From Dromiciops gliroides (taxonomy: Eukaryota > Chordata > Mammalia > Microbiotheria > Microbiotheriidae): a DNA stretch of 64,000 bases. Where the stretch lies: contig NC_057862.1 in NCBI RefSeq assembly GCF_019393635.1, forward strand, positions 262,088,441 through 262,152,440, read 5' to 3'. Both the position numbers and the translations under genes were made by a program. Positions 1-64,000 of this stretch are shown here, piece by piece (positions within the stretch are counted from its first letter, which is position 1; each line of letters opens with the position of its first letter). Under the pieces are notes generated by a model, which searched no databases, had not been told where the DNA came from, and saw only the letters and a list, made by a program, of their open reading frames with translations.

Positions 1-600
1 GGACATATGCAAGTGGTATTGTAGAGACAGGAAAGCCAGGATGAGAGTAAGGAATTAAAGATGACCTTGCAGAGGCAAACCTGGATGGCACCATGATAAT
101 TATAAGGAAGTTCAAAAGAAAGGTGATTTTGGGGGGGGGGGAATAATTAATGTATCTGCTCATCCTGTGAGACTGTCACAAGGAAATCAAAAGGGGGAAC
201 TGAATGGTCCTCTAATTGACTGGTCACTGCCCAGAGCACAGCGAACGAAAGTGCCTGTAACAGCCACAAGTTGAGCTGGAGAGCAGGAAGGGGTGGGGGT
301 TGGGGGTATGGCTTGCTCTGGGTACCATGATAGTTGAATTGCCCTGGTACACAAATGCCTCAAAATGACTGAGGAGTTTAGGAACTTACAGAGCTTCAGG
401 AGGGGATAGAATGGGGTGTGGTTATGTAAGGTCATGGTCTCCTTGCATTTAGGCCATGATTCCCATTTTATGGAAACCACTGTACTAGAGGGGAAGAAAG
501 AGGGCTAGGAATAGTAATGATGAAGAGTAGTCTTAGCAGAAAATTATTATTCTTATCTCCACCAAAACCAGAAAGAGAGGGAAATGCCAGGCACTGCAGT
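1..600. other. POLE2 intron 12, nothing recognised
   Basis: A ten-base G-run near 131-141; otherwise no repeat or exon identified. Confidence 0.4.
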
Positions 601-639
601 GGCAAATGAAGAAATCTCTATAGCTGTCAGCCATCCTTA

Positions 640-890
640 GGTTCATAAGAACATAGTTACAGAGTTGAAAGAGACCTTGATTATCAGCTATTCTATTGCC
701 CTCATTTTGCTGGTAAGGAAACTCAGGTCAAGAGGGACAGTAAAATGTAAGCTCCTTGAGGAGAAAGGACTGTCTCCTTATATAGTTGTATTCCCCTTGC
801 TTAAAGGATTGTTTCCTGATATAGTTGCCATCCTCTCACCCTCAAAATTTTCTAGTATACAGTAGGTGTTTAATGTTTGTTGATTGCTTG
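640..890 (+). repeat. Old SINE/L2-like 3' ends
   Basis: TGTAAGCTCCTTGAGGAGAA and ACAGTAGGTGTTTAATGTTT are L2-type 3' signatures; the part before resembles an old SINE. Confidence 0.55.
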
Positions 891-979
891 ATGCACAAGG
901 TTAAAAAAGATGGTAAATAGCAGAACTGTGATTTGAAACTAGGAACTTTGACTTCAAATCCTGGACTTTTTCTATTATA

Positions 980-1187
980 CAGGGTAGACCAAAAGTCACA
1001 AAGGGGTTTCAATATTTAACGACTCCTTTTTTTGGTTTGTTTTTAATTTAAAATACCATAGCATCATGTAGAGTACATATAGGAAATGAATTTGTTATGT
1101 GTGAAAAAATCAAATCTCATAAATGGTGAAAAATAAAAAATAATTTTCAAAAAGTTATTAAAACAATGTGACTTTTAGAACACCCTG
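980..1187. mobile_element. Mariner-like MITE with terminal inverted repeats
   Basis: The ends CAGGGTAGACCAAAAGTCAC and the inverted CAGGGTGTTCTAAAAGTCAC are flanked by TA on both sides. The 208-bp interior is AT-rich with no coding capacity. Confidence 0.8.
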
Positions 1188-1304
1188 TACAACATAAGGA
1201 GGGCTTAGTCATGGAATAGTTATCACTTTTATACACAATTTGATTTATGAAAACATTCTCGTATTTCTTATTTGTGTCTTGTTTTTAAAAAGATCCTTCA
1301 ATAC

Positions 1305-1394
1305 CTTTCAATGACTGAATGTGATTTTTTCCATACGGTGCAGATGAAAAATTTCCACAGAAGATGAAACAGGTTGGAGGTACAGAAGAATAGC
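1305..1394 (-). CDS. POLE2: POLE2 exon 12
   Basis: This exon encodes [20 protein letters not shown] followed by GKNHIQSLK, part of the phosphoesterase-like domain. Acceptor CCTTAG|GC, donor AAAG|GTATTG. No exon 13 match was found between here and base 1, so the remaining exons are outside the window. Confidence 0.95.
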
Positions 1395-1522
1395 CTAAGG
1401 AGCATGAAAACAAATAAAGATTACTTTTTAATGCAAGAAGTCTATTTATAAACACATTAGCAATGTACATCATGAGGTTCCTTAGGACAAAGGGTAAGGA
1501 CATTTTTCAAAGTCTAATCAAA

Positions 1523-1672
1523 GGGGCCAGTAGATGGTGCAGTGGATAAAGCATTGGCCCTGGATTCAGGAGGACCTGAGTTCAAATCTCCCTCAGACAC
1601 TTGACACTTACTAGCTGTGTGACCCTGGGCAAGTCACTTAACCCTCATTGCCCTGCAAAAACAAAACAAAAC
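1523..1672 (+). mobile_element. WSINE1-like SINE
   Basis: Full-length copy with perfect 14-bp target duplication AAAGTCTAATCAAA (1509-1522, 1673-1686). In POLE2 intron 11. Confidence 0.92.
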
Positions 1673-1873
1673 AAAGTCTAATCAAATTGATAAATTGAAA
1701 TAAAGCTGTCACTTTCCAATTTGATAGAACCTGCTTGTCCTCTGCTGTAAAAATCTATATCACCTCTACACTATGATGAGGCATTGTATTTGTAGAAATC
1801 ACTGTTCTTATTTATTAGCTTCAAAAATCTTTTAAAAATGTTTTACTGTTAAATCATTATAAAAACTGAATGG

Positions 1874-2019
1874 GGGGCAGCTAGGTGGCGCAGTGGATAG
1901 AGCACCGGCCCTGGAGTCAGGAGTACCTGAATTCAAATCCGGCCTCAGACACTTGACACTTACTAGCTGTGTGACCCTGGGCAAGTCACTTAACCCCCAT
2001 TGCCTCACTTAAAAAAAAC
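1874..2019 (+). mobile_element. WSINE1-like SINE
   Basis: Full-length, close to consensus, target duplication AAAACTGAATGG. About 100 bp from POLE2 exon 11. Confidence 0.92.
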
Positions 2020-2121
2020 AAAACTGAATGGTCAAAGAATGCATTTTCTGAGTGTTTTGCTTAAGATATGAAATTATCAAGACAAGGATTCATGAATTCA
2101 GAACAATGACAAAATACATAC

Positions 2122-2294
2122 CAGAAAACATAATGTGAAGCTTTTCTAATACTTCTACTTGGTCTAACCAGACATCAGATACCAATACAAACATGGTATC
2201 TTCGTTCTCTTCTTCCAACTGTTTTAGTTTTGCAGAAGCTTTTACAGATGTAGAAGTTGGTCCACCAAAAAAATTCACATTTCCATAGTATGCC
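2122..2294 (-). CDS. POLE2: POLE2 exon 11
   Basis: The longest exon here (173 bp) encodes [12 protein letters not shown], an acidic coiled segment [11 protein letters not shown], and [15 protein letters not shown], which opens the catalytically inactive calcineurin-like phosphoesterase domain. Acceptor ATGTAG|GG, donor TTCTG|GTATGT. Confidence 0.96.
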
Positions 2295-2674
2295 CTACAT
2301 AATAGAAAAAACATCATTTTTTTCCTTCCGAACTACACTCTAGATCTGAGTAATTTCCCTCCTCATTTTATACTGCAGCTCTGTTCCAATTAGGGGTTTT
2401 CACAACAATATATTTCAAGAAAATACTCAAACCTAAACAAACTAATCAATATCATAAACAATTAAAAGGTATAGAGAGAGAGTAGGGAAGAGTGTGGAAG
2501 TGATGGATGGTTAGCAGAAACATCTGAACATCAAAAATATGCTATTTGCCTTGCTATGATGGTGTCCATTTTAGACAAACTCCGGGACTGCTTTTTGCTT
2601 TTCTATCCAGCCTTTACTTTGTCAGTCTTTGCTAGCTTCAAAAGGAATAAAATAATTTTGAAATTATAAGAGGA

Positions 2675-2804
2675 GGGGCGGCTAGGTAGTGCAGTGAATA
2701 GAGCACCAGCCCTGGATTCAGGACCCAAATTCATATCCAGCCTCAGACCCTTAACACTAGCTGTGTGACCCTGAGGAAGTCACTTAACCCCAATTGCCTC
2801 ACAA
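2675..2804 (+). mobile_element. WSINE1-like SINE
   Basis: Diverged copy with a small internal deletion at the CACTTAACACTTACTAG region. Confidence 0.85.
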
Positions 2805-2932
2805 ATATATATGAGGAAAGCAGTGAATAGATGTAACTGGATGACATGTACTTACACAGATAGACAAAGGAGGAGGATGAGAGTATTATGTGAAGGTGGT
2901 ATCTATGAGTTTTGTCTCTTCCTCTATTCTGT

Positions 2933-3113
2933 TGGGTTTGGTTTTTTTTGGTTGGTTTGTTTTTTGTTTTTTTTTTGCGGGGCAATAGGGGTTAAGTGAC
3001 TTGCCCAAGGTCACACAGTTAGTAAGTGTCAAGTGTCTGAGGCCGGATTTGAACTCAGGAACTCCTGAATCCAGGGCCGGTGCTTTATCCACTGTGCCAT
3101 CTAGCCGCCCCCC
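2933..3113 (-). mobile_element. WSINE1-like SINE
   Basis: Reverse copy with T-rich tail; target duplication CTCTATTCTGT on both sides. Confidence 0.92.
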
Positions 3114-3769
3114 CTCTATTCTGTATTGCAAAACTTCTCTATACTATATCCTGTTCTTTGCTCCTATCTCAAGACTGTGAGGCAACCTTTCTCCTTACTA
3201 GAGCCACCCCTTTCTTGCAGCCCTTGATTCCAACAACTTTTATTTAGCAGTTTGACTCATTAATCTTGCCCCTTTTAACACGTTCAGTTTCTCATTTTCT
3301 CCTGCCTAAAAAACATGATCAGGCTTCTCTACTTTAAAAATCTTCTTTTGACTCTGCTATTGCCTTAAGTTATTTTCCTCTTTTTCATGATTAAGGGGAG
3401 AACTTATGCACTGCCTCTAGTCTTTCACTGCTTATGTAGTCTTCAACCTTTTGCAATCTAGCTTCTGACTCCACCATTCTAATGAAACTTGGTTCTCAAA
3501 GGTGGCCAGAGATCTTTTAATTGCTAAATCTGATAGCTTTTTCTTAATAATCATTATCATTTATAGCTCACATAATACATAATATATAACACAGCACTTC
3601 AAAAATTATTAAGCACTTTCCTCACAATAATCCTCCCATTTTGCAGATGAGGAAAGTGAGTATGTGTCTAACTCATAGTCACAGAAATAGCACCTAGCTA
3701 GCCCTGTGAGCATTCTTTCTTAAGTCTCCTTCATTGGTTCATTATCTGTTTGTTAATATAAATAGTCTC

Positions 3770-3919
3770 GGGGCAGCTAGGTGGCACAGTGGATAGAGCA
3801 CCGGCCCTGGATTCAGGAGGACCTGAGTTCAAATACGGCATCAGACACTTACCACTTACTAGCTGTGTAACCCTGGGCAAGTCACTTAACCCCAACTGCC
3901 TCACCAAAAAAAAAAAAAT
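3770..3919 (+). mobile_element. WSINE1-like SINE
   Basis: Full-length; flanks share ATAGTCTC. Confidence 0.9.
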
Positions 3920-4909
3920 AGATAGTCTCCTTACACTTCCTCCTCATTTCAAAATTTTTCTTAGCTCAGGTGCCAACTACTCCATGAAGCTTTCCTGGGT
4001 CTGGTCCTTTGTTCCCACTCTTAAATGAGAGCATTCTCTCCCTATCCAGATTTTCACAACTCATTCTGTCTGGTTGTCTCCTTTGTCCCATTATTCTCTG
4101 CTTTATATTGATCTGTGCTTGTCACAAATCTTTTTATCCAGTGCCCAAGACAGGTGCTTAATGTTTCCTGAATATGTTGTATTCTTTCTAATGCAAGTAA
4201 CTTTTCTTTTTAAATGTCTCTAGCTGCTCAAACCTAAAACCTAAAACTTCCTAAAGTGGGCTTTGGCATTCAGAATTCAGAATTTGGCTATTCTTACAAT
4301 GGAATCTTAATCCCTTTTCCAAAACAACAATGGCAATGATTATAAAAACAATAACTGCAATAATGTCAATAACTGACATTTCTATAGCACTTTAAGGTCA
4401 GTAAAGCACTTTGTATCGGTTTTCTCATTTTATCCTCACAAATCTGCTCTCAGGTAAATGTAAACATAATGCTATCATCTTACCTATATGTAGCAATTAA
4501 TATTTTCAAACTACATTCACATTTATCACCTCATTTGATCCTCAACAACCCCATAATGTATGTAGGGCAAATATTTTTATGTCCGTTTTCCAAATGACAA
4601 AACTGGGGCCCAGAAAAGTTTATAGGAATTAGTACTGAAAGGGATTTAAGTAAGTTCAACTCCCTCCTCCCAAAGATGTTAAATGACTTGTGCAAGATGA
4701 CACAGTTAAAGGAAGAAATAACACTAGAACCTGGGTTTGCTGGGCCCAAAGGTTTTTGTACTAGGCCACAATTTCTCAGGTGCTATTTTTACATACCTGT
4801 TACAAAGGTAATGCTAATATCATATCTGATAATATCATGTCTTACATTTACTACTGCCAAATTTACAACATTCACATATTTGCAGATGGGTCAAAATACA
4901 AATTTTTAC

Positions 4910-4982
4910 CTAGTTGTGCTGGAAGGTTCAATGGGAGGAAATCCAAAGGCATTAACATGAAAAATCTGATCTTCAAACCAAC
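4910..4982 (-). CDS. POLE2: POLE2 exon 10
   Basis: This exon encodes WFEDQIFHVNAFGFPPIEPS and then STT (residues about 228-252). Acceptor TTTCAG|GT, donor ACTAG|GTAAAA. Confidence 0.95.
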
Positions 4983-5134
4983 CTGAAAAATATTATATTA
5001 AGCAGATACAATCAGCTGTATTCAAATTGGGAAAAAAACAAAATTAAGTAACAATTAAAGCTGGTCTACATAGTTATCCAATGTGGAGTAACAAAATTGC
5101 AGCCAATTCCCCTCTAGGCTGTATTCCCCACTTT

Positions 5135-5280
5135 GGACTTTCCCTCATAGAGCCTGTTGTCCTGGCTCAGTACCTCTCCCTTCCTCATTTCAGGTTCCTT
5201 TTGGGTGTCTTCCCCTACCAGAATGTAAGCTTCTTGAGTTTTATATTCCTTTCTGCTTGTATTTGTATTTCCAGTGCTTA
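5135..5280 (+). repeat. L2-like LINE 3' end
   Basis: Contains AGAATGTAAGCTTCTTGAG and TTGTATTTCCAGTGCTTAGC, typical of the conserved L2 3' end. Confidence 0.6.
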
Positions 5281-5570
5281 GCGGCACAGTGGATAGAGTG
5301 CTGGGCCTGGAGTCAGGAATACCAGAGTTCAAATCCAGCCTCAAATTCTTACCAACTCTATGACCCTGAGTAAGTCATCTAACCTCGGTTTGCTTCAGTT
5401 TCCTCATCTGTAAAATGAGGCTAGTAATAGTACCTATTTTCCAAGGTTGTTATGAGGACAAAATGAGATAATATTTGTAAAGAACTTCTTAATACAGTTC
5501 CTGGCATATGGTAAGTGCTATATAAGTGTTAACTATCATCATTATTATTATTATTTCCTCCCGAAAAATA
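5281..5570 (+). mobile_element. Older long CORE-SINE (MIR/MON-like)
   Basis: tRNA-like head, CORE, then TCAGTTTCCTCATCTGTAAAA and a GTAAAGAACTT...AAGTGCTATATAAGTG tail. Confidence 0.75.
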
Positions 5571-5697
5571 AAGATACAAAAGGCATCAATAAAACGTTTC
5601 TTAATGGGGAAAAAACTCCATTTGACCCTTCTGTCTCTTCAAGTTATTATCCTGTATCTATTTTCTTTTTCATAGACACACTTCTAAAAAACCTATC

Positions 5698-5861
5698 TGG
5701 GGGGCAGCTAGATGGCGCAGTGGTTAAAGCACCGGCCCTGGATTCAGGAGTACCTGAGTTCAAATCCAGCCTCAGACACTTGACACTTACTAGCTGTGTG
5801 ACCCTGGGGAAGTCACTTAACCCCCATTGCCTGCAAAACAAACAAACAAACAAAACAAAAC
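5698..5861 (+). mobile_element. WSINE1-like SINE
   Basis: Full-length; target duplication AAAAACCTATC (5686-5697, 5862-5872). Confidence 0.92.
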
Positions 5862-6176
5862 AAAAACCTATCCACACTCATTGCCTTTACTTTCTCAACT
5901 CCTACTCACTTCTCAATCTCTTGGAATCTGCTTTTGCATCCCATAACGCATTTGAAACTGCTCTCTCAAAGATTACTGAAAATCCCAAATGCTAAACTTG
6001 ATCATTTATTTCTCAGTCCTTACCCTTCTTAACCTATTTCCTTCTTTTGTCACCATTGAACATACCCTCCTCTTAGGGTCCTCTTCTCTTGGCTTTTATG
6101 AAATGGTTTTTCCTGGTTCTCCTACAATTTGTCTGACTTCTTTGCTCAATCAATAAGCATTTACTGAAAATCTACT

Positions 6177-6317
6177 ATGGGGGCAGCTAGGTGGTGCAGT
6201 GGATAAAGCACTGGCCCCGAGTTCAAATGTGACCTCAGACACTTGACACTTACTAGCTGTGTGACCCTGGGTAAGTCACTTAACTCTCATTGCCTCACCA
6301 AAAAAAAAAAAGAAAAA
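6177..6317 (+). mobile_element. WSINE1-like SINE
   Basis: Lacks about ten bases near the middle; target duplication GAAAATCTACT. It split an older LINE-derived repeat. Confidence 0.9.
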
Positions 6318-6897
6318 GAAAATCTACTGTATCAGGCACTGGGAATACAAAGAAAAAAATGAATAATCTCTACTCAAACAGTTTGTACTCTATTGGGGGA
6401 AAGACATGTACATACACATATGTATATACATAAGTACAAAATTAATAAACAAATGGGAACAGAATGCAGAATAGTTAGAGAAGGCACTATCAGTTGGAAG
6501 GATCAAAGAAGGCTTAGAGTAGAAGGTGGTGCTTAAACTATTTCTTGAAGGAAGTCAGGTGGAGGTGAGAAATGAGTGCATTCCAGGCATGATCAATGGC
6601 CACTGCAAAGGCAGTGCCACTCTCTTCATCCTTTCTCCATGATCTCATAGGCTCCCATCAATTCAATGATCATTTTTATGCATATGACCCCCAAATCTAT
6701 ATATCCAGCCCTAATCCAGTCCCACATCACCAACTGCCTGCTGAATTCCACCTGCATGTCTCAATGGCATTTCAGATACAGTATGTTCAAAACAGAAATT
6801 GTCATCTCCCCCCCCCCCCAAGCTCACCCCTCTTCCAGATTTCTCTATTTTGTTAAAGGGTACCAATATCCTCCTAGTCACCTGGAATGACAATCTT

Positions 6898-6992
6898 TTT
6901 TTTTTAAATAAGTTGTGTGGTTTTTTTAAATTTATGTCTTTTTTTTTTAACTCAGGTCTTCCTGCTTTATCCACTGTGCCACCTACCTGCCC
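6898..6992 (-). mobile_element. Rearranged short WSINE1-like SINE
   Basis: Only the SINE head and a T-rich stretch remain, yet a 17-bp target duplication CCTGGAATGACAATCTT flanks it, so it inserted in shortened form. Confidence 0.85.
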
Positions 6993-7676
6993 CCTGGAAT
7001 GACAATCTTAAAAAGTCATCCTCTACTCTTTTCTCTCCTTCACTACTATTCATAACAAACCAATTGCCAAGTATTGTCAATTCTACCTCTACAATGTGTC
7101 TCATAGATATTGCATTAGACCACTATTCCAGGTGCTCATGACATCTCACATGAACTATGTATGGTAAATGCTTCCCAGTTTGACTTTCTAATTTAATTTT
7201 CATCCATTCTCCTCACAGCCACCAAAATAACCTTCCTAAAGCACCATGTCATTCCCTGGCTAAAGAATCTTAAATAGTGCCTTATATTTCAATGAGACAG
7301 TTTGATGACCCAGAAGCCATTACTGATCTTCCTATCAGCACTCTCTCTCTGAAAGAGAAGCTAGTCTATGGAACAAGAGATTCCCTCACAGTTTTATTCT
7401 GGGGTCAGGCTGAATCAGAGAGTGTTTATGCAATGTAATTTCTGAGAATATTATAGAACATATCCACTAAAGTGCCTTTGAACCCAGAAAGAGAATTAAT
7501 AAATTCAATCAATAGCAATAAGGGATGAGGCTCCTGTGGCTATTCCCAAGTACAACTGACCGGTCGACCATCACATACCCACACCCTACAAGAGATATAT
7601 TGTCACTGTCATTTAGTTACTAATGATATATTACAGACTCCCACTCAGGTTTGTATGAGTTAAATTGTAGAGGAAA

Positions 7677-7828
7677 GAGGCAGCAAGGTGACACAGCAGA
7701 CAGAGCACTGGCCATAAAGTTAGGAGGATCTGAGTTCAAATTCATCCTCAGACAATCGACACTCACTAGTTGTATGACCCTGAGCAAGTCACTTAACCCT
7801 CACTGTCTCACTCCCCCTGCAAAAAAAA
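7677..7828 (+). mobile_element. Diverged WSINE1-like SINE
   Basis: Several substitutions in head and CORE; flanks AATTGTAGAGGAAA / AATTGGAGGAAAA. Confidence 0.85.
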
Positions 7829-8054
7829 ATTGGAGGAAAATAGGACTCTATTCAGACCAATAAAATATTATTAAGAAAATATTTTGTGATGTGACCCTAA
7901 ATTAAATTTAAATTTAAACATTATTTATATGAATTCAACTTCCCCAGATAGTTACTTAGTAAAAATTCAAACTTTTATAATGCTTTCTTATTTTAATGTA
8001 CCTAGAATATACAGAATTATGGTCAGGAGAAAAAGAGAACATTTTAAAACTTAC

Positions 8055-8103
8055 CTTCTGCTAAGACAAAGCATGACTCTGTATATAGACCACTATGATA
8101 CTG
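8055..8103 (-). CDS. POLE2: POLE2 exon 9
   Basis: This exon encodes QYHSGLYTESCFVLAE plus the first base of a Gly codon (residues about 212-228). It begins directly after the AC end of the U12 intron and ends GAAG|GTAAGT. Confidence 0.95.
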
Positions 8104-8278
8104 GTATTCATTAGTTCAGGAAAATAATGAAATCTGTCTTTGGTGGGTTGGAGGATAAGAACCTATGATTTCACCAGGGAACTCCTAATATGAAAAACTG
8201 CCTTCAGAGATGCATGTGAAATCTATGTTACAATGATGTCTTGGCAAGGAGATAAAAATGATTTGCCGACAATCATAG

Positions 8279-8280
<2 letters not shown>

Positions 8281-8324
<44 letters not shown>
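8281..8324. repeat. (AC)22 microsatellite
   Basis: Pure dinucleotide run inside the U12 intron of POLE2. Confidence 0.97.
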
Positions 8325-8325
<1 letters not shown>

Positions 8326-8517
8326 ATGTTCTCTCTCAACTAATAAGATATTTCTATTTGGACACATTTAACATTTATCAGTGTGGACATACCATTGCCA
8401 AAGAAAATTGTAAATATGCATTTTGTACCACATGATTAATCCCAAGGAGGCTTGCCTTATCATGATGGTAAAGAAAATTTTTAGCATCACTAGAAATCTT
8501 CATTTTACAATGACTTG

Positions 8518-8673
8518 GGAAGCAGCTAGGTGGTGCAGTGGCTAAAGCACCAGCCTTGGATTCAGGAGGAACCGAGTTCAAACCCAGCCTCAGACAGTTG
8601 ACACTTACTAGCTGTGTGACCCTGGGCAAGTCACTTAACCCTCACTGTCCCACCAAAAAAAAAAAAAAAAAAG
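8518..8673 (+). mobile_element. WSINE1-like SINE
   Basis: Full-length with a long A-tail; inside the U12 intron of POLE2. Confidence 0.9.
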
Positions 8674-8933
8674 AAATTAAGGTGACATAAAAACTAAACA
8701 TAACAATAGAATGACTTGTTCAGATTCCCAGGGCAAGTTCCTTGTGGATAGAGAATAAAGTTATAAAGTATATGATACTATATCTGTGAACAAAATTATT
8801 TTGTTCCCTTTCTCTACAGAACTCATTGATAATCTAGACAGGTCATTGTGTGGAAAAGATGTAATTAATTTTCTCAATTCATCAATAAGTTCCTTTGGGA
8901 AAAAAATATTGCTTCTTGATACATAAAGGATAT

Positions 8934-8990
8934 GGCTTTACTGAGATTCAGTTGCACTGTTCCTGTAGGATCTTCCAAGAAATATTTCCC
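8934..8990 (-). CDS. POLE2: POLE2 exon 8
   Basis: Nineteen codons in phase 0 encode GKYFLEDPTGTVQLNLSKA, the OB-fold core. The exon is followed by ATATCCTTT rather than a GT donor. Using the nearby internal GTAAAG as donor would break the frame with exon 9, so the AT-AC junction is required. Confidence 0.95.
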
Positions 8991-9069
8991 CTAAAAATAT
9001 TAAAAGAAAAAGGTAAAAGTATGTGCAAAAATTAACAATTAACTGCCTCTTAATGAAAACTAATAATTA

Positions 9070-9262
9070 TCATAATGTGGCACAGTGAAAATGGCACTGA
9101 ACTAGCAATCCAAACATCTGAGTTAAAATTACAGATCTGTTGGGGAGTATGGGAAGTTCATTTCATTTCATACTGACTTTCCACATCAATAAAATAGAGA
9201 TAATACTATATGCCCTGTCTCCACCGCATAAGGCAGTTTTGAATAATAAATGAGATAGTATA
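9070..9262 (+). repeat. MIR-like old SINE
   Basis: Degenerate head and tail order, including ACATCAATAAAATAGAGATAA in place of the usual TCATCTGTAAAATG. Confidence 0.5.
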
Positions 9263-9269
9263 TGCTGAA

Positions 9270-9695
9270 GCAACCTATGGCTCTTCGGTTGTTTCAGTCA
9301 TGTCCTACTCTTCATGACCCCATTTGGGGTTTTCTTGGCAGAAACACAGGAGTGGTTTGCCATTTCCTTCCCCAGCTCATTTTACAAATGAAGAACTGAG
9401 GGGTGGCTAGGTGGCACAGTGGATAAAGCACCTGCCCTGGAGTCAGGAGTACCTGAGTTCAAATCCGGCCTCAGACACTTAACACTTACTAGCTGTGTGA
9501 CCCTGGGCAAGTCACTTAACCCCAATTGCCTCACTAAAAAAAAAAAAAATTGAAGAACTGAGGCAAACAAAGTAAAGTGACTGCCAGGGTCACACAGCTA
9601 GTAAGTGTCTGAGGCTGGATTTGAACTCATGAGGGAAGATGAGTCTTCCAGACTCCAGACCCAGTATTCTATTTACTGTACCACCTAGCTACCAG
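9270..9695 (-). mobile_element. Long CORE-SINE split by a younger SINE
   Basis: Head at the right (GGTAGCTAGGTGGTAC on the minus strand), tail at the left with CCCATTTGGGGTTTTCTTGG. The copy at 9402-9548 is inserted in it, so it is older. Confidence 0.85.
9402..9548 (+). mobile_element. WSINE1-like SINE
   Basis: Nested in the long CORE-SINE; target duplication (AAT)TGAAGAACTGAGG. Confidence 0.92.
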
Positions 9696-10051
9696 AAGCA
9701 ACTATAATCTTATACTTAATCAAACAAAAGCAGCATGCAAAAGATATTCAATAACTCATGCTTCCTGATTCCTTTTCTAAAGAGTTCTTTCCTTTGTTCT
9801 ATTATGTTCAACCTATTTTTTATCCTTACTGCCATCTCCAATCCCGCTACCCCTCGGTACTCTTTCATACCATCACCCAAGCTCTGACTTTACCTTCCTC
9901 CTTTCCCAATTCTTACCCTGTGGTTAATAAATTCAACTCCATTCTGTCTTCTACTCTCAAATCTCTTGGCCCTCTGTTCTTTCACTACTCATGTCTTGTC
10001 AAAATCCAAACCTGGATTAATTCTACCATTGATTATTTACTGAGCTAAGAG

Positions 10052-10345
10052 AAGTCACTCAAGCAAGCTAAATGGGTCCACTAAAAATGGACATTATCCA
10101 CAATGACCAAACACAATTCCAGAGGTTGAATGGTGAAGCATACAACAGAGAAAAGTGCTGGGCTCAGGGTATAGAATAAGCACATACACATACACACACA
10201 CATATGCATACATGCATATATACACATACATGCACACACATATACATACAAAGACAGAGAAAGAGAGAAAGTCACCCAACAAAGCTAACTAGGTCCACTA
10301 AAAGTGTATGTTATCCACAATGACCACACACAATTCCAGAGTTGA
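10052..10345 (+). repeat. Direct duplication around a CA-rich tract
   Basis: About 75 bp (10062-10125: GTCCACTAAAAATGG, TTATCCACAATGACC, ACACAATTCCAGAG) recurs at 10285-10345. An imperfect (CA)/(CATA) tract at about 10180-10255 lies between. Confidence 0.8.
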
Positions 10346-10542
10346 TTCTGATCCTTGCTACTCTCTTTTCTGGATTTTCATAATACTTTCTCCTGATTAT
10401 CTGAGCAGACCTATCATCTCCTTTGTGGGTTAATGATCTACATTATACCCTCTAGGATATATAAGAGTATGTCCTGGAAGTCCTCTCTTTCTATACTGTG
10501 TCACTTGGTAACCTCACCAATCAGTTAAAAAGTATTTATTAT

Positions 10543-10687
10543 GGGGGCAGCCAGGTGGCACAGTGGATAAGGCACCAGCTCTGGATTCAGGAGGACCTAA
10601 GTTCAAATCTGGCCTTAAACACTTGACACTTACTAGCTGTATAACCCTGGGCAAGTCACTTAACCCCAATTGCCTCACCCCCCCCAA
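10543..10687 (+). mobile_element. WSINE1-like SINE
   Basis: Full-length; perfect 16-bp target duplication AAAAAGTATTTATTAT. Confidence 0.93.
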
Positions 10688-10779
10688 AAAAAGTATTTAT
10701 TATAAGTATGTGCCTTCAGAAAAAAGAACTGTGCAATCTGAATCATACTGATTCTACTTTTTTAGTTTTTCCTTTTTTG

Positions 10780-11030
10780 AGGTTTTTCCCTTTTGTTCTG
10801 ATTCTTCTTTCACAACATGACTGATGCAGAAATATGTTTAATGTGATTGTACATATATAACTGCTATCAGATTGCTTTCTGTCTTGGGAAAGAGAGGGAG
10901 GGAGAAAAATTTGAAACTCAAAATCTTATAAAACACTTATAAAACACTTAACACTTACTAGCTGTGTGACCCTGGGCAAGTCACTTAACCCCAATTGCCT
11001 CACTAACAAAAAAAAATGTAATTGGGAAAT
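10780..11030 (+). mobile_element. L1 3' end, split by a truncated SINE
   Basis: T-rich block, CATGACTGATGCAGAAATATG, G-rich tract and A-rich end of an L1 3' UTR. A 5'-truncated SINE sits at about 10947-11016. Confidence 0.75.
10947..11016 (+). mobile_element. 5'-truncated SINE in an L1 tail
   Basis: Only the CACTTACTAGCTGTGTG end and the tail are present. Confidence 0.8.
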
Positions 11031-11763
11031 GTTTAACAAAATAAACAAAAACACAATACAATATAGATAATGTTAATTTGTGGTTTTCTAAGTCAACATG
11101 CAGCCCACAGGAATGCTTTTCTATTTGATTTAACTTTACATTGCTTTATATAAACTGTCTTTTCTTCAAATAGATAATGATGGGTGTACATCTATAGCTG
11201 ATTCCTATGTGTTGCCTGAATTCAAGCACATGCTATTTTTGCTTTTCATAATTCAGGCAGAATGGACTACACAGGAGAAAGACAATAGCACTACATGTCT
11301 AGAGAGCTGAGTTCAACACCTTTGATAAGTCATTTTAACATTGGGCTTTCTTTTCCTTATATACAAAATGAAAGAACTGGTCCAAATATCTCAGATTCCT
11401 TCTGTCCTTGACATACTATAATTCTAGTTTCTGAATCTTAAGATTCTGGTCATGCTTCTCAATATGAGAAGAGTGAGACAGTTTAAAACCTCAATATTTA
11501 TAGTACACATTTATTTCGTGGCTAATTCTAGCAACATTTAAGATTATTCTTCCATACCAGTAATTAGCTCAGTTAGGATCTTGAAGTATCTCAGTTCTGG
11601 TTTACAATCAATTTTAAGAAGAAAAGGTTAAGTAACAGACATGGTAGAAAAAGAAAAGAAGAAACTATGAGTTATGTAGAAGAGTTTTGTACAACTGACA
11701 TTCAAAAATAAAAGTTTCTCTAAATCAGAATGTTGACTATAAAGCAGTTTAAGTTTAACCTAC

Positions 11764-11847
11764 CTCTTTCATTTGTGTTATCATCCCAAGAACAATCACT
11801 TCTCCAATTTTGGCTGTACTGCCCAATAAGGTTTCTATTGTTTTAAG
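11764..11847 (-). CDS. POLE2: POLE2 exon 7
   Basis: Twenty-eight codons in phase 0 encode [20 protein letters not shown] and then GMITQMKE, the first strands of the OB-fold. Acceptor TTTTAG|CT, donor GAAAGAG|GTAGGT. Confidence 0.95.
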
Positions 11848-11980
11848 CTAAAAGAAAAAAATTCCTCAGATTTACAAATGCACACATTCCAGAAATTTAT
11901 TTCTAAAAGCTAAATGTTTTGTACAATATTGACAAATAATTATTAAATTACATGATAAGCTATTTTTTACTTTTTCTGGG

Positions 11981-12124
11981 TTTTTTTTTGGTGGGGCAAT
12001 GGGGGTTAAGTGACTTGCCCAGGGTCACACAGCTAGTAAGTGTCAAGTGTCTGAGGCCGGATTTGAACTCAGGTACTCCTGACTCCAGGGCCGGTGCTTT
12101 ATCCACTGTGCCACCTAGCTGCCC
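11981..12124 (-). mobile_element. WSINE1-like SINE
   Basis: Full-length reverse copy, close to consensus, about 130 bp from POLE2 exon 7. Confidence 0.9.
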
Positions 12125-12271
12125 CTTTCTTTTTCTTTCTTTTTTTTTTTGATAAGCTTTTTAAAAAAAAAAAATCCTAAACCTGCACCAAGACTTTTAG
12201 GTCACTGCATAATTTCATGTCTGTTTAAAAATTTTTATGCACACTCCAATGTCCTCAAAAAACCTTTAGTC

Positions 12272-12408
12272 GGGGCAGCTAGGTGGCACGGTGGATAAAG
12301 CACCGGCCCTGGATTCAGGAGGACCTGAGTTCAAAGCTGGCCTCAGACACTTAATACTTACTAGCTGTGTGTCCCTGGGCAAGTCACTTAACCCCCATTG
12401 CCTTTCAA
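12272..12408 (+). mobile_element. WSINE1-like SINE
   Basis: Full-length; perfect target duplication AAAAAACCTTTAGTC. Confidence 0.93.
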
Positions 12409-12424
12409 AAAAAACCTTTAGTCC

Positions 12425-13054
12425 AATATATCAACATCATGTGAAGGTGATCTTGGATTCTCAAAGGCTCTAGTAGTATTCAAACTCTAGTAGGTGTTAC
12501 CACTTTGGAAAGGCTTCAATTACAGTCTCAGCAAATGAATGTGTTTGATTTTTGAGGATCAGCATAAATGGTACAAAGAATCTTATCACTGGCAGGGTGG
12601 TCATTGGTGAAAAATTCTTTGGCTACAAAATGGTGCTCAATTTTGTGCTTCTCTAATAATGCTATCAGTAGAAAATAAAAGGGTGTTAAGAATCAGAGAC
12701 CATCTATAGACATTAACTTACCTAAATGTAAAATCTTTGCCCAGTGACCAATGAGTGGATATGCTATTGAAAGAATTTAATTGAATCAATCTTGACATTC
12801 TTGTTATAAGTGAAATCTGAAGACAAAAATAGGTTGCAGCTTAATGGAAGGATAAGTTCTTGGGAAGGCAAATCAAAGAATTGGGGAAGCTAGTTTAAGC
12901 TTATGCCCAAAGGCAATAAGAAAAATAAATTCTTGGGACATTTGGTCTCACATTGTAGGGCTCATGATGTGAATTTGCAAAAAAGACAACCTTGCAAATA
13001 GCCAGGGTATGAGTTACTAGAAGCAACAGGTATATTGTAAAAATTATTTATTTT
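12425..13054. other. Intronic stretch, nothing recognised
   Basis: Part of POLE2 intron 6. No repeat or gene identified. A 44-codon minus-strand open stretch near 12540-12670 is too short to interpret. Confidence 0.4.
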
Positions 13055-13190
13055 AGTATCTATATAACCTATATCTGATTGCTTACTGCCTCAGGGAGTG
13101 GGGAGAAAGGAGAGGAGGGAGAGAATTTGAAACTCAAAACTCAAAACTTGAAATAAAAATTTTTTATTATCTCCCCCCCCCCCAAAAAAA
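13055..13190 (+). mobile_element. Short L1 3' tail
   Basis: Shares ATCTGATTGCTTACTGCC, a GGAGAGGAGGGAG tract and the A-rich end with other L1 tails here; heavily 5'-truncated. Confidence 0.7.
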
Positions 13191-13396
13191 AACCCAGCCA
13201 TTCAAAGAGAGGATTCCAAAGGGTTTCAGGACTAACCATTCAAATTTCACAGACATACAGCTATACTCAATATAAGAGTATATGTTGGCAAGTAAGTGAT
13301 ATTATTTTCCAAAACCCCACAAATGAATTAGGTCTCTAGTGAACTCTTCTAATATACTTTAAAGCTCTAATATGAATGCCTACAATGCTTCATTTT

Positions 13397-13551
13397 GGGG
13401 GGGGGAGGGGGCCCAGGGTAATGAGGGTTAAGTGACTTGTCCAGGGTCACACAGCTAGTGTCAAGTGTCTGAGGCCGGATTTGAACTCAGGTCCTCCTGA
13501 ATCCAGGGCCGGTGCTTTATTCACTGTCCCACCTAGCTGTCCCCCCACCCC
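13397..13551 (-). mobile_element. WSINE1-like SINE
   Basis: Reverse copy with a G-run tail region and C-rich head border; flanks share CTTCAT. Confidence 0.88.
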
Positions 13552-13702
13552 CCTTCATCTTAATGAACAGAGCAACATGACAGTGCTTAATAAAAAGACA
13601 AGTATGTCATTCAATTTCATTTAAAATTCAAGAAACAAAGCAAGAAAAACATGAATAATTAGAAAAGCTCTTCACCCCAAATTTCTAATAAAATATTCTA
13701 AC

Positions 13703-13777
13703 CTGAAATTTGCTTCTGCTTTCATCAGGATGAGCACCTGTTGCTAGAGGAGTAAACAATTCATGTCTTTGGGTTCT
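13703..13777 (-). CDS. POLE2: POLE2 exon 6
   Basis: Twenty-five codons in phase 0 encode [20 protein letters not shown] and then RSKFQ. Acceptor CATAG|AG, donor TTTCAG|GTTAGA. Confidence 0.95.
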
Positions 13778-14294
13778 CTATGAAAAAAGAAGATTTGCTT
13801 GGGTTAATGAGGCAGACATTTTTTAATCCTTGAGATTCATCACAGTAGTTTACTTTATTAATTATTTTATGATTGGTATTCAAAATAACTCCAATAATCC
13901 TAAAGGAGGGTTTCTTTTCTAGCACTGAGGCAGGACTCTGTTGCTTTGCTCATACTTGGATCAAGGTCCCAGTCCTGGGTGGCAGTCCCAGGGGGGTAGG
14001 AGCACTAGCACACCAGAGCCTATGGCCATAATGGAGTGGGGCCTCTCCTCACAGTTCCAAGACAGAAAAGCAGACTTGTGGTGACTCACAGATCAGAGCA
14101 CAGGCCAGGAAAGCAATAGCCACAGCTCTCCTTAAATCATACTACCTCAGAAGAACTGAAAACTTAGCCATTCCTAGAAGTATCTCTGAAAATAGCTGTA
14201 CAAAACCTCTAAAATTTGGGACAGTGCACCCTCCACCCTGAAAGCAGAACCTTATTTTAACAAAGAATTAAAAGTCAAGAAATAGGTTGGGGAA

Positions 14295-14684
14295 ATGAGC
14301 AAACAGAAAAAAATGCTGACCATTGAAATTTACTATGGTGACAAGGAAGATCAAAATACACTATTAGAAGATAACAAAGTCAAAGCTCCTACATCCAAAG
14401 CCTCAAAGAAAAATATGAATTGGTCTCAGGCCATGGAAGGACTCAAAAAGGACTTTGAAAACAAAATAAGAGAGGTGGAAGAAAAAAAGGGAAGAGAAAT
14501 AAGAGTGATCCAAGAAAATCATGACAAAAAAGTCAACAATTTGGTAAAGGAGACACAAAAAAATAATGAAGAAAATAACACCTTAAAAAACAGACTAGGC
14601 CAAATACTAAAAGAGGGAGAAAAAGCCAATGAGGAAAAGAATACCTTGAAAAGCCCAATGAGTCAAATGGAAAAGAGGGTATAA
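14295..14684 (+). pseudogene. L1/HAL1 ORF1 N-terminal part
   Basis: An open frame of 129 codons dominated by a Lys/Glu-rich coiled coil, typical of the L1 ORF1p trimerisation domain. It stops early, and further coiled-coil sequence continues in another frame. Confidence 0.85.
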
Positions 14685-14874
14685 AAGCTCAATGAAGAAA
14701 ACATCTCCCTACAAATTAGGATTGTGCAAGTGGAAGCTAATGACTTTTATGAGAAATCAGGAAACAATAAAACAAAACAAAAAAAATGAAAAAAAATAGA
14801 AGGCAAGGTGAAATATCTCACTAGAAAAACAACTCACCTAGAAAATAGATCCAGGAGAGAGAATCTGAAAATTA

Positions 14875-15159
14875 TTGAACTACATGAAAGCCATGATCAA
14901 AAAGAGTCTAAACATCATCTTCCAAGAAACTATCATGGAAAACTGCCCTGATATTCTAGAAACAGAGGGCAAAACAGAAATTGAAAGAATCCACCAATCA
15001 TCTCCTGAAAGAGATCCCAAAAGGAAAACTCTCAGAAATATAGCCAAACTGCAGAGTTCCCAAGTCAAGGAGAAAATATTGCAAGCAGCCAGAAAGAAAC
15101 AATTCAAGTATTGTAGAGCCACAATCAGGATAACACAAGATTTAGCAGCTTCACATTAA
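14875..15159 (+). pseudogene. L1/HAL1 ORF1 C-terminal part
   Basis: An open frame of 94 codons matching the RRM/C-terminal domain of L1 ORF1p, including ERIHQSSPERDPKRKTLRNI. Frame-shifted relative to the N-terminal part. Confidence 0.85.
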
Positions 15160-15971
15160 AGTATCAGAAAGCTTGGAATAACATATTCCAGAGGGCAAAG
15201 GAATTGGGATTACAACCAAGAATCACCTACCCAGCAAAACTGATCATAATCCTTCAGGGGAAGAAATGGGCATTCAATGAAAGAGAGGACTTTCAAGCAT
15301 TCTTGATGAAAAGGCCTAAGCTGAATAGAAAATTTGACTTTAAAATACAAGACTCAAGAGAAGCATAAAAAGATTAACAGGAAAAAGAAATCATAAGGGA
15401 TTTTAAAAGGTTAAACTATTTAAATTCCTACATGGAAAGATGATACTTGTAACTCATAAAAACTTTTTCATTATTATGGCTGTTGGATAGAGCATATATA
15501 GACAGAGAATACAGGTGTGGGTTGATAATATCTTCAAAAAATAAAGTATCACAAAAGAAGCAAGAAAAAGCTTATATAGTGGAGGGAAAGATGGGGAGGT
15601 AAGAGGGAGAATTGGCTCAAAGAGGAAATAACATACACACTCAATTGAGTACAGAAATCTATCCTACTCTGCAGGGAAGTAGAAGAAAAGGGATAAGGGG
15701 GAGGGAGAGATAGAAGGGAGGGCAGATTGAGGGAGGGGGTAGTAAGAAGCAAAACACTTTTGAGGAGGGACAGGGTGAAAGGAGATAAAGAATAAAATAA
15801 ATGGGGTGGGAATAGGATGGAGAGAAATACAGCAATAGTAACTGAAAAATTTTTAAAGCAAGTTTGTCTGATAAAAGCCTCATTTCTCAAACATATAGAG
15901 AACTGAGTCAAATTTATTAAAATAAGAGTCATTCCCCAATTGATAAATGATCAAAAGATATGAATAGTTTT

Positions 15972-16046
15972 CTGAGGCTGGATTTGAACTCAGATCCTCC
16001 TGACTCCAGGGCCAGTGCTCTATTCACTGTGCCACCTAGCTGCCCC
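15972..16046 (-). mobile_element. SINE head fragment
   Basis: The first ~75 bases of the SINE on the minus strand, ending in the CORE without a tail; sits inside the HAL1 copy. Confidence 0.85.
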
Positions 16047-16859
16047 AGAAATTAAATTTAGAGAAAACTGTGGGAATATCTGTAGAGAAACTGAAGGACT
16101 TGAGATAAAGGAGAAAAAGGATATGAAAAGACTTAAGCAGAAGGACCTGAGAAGAAAAAAAAAAGTAAAGCAAAAGCACTCAAGTTAAAGGAGAATATGA
16201 ACTGAAGTCTCCTTTAAATATTGCTGAAGCAGGATTAATAAAATTGGAAAGTAAGGGGATGCTCATCAGTTAGAGAACAGTTGAAGATGTGATGGAATAC
16301 TGTATTGCTATAAAAAATGAAGAGGATAACTTAAAAAAACAGCACGTGGAAAAACACATGAGCTGAAACAGAGTGAAGTGAGCAGAATAATAACATCCTA
16401 CACAGTAACAGCAATATTGTAATGACAATCAACTGTTAAAGACTTCAGCTACTTTGATCAAGACAATGATTCATGACAATACCAAAGAACTCATAAAGAA
16501 AAATGCTATCCACCTCCAGAGAAAACTGATAAACGGAGTGAAGACTAAAGCAAATGTTCTTACTTTTTTTTTCCTTCCCCCCCTCCACATGAGTAATGTG
16601 GAAATATGTTTATGATTTCATATGTACAATGGGTATTATATTTCTTGTTTTCTCAACAGATGGGGGAGGGGCAGGAGAAGGAAAATTTGGAACTGAAAAT
16701 CATTTAAATAAATTTTTAAAGACCACCAAATGTGAGGAATACAAAGAAATTCTAGAAAGAACTTTGTAAAACAATGCAAATTTTAAGGTATAACCAAAAG
16801 AATGGAGTTGACACTAATTATGACAATATATGAGAAAAAAGTGAATGATAGACAAAGAG

Positions 16860-17400
16860 TCAATAAATCAACAAATAAACTAATCGACTTCTATATGCCA
16901 GGCATTATGCTAGGAGCTGGAGATACAAATAGAAAGTAGTTAAATATACAAAGGAGGTCACTACTGAGGAGGGAGGACCAAAACAGAAAAGGTTCATAGG
17001 AAAGATAGTGGTTAAACTGAGGCTTGAAGGAAGAGGATTCTAGGAGGAAGACATGAGGAGAGAATCCATTCTGAGCTTGGGGAGTGGAGTGGCACACAGA
17101 TATGAGTGAAAGTGTCCTATATGAGAAACAGAGAGAAAGCCAGTTTGTTGAGTATGGGAGTGACATTGAAGAAAATCATGTTGACAGTGTTAAGGACAGA
17201 CTGGAGGGTGAACCTTGAGAGAGAGAGACAAATCAGGAGGTCATTGCTGTCATCTAGGTAAGAGACAAAAAGGGTCAGAAGTTTAGAAAGGGCGCCAGGA
17301 ATGAGTTGGTGGGGAAAGATAATGAGTTCTGTTTTGGACCTGTTGAGTTGGAGATGTCTACTGGATATCCGGTTCAAAATGTTCAATAGGAAGTTGGTGA
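16860..17400 (+). repeat. Ancient LINE-derived repeat
   Basis: Shows the pattern ATGCCAGGCATTATGCTAGG, GGAGATACAAA and later GAGGCTTGAAGGAAG shared with 20990-21330, 35850-36180 and 62110-62600. Family name uncertain. Confidence 0.5.
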
Positions 17401-17439
17401 TGTAGGACTGGAGCTCAGAAGGTATGTATGTGTAAACTT

Positions 17440-17515
17440 GTATGTGTAGGGGGAAAGAGGGAGGGAGGGGAAGAAAGAGGGGGAGAGAGAGAGACAGACA
17501 GACAGAGAAATCCAG
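17440..17515. repeat. GA-rich simple sequence
   Basis: GGGAGGGAGGGG and GAGAGAGACAGACAGACAG runs. Confidence 0.85.
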
Positions 17516-17585
17516 AGTGTCCCAAAAATCTTAGTGGAGTTTTAAACTATTAAGGCTAGTACAGATCTATACAGGGTCATTCTGT
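17513..17585 (+). repeat. Mariner-like end fragment
   Basis: GAGTGTCCCAAAAATCTTAG followed by GGAGTTTTAA resembles the terminal part of a mariner-family MITE. The other end was not found. Confidence 0.5.
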
Positions 17586-17666
17586 ATAGATCTTGGAGAT
17601 ATCTTCATAGAAACAATAATTAAACCCATGGGAGGTGATGACATGAGCAATTAAGAGAGCATAGAG

Positions 17667-17813
17667 GGGGCAGCTAGGTGGCGCAGTGGATAGAGCACCG
17701 GCCCTGGAGTCAGGGGTAACTGAGTTCAAATCCGGCCTCAGACACTTAACATTTACTAGCTGTGTGACCCTGGGCAAGTCACTTAACCCCAATTGCCTCA
17801 ATGAAAAAAAAAA
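17667..17813 (+). mobile_element. WSINE1-like SINE
   Basis: Full-length; flanks AGAGAGCATAGAG / AGAGAGCATATAG. Confidence 0.92.
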
Positions 17814-18059
17814 AAGAGAGAGCATATAGAAAAGAGGTATAGGACAGAGTGTTAGGATACATCCACTATTAGGAAACATGGTGTGAATGATGATCCACCA
17901 AAGAAAACTAAGAAGCAGCAGTAGGAAGTAGGAAGAAATCTAAAGCAGAACAGTAAAACCCAGAAGGAGTAACTAAGAGGAGAGGATTGTCAAAAGTGTC
18001 AAAAACTGCAGAGGTCAAGAAGGATCAGGGCAGAGGTAAGGACCTTGTATTCAGCATTT

Positions 18060-18262
18060 AAGAGATAATTTTATAAAGGACACAGCATTGTACTAGAAAG
18101 GAAGAGTCTTGGGTTTTTATTCTAGTTCTATAACTAACAGGTTTGCAACCACAGACAAATCACTTAAACTCTCTGGGCCTCAATTCCCTCATCTATAGGA
18201 GATTGATTGGACTAGATGATCTCTAAGGTTCCTTTCAGCTTTCAAATCCTATGATCCTATAA
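18060..18262 (+). repeat. MIR-like SINE
   Basis: Contains TCTAGTTCTATAACTAAC, CAAATCACTTAAACTCTCTG and CTCATCTATAGGAGATTG in MIR order. Confidence 0.7.
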
Positions 18263-18366
18263 TACCTACTATAGTAGTTTATATAGGTAAAGGGATTAAA
18301 TAAATATTTTCTGGAGAATGAGAGAAGATATTCAGATCGCTAAAGTTATAAAGTATTGGGGTTTTT

Positions 18367-18510
18367 TGTTTGGTTTTGGTTTTTTTTAGTGAGGCAATTG
18401 AGGTTAAGTGACTTGCCCAGGGTCACACAGCTAGTAAGTTGTTAAGTGTCTGAGGCTGGATTTGAACTCAGGTCCTCCTGAATCCAGGGCTGGTGCTTTA
18501 TCCACTGTTG
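18367..18510 (-). mobile_element. SINE at the 3' end of the chimera
   Basis: Lacks the first ~18 bases of its head; joined to HAL1 at ACAG microhomology. Its tail abuts the left target duplication. Confidence 0.88.
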
Positions 18511-18780
18511 ACTTTTTATCTTGACTTTCCTGCATCACTCTCATTTCTCTTTCCATTTTTTCCTCTACCTCTCTTACTTTATCTTCAGAGTCTTTTTTGA
18601 GTGTCTCTATGGCTTGAGACCAATTCATATTTTTCTTGGAAGCTTTGGATGTAGGAGCCCTGAAATTGCTATCCTCTTCTGAGGGTGCACCTTGATCTTC
18701 CTTGTCACTAAAGAAACTTTTTATGGTGTGCATCTTTCTCTGTCTCCTCATCTTTCCTGTCTTTTACTTTACTTTACTCC
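18508..18780 (-). pseudogene. HAL1/L1 ORF1 fragment inside the chimera
   Basis: Encodes the ORF1 N-terminus, beginning MRRQRKMHTIKSFFSDKED and including SKASKKNMNWSQAIETLKKD and a coiled-coil start. Nearly identical to 59650-59900. It ends at microhomology ACAG with the downstream SINE. Confidence 0.88.
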
Positions 18781-18944
18781 TTCTTCTTCTTCTTCTTTTT
18801 TTTTTTTTAGTGAGGCAATTGGGGTTAAGTGACTTGCCCAGGGTCACACAGCTAGTAAGTGTCAAGTGTCTGAGGCCAGATTTGAACTCAGATCCTCCCG
18901 ACTCCAGGGCCGGTGCTCTATCCACTGCGTCACCTAGCTGCCCC
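18781..18944 (-). mobile_element. SINE at the 5' end of the chimera
   Basis: Complete head GGGGCAGCTAGGTGACG on the minus strand, directly against the right target duplication. Confidence 0.9.
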
Positions 18945-18999
18945 AAGTATTGGGTTTTTAATGTAATATATAGAAGGAACAAGCTAATTCTATTTTTAA

Positions 19000-19700
19000 A
19001 AAATCAACCTGCCCTACTCCTCCAATAAACTATATAATTTTTAAAGTAGAATTTAATACAATAAATAAAACATTTTCCAGGACAACAGTGAACCAGGCTT
19101 GCAATAAAATTTCAGTTTTAGAACAATCTGAAATATCATGAATACTTGAGTACTTCAAGGACTTATGATTCCACCTGCTATTATTTCCCTCAAGTGATAT
19201 AATTCAAAACCCTGTCCATACCTAAGTAGATAATTTTTTGAGTTGTCATGACCAAAAAAGATTCATTACCTGGGCCTTAGGTGAGAGACATACTATACGT
19301 ATACTATGGATACCAAAGATTTTTGTTTTTGTAATTTTAAAAATTCCTTATTTCAACTATACACAGCTGCAAAGCATGAAAATAAAAGGGATGAAAGGCA
19401 CAATCAGTGCAATCTATTATCAGGCTTAAAATTTATAAAAGCAAGCCTTCAAATAAATAACCAACTACCTATATAAAAAGCTAACAGGTACCCCAAAAGA
19501 TTACTGTAGCACTACAGAATGTTAAGGCAGGAAGGGACCTTATAGTTAATTGCTAAAATTGAGTTAAGTGATGTTTCCAAAGATCAGATAGTCTCCTCTA
19601 AACACAAAATATTAAATGAAAACTGGCCCATACTAGACATCATTATCTCTATTACTATTTATTACCTAAAAATCCTGAAATATAATTCCCCAAATTTGTC
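19000..19700. other. Intronic stretch, little recognised
   Basis: AT-rich POLE2 intron 5. A weak old-SINE signature (GAATGTTAAGGCAGGAAGGG) is visible near 19520. Confidence 0.4.
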
Positions 19701-19714
19701 TTTACAAATATATG

Positions 19715-19882
19715 GGGGGCAGGGAACAGCTAGATGGTGCAGTGGATAAAGCACCGGCCCTGGATTCAGGAGGACTTGAGTTCAAATCTGGCCTCAGACA
19801 CTTGACGACACTTACTAGCTGTGTGACCCTGGGCAAGTCACTTAACCCCATTGCCCTGCAAAATAAACAAACAAACAAAAGA
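19715..19882 (+). mobile_element. WSINE1-like SINE (first of a stacked pair)
   Basis: Flanked by ACAAATATATG on both sides; the right-hand copy is also the left flank of the next SINE. Confidence 0.9.
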
Positions 19883-19893
19883 ACAAATATATG

Positions 19894-20048
19894 GGGGCAG
19901 CTAGGTGGCGCAGTGGATAGAGCACCGGCCCTAGATTCAGAAGGACCTGAGTTCAAATCCGGCCTCAGACACTTAACAATTACTAGCTGTGTGACCCTGG
20001 GCAAGTCACTTAACCCCAATGGCCTCGAAAAAACAAAAACAAAACCCC
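19894..20048 (+). mobile_element. WSINE1-like SINE (second of a stacked pair)
   Basis: Follows the shared ACAAATATATG; the third copy (ATAAATATATG) is at 20049-20059. Close to POLE2 exon 5. Confidence 0.9.
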
Positions 20049-20130
20049 ATAAATATATGACGAAAATTCCCAAGTCAAACTGTAAATACCAATGAACCAA
20101 AGCCTACCTGCCTTTTTTTTTTTAACTCAC

Positions 20131-20224
20131 CTGCTGTAAAATGGTATAACGTTCACGAAACACTTCTGCTTTGTCTCTCGCTTTACCAAACAAATTTGTT
20201 GAAGGGTGACTGGTCATTGATAGC
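20131..20224 (-). CDS. POLE2: POLE2 exon 5
   Basis: This exon encodes [20 protein letters not shown] and then RERYTILQQ (residues about 108-139). It ends in phase 0 with donor CAGCAG|GTGAGT. Two plus-strand SINEs stacked at 19715-20048 lie about 80 bp beyond the donor, inside the intron. Confidence 0.95.
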
Positions 20225-20339
20225 CTGGTAAAAGAGGAACGTCTTTACTCTTTCAAAATGAATGTCTTGTTTCTTAAAGATAGGTACTGTATGAAATAAG
20301 CACACATAAGTGGACATTTCAAAATCTGTAAAAGGCAAT

Positions 20340-20535
20340 GTGGTGTAGGGAAAGCACGTGGGGCTCAAAAGCAGGAGATATGGGTTCAAGTACAGATTTT
20401 CATGGGGAAATCACTTTAACATCTATAAACCTTAGTTTCCTCATCTTCAAAATGGGGGCAGGGTAATACCTAACTCATAGGGTTGATTTCTGTTAAATGA
20501 ACAAGCATTTAATAAACTCTCCAGTATTTGGGTGA
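20340..20535 (+). repeat. MIR-like SINE
   Basis: Contains GGTTCAAGTACAG, TTAGTTTCCTCATC and AAAATGGGGGCAGGGTAATA. Confidence 0.7.
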
Positions 20536-20778
20536 GAGCTGTATTATAAGGTTTCTAAATAGTTACTGGTATTGGCCCTTTGAAGAATTCCTATGAATCA
20601 CAGCTTGCCAGTCTCCCCTCACCCCACCCTAGGCTTTCTTCTGGCTTTGGTTAACAAAGAGGGAATGAACCAAAGTGCACTATAGGGTTGTTGAGAATTT
20701 TTTTTTTCAAATCTTTAAGGGCTATATAAATATGAGACATTATACTTTATATGAAAACTAATACTTAAGAAAACTTAC

Positions 20779-20856
20779 GGTAGGAATTTCTTTCTTTCTG
20801 GATTATACACAAAGTGTGGAATATCAAATGCTCCAATTATATTAAGAATATGTTCT
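20779..20856 (-). CDS. POLE2: POLE2 exon 4
   Basis: This exon encodes [20 protein letters not shown], the linker following the N-terminal domain (residues about 82-108). Acceptor CCCAG|AG, donor TACC|GTAAGT. Confidence 0.95.
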
Positions 20857-20989
20857 CTGGGAAAAACAATAAAACACAAATACATGAAACCTTATTCTAC
20901 TTCAAAAGATTCTACTTCAAAATAGCAACTTGTACCATGCAAATTATTCTATTACATATTAAACTTTTTTTCCCATTTTAGATATTTCA

Positions 20990-21330
20990 ATCAATAAGCA
21001 TTTATCAAGCATTGATTACACACAAGATACCATAGTAGTATCTGAAGATAAAATGACAAATGAAATACTCCCTGTCTTCAAGGAATGTTCTAAGAGAAAC
21101 ACCATGTTCATATTTATTTAAATATAAACAATATAAATGCAAAATAAAGGGGGACAAGAAAGGCTAAAAATTAGCAGGTGGGAAGAATTAGGAAAAACTT
21201 CATATAAGTGTTGTTTCAGCTGAGATTTGAAGGAAAGAAGGGAGTGTATTCCAGGTGTGGAAGACAGCCTGTTCAAAGACATGGAAATGGAAGATGGAGA
21301 ACCAGAAATGAAATGAAAGGCTACAGATTG
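20990..21330 (+). repeat. Ancient LINE-derived repeat
   Basis: Same family as 16860-17400: CAATAAGCATTTATCAAGC, then CTCCCTGTCTTCAAGGAATG and GAGTGTATTCCAGGTGTG. Confidence 0.5.
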
Positions 21331-21620
21331 AAGAATGATTGAAAAAAAAGTATGGCTTATTCACATAATGGAATATTGTTATGTAGTTTTTTTAAAAAAA
21401 AGGAAAAATAAAAGGAATTCAGAGAAATTGCAAAGATTTACATAAACTTAGAGTGAAATAAGCAAAATCAAAAGAACAGTATACACAATGATTATAACAA
21501 TGTAAATGAAAATATCACTTACAGAAAGCTAAACTCTATTGAAAATCCTCAAGACAGAAAAACAGGTAACTAGTTAGTAGGAAAGAATACTCTCAAACAT
21601 TTATTAAATATAGTCAAGAT
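21330..21620 (+). mobile_element. Old L1 3' end
   Basis: Diverged copy of the L1 3' region, with CACATAATGGAATATTG and later motifs in the usual order. Confidence 0.6.
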
Positions 21621-21987
21621 ACCAGATATTTTTATTTAATTGCTTTTCTTTGTTACAAAGGAATATTCTACCAGGAGCAGGAAATTTCAAGATTTTCTAT
21701 GTTTCAGAAAGACCTAAAAACAAAAGACTTTGGTTGTTGGGGGTTGGGGGGAAGACGGTGTTTTGCTTTGTTTTAAAATTAGATGGGTGAGCTATGGTTG
21801 TCCAGTTGAACTGCTTGAGTTAAAACTGCTCTAGCCACCTTCCTACCCCTGATAAAAACTTTCTGATCTTCATTTTATTTCCCAAATATACTCCTTTATT
21901 TGGCAAAAAGGAGCATTTTTTTTACTGTAAGTTATTAAATTGTCTTTTGTCTCTTAATTCTGTGGTTTTTAAGAATGGCTGGTTATT

Positions 21988-22167
21988 CATGACTACTGTG
22001 GAAATATGTTTTACATGATTGGACATGTAAAACTTATATCAGATTGCTTGCTGTCCTGGGGAGGGGGAAAGGAAAGAAGAAAAATTTGGAACTCAAAATC
22101 TTACAAAAATGAATGGTGAAAACTATTTTTACATGTAATTGGGGAAAAAATAAAATACTATTTAAAA
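21988..22167 (+). mobile_element. 5'-truncated L1 tail with long target duplication
   Basis: About 180 bp of L1 3' end with an A-rich tail, flanked by AAGAATGGCTGGTTATT on both sides (about 21971 and 22171). Confidence 0.85.
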
Positions 22168-22615
22168 AAAAGAATGGCTGGTTATTACTCCAAGGAAAAA
22201 CTGCCCAGACTAATAGAGCACAGGAGAATACAAAGATTCCCATAAACTAAAGGGAGAAGTTCTAATTCACAATTACTAATCTGATACATGGCTTTAATAG
22301 CAAATTATCTTTTTGGATGTCTAAACCAACTAACACATAAAAGTGGGCTGCCAACAAGTCAATATAAAAATGTACCCTCTACTTCAAAGTGCATATTAAA
22401 TATTTAATAATTAAATAATAATTAATATTAAAGACCTCAAAACCCAAGAAAAAGAACAGATGAAAGAACAGAATAAAGCACATGATTTGAATGAAAATAT
22501 CTCGAAATAACTGAACTTTCTATTACAGACAATGTTGAATACACTTCTTTTTCTAAGGAAATCAATGAAAATTAACTTTTAACAACTTAATAAGATGATA
22601 CTTATGTCAACATAC

Positions 22616-22691
22616 ACAGTTTCATCTACTGACTGACTGCATTCCTGGACTGCTGCTTCCACTACAGATCGTTCTATCATATTTGATGACA
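22616..22691 (-). CDS. POLE2: POLE2 exon 3
   Basis: This exon encodes SSNMIERSVVEAAVQECSQS, a nearly invariant part of the N-terminal domain (residues about 57-82). The acceptor is GCAG|TG. Phase requires the donor ACTGT|GTATGT rather than the overlapping GTGTAT two bases earlier. Confidence 0.94.
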
Positions 22692-23019
22692 CTGCAAAGA
22701 CAGTTTAAAAGTTATACTTTTTAAATGGTTGTTATTTTTAAAACATCGACTTATTTTTTCTGAAAAATATTCTTTAAAATTATTTCAATTTTCAAGATAA
22801 ATATTTTAAGATAGTTCTTAACCTGAGCCCTGTGAATTTGGTGTTTATTAAAAATATGTTGATAACCATATTTTAATAAAGCTGGTTTCTTTTGTAATCT
22901 TAAATATTTTATTTTATGCATTTTAAAAGCATTTTTCTGGAAGTCCTTTGGCTTCAACAGATTTCCAAATGAGTCAATGACACAAAAAAAGTTAAAAGTC
23001 CACACCACACAAATCATAA

Positions 23020-23800
23020 CAGTTCACCAATTAGTTCATAATAAAAAATACCCAGGGTCATTTTACTCCTGTATCATATTTCCAACCACTAAGATATATG
23101 TGCAAAAAGTGCTCCGTTATATCTATAGATCTTTGAATGAGATATAGGGTTGAGAACTATCTTTACATGTAACGGAAAAAAATATAAAATACTTTATTAA
23201 TTTTTTTAAAAAATGAGATATAGGAACTTTTTTCACCTGTATTGTGACAATATGTTTCTATGTCACAGATGTGATTCTCTTCCTTCTGCAGTAGCAGTAG
23301 GAATAGATGAGAAAGCAGAATCATTAAAGACCAACTCAGGGAACTGACACTACAGATTTGTGCCTGTTGTAACAACAACAGTTGATGTACATTTGGAAGG
23401 ATCAAGATGACTAGTCCTTGGTTACTGTCAGTAGTTGGAGAGTTCAACTTTTTTTTAATCAAATGGGCATCAAGGGAAAGATAGATGTCTGAGAGGTGCT
23501 TCCTAAGTTAACAACAACTTTCTAGAAAGTCTGGTATAATACTGCAATTACTTCTCTTAGTTCTTCTGAAATCAGAAATCAAAGGAAGATGAGAAAAGAT
23601 AATAACATCAGCTATGACTTCAACAAATAAACAGAGGTCCTTGGGAAGCAGGCCAAAGTTCAGATTTAATACTTTGGCTACTGTCAAATTAGGGAAAGGT
23701 GATATCATGGTAAGTATGTCTAATAGGTAAAGTATTATACATAAGTCACCACATTTAAGGATAAAATTAAATTTGTAACTATGTGAACCATTTAAGAGTT
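23020..23800. other. Intronic stretch, little recognised
   Basis: POLE2 intron 2. A short L1-tail-like piece (ATCTTTACATGTAACGG) lies near 23158; otherwise nothing identified. Confidence 0.4.
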
Positions 23801-23806
23801 ACTTAC

Positions 23807-23907
23807 AAGGCTGCTTTTCAACAGCATCAATGATACTTTCCAATGCATCTTCAAGCTCTAATTCAGGGACAGGCTTAAGAGCTTCAGTAAGGTATTTAGT
23901 GGCTTCA
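23807..23907 (-). CDS. POLE2: POLE2 exon 2
   Basis: This exon encodes EATKYLTEAL followed by an acidic helical segment ending in EKQP, part of the N-terminal helical (Dpoe2NT) domain, residues about 23-57. The acceptor is TTAG|T and the donor CCTT|GTAAGT. Phase joins exons 1 and 3 exactly. Confidence 0.95.
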
Positions 23908-24024
23908 CTAATAGAAGAAAGAAATAGGAAATCGATTTTTAAAAACAGGCAATTTGTACTTAAGAGAAAAATACTTTTTAATATTAAAAACATGGCATTA
24001 AAGTACTGGACTAAAATCATCATT

Positions 24025-24080
24025 GAAATATATAATATATATATAATATATTATATATATTATATATAAATATATAATCT
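24025..24080. repeat. AT dinucleotide-rich tract
   Basis: TATATAATATAT runs, self-complementary, immediately before a SINE. Confidence 0.9.
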
Positions 24081-24081
24081 T

Positions 24082-24238
24082 GGGGACAGCTAGGTGGCAC
24101 AGTGGATAAAGCACTGGCTCTGGATTCAGAAGGACCTGAGTTCAAATCTGCCCTCAAACACTTGATAGTTACTAGCTGTGTGACCCTGGGCAAGTCACTT
24201 AACCCTCACTGCTCCACCAAAAAAAAAAAAAAAAAAGA
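24082..24238 (+). mobile_element. WSINE1-like SINE
   Basis: Full-length; flanks TATAATCTTG / TGTAATCTTG. Inserted at the end of the AT-rich tract in POLE2 intron 1. Confidence 0.9.
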
Positions 24239-24239
24239 A

Positions 24240-25345
24240 ATGTAATCTTGCTCTCCTGAACAAACTTTACACATCTGTGTGACTTTTGCTCATACTATTT
24301 TCCAGTCTAAAGTAGTAGGGCAAGAGAAGAGGTAGCATGTGCCAAGCAAGTCAAATCACCATTATCACCTTGATCACAATTTCCCTCAATACCCTAATAG
24401 GGACAGCCAAAGACTCTGAACCAAAGAGTCTTGTGAATAGAACCAGACCTGCTTTCAGCCCATACCTTACTGCCATTATCTGGAAAGCAACTCCTGTGAA
24501 GGGGCCAAGCCTCTGTGCCTTACTACTTCATCCACAGGGCAGGAAAGTCAACTGAGCTGAAGCAGCAAGACACCCTGAAGGAGAGATGGGTTGCCAGGCA
24601 CCTAAACTACCACCACACCACCTTGAACACCATCACCCCATAGTTCAAGATGGGGAATGCCCAGGACCAGGAACCCAAAAGCCATGGGGACAATTACATT
24701 AGAGAAGAGGCATTAACATTTGTTTTTGCAACTGTACTCTAAGGTCTGCAGGGCTTTTCCACCTAATTTGCAGCTGAAACATTCCAAGTCTCCTCCATTA
24801 GATTATGAGCTTATCTGGCTGCTCTGTACATAGTAAGCAATTACCAAATGCTTTATTCATTTATTCTATATAGAACTGAAAATGGGGATCCCCCAAAGGG
24901 AAATGAAATGGTAGAAAGTGGGCCTATACAGGCTTTAATACATTACATACAAAAACCTTTTGTTTGGGATTCATTACCTAATGACTGGGAGGGATAATCA
25001 AAAAGCAGTCCATGTGCTCCACTGCTATTCATGTAAATATCAAGAGCTTACCCCATTGGGTGGCCCATCTACAGTGAATTATAGGAGCAGCATGTGATGA
25101 ACAGTCATGGATGAGATTCAGTCTGCATTATTGGAGATTACATATCCATTTAGATTATATATCCATTGGAGAAATAGAGTAGTTGAAAAAATTACTTATA
25201 AAATAAATTTATAATAACAGACTTTTCAAATGAGTTTAAAATAACACACTACCTTTTTAAATATTTCGTATTTTAAGATGAATTTCTTATGACTGGGTAA
25301 ATCTAACCATGGACAGACAAGCAGGTCTTTATATTCTCCCCAATA
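24240..25345. other. Intron 1 stretch, no gene recognised
   Basis: Between a SINE and older repeats. An L2-like end (ATTAGATTATGAGCTTATC) is near 24800. A 72-codon frame at 24337-24555 has no recognisable domain. Confidence 0.4.
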
Positions 25346-25349
25346 AGTG

Positions 25350-25602
25350 GAATGTTGTTCAATCTTTTTAGTCCTGTCCAACTCTTTGCGATCCCATTTG
25401 GGGTTTTCTTGGCAAAGATACTGGCGTGTTTTGCCATTTTCTTCTCCGGCTCATTTTACAGAAGAGGAACGGAGGCAAACAGGGTTAAGTGACTTGCCCA
25501 GGTCACAGAGATAATGTCTAAGGTCGGATTTGAACTCAGGAAGACTCATCTTCCTGACTCCAGTCCCCAGAGCTCCAGCCACTGACCAACCTAGCTGCCC
25601 CA
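25350..25602 (-). mobile_element. Long CORE-SINE
   Basis: Same family as 9270-9695, with CCCATTTGGGGTTTTCTTGG tail and a head at the right; flanked by AAGTGGAAT. Confidence 0.82.
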
Positions 25603-25639
25603 AAGAAGTGGAATTACGGCTGGCCAATTTATACTCTTA

Positions 25640-26065
25640 CAACTCCATAAACTCCAGTGGCTTCCTAACATATAAAACCCTCTGTTTGGCTTTCAAAGTC
25701 CTTCACAACCTAGCCTGCTCCTACCTCTCCGGTCTTATTCTCGGCTCCCCTCCACAGTACTCTAAGATCCAGTGTCATGGGCTTCACTCCAGGTCCTGAC
25801 TCCGTGCCGTCCCCTAAGCCTGCAGGGCTTTCCCTCTTCACCTCTGCCTCCTGCCTTATTTCAAAACTCAGCTCAAATCCCCAATTCGGCAGAAGGTCTT
25901 TGCACCCCCTCACCGCTGCAGATTACCTCCATTTATCCGCTATTGTCCATTGTTTGTACTTAGCTGTTCGCCATCATTAGATTGGAAAGCAGGGCTTGTC
26001 ATTTGCCTTGCTTTTTGTATTGTCGGCGCTGATAACAGTAGGCGCTTACTAAATGCTTCCCAAAA
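25640..26065 (+). repeat. L2-like LINE 3' end
   Basis: Reads CTCCAGTGGCTTCCTA, GTCCTTCACAACCTAGCC, ATTGGAAAGCAGGGCTTG and GGCGCTTACTAAATGCTT, the conserved L2-type 3' region. Confidence 0.65.
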
Positions 26066-26293
26066 AAGGCCCAGGATGCCCGAGCTTCCATCTCCCGCAT
26101 TCTTGGGAGGAATGGGGGGGTGGCGGTGTCAGGCTCAGATTTCCCCACTCCAGCCTAGGACCCGCAGAGCTCAGGGCGTGGGGCTGGGGCGGGGGGGGAA
26201 GGCAATAGACTGTCGGTCAGGCCCGGGACATTCCCCGGACCCGCCTCCTTCCCATACCACCCCTTTCATGAAATGTACCCCGTGAAAACTCAC

Positions 26294-26361
26294 CCCCGGA
26301 GCAGATAGCCCCGCAGTTTAAAGGCAGAGACCGCTTTGCTCCGCAAACGATCCAGCGCCAT
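26294..26361 (-). CDS. POLE2: POLE2 exon 1 (coding part)
   Basis: The start codon at 26361-26359 has A at -3 and G at +4, a strong Kozak context. The exon encodes MALDRLRSKAVSAFKLRG and a few more residues, the conserved start of the POLE2 N-terminal domain. The donor is GG|GTGAGT. Upstream in-frame codons run into the microsatellite and are not coding. Confidence 0.95.
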
Positions 26362-26369
26362 TTTCAGAT

Positions 26370-26381
26370 TTTGGCGCCAAA
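26370..26381. promoter_or_regulatory. Palindromic E2F site of POLE2
   Basis: TTTGGCGCCAAA is a perfect palindrome matching the E2F consensus. It lies nine bases upstream of the POLE2 start codon. E2F control is expected for an S-phase replication gene; occupancy here is inference. Confidence 0.8.
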
Positions 26382-26446
26382 GCAGCTCCACCTCCTCCTC
26401 CTCCTTTCTCCGCCTTCTTTTCCCCAAGGACCCTCCCCCAGCTCCA

Positions 26447-26452
26447 CACGTG
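26447..26452. promoter_or_regulatory. E-box CACGTG in POLE2 promoter
   Basis: A perfect CACGTG (USF/MYC type) lies about 85 bp upstream of the POLE2 start codon, between the E2F palindrome and the microsatellite. The motif is visible; its use is inferred. Confidence 0.55.
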
Positions 26453-26463
26453 ACTAAAGGACG

Positions 26464-26639
<176 letters not shown>

Positions 26640-26662
26640 ACACACTCTCCCCCTCCCCCATA

Positions 26663-26670
26663 CCGGAAGT
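26663..26670 (+). promoter_or_regulatory. ETS/GABPA-type site CCGGAAGT
   Basis: CCGGAAGT matches the ETS-family core. It lies about 300 bp upstream of the POLE2 start codon, on the far side of the CA/CT microsatellite. It could serve POLE2; no transcript starting rightwards from it was recognised. Confidence 0.5.
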
Positions 26671-26925
26671 TGTGTCAGCAAGGGCACCCTGAAGAAGACA
26701 TTCCGTGAGTATCATAGGTAGAGCACTCTAGTCCTAAAATCATTCTTTCTCCCTCTCTGATCTCGCTAAACTTGGGCCGCCTCTCGTGTTATTTTTCACC
26801 AGCGATATTGGGGAAAGCATTTATTTTTTCCCCTTGAAGAGAAAAGTCCTTTGGGGCAGTGTTTATAAAGGCTCGCCTTTGGAACGGGCTGGTTTTAGGG
26901 GCAGCTGCTGACCAAACTTTCATGT

Positions 26926-27378
26926 AGGAATATTATTGTGCTATAAGAAATGACAAGCAGGACGATTGCGGAAAGGCGTAGAAAGACTAGTATGAACTGA
27001 TGTATAGTGAAGTGACCAGAACCAAGAGAACATTATGCACAGAGACAGTGATATTGCTTGATGAAGAACTATGAATGACTTGACCTTTCTCAACAATACA
27101 ATGATCCAAGACAATCCCAAAGAACTATTGATGAGACATACTATCCACCTCCAAAGAAAGAACTGATATTGATGGAACAGACTGAAGCATGCTATTTTTC
27201 ACTTTCATTTTTCTTTTATTCAAGTTTTCTTATACAAAATGACTAATATGGTAATGTTTTACATAATTGCACCTGTATAACCTCTATTTGATTGCTTACT
27301 GCCACAGAGAGGAGGAAGGAAGGGAAGGATGGATAAAATTTGGAATTCAAAACTTTAAATAAAAATGTTTATTACTAA
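26926..27378 (+). mobile_element. 5'-truncated L1 3' end
   Basis: Begins within the ORF2 terminus and ends in an A-rich tail; flanked by AACTTTCATG / CACTTTCATG. It lies about 300 bp beyond the POLE2 promoter microsatellite. Confidence 0.82.
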
Positions 27379-27379
27379 A

Positions 27380-28670
27380 AAAAACACTTTCATGCATTTA
27401 TTTTAAGGAAAATACATACTGGGCTTCAAAAGAGTTTGGAATTACCTGGAATACACTATTACATCCTCACTTTGCAACTTTAGAATATCTTTTTTGTTCT
27501 AAATTAGGTTGAACCATCACCTTAAACATGATGCTTTAGTGACATAATCCCCATCTGCTAAGGCCTACTCCCCTCCAACCTTATGAACTGGTATACAAAT
27601 CAGCAATGGTCATATAAATGTGCTTTTAACAGTAGTTCAGTAACTGACAAGGTTATCAGAAATTAAATGAAACCCTATCATATCCCCTAGACTAATTTAT
27701 TTGGTTTTTTTGTTCGTTTTTTGTTTTTTAGTGAGGCAATTGGGGTTAAGCGACTTGCCCAGGGTCACACAGCCAGTAAGTGTTAAGTGTCTGAGGCTGG
27801 CTTTGAACTCAGGTACTCCCGAATCCAGGGCCGGTGCTCTATCCACTGCGCCACCTAGCTGCCCCCCCTAGACTAATATTTAAAGGAGCAGATAGATATA
27901 CTTCTATTCTTGTACCTGTGATGAAATAATGGGATTTAGCAGATACTCAAAGACCCACCTGGAGATTAATCTATACTGATTGAATCAAGTGAGAGTGATT
28001 GACTGCTGATTAAGCCTACTTCAAGTTAATTGGATTGTTATCACACCTGGCTATCCCTTAAGAAGGTATTGTTCTCAGAAACTAGACTGTGAACTCAATT
28101 TGAGAACACCTTCAAAGCCAATGGATTTGGATGACGCCAACCAATCACCTTGAAGCAGTGTGTAAGGACCACCTCTGTTCCAGATCTATAAAAAGCTTCC
28201 ACAAACAGCTTGCTAGGGTGTGTTCCTGATTAAAGCAGGCTCGTGGAGGAGGACTTGAGGAAGTACCCAGCCAGGCTGGAACTCTAGGCTAGACTGGTGC
28301 TGAAGCTTCTGATTTAAGGTGACCACAATTTAGATTTTAAACAAACATCACATACCCCTTCTCTCTAACTTAGAAAGTCTGACCTTGACTAGATATCTAT
28401 TTCAGTTGAGTTTTGGATTTCTTGTAATATATTAGTTTCATTGTTCTCTTTTGTTGTATTTTTTAATTTTTGTGGGGCTTTTAAAGCATGAATATTACCC
28501 CAGGAAAACATGGAAAAAATATAGCTCTTAAAGAATATACTTCAATAACTTTTTGAGTTATTGCAGCAGTTATTGGTGTGAAGTAAAGGATCATTCAAGC
28601 TTACAATGAACCAGGATTAGTTGCGCAGTAATACAAATGAAAACTACTAACTGATGTGGGATGGATTTAA
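27380..28670. other. Intergenic stretch, mostly unassigned
   Basis: Contains one SINE (27697-27864). The rest shows no gene; part near 27880-28330 may belong to an ERV but this is not secure. Confidence 0.4.
27697..27864 (-). mobile_element. WSINE1-like SINE
   Basis: Full-length; target duplication CCCCTAGACTAAT. Confidence 0.92.
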
Positions 28671-28671
28671 T

Positions 28672-28823
28672 TGATCAGATTGATCATGAGGCATCCCAAA
28701 GAATTACAAGACTCAGTGACTCAGTTTCCCAAGTTTTATTGAAAGACTGTTGACCACAGGGAGAAACAGAAAAATGGAAAGGTATCTCTTGAATAGGGAA
28801 AGAAAAGACAGTTATATTTCTAG
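28672..28823 (-). repeat. Fragment of the second ERV LTR family
   Basis: On the minus strand this matches the 3' end of the LTR at 34115-34795, including CAATAAAACTTGGGAAA and GTCTTGTAATTCTTT. It stops exactly where the gammaretroviral 3' LTR begins and does not resume beyond 32873. Confidence 0.75.
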
Positions 28824-29421
28824 TGTCATTGGGAAAAATAGGGTAGGGAGTTTGGGATAGGGGTAGGGATTTGGGGTTTGGGGTCCTTAGGAATTCCTCT
28901 TTAAAGAATTACACCCTCTTGTACACAAAAGCGATTAGAATAAGATGGTAGTTTATTTCAGGGCAAGGGAAGGGAAGGGAAACCATGAAAGAAATCCTTG
29001 GACTTCTCATGGGGAGAAAGGCATAGCACAGAGCATGGCTCTGAGATACCAATCTCCTCAAGCAGGAGACAGGTAGATACTTTTATAGAGGACTGATGGG
29101 GGTGACCATCTGAGTGTGGAAAATTCCCTTAGTGAGGGAGGACCATCCCCCCCTGGTGGTGGCTGGAGGAGTTGGGTTAGGGGTGGCTGCAGATCTCTCA
29201 AGCCATCTCTCCCCTCAGGACACAAAGGAAGCAGCCACACCTAATCTTATCTCCCCAGGGTTGAGGGAAACTAGAATGAAGGGTGGGGGTCCCAGAGCTA
29301 GCTCAGTCAGATCTGGTTCCACTTATCTCTTTAGGTGTGTCTGTCCTTTGGTTTAGCTTCTCAAGGAGAAGGTTCCTTGATGTACCCCAGAGAACTTCTG
29401 GGGTGCTCTGGGCCCATAACA
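28824..29421 (-). repeat. 3' LTR of the provirus
   Basis: About 598 bp, read on the minus strand from TGTTATGGGCCC to a degenerate CA end. It keeps a TATA box (TATAAAAG near 29090 on the minus strand) that the 5' LTR lacks. Boundaries come from alignment with the solo LTR at 45690. Confidence 0.88.
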
Positions 29422-29964
29422 TTCCCCAGTTCTCTATATATAAGGAAAGGGGACGATGATTCTTCTGAAACTACTTCATGCTGAGTGGGTCAAAAAAATC
29501 ACAGTGCAGGGGAGGGGGAGGAGAGAAGTAGAGAGTGAGGAGCTGTGAGGTCCAGAGGGTGGGAGGAGACACATAGGAACAGTGGGGTTGAATCCTTGAG
29601 CCTAGATGGAACAGACTTAAACAAAAGTTTTAAAAGAAAACAGGGCAAAAGATGAAAAACTCATCAGAAAAGGAGTAAAAAGTAGCTGGTTCCCCCCACT
29701 CCCTACCCCAGTGGAAGCTGAATGCAAGACAGGGTATGGCCTGCCTTACAAGAGTTAAGTAATCAAATCATAGCTTAGTTCTGTGCCATTCAATGGTTAG
29801 ATTTAAAAAATATTTTTCTTTGCAACTTTTACACATTATAAATAATTCCCAATTTTAACTATTTTACCACAAAAGATTTTAAGAGTAGCAGTAAACAGAT
29901 CAACAGCTGTGAGATAGCTACAGGTCTTCTGGTCTATGCAGTGAATCAAAAGCTCATAAGCTAG
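29422..29964 (-). other. Proviral internal region, unassigned
   Basis: About 540 bp between the gag remnant and the 3' LTR. No pol or env motif was seen. The segment beside the LTR carries the polypurine tract. It probably represents the 3' end of the internal region brought next to gag by a large deletion. Confidence 0.5.
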
Positions 29965-31971
29965 TTACTTCTCACTGAGCTGCTTTTTTCTTGACATCAC
30001 GCCCTGATAAGGCCCAGGTAAAGAGGGTAGAAACAGGGAGTTATGACAGAATTTCTGATCCTCATGCATACACATTAAAGGCAGTGTCTGTCTACATTTT
30101 AGGGTCCTTTCCCTGATCCCCACGACTTTGTGCCTTGATTGTATGGTAGGACCTGAATGAGAGAGTAAGACAGAGGTCACCCTTGAATCATCCCTAGGGC
30201 TGCACTGGGGACAAGGAGGTAGGAGAGGTGGCCTCACCTTTGTGGGGTGTCCCCCACTCCTGTGTCCCAGTTTATTGCAGCTGCCAGAATCTCGGCCACC
30301 TGGAGATCTGCTGGTAGCAGACGTGATGGCTGCTGCTATTATCAAGGCTTGTTCTATGGATTGGGCATGAGCCATCTTTTTTCTCTCTCTGGCTACCACA
30401 AGGTCCCTGTTATTAAAAATCTTAAAAGCAATATCAAAGAGTTGTGAGGATGGGGTCTGGAGTCTAACTTCTGGAGTCTTCTAATGTCAGGAGCAGATTG
30501 GCTAATAAAATGAATATTGAGGACAGTTATTCCTATATCTCTTCCTGGATCTAGGCTGGTATATTTTTTCAGAGAGTCCACAAGGCGACTCATGAAAAGA
30601 GCTGGGTTTTCCTCAGGCCCCTGTGTGACCTCCTTTACCTTCTCATAACTGACTTGTTTCTTAACCCCCCCTTCTCCTTCCCTCAACCAGGCAGGTGACC
30701 ATGTGGTTCCTATGAGCCCTGTCTTCTCTATTACGATAGTCCCATCTTGGGTCTACAGCTGGAACAGTTGTAGTTCCAGGAACCCCAGCCCAATTTCCAA
30801 CCTGCAAGTATTTGTCCCCGACTTGTACCGCCAGGTCCCAAATCTGTTTTTTCTCATCAGGGGTATAACAGCTGGCAAGAATAATTTGCAAATTGGTCCA
30901 GGGAAGGTCAAACTGCACTGTCACACACTTAAAGCAAACTATGAACTTTGTGGGGTTCTCTGAGCAACACCCCAATTTCTCTTTAATCTGAGATAAACTG
31001 CTCATGGAAAAAGGAACATGCATTAGTGTTGTATCCTTCCCAATGGGAAATTCCCTTAATGGAAGCAGGGGAGCAGTGGGAGATGCTGGTACAGACCTGG
31101 GTGAAGCCGGTTGGAGAGGGGATGTGGATGCTAATGGAATAGGTGGCTTGGGTGGAGGCAGAGCCAGAGGATTAGGTGAATGAGCCAGGTTAGTCTGTGA
31201 AGTGGGTGGGGGAGGAGTAAAGGCTACTGGAGGAATGGGCATAGGCAACTGCAGATTAAGTAAAGCAGATGCAATAGGCTGCTGAGTGGAAAAAATAGGA
31301 GAATAGAGAATGTATTGGAACTCCCCCAGACTGTGACAGGGGTACAGCTGTGAGGGGTACAGCTGGATAGATTGTGGAGACCGCTGTTGGGTGGGGCAAA
31401 TAGAAGAATACTGACATCCACTCCCAGTGTGGCTGGAAATTGGCTGTGGAGGGCACAGGAGATTGGTTCTGAGATCAGCCAGTGGGCAAAGAGAAGTCTC
31501 AGTCATGGAGTGGTATGACAGTGGTTGACCCATAGGTACTGAAGCAGGCGGGGAAGAAGTGAGGTGAGAAACAGGTAGGGAATGAGTCTGAGGAGCAGGA
31601 GGGGATGGGGTCCCAGAGGAAGTGCCAGAAGGGTTAGCTAATTGCTTGGACTTGCGGTGATTTTCTACCAGCAAGAGGACATCATCCTTTCCTTTTGACT
31701 TCTGGCTTAAAGCCATAAAGGCCAAAATGTATGGGATCTCTGTCCATCTCCCTTCACGCTTGCAAAACTTGTCCAATTGCAAAATGGTGTTATAGTTAAA
31801 GGTTCCGTGTACAGACCAATTTCCTTGAGATCCTAGCGGATACTGTGGCCAGACAGTGTTACAATAATAGATCAAACATCTCTTTCTCAAATTTTTAAGT
31901 TCTAATTTAGTCCAATCCCTGAGGATACACCCCAGTGGTGAGCCTTTTGCTACACTCCCTTTCTGCCCCAT
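29965..31971 (-). pseudogene. gag: Retroviral gag, partly open, with frame breaks
   Basis: A 436-codon frame (31971-30661) starts Met-Gly, a myristoylation context. It has a matrix-like domain (about residues 1-100), a long Pro/Ser/Thr-rich segment (about 105-300) ending in a PTAP late-domain motif at about 298-301, and the start of a gammaretroviral-type capsid. It breaks near 30665-30671, at a run of seven C on the plus strand, and capsid homology continues in another frame (30686-30393). A further shift near 30400 leads to a basic nucleocapsid-like tail. No intact zinc knuckle was seen. Old host-genome copy; not functional. Confidence 0.85.
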
Positions 31972-31989
31972 GGCTGTACCCAGAAATTG

Positions 31990-32230
31990 TCCTGTCTAAG
32001 GAGAATAGTCTGAACGTGGTTCAGATGTTAGGTTGAGCTTTCTCAAGGGAGGGAGACACTGGCTGCCTGTCTCGTGGAAGAGCAGAGTGCTGGCAAGAGA
32101 TAGACACACAAACACAAAAGTTCTTACCCAGAAACATGGAGTTCGAGCATGGTTCGGATGTCTAGCTGAGCTTTTGGCGAGGGAGGGAGCCCCAGGCTGC
32201 CCATCCGCTGTTGTGTGCAAAAACTGACCG
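31990..32230 (-). repeat. Tandem duplication in the proviral leader
   Basis: Two related segments, about 32010-32090 and 32140-32215, share the order GTGGTTCAGATGT / ATGGTTCGGATGT, then GAGCTTT, then GAGGGAGG and GGCTGCC. They lie between the 5' LTR and the gag start. Confidence 0.65.
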
Positions 32231-32373
32231 TCTCTACCTCTCCGTGACTCAAATGGGAGGTTGAGTCAGGTGGGAGAGGAAGAAAGGAAACCCAGAAGAA
32301 AGGTTCCTACCTCCAGGTTTTGTGTGCCAAGAGGAAAGAGAGAATTTCCTGTACCCTTCAGCATTGCCAGTTA

Positions 32374-32873
32374 TATTATGGGGAAAATGGGGTAGGGGGG
32401 TTGGGAAAGGGGTTAGGGGTTTGGGGTCCTTAGGAATTCCTCTTTAAAGAATTACACTCTCTTCCACACAAAAGCAATTAGAATAAGATAGTAGTTTATT
32501 TAGGGGCAGGGAAAGGGAAGGGAAACCAAAAGAGAAATCACTGGATTTCTCAAGGGGAGAAAGGCATGGCACAGAGCATGGCTCTGAGATACCAATCTCC
32601 TCGAGGGAGGACCATCCCCCACTGGTGGTGGCTGGAAGAGTTGGGTGAGGGATGGCTGCAGATCTCTTAAGCCACAAAGGCAGAAGCCACACCCAAATTT
32701 ATCTCCCCAGGGGTGAGGGAGACTGGTATGAATGGTGGAGGTCCCAAAGCTAGCTCAGTCAGATCTGGTTCTATTTATCCCTTGAGGTGTGTCTGTCCTT
32801 TGGATTAGTTTCTCAAGGAGAAGGTTCTTTGATGTGCCCCAGAGAACTTCTGGGGTACTCTGGGCCCATAACA
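32374..32873 (-). repeat. 5' LTR of the provirus, internally deleted
   Basis: About 500 bp, homologous to the other two LTRs but missing about 80-90 bp that include the TATA box, plus a second short gap near 32675. It begins TGTTATGGGCCC on the minus strand. Promoter function is probably lost (inference). Confidence 0.87.
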
Positions 32874-32945
32874 GTATCATCAATATCTAGCACAGTACCT
32901 GGTATATAATAGGTCCTTAATAAAAACTTGTTGATTGATCTTCAT
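32874..32945 (+). repeat. L2-like 3' end abutting the provirus
   Basis: CTAGCACAGTACCTGGTATA then TAATAGGTCCTTAATAAA, the L2 3' terminus. Its upstream part is not found left of the provirus. Confidence 0.65.
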
Positions 32946-33268
32946 CATACTGTAAATCATCCTCCCAAAAATGTTTTGGGAATTTTTTTTTTAATTCTAG
33001 TGAGGCTGGAAATCTTGTCTCTCTTGAGCTAATTATGAACTATAATAGATTGGTATGCTAAAAAGCAGAATCATTCCAGAATTACAGAAACTCCCCAATG
33101 GAGATAAAATATTGCAACATAATCTTATATACTATATAAACACATCAAGAAATTTGTCTAAGAGATGTAAATAAACATTGAAGTCAATGGGCTAAAAATT
33201 CTCCTGATTTAAACTCCATTGAAAACACACAGATTATAATCAAGTCTTGACTTTTAAAAATGAACTTT

Positions 33269-33433
33269 AGGGGGCAGCTAAGTGGCACAGTGGATAAAGC
33301 ACAGACCTTGGATTCAGGAGGATCTGAGTTGAAATGTGACCTCAGACACTTGACACTTACTAGTTGTGTGATCCTGGCCAAGTCACTTAACCCTCATTGC
33401 CCTGCAAAAAACCAAACCAAAACCAACAAACAA
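33269..33433 (+). mobile_element. WSINE1-like SINE
   Basis: Full-length; target duplication AAAAATGAACTTT. Confidence 0.92.
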
Positions 33434-33586
33434 AAAAATGAACTTTGCAATTACTGTCAAAAGTGATGAAAAATTTAAAAGTCCATGCCCTCAAAGAGTT
33501 CAAAATCTATTTGTGGAGGGAGGGAGACAATATTTGAACAACTATATAAAAACAAGATGTAAATATACAGGTGTAAATTATGTCCC

Positions 33587-34050
33587 ACACAGCTAGGTGG
33601 TACAGTACTGAGATGCAATTAATATCCTGAGGATACAATGTATATCCTTGAATAAAAAAGGAGTTTTGGCTTCAAGTCAGTAAGACATCTTTCTGAGTTC
33701 ATACTGGCCTTAGACATTTACTGACTATGTGACCTTGGATAAGTCACTTAACCCTATTTGCCTCAGTTCCTCATCTGTAAAAATGAGCTGGAGAAAGAAA
33801 TGGCAAATCATTCTAGTATCTTTTTTTTTTTTTTGGTGGGGCAATGAGGGTTAAGTGACTTGCCCAGAGTCACACAGCTAGTAAGTGCCAAGTGTCTGAG
33901 GCTGGATTTGAACTCAGGTTCTCTTGAATCCAGGGCCAGTGCTTTATCCACTACACCACGTAGCTTCCCATCACTCTAGTATCTTTGCCAAGAAAACCCC
34001 AAATGGGGTCACAAAGAGTCAGACACAACTAAAACAACTCCACCACAATG
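33587..34050 (+). mobile_element. Long CORE-SINE split by a younger SINE
   Basis: Head near 33590, CORE near 33690-33780, tail near 33985-34050 (AAGAAAACCCCAAATGGGG). Extra sequence near 33605-33660 suggests a small insertion. Confidence 0.75.
33824..33971 (-). mobile_element. WSINE1-like SINE
   Basis: Nested in the long CORE-SINE; flanks CATTCTAGTATCTTT / CACTCTAGTATCTTT. Confidence 0.92.
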
Positions 34051-34114
34051 ACAACAACAATCCCCTGTCCCAAAGATCATTGATATGGGATGCTCTCCTT
34101 GATGGAGGAGGCTA

Positions 34115-34795
34115 AAAGGGTTGACAGATAATTGATCAATAGTAGGTATCAATAGTACCTAAAAGGGATTAACAGAAAAACCTAAGACCCAAGCTCTAAT
34201 TTAGATCTGAGCTCTAAGAGGGATTCAGAACCCCATTAATGGATAACATAAGACTTGAGTCTTTATTAATACAAGTCAGGGCCTAGGTTCTCATTACCCA
34301 CATTAATCAGTACTCATAACAAGAACATAAAGAGGCAGGTCATAGGGACCTTAACTATAACAATGACACACAGACAGGGTAAAGAAATTCTAACTGATAA
34401 ATGAAAATATTTTGAAACTAGGCATGGGAATGAAAAGGTGGCATGCTCAGAAAAGGCCAGATTTGTCACCAGATTCATCTTTTGACATGTAAACCCCCAA
34501 AACACACCTCCACAGAAAAAGGTACCCACCTCAGGAGTTGGCTTAAGCCCCCAGGAACTCCAAATTAGGATAAGCCCTCCCCTGTACCTCCCTAAGGAGG
34601 ACAATAGTATAATGAGACTGATAATCAATTTATCTATACTATAAATATAATTGTCTTTCTTTTCCCTATTCGAGAGATACCTCTATGATGTTCTTCCTGT
34701 GGTCACTTACAGTATTGCAATAAAACTTGGGAAATTGAGTCACAGAGTCTTGTAATTCTTTTGGGAAGCCTCATGATTTATTTGCCATCCCAGAT
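34115..34795 (+). repeat. LTR of a second ERV family
   Basis: A roughly 680-bp segment contains a TATA-like CTATAAATATAA near 34639 and AATAAA at about 34720. Its last ~160 bp match the minus strand of 28672-28823. The right edge lies near CCATCCCA. The left edge is uncertain. Confidence 0.65.
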
Positions 34796-34965
34796 CATAT
34801 ACACATACATATTTATGTTTATACACATATGAATATATACACAGATATAAGTAAAGAGAGTCAGTGGTGATCAGAAAGCAAGGGATTGCCCCTCTACTCC
34901 CTCTTCCAGACACTGCTCTCTGTTGGGCCATTTTAATACTCCCTGAAAAGGTGAAGGATATTCTT

Positions 34966-35153
34966 TTTTTTATTGTTTTTTTGGTTTGGGGGGTTTATTT
35001 ATTTATTTATTTATTTTGCAGGGCAATGAGGGTTAAGTGACTTGCCCAGAGTCACACAGCTAGTAAGTGTCAAGTATCTGAGGCCAGATTTGAACTCAGG
35101 TACTCCTGAATCCAGGGCCAGTGCTTTATCCACTGCGCCATCTAGCTGCCTCC
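34966..35153 (-). mobile_element. WSINE1-like SINE
   Basis: Includes a (TTTA)n-rich tail; perfect 16-bp target duplication GGTGAAGGATATTCTT. Confidence 0.93.
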
Positions 35154-35269
35154 GGTGAAGGATATTCTTGCTGTGAGGCAAGCCATGTAAGAGTATGGAA
35201 CCAGAATAGGGATGTACAGGATTGCTTCTTCCCATTTGTCCTTCAGCTTTAAACTTCTCCTTCTTTGTG

Positions 35270-35520
35270 AGGGCAATAATAATAATTAGAATTTATATGG
35301 TGCTTTAAAATTTGCAAAGCACTTTGAAATATTACTTCATTTTATCCTCACCAACCTGGGATGTAGATGCTATTATTATCTCTATTTTATAGATAAGAAA
35401 ACTGAGGCAGATAGAGCTTAAATTACTTGCCCAAGATCATTCAGTGAATAAGTGTTCAAGGCCAAATCAGAACTCATTTTCATGAGTCCGGGCCCAAAGT
35501 TCTATCCATGCCATTTAGAT
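35270..35520 (+). repeat. Old MIR/L2-like repeat
   Basis: GCAAAGCACTTTGAAATATT, CATTTTATCCTCACC and GATAAGAAAACTGAGGCAG in typical order. Confidence 0.6.
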
Positions 35521-35849
35521 TATCTGTACTAAGGTAACTAAGTTATTACCTCTTTTAGGCCACTTATCTCAAGGCCAAAGTTGATACAGAGACTTGCTTT
35601 ATACAATAGCCCACCCAGTGTTCCTAGGCCCACCAGCCAGGACACACCATGGAGGGAGGAGGGTAATACCAAATCTTTGCTCCTTTGCAGGCCTCTCATC
35701 AAAGGCTGTGTTCTTCTTTCATGCAGACTGAAAAAAGACTCACTTTCATCTAGGGATTCAACATTGCCACCAAGTCAACTAAGGGATCCACTTTCTCTTT
35801 AACTTCACATTAACTATAATTAATCAGAGGTTTTACCTCCCTATCAATG

Positions 35850-36180
35850 AACAAATAAAAAAGCATTTATGAAATGCTTACTATGTGCCAACTACTGTAC
35901 TAAAGACTGGGGTTGTAGATAGAAAAAGTAAGTCAGTTCCTGCTCTCAAGGACTTTACACTGTAATTGGAGGAGATAACACAAAAGAAAGTTTGGCTGCA
36001 AGGCAGATGGAAAGGTCCAGAAGTTCTCAGGGTGATGGGACAGATGACAAGGCAAAAGGATCCTTAGGTTACACAAGTAGGACAGATGAAAGTACTGAAG
36101 ACTGTTAGGGCAGCCAGACAGCAATGGTTACCTGTTGGTCCAGGAATTGGAAAGCAAGGTACCCTTCAATAACTGTAATC
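35850..36180 (+). repeat. Ancient LINE-derived repeat
   Basis: AAGCATTTATGAAATGCTTA, CTATGTGCCAACTACTG, GCTCTCAAGGACTTTACA; same family as 16860-17400. Confidence 0.5.
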
Positions 36181-36489
36181 CTTAGTCCTTCAGATTCCTT
36201 TCTGGTGAGGAATTGTCTAAATATACTATGAAAATACTTTCCAGTTGAGGGCAACCTGAATCACTGGGACCCCAAAGCTTTAGCAACTCCATGCTGGGGA
36301 TAGAAAAAGTGAAGAATGGAACCATATCCAAAAACAGTCCATCTTTATTGGTTAAGTATTATTAAAGGCCAGATCTAAAAAACTAAAGGACTGAAAATTT
36401 TTCCTCCTTCCTAGGGTAGAATCAATTTGTCAAGGATATGGTTTCTGAGACACCATTCTGGTAGTCAGGATCATAATGAAGCCGCTATT

Positions 36490-37330
36490 TCAAGATCATG
36501 CTTCAGGGGAAGAACCAAGATGATGGAGTAAAGGCAGAGAGTCACCTAAACTCTCCTAAATTCTCCCTCCAAACAATTTTGATGCCTCAAAACAAATTCT
36601 GAACTGTCAGAACAAAAAAAAAGGTTGGGGGTGAAATAATTTCCAAGCCTAAGACAACTTAGATGGTTGGAAGGAAAGATCTATCTCACTGGGGTAAGAG
36701 TGGAGTGCAATCCAGAGTAAGGTTGTACCTGTGTAGGCCATGACTCAGCAAGCCAGCAGCAAGTCTTGACAGCTGTAGCTCCCAGAGTTCTCATCCCCAA
36801 AGATGGTGAGGGTTTTCAGACAATTAGTTAAAAGGAGATTTCAAGAAACCCTTAGCTGGCCCTGGGAGCAGATCTCTGTTGCATTAACCATATATGGTTC
36901 TGGGTCACAGTCCTAGAACTAGTTGAAGCAGTAGCAGAAGTGGGGACCCTGGACACAGTTCCAGGGGAAAAGAGCACCTGTGGTCACTCACAGACCAGAA
37001 CACAGTCCAGAAGAGCAGTAGCAACAGCTCTCCTTAAATCGTACTGCCCTAGAAGAAATGAAAACTTACAGACCCCCAGAACTAGCTCTGAAAACAGCAG
37101 CATGAAAAACCTGAATCTTGGGACAGTGTTCCCTCTACCCTGGGAGCAGAGCCCAACTTTAACATAAAGTTAAAAGACAAGAAAAGTGAGCAAACAACAG
37201 AAAGAACCTGACAATAGAAAGTTACTATGATGACAGGGAAGAGCAAAAGACAAACTCAGAAGAAGACAACGATGTCAAAACAGTGACATGAAAAGCCTCA
37301 AAAAAAAAAAATGTGAATTGGTCTCAGCCC
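36490..37330 (+). mobile_element. L1/HAL1 5' end fragment
   Basis: Begins with the L1-type GAACCAAGATGATGGAG motif and continues through a 5' UTR homologous to 13930-14290, into a degenerate ORF1 start (SEQQKEP-like, then GTGAATTGGTCTCAG). It breaks at a C-run (about 37329-37341). Confidence 0.7.
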
Positions 37331-37611
37331 CCCCCCCCCTTCCCAAATCCTGGAAGACAAGAGAACAACACCTATTGCAAATATGTATAGTAATGCAAAA
37401 TGAAGTTAACTAGGTGGCTCAATAGATAAGAGTGCCAGGCCTGGAATCAGAAAGGCAAATCTCTCAACCCTAAAAAATGACTGAACAAATGCAAAATAAA
37501 TTCTCACATTAGCCATGTCAGAGAGAGGGAGAGAGAGAACAAGAGAAGAAAATATGCTTCAATTTACATTATGAGTCCATTAATTCTCTTTTTGAAGATG
37601 GGTAGCATGTT

Positions 37612-37771
37612 TTTTTGGTTTTGGGGTTTTTTTTTTGCAGGGCAATGGGGGTTAAGTGACTTGCCCAGGGTCACACAGCTAGTAAGTGTCAAGTGTCTGA
37701 GGCCCCATTTGAACTCAGGTACTCATGAATCCAGGGCCGGTGCTTTATCCACTGTACCACCTAGCCACCCC
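37612..37771 (-). mobile_element. WSINE1-like SINE
   Basis: Nested in L1; flanks GGTAGCATGTTTT / GATAGTATGTTTT. Confidence 0.9.
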
Positions 37772-37956
37772 GATAGTATGTTTTATCATGAGTCCTTTGG
37801 AACTGTGATTGATCATCATGTTGATTAGAATTATTAAGTCTTTCAAAGTTGCAATATTGCTGTTACTGTATAAATTGTTCTGCTTCTATTCACTTCACTT
37901 TGCATCAGTTTATATAAGTCTTCCCAGGTTTTTCTAAAAACCATCCCCTTCATAAT

Positions 37957-38117
37957 CTCTCTCTCTCTCTCTCTTTTTTTTTTGGTGAGGCAATTGGGGT
38001 TAAGTGACTTGCCTAGGGTCACACAGCTAGTAAGTGTTAAGTGTCTGAGGTCGGATTTGAACTCAGGTACCCCTGACTCCAGGGCCAGTGCTCTATCCAC
38101 TGTGCCACATAGCTGCC
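37957..38117 (-). mobile_element. WSINE1-like SINE with CT-rich tail
   Basis: Nested in L1; target duplication CCCCTTCATAAT. Confidence 0.92.
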
Positions 38118-38839
38118 CCCCTTCATAATTTCTTATAGCACAATAGTATTCCATCATATATTCATATTCCACATCCATTCCCCAATTGATAGGCATCCTA
38201 TTAGTTTTCAATTCTTTGCCACCACAAAAAGAAATGCTATAAATATATCTATATGGGTTCTTTTCTTCTTCCTTTGATCTCTCTGGAGTCAAGACCTAGT
38301 AGTGCTATGGCTGGATCAAAGGATATGCACAGTTTTATAGCTTTTTGGATATAGTTCCAAATTGCTTTCTACTAGTTCACAGTTTCACCAGGAGTGCATT
38401 AATGTACATGCTCTCACACAGTCCCTATAGCATCTGTCATTTTCCTATTTTGTCATCTTAGACAATGTGATGGGTATGAGATGATACTGCAGCATTACTT
38501 TTTTAGTTGACACTGTGGTTCTCTAAGTAAACCATCATATTATCTCCAAAGAGTGGTAGTTTCCTCCCTTCTTTACTATGCTTATTCCTTCAATTTCTTT
38601 TTTCTTATTTTATTGCTACAACTAGCATTTCTAGTACAACATTCAAAAGTAATGGTGATAATGAACATCCTTGCTTCACTCTAGTTTTACTGGAAAAGCT
38701 TGTAGTCTATTCCCATTAAAGATAATGTTTGCTTTTGGTTTTAGATAAATACTACATATCATTTTAAAGTACGCCTCATTAATTCCCATGCTTTTAAAAA
38801 GCAGGGAGCAAAATACTTTATTAATTAAAAAAAAAAGCA

Positions 38840-38990
38840 GGGAGTAGCTAGGTGGCACAGTGGATAAAGCACTGGCCCTGGATTCAGGAGGACCTGAGTT
38901 CAAATCTGACCTCAGCCACTTGACACTTATTAGCTGTGTGACCCTGGGCAAGTCACTTAACCCTCATTGCCCCATGCAAAAAAAAAAAAA
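38840..38990 (+). mobile_element. WSINE1-like SINE
   Basis: Nested in L1 ORF2; flanks AAAAAAGCAGGGA / AAAAAGGCAGGAA. Confidence 0.9.
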
Positions 38991-39471
38991 AAAAGGCAGG
39001 AATGGTGGTTGTGTTTTGTCAAAAGCTTTTTCTGCATCTATTGGACTGATCTCATTGTTTTTATTGGCTTTGTTATTAATATGGTCAATTATGCTTACAG
39101 GTTTCCTAATATTGAACCAGCCTTACATCATGGTATAAATCAAGTTTAGTCATCATATGTGATCTTTGTGTTGTGTTGTATCTGGAGCCTACTTGCTAAT
39201 ATTTTATTTAAAATTTTTACATCACTATTCATTAAGGAAATTGATCTATAGTTTTCTTTGTCTGTTTTGATTCTGTGGTTTAAGTTTCAAGATTAAATTT
39301 GTGTCACAGAAAGAATTTGGTATCCCTTCTTTGCCTATTTTTTTTTCAAATAAGTTATATAGAATTGGAATTAATTGTTCTTTAAAGTTTGGTAGAATTC
39401 ACTTGTAAATCCATCTAGTCCTTGGGTTTTTTCTTTGGGAGTTCATTAATGGCTTGTTCAACTTCTTTTTC

Positions 39472-39640
39472 TTTTTCTTTTCTTTCTTTCTTTTTTTTTG
39501 GTGGGGCAATGAGGGTTAAGTGACTTGCCCAGGGTCACAGAGCTAGTAAGTGTCAAGTGTCTGAGGCTGGATTTGAACTCAGGTCCTCCTGAATCCAGGG
39601 TAGGTGCTTTATCCACTGTGCCACCTAGCTGCAGCCCCAA
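39472..39640 (-). mobile_element. WSINE1-like SINE
   Basis: Nested in L1 ORF2; left flank TTCAACTTCTTTTT. Confidence 0.9.
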
Positions 39641-39709
39641 TCTTTTTGTTTTTTGGGGTTTTTTTTGTGGGCAGATGAGGTTTAAGTGACTTGCCCAGGG
39701 TCACACAGC
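39641..39709 (-). mobile_element. 5'-truncated SINE stacked on the previous one
   Basis: Only the tail half is present, ending CACACAGCT at TTCAACTACTTTTT, which repeats the left flank of the pair. Confidence 0.85.
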
Positions 39710-39818
39710 TTCAACTACTTTTTCTAGATGGGGTTATTTAAGTATTCTGTCCTCTGTTAATCTGTAAAATTAATATTTTTGTAAATATTCATCCATTTCA
39801 TTAAGATAGTTCTATTTG

Positions 39819-39965
39819 GGGGCAGCTAGGTGGTACAGTGGATAAAGCACTGGCCCTGGAGTCAGGAGGACCGGAGTTCAAATCTGGCCTCAGACACATG
39901 ACACTTACTAGCTGTGTGACCCTGGGCAAGTCACTTAACCCTCATTGCCCCTTGCAAAAAAAAAA
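39819..39965 (+). mobile_element. WSINE1-like SINE
   Basis: Nested in L1; flanks ATAGTTCTATTTG / ATAGTTCAATTTG. Confidence 0.92.
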
Positions 39966-40332
39966 ATAGTTCAATTTGCATATAGTTGGACAAAATAGCT
40001 CCTTTTCATTTTTATACTTGTAATTTTCCTCTCAATCAAATTAGCTATCAGCTTATCTATTTTATTGTTTTTTAAAAATCACTTCTAATTTTATTAAGTC
40101 AATGTTTCTTTTTTTCTACTTTCAAATTTTTTTATCTTTCATTTGATTTTCAGATTCCTAATTTGGTGTTTAATTGGGCTTTTAAAATTTTGTTGGCTTT
40201 CTAGTTGTTTTAGTTGCATGCCCAATTTATAGATCTGTTCTTTCTCTCTTATTGATAAAAGAACTTAGAGACAGAAGTTTTCTCCTAATTACTGCCTTGG
40301 CTACATCTCACCAATTTTGGTATGTTCAAATG

Positions 40333-40391
40333 TTCAGGTCCTCCTGAATCCAAGGGCTGGTGCTTTATCCTCTGTGCCACCTAGCTGTCCC
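40333..40391 (-). mobile_element. SINE head fragment
   Basis: First ~55 bases of the SINE on the minus strand only. Confidence 0.85.
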
Positions 40392-40411
40392 TTATCATCT
40401 AAATTCTTAAA

Positions 40412-40558
40412 GGGGCAGCTAGGTGGCACAGAGGATAAAGCACCAGCCCTTGGATTCAGGAGGACCTGAGTTCAAATCTGACCTCAGATACTTGACACTT
40501 ACCAGCTATGTGACTATGGGCAAGTCATTTAATCCTCATTGCCCTGCAAAAGAAAAAA
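40412..40558 (+). mobile_element. WSINE1-like SINE
   Basis: Full-length, somewhat diverged; nested in L1. Confidence 0.9.
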
Positions 40559-40734
40559 ATTTAGGTGCTATGTCATTTGGAATATATGTATAGTATTGAT
40601 ATTAATTCATTGTCCATGGTACCGTTTAGCAAAGTGTAATTTCATTACTTATTTCTTGTAAGTAGGTAAATTTTTGCTTTTGCTTTGTCTGAAATCATGA
40701 TTGATACTCCTGCCTTTTTTTCCTCAACAGCACT

Positions 40735-41093
40735 TTTCACATCAGCTGAGGAGACCCCCAGACTTGCCATAGCCTACAAAAAGCCTTTGAAGGGCATGAT
40801 GGTTTGGTGGTGCAATTTAAGATTAAGAGACACACACTACTTAGTAAACTAATGAAAGCCTATTGTGAATGACAGAATTTGTCAATAAGGCAGATCAGAT
40901 TCTGATTTGATGGGCAACCAATCAATGAAACAGACACAGCTGCACAGTTGGAAATGGAAATGGAAATGAAGATACAGTTGATATATTCCAGCAGCAGACA
41001 GGCAGTATTTACTAAAAAGAGAACCTGCAACTCTACTCCAGAACTGTGCTCCCAAGGAAAACAATACATTCACAATTAGAAAACCAAGATTTT
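40735..41093. other. Unassigned stretch between L1 pieces
   Basis: No repeat family or gene recognised. Confidence 0.35.
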
Positions 41094-41153
41094 GGGGGCA
41101 GCTAGGTGGCACAGTGGATAACCCTCATTGCCCCATGCAAAAAAAAAAAATAG
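41094..41153 (+). mobile_element. SINE with internal deletion
   Basis: The 5' head GGGGGCAGCTAGGTGGCACA...GGATAA is joined straight to ACCCTCATTGCCCC and an A-tail; about 85 bases are missing. Confidence 0.9.
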
Positions 41154-42005
41154 TTCAACTTTCCCTTGTCAGAACTAGATAAATCTAAACAAAAAAGAAG
41201 TTAAGGAATAAAATTCTAGAAAAGTTAGATATGACAGATCTCTGAAGAAAGTTGAATGGGAATCTTCTCAGCAGTACATGGAACCTACACAAAAATTGTC
41301 CATGTATTAGGGCATAAAAACCTTACAACCAGATGCAGAAAAGCAGAAATAGTAAACACATCCTTTTCAGATCATAATGCAATAAAAATTACATTCATTA
41401 ATGGACAATTGAAAGAGAGATTAAAAATCAATTGGAAATTAGTAATCTGATCCTAAAAAACAAGTGGTCAGGGCAGCTAGGTGGTGCAGTGGATAGAGCA
41501 CTGGGCCTGGAGTCAGGAGTACCTGAGTTCAAATCCGGCCTCAGACACTTAACACTTACTAGCTGTGTGACCCTGGGCAAGTCACTTAACCCCAATTGCC
41601 TCACTAAAAAAGCAAAAACAAAACAAGTGGTCAAAGAACAAATCCTAGAAACAATTGATGATTTCATTAAAGAAAATGACAATGATGAGACAACATATCA
41701 AAATTTATGGGATACAGCCAAAGTGGTACTTAGGGGAAATTTTATATTCCTAACTGCTTACATCCATAAAATAGAGAAAAAGCAGATCAATGAATTGGAC
41801 ATGGAACTAGAAAAACTAAAAAAAATGAACAAATTAAAAATCCCCAACTAAACAAATTAGAAATCCTGAAAATCAAAAGAGAGATTAATAAAATTGAAAG
41901 AAAACCACTGAACTAATAAATAAAACCAGAAGCTGGTTTTATGGGAAAAAACCCAATAAAATAGATAAACCATTGGTTAATTTGATAAAAAAACAAAGGA
42001 TGCAT
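41153..42005 (+). mobile_element. L1 ORF2 fragment
   Basis: Encodes the end of the L1 endonuclease (TSFSDHNAIKI near 41370) and the start of the reverse transcriptase region (NLWDTAKVVLRGNF near 41730). It is interrupted at 41471-41620 by a SINE with a perfect 13-bp target duplication, and also has internal stops. Confidence 0.82.
41471..41620 (+). mobile_element. WSINE1-like SINE in L1 ORF2
   Basis: Near-consensus; perfect 13-bp target duplication AAACAAGTGGTCA (41458-41470, 41621-41633). Confidence 0.94.
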
Positions 42006-42009
42006 AAAT

Positions 42010-42489
42010 TTTTATTACACCCTATTTATGAGATAATTTCCCCCTTCTTGCTTCCTTTTTCTCTTAGTGCACCCCTCTTCCCACTCATTCCATTCTTTTT
42101 TCTAGAACATCCAAACGTGATTCTTTCAATTAGACTCCTTTTATAAGCCCTAGTGATTTTATCATTGAAGGTTACAGTTTTCATTCTCTCATATAAGAAT
42201 GTAAACAATTTAATCTTTTTTAGTCCCCTATGTTTGCTCACTCATGTTGACCTTTTTATGCTTCTCTTCATTTTTGTGTTTGTATGTCAAATTTTTAACT
42301 CAACTTTGTCTTTTCATCAGGAATGCTTGGAACTTTTTTATTTCATTAAAGATTAATTTTTTTCCACTCTGGGATTATATTTAGTTTTCCTGGTTAAGTT
42401 ATTCTTGATTGTAAGCCTACATCTTTCTAGAATATCATATTCTAAGCTCTCCACTGCTTTATATTGGTGGCTGCTAAATCTTTTTTTTA
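42010..42489. other. AT-rich, probably repeat-derived stretch
   Basis: Lies between an L1 ORF2 fragment and an L1 3' end. No family was recognised with confidence. Confidence 0.35.
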
Positions 42490-43485
42490 ATCATAAAAGT
42501 ATTTTACTAATTTCCAGTTCCATGTAAAGATAGTTTTCAACATTTGTTTTCATAGGATTTTGAGTTCCAAATTTTTCTCCCTCCTCCTTAAGACAGAAAG
42601 TAATCTGATATAGGTTATACATGTACAACAATATTAAACATTTCTACATTAGTCATGCTGTGAAAGAATAATCAGAACAAAATGGAAAACCTTCAAAAAA
42701 CAAAAAAGAACAAACAAAAAGGAGAAACAGTATGGTTCAATCTGCACTCAGATTCCACAGTTCTTTTTTCTGGATGTGGAGAGCATTTCCTATGAGTCCT
42801 TTGGAATTGTCTTGAATCATTTATTGCTGAGAAGAGCTAAGTCTATCACAGTTGATCATCGCACAATGTTGCTATTACTCTGTAGTATTCTCCTGGTTCT
42901 GCTCACTTCACTCAGTATCAATCCGCTTAAGTATTTCCAGGTTTTTCTGAAATCTTCATGCTCATCATTTCTTATAGCACAATGGTATTCCATTGCATTC
43001 ATATACGACAACTTGTTTAGCCATTCCCCAAATGATGGGCTTCCCCTTGATTTCCAATTCTTTGCCACTAAAAAAGAGAGCTGCTATAAATATTTTTGTG
43101 CATGTGAGTCCTTTCCCCTTTTTTTATGATGTCTTGGGGATACAGACCTAGTAGTGGTATTACTGGATCAAAGGGTATGCACAGCCCCCTAGCCTTTTTG
43201 TCATGGTTCCAAATTGCTCTCTAGAATGGTTGGATCAGTTCACAACTTTACCAACAAATGCATTAGTATTCCAATTTTTCCACATCTTCTCCAACATTTA
43301 TTATTTTTCCTTTTTTGTCATATTAGCCAATCTGATCGATGTAAGGTGGTACCTCAAAGTTATTTTAATTTGCATTTCTCTAATCAATAGTGATTTAGAG
43401 CATTTTTTCATATGGCAATAGATAGCTTTGATTTCTTCATCTGAAAACTGTCTATTCATATCCTTTGACCACTCTTTTTTGTTAA
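42490..43485 (-). mobile_element. L1 3' end and ORF2 C-terminus
   Basis: A minus-strand L1 3' UTR followed by the ORF2 C-terminal region. The same motifs recur at 37.8, 44.9 and 52.6 kb. Non-coding now. Confidence 0.8.
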
Positions 43486-44125
43486 TTTACTTCTTGATTA
43501 TAAGCTTTATGTTAGTGCTAGGCTCTGTACACTTCAGTGGGGTGGATGTCTGGCTTGAGCTTTTGTCTTCTCATGTTCTTCTACTGTTTTCCTAGTTCAA
43601 TCTAGGGGTTAGTTTAGGTTCCCCAAAATCTCAGGGGAACATTTATTCATTGCCCTCGTGGTCTGATTTTTGAGAGTTCCTGACCTAAGTTTGGTTCTGT
43701 CAGCATGTTTTTGGTTGGGAGTTTTATCAGACTGCTGCTTGACTCAGTCACTATTGGTCTGCTGGGATGTTCTGTGGGTTCAGAGTAACTGAACTGCAGG
43801 CTCCCTTTTCAGATGGAATACTGTTTTCTGGTCCATGAATTAGAGTCACACAGTTACCACTTACTTCCTGGTACTCATTCCCTGCTCAGTACACTTTTAG
43901 GGCCAATTTTTAAACCACTCCTCTCCACCCTGGATTAGTCACTTGGGCCCGAGTGGTAGGCAATAGAGCTGTCAGATGGCACAAATTCCTGTACCCAGTG
44001 CCTACTCAGGGAAACCCTCAGATATCTTTCTGGTCCTCTGTCTCAGCCCTTTCTGTCTCTGGGCGCTGGAATGTTCCCCACCACAGCTGCTGTGTGCTCC
44101 TACCAGTCCCTGTCCCATGTCTTTA
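43486..44125 (-). repeat. Possible L1 5' UTR-like segment
   Basis: GC-richer than its L1 neighbours, with a style of sequence like the L1 5' UTR at 60.1-60.8 kb (on the minus strand), but alignment is weak by eye. Confidence 0.35.
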
Positions 44126-44660
44126 GGGGAATGGGGAATAGCTGAACAAGTTGTGGTATATGAATGTAATGGAATACTATTGTGCTGTAAGAAACGATGA
44201 GCAGGCAGGTTTCAGAGAAACCTGGAAGGATTTACATGAACTGATGCTGAATGAGATGAGCAGAACCAGAACATTGTACACATCAACTGTGATAGACTTG
44301 ACACAATGGTCCAAGATAGTTCCAAAGGACTCATGATGGAAAATGCGCTCCAAATCCAGAAAAAAGAACTGTGGAATCTAGATGCAGATTGAACCATACT
44401 ATTTCTATTTTTTTGTTTTTGTTTTTTGAGGTTTTTCCTTTTTGCTCTGATTCTTCTTTCACAGCATGACTAATGCAAAAATATGTTTAATGTGATTGTA
44501 CATATATAACCTATATCAGATTGCTTACTGTCTTGGAGAGGGGGGAGGGAGGAGAAGGAGGGAGTAAAATTTGAAACTAGAAATCTTATAAAAATAAATG
44601 TTGAAAACGATCTCTACATGTAACTAGAAAATACTAAAATACTTTTATGAAAAAAAACAT
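44126..44660 (+). mobile_element. L1 3' end
   Basis: Typical marsupial L1 3' region: end of ORF2 (GGGGAATGGGGAATAGCTG..., GAATGTAATGGAATACTA), T-rich block, G-rich GGGGGGAGGGAGGAG, A-rich end. Confidence 0.82.
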
Positions 44661-44884
44661 GGAAATTATATTCAGCAAACAAACAGCTTCCCATATATCT
44701 CCATATGGAAATGCACCCAATTAAATAAATCAGCCCCCAAGGAAGAATTGAGATGGCAAGAGTGAGAGGGAGCATTGGAATCTAGCTCTCCCCCCACACT
44801 AGAGAATGCAACAGATTGAATTCTAATTGGAAAAGCAAAGAAGTCACAATGAATCATTTTTCCAGCCCAGGGCAATTTAGGGAG

Positions 44885-45400
44885 ACATGTGGGTCCTTTT
44901 CCCTTTTTTATGATCTTTGGGAAAAAGACCTAATAGTGGTATTACTGGGTCAAAGGGTATGCACAGCTTTATAGCCTTTTGGACATGGTTCCAAATTGCT
45001 CTCCAGAATGGTTGGATCAGTCCACAGCTCCACCAACAATGCATCAGTGTTTCAATTTTTCCACAGCTTCTCCAACATTTATTATTTCCTTTTTTTTGTC
45101 ATATTAGCCAATCTGGTGTGAGATGGTACATTAGAGCTGTTTTAATTTGCATTTCTCTAACCAATAGTGATTTAGTACATTTTTTTATATGGCAATAGAT
45201 AGCTTTGATTTCTTCATCTGAAAACTGCCTGTTCATATCCTTTGACTATTTCTCAATTGGGGAATGACTTGGATTCTTATAAATTTGATTTAGTTCCCAA
45301 TATATTTTAGAAATGAGGCCTTTATCAGAAATACTGGCTATAAAAATTGTTTCCCACATGCTATTTTTAAGTAGACTTCCATTTATTAAATGTAATATGG
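44885..45400 (-). mobile_element. L1 3' end/ORF2 fragment
   Basis: Minus-strand copy of the ORF2 C-terminal region seen at 42.5-43.5 kb, extending to CATGCTATTTTTAAGT. Confidence 0.8.
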
Positions 45401-45689
45401 TCTACAAATTGTATCTTGAATGAATCAGACAGTCAGGCCTGGCCCAGAATAGACTATCAAGAGTCTACTTTATAATAGAGTTTACTTATAGTAATAGACA
45501 AACATTATGTCATGTTTTTTTTCAGTGTGAAAGTGATCAGTTACTCCTATTTTTAAGACCTGTTCCATATTAAAATTTTGATTCCTTTAAAACAGAAAAT
45601 AATCATACATATTTAATTTTTCCATTGATCTTTACAAGGGTACACATTCCACAGCTAGCCCCTCAAAGTGGGTGAAATATGGTACCTTT

Positions 45690-46308
45690 TGTTGTGGGGA
45701 AAATGGGGTAGGGGGTTTGGAATAGGGGTTAGGGGTTTGGGGTGCTTAGGAATTCCTCTTTAAAGAATTACACCCTCTTGCACACAAAGGCAGTTAGAAT
45801 AAGGTGATAGTTTAGTTAGAGGAAGGGGAAGGGAAGGGAAACCAAGAGAGAAATCATTGGACTTCTCATGGGGAGAAAGGCATGGCATAGAGCACGGCTC
45901 TGAGATACCAATCTCCTCTAGCAGGAGACAGGCAGGTACTTTTATAGAGGACTGATGGAGGTCCGATGAGGTGATTAGATGTTGGTTTGATGAGGTGATC
46001 ATCTGACTGTGGAAAGTTCCCTTAGTGAGGGAGGACCATCCCCCACTGGTGGTGGCTGGAGGATTTGGGTTAGGGGTGGCTGCAGATTTATCAAGCCATC
46101 TCTCTCCTCAAGACAGCAGCAGCCACACCCAAATTTATCTCCCCAGGGGTGAGGGAGACTGGAATGAAGGGTGGGGGGTTGGAGGAAGCTCAGTCAGATC
46201 TGGTTCCACTTATCTCTCTAGGTGGGTCTGTCCTCTGGTTTAGTTTCTCAAGGAGAAGGTTCTTTGATGTACCCCAGAGAACTTCTGGGATGGTCTGGGC
46301 CCCTAACA
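45690..46308 (-). mobile_element. Solo LTR of the same family as the provirus
   Basis: About 619 bp with ends TGTTGTGGGG...CCCCTAACA, flanked by a perfect 4-bp target duplication CTTT (45686-45689 and 46309-46312). It keeps the TATA box region lost from the 5' LTR at 32374. Same orientation as the provirus. Confidence 0.92.
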
Positions 46309-46309
46309 C

Positions 46310-47189
46310 TTTGGTCCTCTAATATGCACATCTTTGGTTCCCCAGGTGCATGTCTCATGTACTTGTAGTTTTATTCAATGCATGATACCAAATCTGTACT
46401 GTTTAGCAAATAAACACTTAAAATAACTGTGGACTGAGGTAGTTCTTCATTGTGTTAAACAGATCTTATTGCTGATGGTATATTTGAAATATTAAGTATA
46501 TTTGTAAAAGAGAAAGAGTAATTTATTAGGTGGTATTTTTGATCTTCCTAAATCACTGGACTACAAATGACATCTAGCTATTAGTCTAAATACAAGTGGG
46601 GATCCATAGTCTTATGTTGATCATACATATGCGTGCATTAAGACCTTAACTACTTTCCCAATCACTAAATTAAGCTGGTACGTGGCCTTCGTGGGGCAAG
46701 AGAACCTCAAGCAAGAAAAAAAATTGAAATTCCAGAACTTTGGGTCATGGTTAATAGAAGAGAATTTGGGAGTCAGGAAGTCCTTGGTTCAAAATCTGCC
46801 TGATACACTTACTAGCTAGGTTGCTACACTTAGCAGTTAGGTTGCTACACTTCCTGGACAAACCCATTTAAACTCTTTCTGCCTCAGTTTCCTCACACGC
46901 AATATGGGAGATAATACGGGTTGATAGAACACATCAGTCATTCCACAAGCACTTATTAATTGGCTACTTTAAGTAGTATATACAAGCAAAAAGCAGTGTT
47001 AACAAGCGCGAACAAACAAGGCATATACGGGATGAACTGGAGATAGTCAAGAGCGGGAAGACACTAGATTAAGAGGGGTAGGGAAAAGCTTTTCATAAAA
47101 GATGACATTTTAAATCAGAGGTGTGTGGGGTGGGGCAGAGGTCAGAACAACAGAGACAGGACACATATTGATATTTATTAACAAGCAGC
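46310..47189. other. Intergenic stretch upstream of the KLHDC1 CpG island
   Basis: A MIR-like SINE (about 46765-46920) and an ancient LINE-derived piece (46930-47110) are visible; no gene. Confidence 0.5.
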
Positions 47190-47521
47190 GCCGATTCAGC
47201 CAGGAAGCAGCAGCAGCCGGGGCTGGAATCAGGTGCGGAGGAAGGACGGTGGCCGTTGCGTTCCATTTTCGGGAGGCGCTAAGCCTTCCAGCGCCGGGCC
47301 TGCTCCCGGGCTCACAGCGCAGTTACTACCGAACACTGCCCGTCGCTTCGCGGGAGCTGTGCGGAGAAGCGGAACGTATCACTTCCGCCTCCCCCAGGTT
47401 AGACCCTTTCCGCTTTCCGTCCTTCCCGGTGTGGAGAAGGGAGCCTCCAAACAGGTCGCTACGAGTGGAAGGGGCGTGAGGTACTCAGCTGCTCTATTTT
47501 CTAGGCCAGGCCCGGGGAAGG

Positions 47522-47629
47522 ATGGCGGCGGCAATGGCAGAGGCCGAACGGTACTGTGTGGCCGAGGAGCGGAGCGGACACTGCGCTGTAGTGGACGGGA
47601 ACTTCCTCTACGTCTGGGGGGGATATGTG
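47522..47629 (+). CDS. KLHDC1: KLHDC1 exon 1 (coding part)
   Basis: Thirty-six codons begin MAAAMAEAERYC and continue CVAEERSGHCAVVDGNFLYV to WGGYV at donor GTG|GTAAGG. There are two candidate starts: codon 1 (A at -3, G at +4) and Met5, which aligns with the usual KLHDC1 start. The exon lies in a CpG island. Confidence 0.93.
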
Positions 47630-47654
47630 GTAAGGGCACAAGGGCACCTGGAGC

Positions 47655-48270
47655 CCCGACCTTCCGAGGCAACTCGGTGGGAGGGGCGGGGAGACCGCCC
47701 TGGGCCAGCCCGGGCTCGGTGGGAGGGGCGGGGATTGAAGGCGGGGGGGGGGGGGCGGGGGAGTCTCAGGGCCAGCCCAGGGCTCGGATTGGAGGGGGGC
47801 GCTCAGGCCAGCCCAGAGATAGGGGGAGGGGTGGGGATTAGAAGGGGGGGGCGTGGGGAGAGTTTAGCTTCAGCCCCGGTTTCGGTAGGAGGGGCGGAGG
47901 AGAGCACGCACGATGCGGGAGGGGGAGCGTGATCGGCCGGCTCCTGGAGGGCGTGGGGGGCGTGTATGAAGGAGCGCGCACGCCCCACCCCTGGAAGGCG
48001 CGGGGGGAAGGGGAAGGGGGAAGGGGGAGAGGGGAGAGCGCGCTCGCGAGTAGCGGGGGGAGGGAAGGGAAGTGGCTGCGCGCTCTCGGCCCACTCCTGG
48101 AGGGTGTGGGGAAGGGGGAGAGCACGCACTGCCCGCTCCTAGAGGAGGCGGAACTCTCGCGGCCGTTCCAGAGCCTGGGGGTGGAGAGGTGGGGAAGGGA
48201 GCACGCACGGCCCGCTCCTGGCGTGGGCGGGCACGCCTGGTCAGCTCCTGACCGGGGTTGGGGAGTGTTG
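47655..48270 (+). repeat. G-rich minisatellite in KLHDC1 intron 1
   Basis: Two degenerate tandem families are visible. One repeats GGCCAGCCC, GGCTCGG and GGGAGGGGCGGGG with a period of roughly 60-70 bp (about 47655-47850). The other repeats GGGAGAGCACGCAC and CCCGCTCCTGGAGGGCGT (about 47900-48260). The G-strand is the coding strand and carries many G-runs. Confidence 0.75.
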
Positions 48271-48534
48271 AAGAACCCACTTGAGGCGGGGGGCGGGGTT
48301 GGTAGGGGGATCTCGGAGTATTTCACACACTCTGTGGTCACTTCTCTTCTCGAGTCTCCCGGCCAGGAAGTGGCCCCGGGTACAGGCTGCTTAACTCCGT
48401 CTACTCGTCCTCATGTTTGGATCCACCATGGAGAGAGTCTTTCCCCTGGAAAAACCCGGTTGCCAACCTCTCCTCTGACTTGAGGCTCTCAATATTGACC
48501 TTCCCCCTAAGCTTAGGCACACCAAGTCACTTAA

Positions 48535-48725
48535 TCATAGTGCAGGGCTGGAAGGGACTTTTGAGATAGACTAGCTTAAACATCTCATTTTACAGATGAG
48601 AAAATTGAGACTCAGAAAAGTGAAATGATGTGCCCAATGGGTACCCAGCTAGTAAGTCCTAACTAAGAATTGAGGACGTGAACCCAGGTCCGTAGACTCC
48701 CAAAGTGCTTTTACACTGTACCATA
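48535..48725 (+). repeat. Old MIR-like SINE
   Basis: GGGCTGGAAGGGACTTTTGA, CATTTTACAGATGAGAAAAT and CAGCTAGTAAGTCC in order; same family as the halves at 52.5 and 52.9 kb. Confidence 0.6.
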
Positions 48726-48729
48726 CTCC

Positions 48730-49780
48730 ATTCCTTTTGTTACTTATCTCCATCATCTGTGGTGGTCTTGACACTATTCCCCCACCGTTCCCATTAACCT
48801 CTTCCCTAACCCTCAATTTTCCCTCCTTTCTTTCTCTTTATACAGTGTTGGTTCTCCTCTCAGCTACTTCTTCCTGAGCCAGTAACTTCTCTGCATCAAA
48901 AATTGACTCGGCCTTAAGTACTCCAGCAGGACCATAGTATTGTTCCTGAGTCTCACAACCTCTTAGAAATGTGATTGAAATCGAAGATTTAAAAAAAATT
49001 GCTAGGCCACACTTAATTTCTAGTGTGTTATTAGCTGCTTTTAATGCCATGTGTGTTTTTTTTGCCAGTGTTTTATCTTTTTTGAGAATTCCAAGAGAAC
49101 TCTGTTTTATTTTATAGAATTTGTTAAAAGTTAACATGCCAAAAGTTCATACAACCAATGACAAATCTGTAATATATCAGTCTTTTTCATGGAAACACAT
49201 GACATAGTTGTCCATTTAAAATCAAATATTTGAAAAAGACTACATCCATACGGAGTATTAAGAAGGCAGATGGCAAATCAAAATTTCTTTCAAACATAAT
49301 TTGACCTTTTACTCCTGTAGCCAGATGGAATTTTGGCTGGCTCTTTTGGGAAGTGTGATTACCTGAATAAACACTAACTACTGGTTTATTTCCTTATTAT
49401 GGCTTTTTAGGTTTAAAACATTCTGGGTTATGGATATCTACTGATATTACAGAAATTCTCTAATTGACTAATCTACCTTTGCTTTTCCCGATTTTTGTCA
49501 GAGTGCCTCCATTCCATGCTGACTTGGCAGAAGTAGTATATGGAGGAATCATTGTATGTCACATTCTTCTGCTTGTCTCTCTTTAGTCTGTATCTTGGCC
49601 ACATTTTTTTTTTGACAGAAGCAAATTGTTTTCAAAACTAAAAGCCTAGGAATCCTGTGAATCTTTGGGTAGCATCTGTGTGTTGGCATTCCTATTCCAC
49701 CAAGTTTCTGTGGCAGCTCCTTGGGGGAGGGATTCCATTCCTAAAGATAGCCAGGCCTCATGTTTGTTAAGAAATACTTT
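48730..49780. other. KLHDC1 intron 1 stretch, nothing recognised
   Basis: No repeat or gene identified. A 99-codon minus-strand frame at 48838-49137 has no recognisable domain. Confidence 0.4.
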
Positions 49781-49782
49781 GA

Positions 49783-49941
49783 GGGGCAGCTAGGTGGCGC
49801 AGTGGATAGAGCCCTGGCCCTGGAGTCAGGAGGACCTGAGTTCAAATGTGGCCTCAGACACTTAACACTTACTAGCTGTGTGACCCTGGGCAAGTCACTT
49901 AACCCCAATTGCCTCACTAAAAAAAAAAAAAGAAAAAAGAA
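49783..49941 (+). mobile_element. WSINE1-like SINE
   Basis: Full-length; perfect target duplication AAGAAATACTTTGA. Confidence 0.93.
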
Positions 49942-50051
49942 AAGAAATACTTTGAAGGCTATGGAGCTCTAACAAAGTGAACCTTAATTTGGTAATTGAT
50001 TTTTGATGCTTAAGAAAACAGAGAAAGTTTTCACTTAAAACTGCATTGGTT

Positions 50052-50206
50052 GGGGCAGGTAGGTGGCACAGTGGATAAAGCACTGGCCTTGGATTCAGGA
50101 GGACCTGAGTTCAAATCCAGCCTCAGACACTTGACACTTACTAGCTGTGTGACCCTGGGCAAGTCACTTAACCCTCATTGCCCCGAAAAACAAAACAAAA
50201 ACAAAA
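50052..50206 (+). mobile_element. WSINE1-like SINE (first of a stacked pair)
   Basis: Left flank AAAACTGCATTGGT; right flank AAAACTGCATT is shared with the next SINE. Confidence 0.92.
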
Positions 50207-50221
50207 AAAACTGCATTATTC

Positions 50222-50377
50222 AGGACAGCTAGGTGACATAGTGAATAAAGCACTGGCCTTGGATTCAGGAGGACCTGAATTCAAATCTGACCTCAGACAC
50301 TTGACACTAGCTGTGTGACCCTGGGCAGTCACTTAACTCTCATTTCCCTGCAAAAAACCCCCCAAAAACAAAACAAA
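50222..50377 (+). mobile_element. WSINE1-like SINE (second of a stacked pair)
   Basis: Slightly diverged copy with a small internal deletion; followed by AAACCTGCATTGGT, the third copy of the target. Confidence 0.9.
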
Positions 50378-50890
50378 AAAACCTGCATTGGTAGTATCTA
50401 CCAGTCCTCCAAGTTAATAATAAAAGTTCTCTATTCCCACACTGTTCCCTAAATGATAAAGGTTTGTATCTCACCTGAAAGGTTGAATGTCAGCTATAGC
50501 TCCACCATGTGGGCTAATTGAGTTCAGAAGTCTCCTGGTATATAAGCCCAATTCGGGAATACAGGTCCTGTCATAGTAGCCTCTGAGTTTAGATGATGAA
50601 TCTGTAGTCTTTGTAGGACTAAGGAATGCCTGTAGATGTTCTTTGCAGGGACTGAGGTTTAAGCAGGAGAGGAAGGAAACAAAGTAATAAGAAGAAAGAA
50701 AAGTACCTAGGAGGAATGTTAAGAATGTTAACAAGAATTATCTTCAGTGCCACCGGAGCAACATAAATTGCCTAGAACTAATCTAGGTCAGCAGTTTTCA
50801 AACTATGTTCTGGGAAACCTCTGAGACCCTTTCAGGTGGTCCTTGAGATCAAAACTGTTTTCATGATAATACTAGCTTGTTTTAATTTCT

Positions 50891-51034
50891 TTTTTTTTTT
50901 TTTAGGCAATTGGGTTTAAGCGACTTGCCCAGGGTCACACAGCTAACAAGTATCAAGTGTCTGAGGCCGGATTTGAGTTCAGGTCCTCCTGAATCTAGGG
51001 CCGGTACTCTATCCACTGCACCGCCTAGCTGCCT
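50891..51034 (-). mobile_element. WSINE1-like SINE
   Basis: Perfect 14-bp target duplication TTGTTTTAATTTCT. Confidence 0.93.
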
Positions 51035-51049
51035 TTGTTTTAATTTCTA

Positions 51050-52495
51050 ATATAGTAACTGATAAATATAACCCACATAAACAAAAACATTGGGAGATTC
51101 TCAATAATTTATAAGAATGTAAAGGGGTTCTGAGACGAAAGAATTTGAGAACAGCTATCCAGATCATCATGGCTTAAAGTATTTCTGGGATTCTTGAGTT
51201 GCTCCAGTTATTTCGATGTTTTTTTTTTTTCTAGAATAAGTCATAGGAAGGCTGTAGTTGTCTTGGACTAAATTAGATTCACCTCTATCCCTGAATATCT
51301 CCTCTCAAAGGTATTCTTTAAACAGGGAACAACCCAGGACTAAGCTAGTTCTCTCTAGGTCAACGTGCTTCAAAAACTGCAGTGCCCTCTGAAGGTAAGG
51401 GAAAGGTACTGTACAAAACAAATTATACTGGCTATCAATCAACCAATCAATATGAGCACTAATTAAGCACTCATTGTGTGCCACATTGTTAAGTGCAGGG
51501 AATTAAAAAGCAAAAGTGAAACATTTTGATTATTCCTTGCTCTTAATGATCTTTTACACATTACTGAAGTGGGTAAGAACTTTATTCCTAGCATTACAGT
51601 GGGGAAAAAGTATAAGTATAATTCAACATGCTTTTCAAATTCTACACATCTCAGAACTGATATAACTTCTGTCGATCATGACATTCAGGAAGAATTTTCT
51701 TTTGATAACAAAGATTTTCTAACACGTTTGTGTTAGAAATACATGTGTTAAATTTACATCTTTGTATAGTGCTGCATTGTGGATTAAAACACAAACTAGA
51801 AAGTGAACTTTTAAAAGTTGGTATGTATGCCATGGTGTCTTGATTTATATTCTAAATTGCAGTATAAAACTTCTATTCCAGAGTCAGGTATTTCAATTTT
51901 GAAACTAGTAATTATTTTTTTTTTAAGCAACTGCTGCTCTACAGAAGATACTCTACAGCTTAAAACTTCTTAGCTTGATTTTTGTACCTCTCAACCATCT
52001 TGCTACAAGTTCAAAATACTGTTTTTCTTATCAGTTAACAAAGAAATAAGGGACTTAAGTATTGGAAAATTAGCCTTAGAATGTTTACATATCATCTTGT
52101 GATTTCTTAAAAGGTTTCTAAATAAAACCCAATGATTTTGTACTTAGTTCAACATACTATTCAATATACATTTTGTCTCATGTCCCATCGATGTTTTATA
52201 TGTATTTTTTGTTGCTGAATTTTAAAAAATCCAACCAGATTTTACCACCACCTACTTTTGTTGAATGATGTGTGAATTTGCATATAAACTATGTAATATG
52301 GTGGAAGTCATAAAGTGTGGTTCAGTTGTGGATCAGGGCATGGATATTCGTATATAGTGAGAACTCAGTAGTTGACATGTTCTTGCATCTTATGTGAAGT
52401 CTCAGTTTATGTGCTATGTGGCAGGACAGGCTAAGACATGTTCATGCATGTTTAGTTGTGCATCAAAATTCTATACGTAGCAAAATATTTTTAGA
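51050..52495. other. KLHDC1 intron 1 stretch, little recognised
   Basis: Weak ancient-LINE signature near 51435-51530; otherwise unassigned, AT-rich. Confidence 0.4.
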
Positions 52496-52559
52496 ACTTC
52501 AGGTTACAAAATCATAAATAAGAGCTTGAAGGAACCTCATAGACCATCTATTTAAGTTT

Positions 52560-52905
52560 TATTTTATTTTGCATGGATCAGAGTTCTTATGTCTTTCAAA
52601 ACTGTCTTTACAATATTAATGTTAGTGTTCTCCTGACTCTGTTCACTTCACTTTGTTCATTCAAGTTTTTCCAGGATTCTCTGAAACCATCACTTTGATC
52701 ACTTCTTCTGGCACAGTTGTACTCCGTTACATCCATGTACCATAATTTGTTTAGTCATTCTCTAATGGATAGGTACCCCATAAGTTTCCAGTTCTTTGCC
52801 AGTACAAAAAGAGCTGCTATAAATATTTTTGTATATTTAAGTCCTTTTCCTTTTTTTGATCTGGGGGGTAATGGTATCACTTAGTTAAAAGGCATTAACA
52901 ATTTA
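52560..52905 (-). mobile_element. L1 3' end nested in an older SINE
   Basis: Minus-strand L1 3' end (GGATAGGTACCCCATAAG..., AAAGAGCTGCTATAAATAT). An older MIR/CORE-like SINE is present on both sides (52500-52555 and 52906-53080). Confidence 0.75.
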
Positions 52906-53084
52906 ATGACTTTTTGCAACTACCTCGCTTTACAGATGAGGAAACTAATGGCCAATTAGATCGAGTGACTTGCCTAAGACAAGTCAGGTACTAAGTTTTA
53001 GAGGTAGAATTTTAACCCAGATCTTCTGGGTTCTGAGTCAGGGCTGTTTTCATTGTATCATATCTTGCTTGATAGTTATGTGCC

Positions 53085-53790
53085 AGGCATTATTTGGTAA
53101 CATTATTATTTCTAATCCTCATCTCTCAAGGTTTTGTAGATAAGCCTTGCATCCAAATGAGTGAATAAGTCTTGGAGGTGAAACTTTATTTCTTCAGTTG
53201 AGAAAGCATCTGAACTCAGTTTTTGTTGTAAAATAGTTGTCAGGATAAGGCTTTAGTCTCACTCTTGATAGAATACTAACTGGCAGGATGCATGGTTCTT
53301 GGTACATGCCATTCATGTACCTTGATTGGGAAAGAACAAAAAAAACTATTTAACATACTGCTCTTTTTGCTTAACACATGAATATACTATATATCATTAA
53401 AATCTGCCATTAGCAATAAAACCTACTTTATTCAGTGAAGAATTATTTGTACCAAAACTTCCAGTAATTTAGGATTTGGGTGATTAATCAATCAATTAAT
53501 ATTGAAGTGCCTATACTGATGCCTGGCACTGATCTTAATTTATTCCAAAATGAAGCTGAACTTTTAAGCTTCTAATCTTAATGAAATCTCCTACAAGAGA
53601 ATACCAAAATATGTTTAAAATAGGAAACTTCTCTTGAGAAACACCCAAGTGTGAAAAGGGATCTTGAGATATCTATTGGGTATTAAAAGTGCTTGTTCTT
53701 TTACTAGAATTACAATTTATATATATATATATATAATATTGCTGCTTTATTTATAAATGGGACAGTGTGAATATCTACTACATTAAAAAA
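53085..53790. other. KLHDC1 intron 1 stretch, nothing firm
   Basis: A short (AT)n at about 53718-53735; otherwise unassigned. Confidence 0.4.
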
Positions 53791-53794
53791 TCCT

Positions 53795-53940
53795 GGGGGC
53801 AGCTAGGTGGCGCAGTGAATAGAGCACTGGCCCTGGAGTCAGGAGGACCTGAGTTCAAATTCGGCCTCAGACACTTAACACTTACTAGCTGTGTGACGCT
53901 GGGCAAGTCACTTAACCCCCATTGCCTAAAAAAAAAAAAA
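53795..53940 (+). mobile_element. WSINE1-like SINE
   Basis: Full-length with A-tail; close to consensus. Confidence 0.9.
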
Positions 53941-53944
53941 ATTA

Positions 53945-54850
53945 CCACAATGGAAAAACAGACTAGGACAGGTTAAGCCCAAGCATTCTTAATGACTACT
54001 GTTGGGTATTTTAGAGGGATATTCTACAGGTGAAATGTAATAGGATAATATCAGTAGCTAAATTTTAGGTGAATTAAATGAGCACAATTTTTCTTAGTAA
54101 AAAGTTAAAATTTTTTTTAAAGATTGCAATCCTTTTGATAACTGGATAATAGACAAAATTTGAAACTGTATTTGAAATCAGCACAAAAGTGCTCTAAGGG
54201 TCATCTATATTTATGGTTATGGCAGCAAAGCTTTTGCTGATTGCTCCTAAAGATTCTAATGCAGCTCCTATAACTTTTCTTAAATGTGCAACTTAAGTGA
54301 AACAATGTTAGAATCCTACTTAGCTGCTAATACTTTTTTTCATGTTTCATGTTATCTTCTTTAGAGGGTTCTTGGTTACTCTCTGGAAAAAAATATCAAA
54401 CATGTCCCTTGGGCCATAATATTCTTTATTGTTTCTTTACATGTCTTTCCTTTCATAGTTACTTCTCTTAAGTCAGAATGTACTTCATTTCTACACCCTT
54501 TTTAGCCATTACCTTCATACTGCTTTTTTGATTCCTTGTTCTAAATAGCATCTCCAGCTCAATTTTCTCTTTTGAGATCTCTTCTGTGATTTACTTTCCC
54601 AGAAGCTTTTCTTACATGAGACCACTTGATTTTCTACATACTCCAAACAAGCAATCTACCCACTATCCCTGAAAAAAACATTTATTCTTTCTCTTTTATT
54701 CATTGAATGTTTTATGTTTAAAACCCCACATGATGATTTTTATATCTGATTCTATTTTGTATTTTGCCCATCACAGTCTTCATGCCCAATAATGTTAGTA
54801 GTATGTGATGTACTTAAGTGACAAATGTATCTTTTATATATCTTATGTTT
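53945..54850. other. End of KLHDC1 intron 1, nothing recognised
   Basis: AT-rich with no identifiable repeat or gene. Confidence 0.4.
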
Positions 54851-54854
54851 TTAG

Positions 54855-54925
54855 TCTATTGAAGACAATGAAGTGTATTTGCCTAATGATGAAATTTGGA
54901 TCTATGAAATTGACAATGGTTTATG
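54855..54925 (+). CDS. KLHDC1: KLHDC1 exon 2
   Basis: This exon encodes SIEDNEVYLPNDEIWIYEID and then NGLW (split codon), the rest of kelch motif 1. Acceptor TTTTTAG|TC, donor TTATG|GTAAGC. Confidence 0.95.
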
Positions 54926-55325
54926 GTAAGCTATATATGTTTTAAATCATGTAGTATGCCAGCTCTTGTAGTAACTATTGTAGAATTTGGTTAAATGCTG
55001 TAAGACTGTCTCTGTACTATTACAGCAAATGTTTAACTTTTCTTCCTTTTTCTTAGGTCTCTATTTTAATAAATTCTCAACATTTTTCCTCTCCCAAAAC
55101 CTATCTTATGGCCTTTTCTTTAATTCCACTAATTCTCAGTTCCGGTAGTACACATGAAAACATTGTATATTTTGGTATATGTCTGATGATCTTTGCAATG
55201 GAACTTTATGATATTTTACAAAGTAAGATTGTTAGTACATTTTGATGAAATGATTGATGGAATTTAGGGGATGTTTTTATTTGTTTTTCTGGAAAGTTAT
55301 GTAATCCCATGTTGTTTTGCTGCAG

Positions 55326-55443
55326 GACAATGCACCTCATGGAAGGAGAACTCCCTACATCCATGTCAGGAAGTTGTGGTGCTTGCATTAATGGAAAACT
55401 ATACATTTTTGGAGGATATGATGACAAAGGATACAGCAATAGA
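55326..55443 (+). CDS. KLHDC1: KLHDC1 exon 3
   Basis: This exon encodes MHLMEGELPTSMSGSCGACI, then a kelch motif KLYIFGGYDDKGYSNR with the diagnostic Gly-Gly pair. Acceptor GCTGCAG|GA, donor AATAGA|GTAATA; phase 0 at the end. Confidence 0.95.
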
Positions 55444-55845
55444 GTAATACATTGCTTAATTCAGGAAGTATACTACTGGAGTATCTAATGTAGAAACATC
55501 ATCTCATAAAATTGCAGATACTTTAAACTTTAAGATAAAATAAATGTTTAACTCTGTGACTAAGTCATCAAAGATAAACATTTAAAATACTCTTTTACTA
55601 TCATTTTACTCCATGTCTTTTGGAAAATTATCTCCATATGACTAGAACTTGGGAGAAAAGATTCTGTGCTATGTATTTCATTTATAATGATTATTTTGTT
55701 TCCTTTTTAATTGGTTTTACTATTTTTAGTTTTCTATTTTATTGAAAAGGGTAGAAATGTAATTGTATTACCATTTGCTATTTTGATGGCAGATTCTATA
55801 TAATGTATATTGAATTGTACCAATAGTGTTCTCCTTTTTTAAAAG

Positions 55846-55964
55846 CTCTATTTTGTTAATTTACGAACAAGAGATGGAACATTCCAGTGGGAAAAAATCA
55901 TCAACTTTAAAGGACAGCCACCTACACCACGAGACAAACTTTCTTGCTGGGTATATAAAGACAG
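55846..55964 (+). CDS. KLHDC1: KLHDC1 exon 4
   Basis: This exon encodes LYFVNLRTRDGTFQWEKIIN followed by a segment ending in PRDKLSCWVYKD. Acceptor TTAAAAG|CT, donor GACAG|GTAATG. An antisense SINE begins only 34 bp past the donor. Confidence 0.95.
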
Positions 55965-55997
55965 GTAATGCTCAAAATTTTGTCTAACTCTACTATT

Positions 55998-56159
55998 TTT
56001 TTTTAACTTTTTTGTTTTGTTTTGGTGGGGCAATGGAGGTTAAGTGACTTGCCCAGGGTCATACAGCTAGAAAGTGTCAAGTGTCTGAGGCCAGATTTGA
56101 ACTTAGATCCTCCTGAATCCAGGGCCGGTGCTCTATCCATTGCTCTACCTAGCTGCCCC
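55998..56159 (-). mobile_element. Antisense SINE next to the KLHDC1 exon 4 donor
   Basis: Target duplication CTAACTCTACTATT (55984-55997, 56160-56173). Its T-rich tail starts 34 bp beyond the exon. Confidence 0.93.
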
Positions 56160-56174
56160 CTAACTCTACTATTA

Positions 56175-58815
56175 ATTGCATTTCTGTAATAAGGATTTTA
56201 GCACATAGCAAAAAACCCCAAAACAAACAAACCACCCCCAAACAACTAAACTAAGAATCTTTAGGTTTGGATTGGGATTGGGATTGTGATATTAAAGATG
56301 ATAGGACATATTTGAACACTGAAAAAAATTCACAGTCATGAAAATAGTCATGATAGTAGCAGCTACTCAGTTTAAGATAATTTGGTATAATGGTATTTCA
56401 ACCAAAGTGGATTTTATTTAAATTTAGTTGATTGAAATGAATCATGTTTGTAATATATTCATCACAAACCAAAGTTAATTATAGATTTTGTTTTAGAAGG
56501 AAAACACTGTTAAGATGAGTGACAAATGGATGTTATACTCAGAAACTCAGTAATTTTGGCATGCTGTGCTTACAAGGTTTCTAGTTTGTTTTTATCACAC
56601 CTACTTTCTTTAAATCAGAGGAACCTTTTTACGTCATGGACTCCTTTGGCAGTCAGTAAAGCCTGTGCATGCCTTCTCATAATAATGTTTTTAAATGCAT
56701 AAAATGAAATATATAGGATTACAAAAGAAACCAATTATATTGAAATACAGTTATCAAAATATTTTAAATTCATGCATCCTGTGTTAAGAATTCCTGCATT
56801 AAATTGTCTCCAGGTTCCAACCTAGGAATCTTCTCTTCATTTATCTTCTGTCTACATGTGGGAAAGATAAGAGAGCTGATCCAAGTCCAGTGTTACTCAT
56901 CTCTATTTACTGCCACCATTAACAACTGTTATTGTCTCTGAAAAGAAAAGCCACAATTAGAATACCTAGACTAAGCATCTCTTTGCTGTTTAATGGAACT
57001 TTCAAGCATAAGTATTCATTACAGTTGGTTAGGGTGATTTTTTTTCTCTTTCAACTTTATAAAAGGTATAAAAAGATAAAAGAGGCTCTGTGAACTATCT
57101 CAGTGTTTTATCTAGGAGTACCAGAGTGACCAGCTAATCTTGATGTTCTAGGCTAGGTCTATAGTTTAGGCTCAGGATTGGAATGAAATGAGACACTCAT
57201 TGACCACATAATATTTTATGAAAGGAACATCACTTAATAGTATGGAAATGTTGTTCAGCAAAGATACAGCTTTTGTTTGACTGGACACAGGTCCCCTTAT
57301 CACCATACAAAGATGTGCTTAGTTAGGAGTGTTGACTTGAATGGTAGCTGAAAGTCCACCAAGAATGAGGAGTAAAAATATTCTTGAATTGAACTTTTTA
57401 ACATCTTATACATCTTGGAAACTCCAACAGTGGTTTGAGCTTTACTCCCTTAGACCAATTAAGTACTGGGAATTGTTGTAGTGCTTTTTTAGGGAAAGAC
57501 TTGCCTAGCCTACATGTCAGGGACTCTCAAGCCTTAGTAACTATTGCTCCTATCGTGTCTGACTTTTGGTGGTAAGGTCCTAAAGATCTCCCAGGGGAGC
57601 TTTCCTTCACTAAATGTCCTTAGGACCACTTCTGGACAACCTTGTCTTTAGGGATTTGAAAAGCCTGTTGTAGGCAGCACTGGAGGAAGAGGCAAAGTAG
57701 AAAAATAAGAAAAAAGACCACAATCAATGTAAAGTCTTTATGAAGGAATTTAGTCCATGTGGTGGAAGTCATGTTAGGCATAGTTCATGGTGGACCTTCT
57801 GATGTAAAGCAGTGATAATGAATCAGAACAGCACCAGAAACATCAGAGTGATGTGATAGATGTTGATAGTTACCAGTCCTCATCATGGGTTAAGGTCATC
57901 TGCAGTAGGTAGCTAAGAAGGCCCTGTCCCAGGGCCTTGGTTATTACTGAAATTTGCCCTGTACCACTATACATTCAGTGTTCTCCAACCTTGACTTTCC
58001 TTCACAATGAACCCTATTGGCAATGTGACTGCTTTAGATCAGTTAGGTCCTTTCCAGCTCTAAAGCTGTAATGCTGTGATCTTATGAATGTCCCTTCTTT
58101 TGTAGAAACTGGTACTTATGCAGTGACAGTTTTACATCTTGTTTGTATTTAGGAAGCAAGACATCTTCCAGCAGTTCTATTCCTTGGTCTTCCAAGCCTT
58201 GTTTGGGGAGTAGTTGTCCATTGACTATACACACTATAGTGGCAACAGCATGGAATGGTCTTATTTATTTCAGATTATAATCATTAAATGGTTACAATTG
58301 AGTCTGCCTGTCTTGCTGCCTATGCCAGTACCCTCATTACAGTCAGTTCCTCTGGGGCCATACAATAGCCCATTTCACCAGGACCCAGCTACAGCCTACT
58401 CTGCTGGGACCCATGATATGCCCACTATGCCAGTGCCTGTACACAGCTGCTGCTTCCATTTACTCAAGAAAGGGCTGCTGTTACACTTCTCCCCAATACA
58501 AGAGCCTGCTTGGTGCTGCTGTCACCTGTGTCTGCCATCCCCATGCTGTTACTGTCTAGTGTGAGCCTTTATTCTTCTTTCAGCTGTATTTTTGACTTTC
58601 CTAGACATTGCCACCATTATTTGGCTGCTTTCTTACTCTGCAGCTTACCTTAACACTTGCAACCTTCTTACCCTGAAATATTCTGCTATGCTAGCTTACT
58701 TTTCCCATTGGTGACTTCATACTAGGGACCTCCATTTTGTGGATGGCCTTACTTCATTCTCATCCCTCCTATGCTGTTGACTTTCTAGACTTCACCACCC
58801 TCCATACTTCCCTTC
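56175..58815. other. KLHDC1 intron 4, largely unassigned
   Basis: No gene or recognisable repeat. A 116-codon plus-strand frame at 58214-58564 is Pro/Cys/Leu-rich without a domain. Confidence 0.4.
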
Positions 58816-58819
58816 CTCT

Positions 58820-58958
58820 CACTCCTTTCAGCTCCCTATTATATGCTATGTACCCCAATTAGAATGTAAACTCCTTGCTGGCAGGGACTGTCCTTTTTTT
58901 AAAAATTGTATTTATATCTCCATTGCTTAGCACAATACTTGGCACCTGATAAACTCTT
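58820..58958 (+). repeat. L2-like 3' end carrying the insertion hotspot
   Basis: AATTAGAATGTAAACTCCTT, GCTTAGCACAATACTTGGC, ACCTGATAAACTCTT; its last bases (AATAAATACTTGT) resume at about 61535 after 2.6 kb of insertions. Confidence 0.75.
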
Positions 58959-59122
58959 TTTTTGTTTTGTTTTGCTTGTTTGTTTTTTTTGTGGGGCAAT
59001 GAGGGTTAACTGATTTGCTCAGGGTCACACAGCTAGTAAGCATCAAGTGTCTGAGGCCAGATTTGAACTCAGGTCCTCCTGAATCCAGGGCCAGTGCTTT
59101 ATCCACTTCACCACCCAGCTGT
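58959..59122 (-). mobile_element. WSINE1-like SINE (hotspot insertion 1)
   Basis: Flanked by CCTGATAAACTCTT on both sides (58945-58958, 59123-59136). Confidence 0.93.
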
Positions 59123-59257
59123 CCTGATAAACTCTTTTTGGGATCTCTTTCAGGAATTGATCAGTGGATTCTTTTAATTTCTATTTTACCTTCTGTTTCT
59201 AGAGTTTCAGGGCAATTTTCCCAGACAGTCTCTTGAAAGATGATGTCTAAGCTCTTG

Positions 59258-59407
59258 GTTTTTTGTTTGTTTGTTTTTTGGTGAGGCAATTGGGGTTAAG
59301 TGACTTGTCCAGGGTCACACAGCTAGTAAGTGTCTGAGGTCAGATGTGAACTCAGGTCCTCCTGAATCTAGGGCCGGTGCTCTATCCACTGCACCACCTA
59401 GCTGCCC
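59258..59407 (-). mobile_element. SINE nested in HAL1
   Basis: Target duplication CTAAGCTCTTG. Confidence 0.92.
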
Positions 59408-59620
59408 CTAAGCTCTTGTTTTAATCATGGTTTTCAGGTAGTCCGATAATTTTCAAATTATCTCTCCTGGATCTATTTTCCAGGTCAGCTGTTTTTCCAA
59501 GAATATATTTCACATTGCCCTCTATTTTTTATTCATATGAATTTGCTTGATTGTGTCTTGGTGTCTCATAAACAAACTGCTTCCATTTGTTCAGTCCTAA
59601 TTCTTAGGCAATTATTTTCT

Positions 59621-59896
59621 TCAGAGAGCTTTTCCATTTTGCTTTTCACTCTGTTGACTTTTTTTCATGACTTTCTGCATCACTCTCATTTCTCTTTCCA
59701 TTTTTTCCTCTACCTCTCTTACTTTATCTTCAGAGTCTTTTTTGAGTGTCTCTATGGCTTGAGACCAATTCATATTTTTCTTGGAAGCTTTGGATGTAGG
59801 AGCCCTGAAATTGCTATCCTCTTCTGAGGGTGCACCTCGATCTTCCTTGTCACTAAAGAAACTTTTTATGGTGCGCATCTTTCTCTGTCTCCTCAT
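59621..59896 (-). pseudogene. HAL1/L1 ORF1 start
   Basis: A 91-codon open frame with the ORF1 N-terminus, nearly identical to the fragment at 18508-18780. It then shifts frame; ORF1 similarity continues to 59140. Confidence 0.88.
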
Positions 59897-59923
59897 CTTT
59901 CCTGCCTTTTACTTGACTTTACT

Positions 59924-60116
59924 ACTACTACTACTACTACTACTTCTTCTTCTTCTTCTTCTTCTTCTTTTTCTTTTTTTAGTGAGGCAATTGGGGTTAA
60001 GTGACTTGTCCAGGGTCACACAGCTAGTAAGTGTCAAGTGTCTGAGGCCAGATTTGAACTCAGGTACTCCTGACTCCAGGGCCGGTGCTCTATCCACTGT
60101 GCCATCTAGCTGCCCC
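59924..60116 (-). mobile_element. SINE nested in HAL1, with trinucleotide tail
   Basis: The tail contains (CTA)n and (CTT)n runs (59921-59968). Flanked by GACTTTACT (59915-59923, 60119-60127). The same SINE-in-HAL1 arrangement occurs in the chimera at 18.5-18.9 kb. Confidence 0.92.
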
Positions 60117-60811
60117 TAGACTTTACTCCTTCTTAAAGTGGGGCACTGCTTCCAGGGTGCACTGTCCCAAACTTCAGGGGGTCCCAAGTGGTACAGTTTA
60201 AGGAGAGGCAGGTTCTGCACTTCCTTGGCCTGTCCTCTGTTCTGAAAATAACCACAGGCCTACTTGCTCTTCAACCAGGAAACAAAATTTTTGTTTTGCT
60301 GGGTTGATAGATCCAGTGAGCCTGTGCCCCTCTCCCACCTGGGCCACCACCACTCAAGGCTGCTTCCTGGTTCCCAGCAGGGGTAAACCAACCGAGTTCC
60401 ACCTCAGAGCCAGCAGAGACCCCTGTAATCTCCCCCTGGACAACCACTCAGTCCTCTCACCAGACTGTGAACTTAGTCCCAGAAGACGCTGGCGCTGCAG
60501 CCAATTCAGAGGCTCTGGACATCTCTTTCTCTGGTGAAGCATGCCTGAGGCTAGATCTGTGTCAGCTTGACCTCAGGGTTGGGTTCCACTCCCACCCCAT
60601 CACAGCAGCCCCCTCTTGCCGATCTTCTAAGCTGTCTTTGACTGGAAAATATTCCCCACCCTGTCCTTTTGTGGGTTCTGTTGCTTTAAGGTATTTTCTT
60701 ATGGCATTATGTGAAGGGATTTGGAGGAATTTGGGGGAGAGCTCTGAGTAGTCACTGCCTGTCCTCTGCCATCTTGGCTCTGCCCAGGAAGTCTCTTTCC
60801 CCTCCACTTTT

Positions 60812-60967
60812 TCTTTTCTTTCTTTTTTTTTTTTTTTGCAGGGCAATGAGGGTTAAGTGACTTGCCCAGGGTCATACAGCTAATATCAAGTGTCTGAGGC
60901 CAGATTTAAACTCAGGTCCTCCTGAATCCAGAGCCAGTGCTTTATCTACTGTACCACCTAGCTGCCC
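60812..60967 (-). mobile_element. SINE nested near the HAL1 5' end
   Basis: Flanks CTTTCCCCTCCACTTTT / CTTTCCCTTCCACTTTT. Confidence 0.92.
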
Positions 60968-61007
60968 CTTTCCCTTCCACTTTTGACTCTTTTCCTGATA
61001 AACTCTT

Positions 61008-61135
61008 TTTTTTTTTTGGTGAAACAATTGGGGTTAAGTGACTTGCCCAGGGTCACACAGCTAGTAAGTGTTAAGTGTCTGAGGCTGCATTTGAACTCAG
61101 GTCCTCCTGACTCCAGGACTGGTGTTTTATCCGCC
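61008..61135 (-). mobile_element. SINE with truncated head (hotspot insertion)
   Basis: Lies between two CCTGATAAACTCT copies (60994, 61136). The head jumps from TTTATCC to GCCCC. Confidence 0.9.
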
Positions 61136-61149
61136 CCTGATAAACTCTC

Positions 61150-61295
61150 TCTCTTTTTTTTTTTTTTAAAGTGAGGCATTTGGGGTTAAGTGACTTGCCC
61201 AGCTAGTAAGTGTTAAGTGTCTGAGGCCGGATTTGAACTCAGGTACTCCTGACTCCAGGGCCAGTGCTCTATCCACTGCACCACCTAGCTGCCCC
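61150..61295 (-). mobile_element. SINE with small deletion (hotspot insertion)
   Basis: Flanked by TGATAAACTCT on the left and AATAAACTCTTTT on the right; lacks about ten bases in the GGGTCACAC region. Confidence 0.9.
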
Positions 61296-61344
61296 AATAA
61301 ACTCTTTTTTTTTACTCTTTTTTTTTTTTCCCTCTGTAAAGTAG

Positions 61345-61493
61345 CATTTTTTTTTTTTTTTGGTGAGGCAATTGGGATTAAGTGACTTGCCTAGTGTCAC
61401 ACAGCTAGTAAGTATCAAGTCTCTGCAGCTGGATTTGGACTTAGGTTCTTCTGAATCCAGGGCTGGTGCTCTATCCACTGTGCCACCTAGCTG
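61345..61493 (-). mobile_element. SINE with expanded G/C-run head (hotspot insertion)
   Basis: Right end runs into 29 C residues, then GATAAACTCTTAATAAA, the original target continuing. Confidence 0.9.
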
Positions 61494-61523
61494 CCCCCCC
61501 CCCGCCCCCCCCCCCCCCCCCCC
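61494..61523. repeat. Poly-C tract
   Basis: Ten C, one G, nineteen C, joined to the SINE 5' end (a G-run on the SINE sense strand). Confidence 0.95.
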
Positions 61524-61544
61524 GATAAACTCTTAATAAATACT

Positions 61545-62990
61545 TGTGGCCTAGCAGCCTACCTGTCTGTGAGGAGCAAGGTTCCCTTCACCTTCCTCAC
61601 TGGCTACACATCAGCTCTGCACTTTATGAAGAGCTCTATCAAAGTCCAGGGGTTGCATTCCTCCTCTTGCCAATCTGTTTGCTAAGACGTATTGTCACTG
61701 TAGGGGAACCTCTCACTTGTAGTGCTGCCAGTTCCAATTGAGAGATGTAAGAATTCCCAAGATAGCCATTCCTAAACAGTCCAACTTATGTTAAATCAAA
61801 TAAATACAAAAGAGAAGAGGCAATCACAGGCCACAGTTCTTGCCCAAGCAGCACACATATTTGAAGCCATCATATCATCTAGGTGTAGGTAATAATACTT
61901 CTTCCTTACCCTTTATGAGAAGTCCTAGAGAAGAGAGCATTACGTGCCACATGTTCAGGAGAAAGGAAGGAAGAGAACAAATCTCTTTTGGAAGAGATGG
62001 CAGTCATTCCTTTGAAATGACTGAATTAGTGATTCTTTCTGGCTTTAGTAGCCAATTTTCTTGGCACCTGTTGCCATCATTCCAGAGCACCCCATGTTTC
62101 AACACTGAGCCAGTATACATGGCCTACCAAAAGAGGGAAGGGCAGTCCCTGACTTTAAGAAGTTCACGTCCTCTTAGGGGAGATAACATATTTAAAGATA
62201 AGAATATACAAAGTATTAGGTACTTTGGGTGTGAAACATTTGCTGCTGGGGTGTTTAGTACATGCCTCATATAGGGAGTGACATGAGTTGAGCTTTGATG
62301 GAAACAGTACAGTGATCATGCTGAATTTGTAGTAAAAGAAATAAGAAAGGCGTGCCTTTCAAGCATGGGGTACAGCCTATGCAGACGCAAAAATGAAAGG
62401 TGGATGTCATGTATAAAGAGTATCAAGAAGTCTAGTTTTGTTGGATTGAATACTGCTCAAAGGGAATAATGTATAATTTTGGAAAGGGACTTTGGAGTTA
62501 TGAAGGGTTTTAAATTCCAGAGAAGTTTGTATTTGTTCTAATGCAATAGTTCTGGTGAGAGATGATGAGGTCCTAAACGAGGATATCTGTGGTGTGAATT
62601 GAAGGAAGGGGAGAAATGTCAGAGATGTGGAGGACTTGGTGACTGGTTATCACCAGAGAATGAAAAATTGAGGATAACTCTGGAATTGTGAATCTGTGTG
62701 ACTGGGAGGGTGGTAGTGTCCTCAACTGAAAAGAAACCAGAAAGAGGGTAGACTTGGGGAGAAAGATACGTTCAATTTTGCTTCTGATGAATTTGAGATT
62801 TCTTTGGGATGTCCAGTTGTTATTATCAGACATTTGTTGACGGGACTCGAGTTAAGGTGTAAAATGAAGGCTAATATTTAATAGACTATAATTTCCCATA
62901 GTCTCAATTTGTCACTTCTCTATTTTTGAGGAATTTGGTTAACTTTCATCCATCCCACTCCTACCCATTGTCATACTGTTATGTTTTTCT
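61545..62990. other. KLHDC1 intron 4, right part
   Basis: An ancient LINE-derived repeat is likely at about 62110-62600 (GACTTTAAGAAGTTCACG, ACATGAGTTGAGCTTTGA). No gene was recognised; a 144-codon frame at 61840-62274 has no domain. Confidence 0.45.
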
Positions 62991-62997
62991 TTTTTAG

Positions 62998-63076
62998 GTT
63001 AATATATTTTGGTGGTTATGGATGTAGGAAGCACAGTGAACTCCAAGACTGTTTTGATGTTCACGATGCATCTTGG
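62998..63076 (+). CDS. KLHDC1: KLHDC1 exon 5
   Basis: This exon encodes LIYFGGYGCRKHSELQDCFD and then VHDASW, the second kelch Gly-Gly motif. Acceptor TTTTTTAG|GT, donor TTGG|GTAAGA; ends in phase 0. Later exons are outside the window. Confidence 0.95.
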
Positions 63077-63079
63077 GTA

Positions 63080-63480
63080 AGAAACATTACTCTATTTTTT
63101 TATTTGTTTTAAGAGGAGGCTTAATGTATTCAGAAACAGTGGGTCTTCTTTCCATTCACGGGAACTAACATCATATGTCATAGTCAATAAAAGTTTTGCC
63201 TGGGAGCTAGATTTAAATCTGATGATGGCCAGTCTACTCCTGCCTGCAAAGCACTTTTGTTTTTATCGCTTCAAAAGCCATTAAAAAACATTGCTGCTAA
63301 GCAGAGAGATGGTAGCAGTGCTATAACTAAAAGAATCTATTCACATATAATCATTAAACAGATGTAGGCCTTTTTAGTCATTAGATTTACTCATGAGTCA
63401 GAATGACACCTTCTTCGTATCTGAGGCACTTGGAGATGCAAGACTAATCGTCCCCTTCTGGAGAAAGGGAATCATCTTTA
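63080..63480. other. KLHDC1 intron 5, nothing recognised
   Basis: No repeat or gene identified. Confidence 0.4.
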
Positions 63481-63498
63481 AATACATAATTATTTATT

Positions 63499-63653
63499 TT
63501 TGTTTGTTTGTTTTTTTGTGGGGCAGTGGGGGTTAAGTGACTTGCTCAGGGTCACACGGCTACTAAGTGCCAAGTGTTTGAGGCTGGATTTGAACTCAGG
63601 TACTCCTGAATCCAGGGCCGGTGCTTTATCACCTGCACCATCTAGCTACCCCC
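63499..63653 (-). mobile_element. WSINE1-like SINE
   Basis: Perfect 15-bp target duplication TACATAATTATTTAT. Confidence 0.93.
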
Positions 63654-63927
63654 TACATAATTATTTATAAGACAAATTTTTAGGGTTTATTGATTTTAAA
63701 AATTAATATTATAGTTTTTAATTTAAAGGTTTTTAATTCTTCATTGTTTGAATCTAAATATATTTTTTCAAAGTTTCTGAAGCCAGAGTGTTTCCTCAGA
63801 TGCTCACTTCTGCTTGGTTTGTTTGTAATTTTCAGAGTATGGAGTAGACTTCTCTGTTCATTAATCTAAGGGCCTATGCAACACAGTATAGTTAGGGTAG
63901 TATGGCTAAAAATACTAATGTAATTTT

Positions 63928-64000
63928 TTTTTTTTTGCGGGGCAATTGGGTTTAAGTGACTTGCCCAGGGTCACACAGCTAGTAAGTGTTAAGTGTCTGA
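63928..64000 (-). mobile_element. WSINE1-like SINE, cut by window end
   Basis: T-rich tail and the first half of a reverse SINE; continues beyond the window. Confidence 0.9.

What the first reader, a model, noticed from the sequence alone, without database searches (positions are those of the whole stretch)
18351..18960. SINE-HAL1-SINE chimera mobilised as a single unit
On the minus strand the unit starts exactly at a complete SINE 5' head, reads through that SINE's tail into HAL1 ORF1, then switches at ACAG microhomology into a second SINE that ends in an A-rich tail. One target duplication (AAGTATTGGG(G)TTTTT) brackets everything. This fits a Pol III read-through transcript of a SINE embedded in HAL1, joined to another SINE RNA by template switching during target-primed reverse transcription. 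A SINE 3' transduction of LINE sequence is unusual.
Basis: partly seen in the sequence, partly recalled or inferred. Interest (0 to 1): 0.78.

Follow-up and report, generated by a model that had tools for sequence, protein, structure and literature searches.

The report
Mosaic SINE-HAL1-SINE repeat with nearby source
A short stretch of repeat DNA really is a three-part mosaic, but its middle piece was copied from an older, degraded repeat 41,000 bases away on the same chromosome, perhaps by local DNA repair rather than by one RNA that jumped as a unit.

Summary
The anatomy is real: on the minus strand a complete SINE, its tail, a HAL1 ORF1 fragment and a 5'-truncated second SINE lie between one pair of 15/16-nt target duplications. 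The same SINE-tail/HAL1 joint recurs in this window at 59,651-60,116 (copy B): a SINE inserted in the leader of a HAL1 that still has its 5'UTR. The HAL1 blocks of A and B differ at 6 of 272 sites and form a 100/99 clade; the next of 40 scored genome copies is about 93% identical. So A's middle block came from B.

A's SINE head does not look like a daughter of B's SINE. B lies 41 kb away, chance 2.5e-5 under random landing. Seven other SINE-in-HAL1 loci gave no near-identical copy.

I favour local DNA-level copying of B into a resident SINE or SINE stack (0.5), then reverse transcription with two template switches (0.3), then Pol III read-through plus one switch (0.12). No relative's genome was available to decide. 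Known kind of event, modest interest.

The parts
18945..18959 (-). upstream target-site duplication of unit A (AAAAACCCAATACTT), preceded by TT (L1-endonuclease-like TT/AAAA, motif recalled)
   Evidence: score reached by 0 of 100 flank shuffles
18809..18944 (-). A1: complete SINE head, nt 1-136
   Evidence: not closer to B1 than to two unrelated SINEs
18783..18808 (-). SINE tail (A)n(GAA)n, shared in kind with B1's tail
18771..18782 (-). AAGGAGTAAAGT: remnant of the downstream duplication of SINE B1 in the HAL1 leader (12 of the 13 bases of B's upstream copy)
18505..18782 (-). HAL1 leader and 5' part of ORF1, copied from B; 6 of 272 sites and one 1-base gap differ
18505..18508 (-). ACAG overlap at the HAL1-to-second-SINE joint (3-4 nt, depending on SINE variant)
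18388..18507 (-). A2: second SINE, lacking nt 1-17, with other family letters than A1 and B1 (A27, T43)
18351..18366 (-). downstream target-site duplication of unit A (one extra base)
59981..60116 (-). B1: SINE inserted in the HAL1 leader of copy B
60119..60131 (-). upstream duplication of SINE B1 (AAGGAGTAAAGTC)
   Evidence: on B alone weak (9 nt, reached by 12 of 100 shuffles and 16 of 500 near the SINE); uninterrupted leader seen in HAL1 copies without SINE
59915..59927 (-). downstream duplication of SINE B1 (TAGTAGTAAAGTC, altered by a GTA expansion)
59651..59980 (-). donor block in copy B: SINE tail, HAL1 leader, ORF1 5' part up to CAACAG
60117..60810 (-). HAL1 5'UTR of copy B (ends approximate), absent from unit A
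59133..59650 (-). rest of HAL1 copy B (interrupted by SINE B2 at 59281-59408), ending before AAGAGTTTATCAGG
13950..15960 (+). HAL1 copy C without a leader SINE (ends approximate), comparison for A and B

Best explanation
Unit A is a local mosaic. Shown: its middle block (HAL1 leader and start of ORF1, with the joint to a SINE tail) was copied from HAL1 copy B, 41 kb away on the same strand of the same contig, after a SINE had inserted into B's leader. Inferred: the copying was at DNA level. Locus A first held an ordinary SINE insertion, or two stacked SINEs, with the outer target duplication. A break there was repaired by copying from B. The left side paired through SINE 3'-end/A-tail homology; synthesis ran through the HAL1 leader into ORF1 and rejoined the second SINE at ACAG microhomology, losing that SINE's first 17 nt. 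The outer duplication and the start at SINE nt 1 then belong to the resident SINE, not to a read-through RNA.
For: Shared exact joint and HAL1 block, A-B clade 100/99, next scored copies about 93%. Distance 41.4 kb; twice that is 2.5e-5 of the genome. A1's head fits the SINE family better than B1 (log10 likelihood ratio 4.0-6.0; simulated B1 daughters reach the statistic in 0-5 of 1,500 for three rates, CpG sites in or out). A2 begins at nt 18, at the microhomology. Stacked SINEs are common: 6 of 53 neighbouring pairs are on the same strand and at most 80 nt apart. Within the HAL1 block A and B share four letters held by at most 2 of 39 other copies, on a branch of 0.037, so B was already a diverged single copy when copied. 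A passage in PMC8230782 reports gene conversion among neighbouring Alus that falls off with distance.
Against: The anatomy (complete 5' part, same orientation, 5'-truncated last part, one target duplication) is also the published signature of reverse-transcription chimeras (PMC2104539). The Alu conversion cited in PMC8230782 acts within about 10 kb, and the same paper finds conversion-caused homoplasy very rare. No resident SINE or stack without the HAL1 block has been seen. If the resident was one SINE, A1 nt 18-108 should be B1's, which the data disfavour, so a stack or a third template is needed. Plain tests of clustering of A1-B1 differences were weak (p 0.02-0.18). The head of B1 rather than of A1 may have been converted later. 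Another, unrelated SINE-in-HAL1 locus lies about 36 kb from B, so neighbouring HAL1s occur by chance too.
Confidence: 0.5

Rival explanations
1. Target-primed reverse transcription with two template switches. Synthesis starts on the tail of the second SINE's RNA and jumps at ACAG into a transcript that contains B's HAL1. It then jumps from B1's A-rich tail onto the A-tail of a third SINE RNA, which it copies to nt 1.
For: One outer duplication with an L1-type site, all parts in one orientation, complete 5' part. A1's head not derived from B1. Tripartite chimeras with one duplication are published for a fungus and for mouse (B2-U6-L1) in PMC2104539 (passages); chimeras of L1 with many RNAs in PMC13174262 (passages).
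Against: Does not explain why the donor, one diverged copy in a family with 4,520 first-look candidates, lies 41 kb away. Needs an internal switch into the donor RNA and RNA from a degraded HAL1.
Confidence: 0.3
2. Pol III starts at SINE B1 nt 1 and reads through its tail into HAL1 ORF1; during target-primed reverse transcription of another SINE RNA one switch at ACAG joins the two. A1 or B1 was later altered by conversion from another SINE.
For: B exists and has the right joint. No TTTT for 1,211 nt from B1 nt 1, the longest run of the 43 window SINEs (their median is 231 by my count of the list); the 30 SINE-in-leader loci, A and B included, have a median of 727. A starts at SINE nt 1.
Against: A1 is not B1-like, so an extra conversion is needed. 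41-kb proximity unexplained. Seven other such loci have no near-identical daughter (best matches spanning SINE and HAL1 85-91% per query). Of 109 SINE-in-leader loci read, 103 keep HAL1 leader or 5'UTR upstream of the SINE.
Confidence: 0.12
3. An allele of B once carried a 5'-truncated SINE at CAACAG (target duplication AAAAAGTCAACAG). Its continuous transcript was copied into A without any template switch, and the allele was then lost.
For: The joint falls where a duplication starting at an A-run would end. Another HAL1 copy (L045) has a SINE near this position.
Against: B in this assembly has an uninterrupted sequence there. Needs priming far from the RNA end, and shares the proximity and A1-head problems.
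Confidence: 0.04
4. Stepwise ordinary insertions, or a chance match.
For: Nested SINE insertions are common in the window.
Against: No inner duplications in A; the HAL1 block ends on both sides without its own duplication; the outer duplication is significant.
Confidence: 0.03

Closest known systems
Tripartite LINE-made chimeras (Magnaporthe WEIRD/Mg-SINE/MGL; mouse B2/U6/L1; PMC2104539, passages seen)
   Same: three parts in one orientation, complete 5' part, 5'-truncated last part, one 14-16-bp duplication
   Different: here the middle part is an internal piece of a named, diverged copy 41 kb away, and the last part is a SINE, not a LINE
Bipartite U6/L1 and Alu/L1 chimeras (PMC4476161, PMC13174262, passages seen)
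   Same: small RNA or SINE fused to L1-type sequence between target duplications
   Different: there the LINE part is the 3' part; here HAL1 is internal with no 3' end
Non-allelic gene conversion among SINEs (PMC8230782, passages seen; PMC6598467, search listing only)
   Same: neighbouring repeats exchange tracts through homology
   Different: here about 280 nt of non-SINE sequence came along, over 41 kb, and one side used microhomology
WSINE1-type marsupial CORE-SINEs (PMC3403934, passages seen)
   Same: SINE with poly(A) tail and target duplications, recently active in the Tasmanian devil according to the paper
   Different: family name not matched by sequence here; recalled
HAL1 half-L1 elements (name recalled; papers seen only in the listing)
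   Same: ORF1-like reading frame, about 2.2 kb from leader to 3' end in one copy (L072+L074, itself with a SINE and a gap) and no long second frame
   Different: no library consensus was available to compare

Membership tests
LINE-mediated tripartite template-switch chimera | one target-site duplication round all parts | tested here: met
   15/16-nt duplication, 0 of 100 shuffles; none at inner joints
LINE-mediated tripartite template-switch chimera | all parts in the same orientation, 5' part complete, last part 5'-truncated with A-rich tail | tested here: met
LINE-mediated tripartite template-switch chimera | donor RNA from an unlinked locus (expected under random landing, not a strict requirement) | tested here: not met
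   HAL1 donor 41.4 kb away, 2.5e-5 of the genome
LINE-mediated tripartite template-switch chimera | empty target site in a relative | not testable with these tools
   no relatives held for this genome
SINE 3' transduction by Pol III read-through | SINE head of the daughter is that of the source SINE | tested here: not met
   7 of 136 differences, B1's family letters at nt 12, 17, 51 absent; a later conversion could mask descent
SINE 3' transduction by Pol III read-through | no Pol III terminator between source SINE start and the joint | tested here: met
   no TTTT for 1,211 nt; joint at about 460 nt
Ectopic conversion / templated insertion | donor nearby, with homology or microhomology at both joints | tested here: met
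   donor 41 kb away; SINE/A-tail homology left, ACAG right; farther than the about 10 kb cited for Alus
Ectopic conversion / templated insertion | recipient locus without the insert is seen | not testable with these tools
   no orthologous locus held
HAL1 | ORF1 present, ORF2 absent, L1-like ends | tested here: inconclusive
   ORF1-like frame and short distance to the 3' end; Pfam gave nothing above cut-off; no consensus compared

The most novel reading that the evidence does not exclude
SINE-tagged HAL1 copies act as natural tracers, and A-B shows short-range copying. Either reverse transcription at A captured a transcript made 41 kb away in the same chromatin neighbourhood, or SINE-rich DNA in this genome is patched from neighbours over tens of kilobases, so that part of the apparent 'retrotransposed' mosaic landscape is local repair.
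Probability: 0.15. Interest if true: 0.55.

Novelty: new member of a known kind. Interest (0 to 1): 0.3.

Why it matters
Chimeras bracketed by one target duplication are usually taken as evidence of one retrotransposition event. Here the source of the middle piece can be named, and it sits 41 kb away, which random retrotransposition does not predict. If the DNA-level reading holds, a single outer duplication is not sufficient evidence for co-mobilisation. SINE-in-HAL1 joints, which are close to unique tags, could be used to measure how often and how far repeat sequence is copied locally.

Tried and rejected
Composite SINE-HAL1 family: suspected because the joint recurs twice in 64 kb. Rejected: 28 further loci have a SINE in the HAL1 leader, but by eye the insertion points vary (mostly TTT/AAGAAGG or TT/AAAAGTC; some loci share a point), and their HAL1 parts are only 78-89% like B. 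The closest other pair among the 41 copies differs at 6.3% and has no leader SINE. They read as independent insertions into a favoured target.

Second SINE taken from B2 or B3, which lie downstream in B: rejected; they rank 20th and 36th among window SINEs in similarity to A2.

Other read-through daughters: 109 SINE-in-leader loci were read: 30 of the 40 loci, 11 of 20 pattern hits (the pattern had 271 matches; 8 of the 20 were not HAL1, and one, L063, was fetched too short to read), 60 and 8. Of these, 103 have HAL1 sequence upstream (about 20 judged by eye or through stacked SINEs). Two (L138, L143) look like 5'-truncated HAL1 with the SINE's own duplication. Four have non-HAL1 sequence directly upstream: A, L072, L135, L137. 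For the last three no significant outer duplication was found, so they stay undecided. Loci first listed were not read.

Changepoint and clustering tests on A1-B1 differences alone were inconclusive.

Full report
Anatomy. The window lies in a 3.30-Gb genome of 17 contigs. That it is a dasyurid marsupial is my guess from seven large contigs and the SINE type; no call says so. On the minus strand, unit A runs from a 15-nt duplication through a complete SINE (A1), an A/GAA tail, a HAL1 leader and the start of ORF1, into a second SINE (A2) that lacks its first 17 nt, an A/C-rich tail and the second duplication. The duplication follows TT, as expected for an L1-type site (motif recalled). In a survey of 43 5'-complete SINEs of the window, A is the only one with a significant duplication more than 400 nt away. 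No duplication was found at its inner joints.

The source. A self-search of the window found the same SINE-tail/HAL1 joint at 59,651-60,116. This copy, B, is a HAL1 that keeps its 5'UTR; a SINE (B1) has inserted in its leader. B1's own duplication is AAGGAGTAAAGTC. Its downstream copy in B is altered by a GTA expansion, so on B alone it is weak (12 of 100 shuffles; 16 of 500 when only the next 130 nt are searched). Unit A keeps AAGGAGTAAAGT at that place, 12 of the 13 bases. HAL1 copies without the SINE show the uninterrupted leader. The HAL1 blocks of A and B differ at 6 of 272 sites and one gap, against 56 of 270 for A and copy C. In the genome search with the HAL1 block alone, 40 of 4,520 candidates were scored; B was the best non-self match, then 93% and lower. 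In a tree of 41 HAL1 copies A and B pair with support 100/99 on a branch of 0.037. Within the block they share four letters held by at most 2 of 39 other copies; a fifth listed by the script lies beyond the joint and is not counted. The end branch of A in that tree is inflated, because some letters of the second SINE were included. The direction is B to A: B has the full context, A has only a piece.

Is it a family? In the search with unit A, 40 of 6,224 candidates were scored. Of 40 loci examined, 30 (A and B included) have a SINE in the HAL1 leader in sense orientation; the orientation follows from the query. Insertion points vary and the HAL1 parts are 78-89% like B, so the leader looks like a favoured insertion target and not a composite family. 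Seven of these loci, used as queries, had no near-identical second copy; the best matches that span SINE and HAL1 were 85-91% identical per query. Only 40 candidates are scored in each search, so a missed copy is possible but unlikely for a near-identical one.

Does Pol III read-through explain A? It is possible in principle: from B1 nt 1 there is no TTTT for 1,211 nt, while the HAL1-SINE joint lies at about 460 nt. B1's T-free run is the longest of the 43 window SINEs; the 30 leader-SINE loci have a median of 727 nt. But A1 is not recognisably B1's daughter. They differ at 7 of 136 sites, the same as A1 and two unrelated window SINEs (35 full-length copies compared). A1 lacks B1's letters at nt 12, 17 and 51, which 7, 22 and 15 of 48 copies carry. 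A family-profile comparison favours a non-B1 origin of A1 from nt 1 to about 108-122, with log10 likelihood ratio 4.0-6.0. Simulated daughters of B1 reached the observed value in 0, 1, 1, 1, 0 and 5 of 1,500 runs for rates 0.026, 0.05 and 0.08, each with and without CpG sites, and in 0 of 5,000 in an earlier run. That model is simple (independent sites, window copies as the family), a later conversion of A1 or B1 would give the same signal, and the plain tests were weak (changepoint p 0.064 for all differences, 0.18 without CpG; Fisher 0.021 for nt 1-20; weighted by site variability 0.058 for nt 1-20 and 0.017 for nt 1-53). The A1 result is good but not conclusive evidence.

Proximity. The centres of A and B are 41.4 kb apart; twice that is 2.5e-5 of the genome. 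DNA-level copying predicts a near donor; reverse transcription of a free RNA does not. Apart from SINEs, the A-B pair is the most similar repeat pair found in the window, 95% over 284 bases including tail; the next is 90% over 230 and looks LTR-like to me. Against over-reading: another SINE-in-HAL1 locus, not closely related, lies about 36 kb from B.

Mechanism. I take DNA-level copying into a resident SINE or SINE stack as the best reading (0.5). The stack form accounts for A1 being a separate, complete SINE, for A2 losing 17 nt at an ACAG microhomology, for the single outer duplication and for the near donor. SINE stacks are common here (6 of 53 neighbouring pairs; also L071 and L149). A double template switch during target-primed reverse transcription is the main rival (0.3): it has published parallels in form (PMC2104539, passages). 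Shown: the anatomy, the outer duplication, the B origin of the middle block. Inferred: the repair pathway, the prior resident SINE or stack.

Literature. The listings of searches showed no report of a SINE-HAL1 chimera in marsupials (with HAL1, marsupial, SINE and retrotransposon, returned five papers; I did not open them). The library lacks most subscription papers. For PMC3403934, PMC8421209, PMC4476161, PMC13174262, PMC2104539 and PMC8230782 I saw passages only. The templated insertions of PMC8421209 were sought within 100 bp of their donor, much nearer than here.

Noticed in passing
window 58960-61540: A chain of SINEs and HAL1 copy B separated by copies of one target sequence (AAGAGTTTATCAGG and near variants): the same site seems to have been used again and again.
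   Followed up: partly
G000 genome, e.g. L009-L017, L019-L035: The HAL1 leader just upstream of ORF1 is a recurrent SINE target (TTT/AAGAAGG and TT/AAAAGTC); these SINEs stand in front of long stretches without TTTT (30 loci, median 727 nt).
   Followed up: yes
L072 721-2201 with L074 1-965: SINE, 28 nt of HAL1 leader, second SINE, then the HAL1 3' half; upstream flank is not HAL1, and a weak duplication-like match (AAATAAGAACA) lies at the HAL1 3' end (126 of 300 shuffles as good, so not significant).
   Followed up: partly
L135 and L137: Old SINEs directly upstream of a HAL1 leader with non-HAL1 upstream flank and HAL1 running on to its 3' region; no significant duplication found.
   Followed up: partly
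window 59123-59136 and 60994-61007: HAL1 copy B has a full 5'UTR but ends inside ORF1 at an internal A-run directly before its likely target duplication AAGAGTTTATCAGG, as if primed internally.
   Followed up: partly
   Followed up: no
window 28830-32873 and 45692-46308: LTR-like repeats (83-90% alike) with a 436-aa open frame at 30661-31971 (minus) that looks gag-like to me (recalled); Pfam gave no match at E 0.01.
   Followed up: partly
window 47522-47932: Open frame whose start resembles KLHDC1 (recalled); Pfam shows only weak kelch hits below cut-off.
   Followed up: partly
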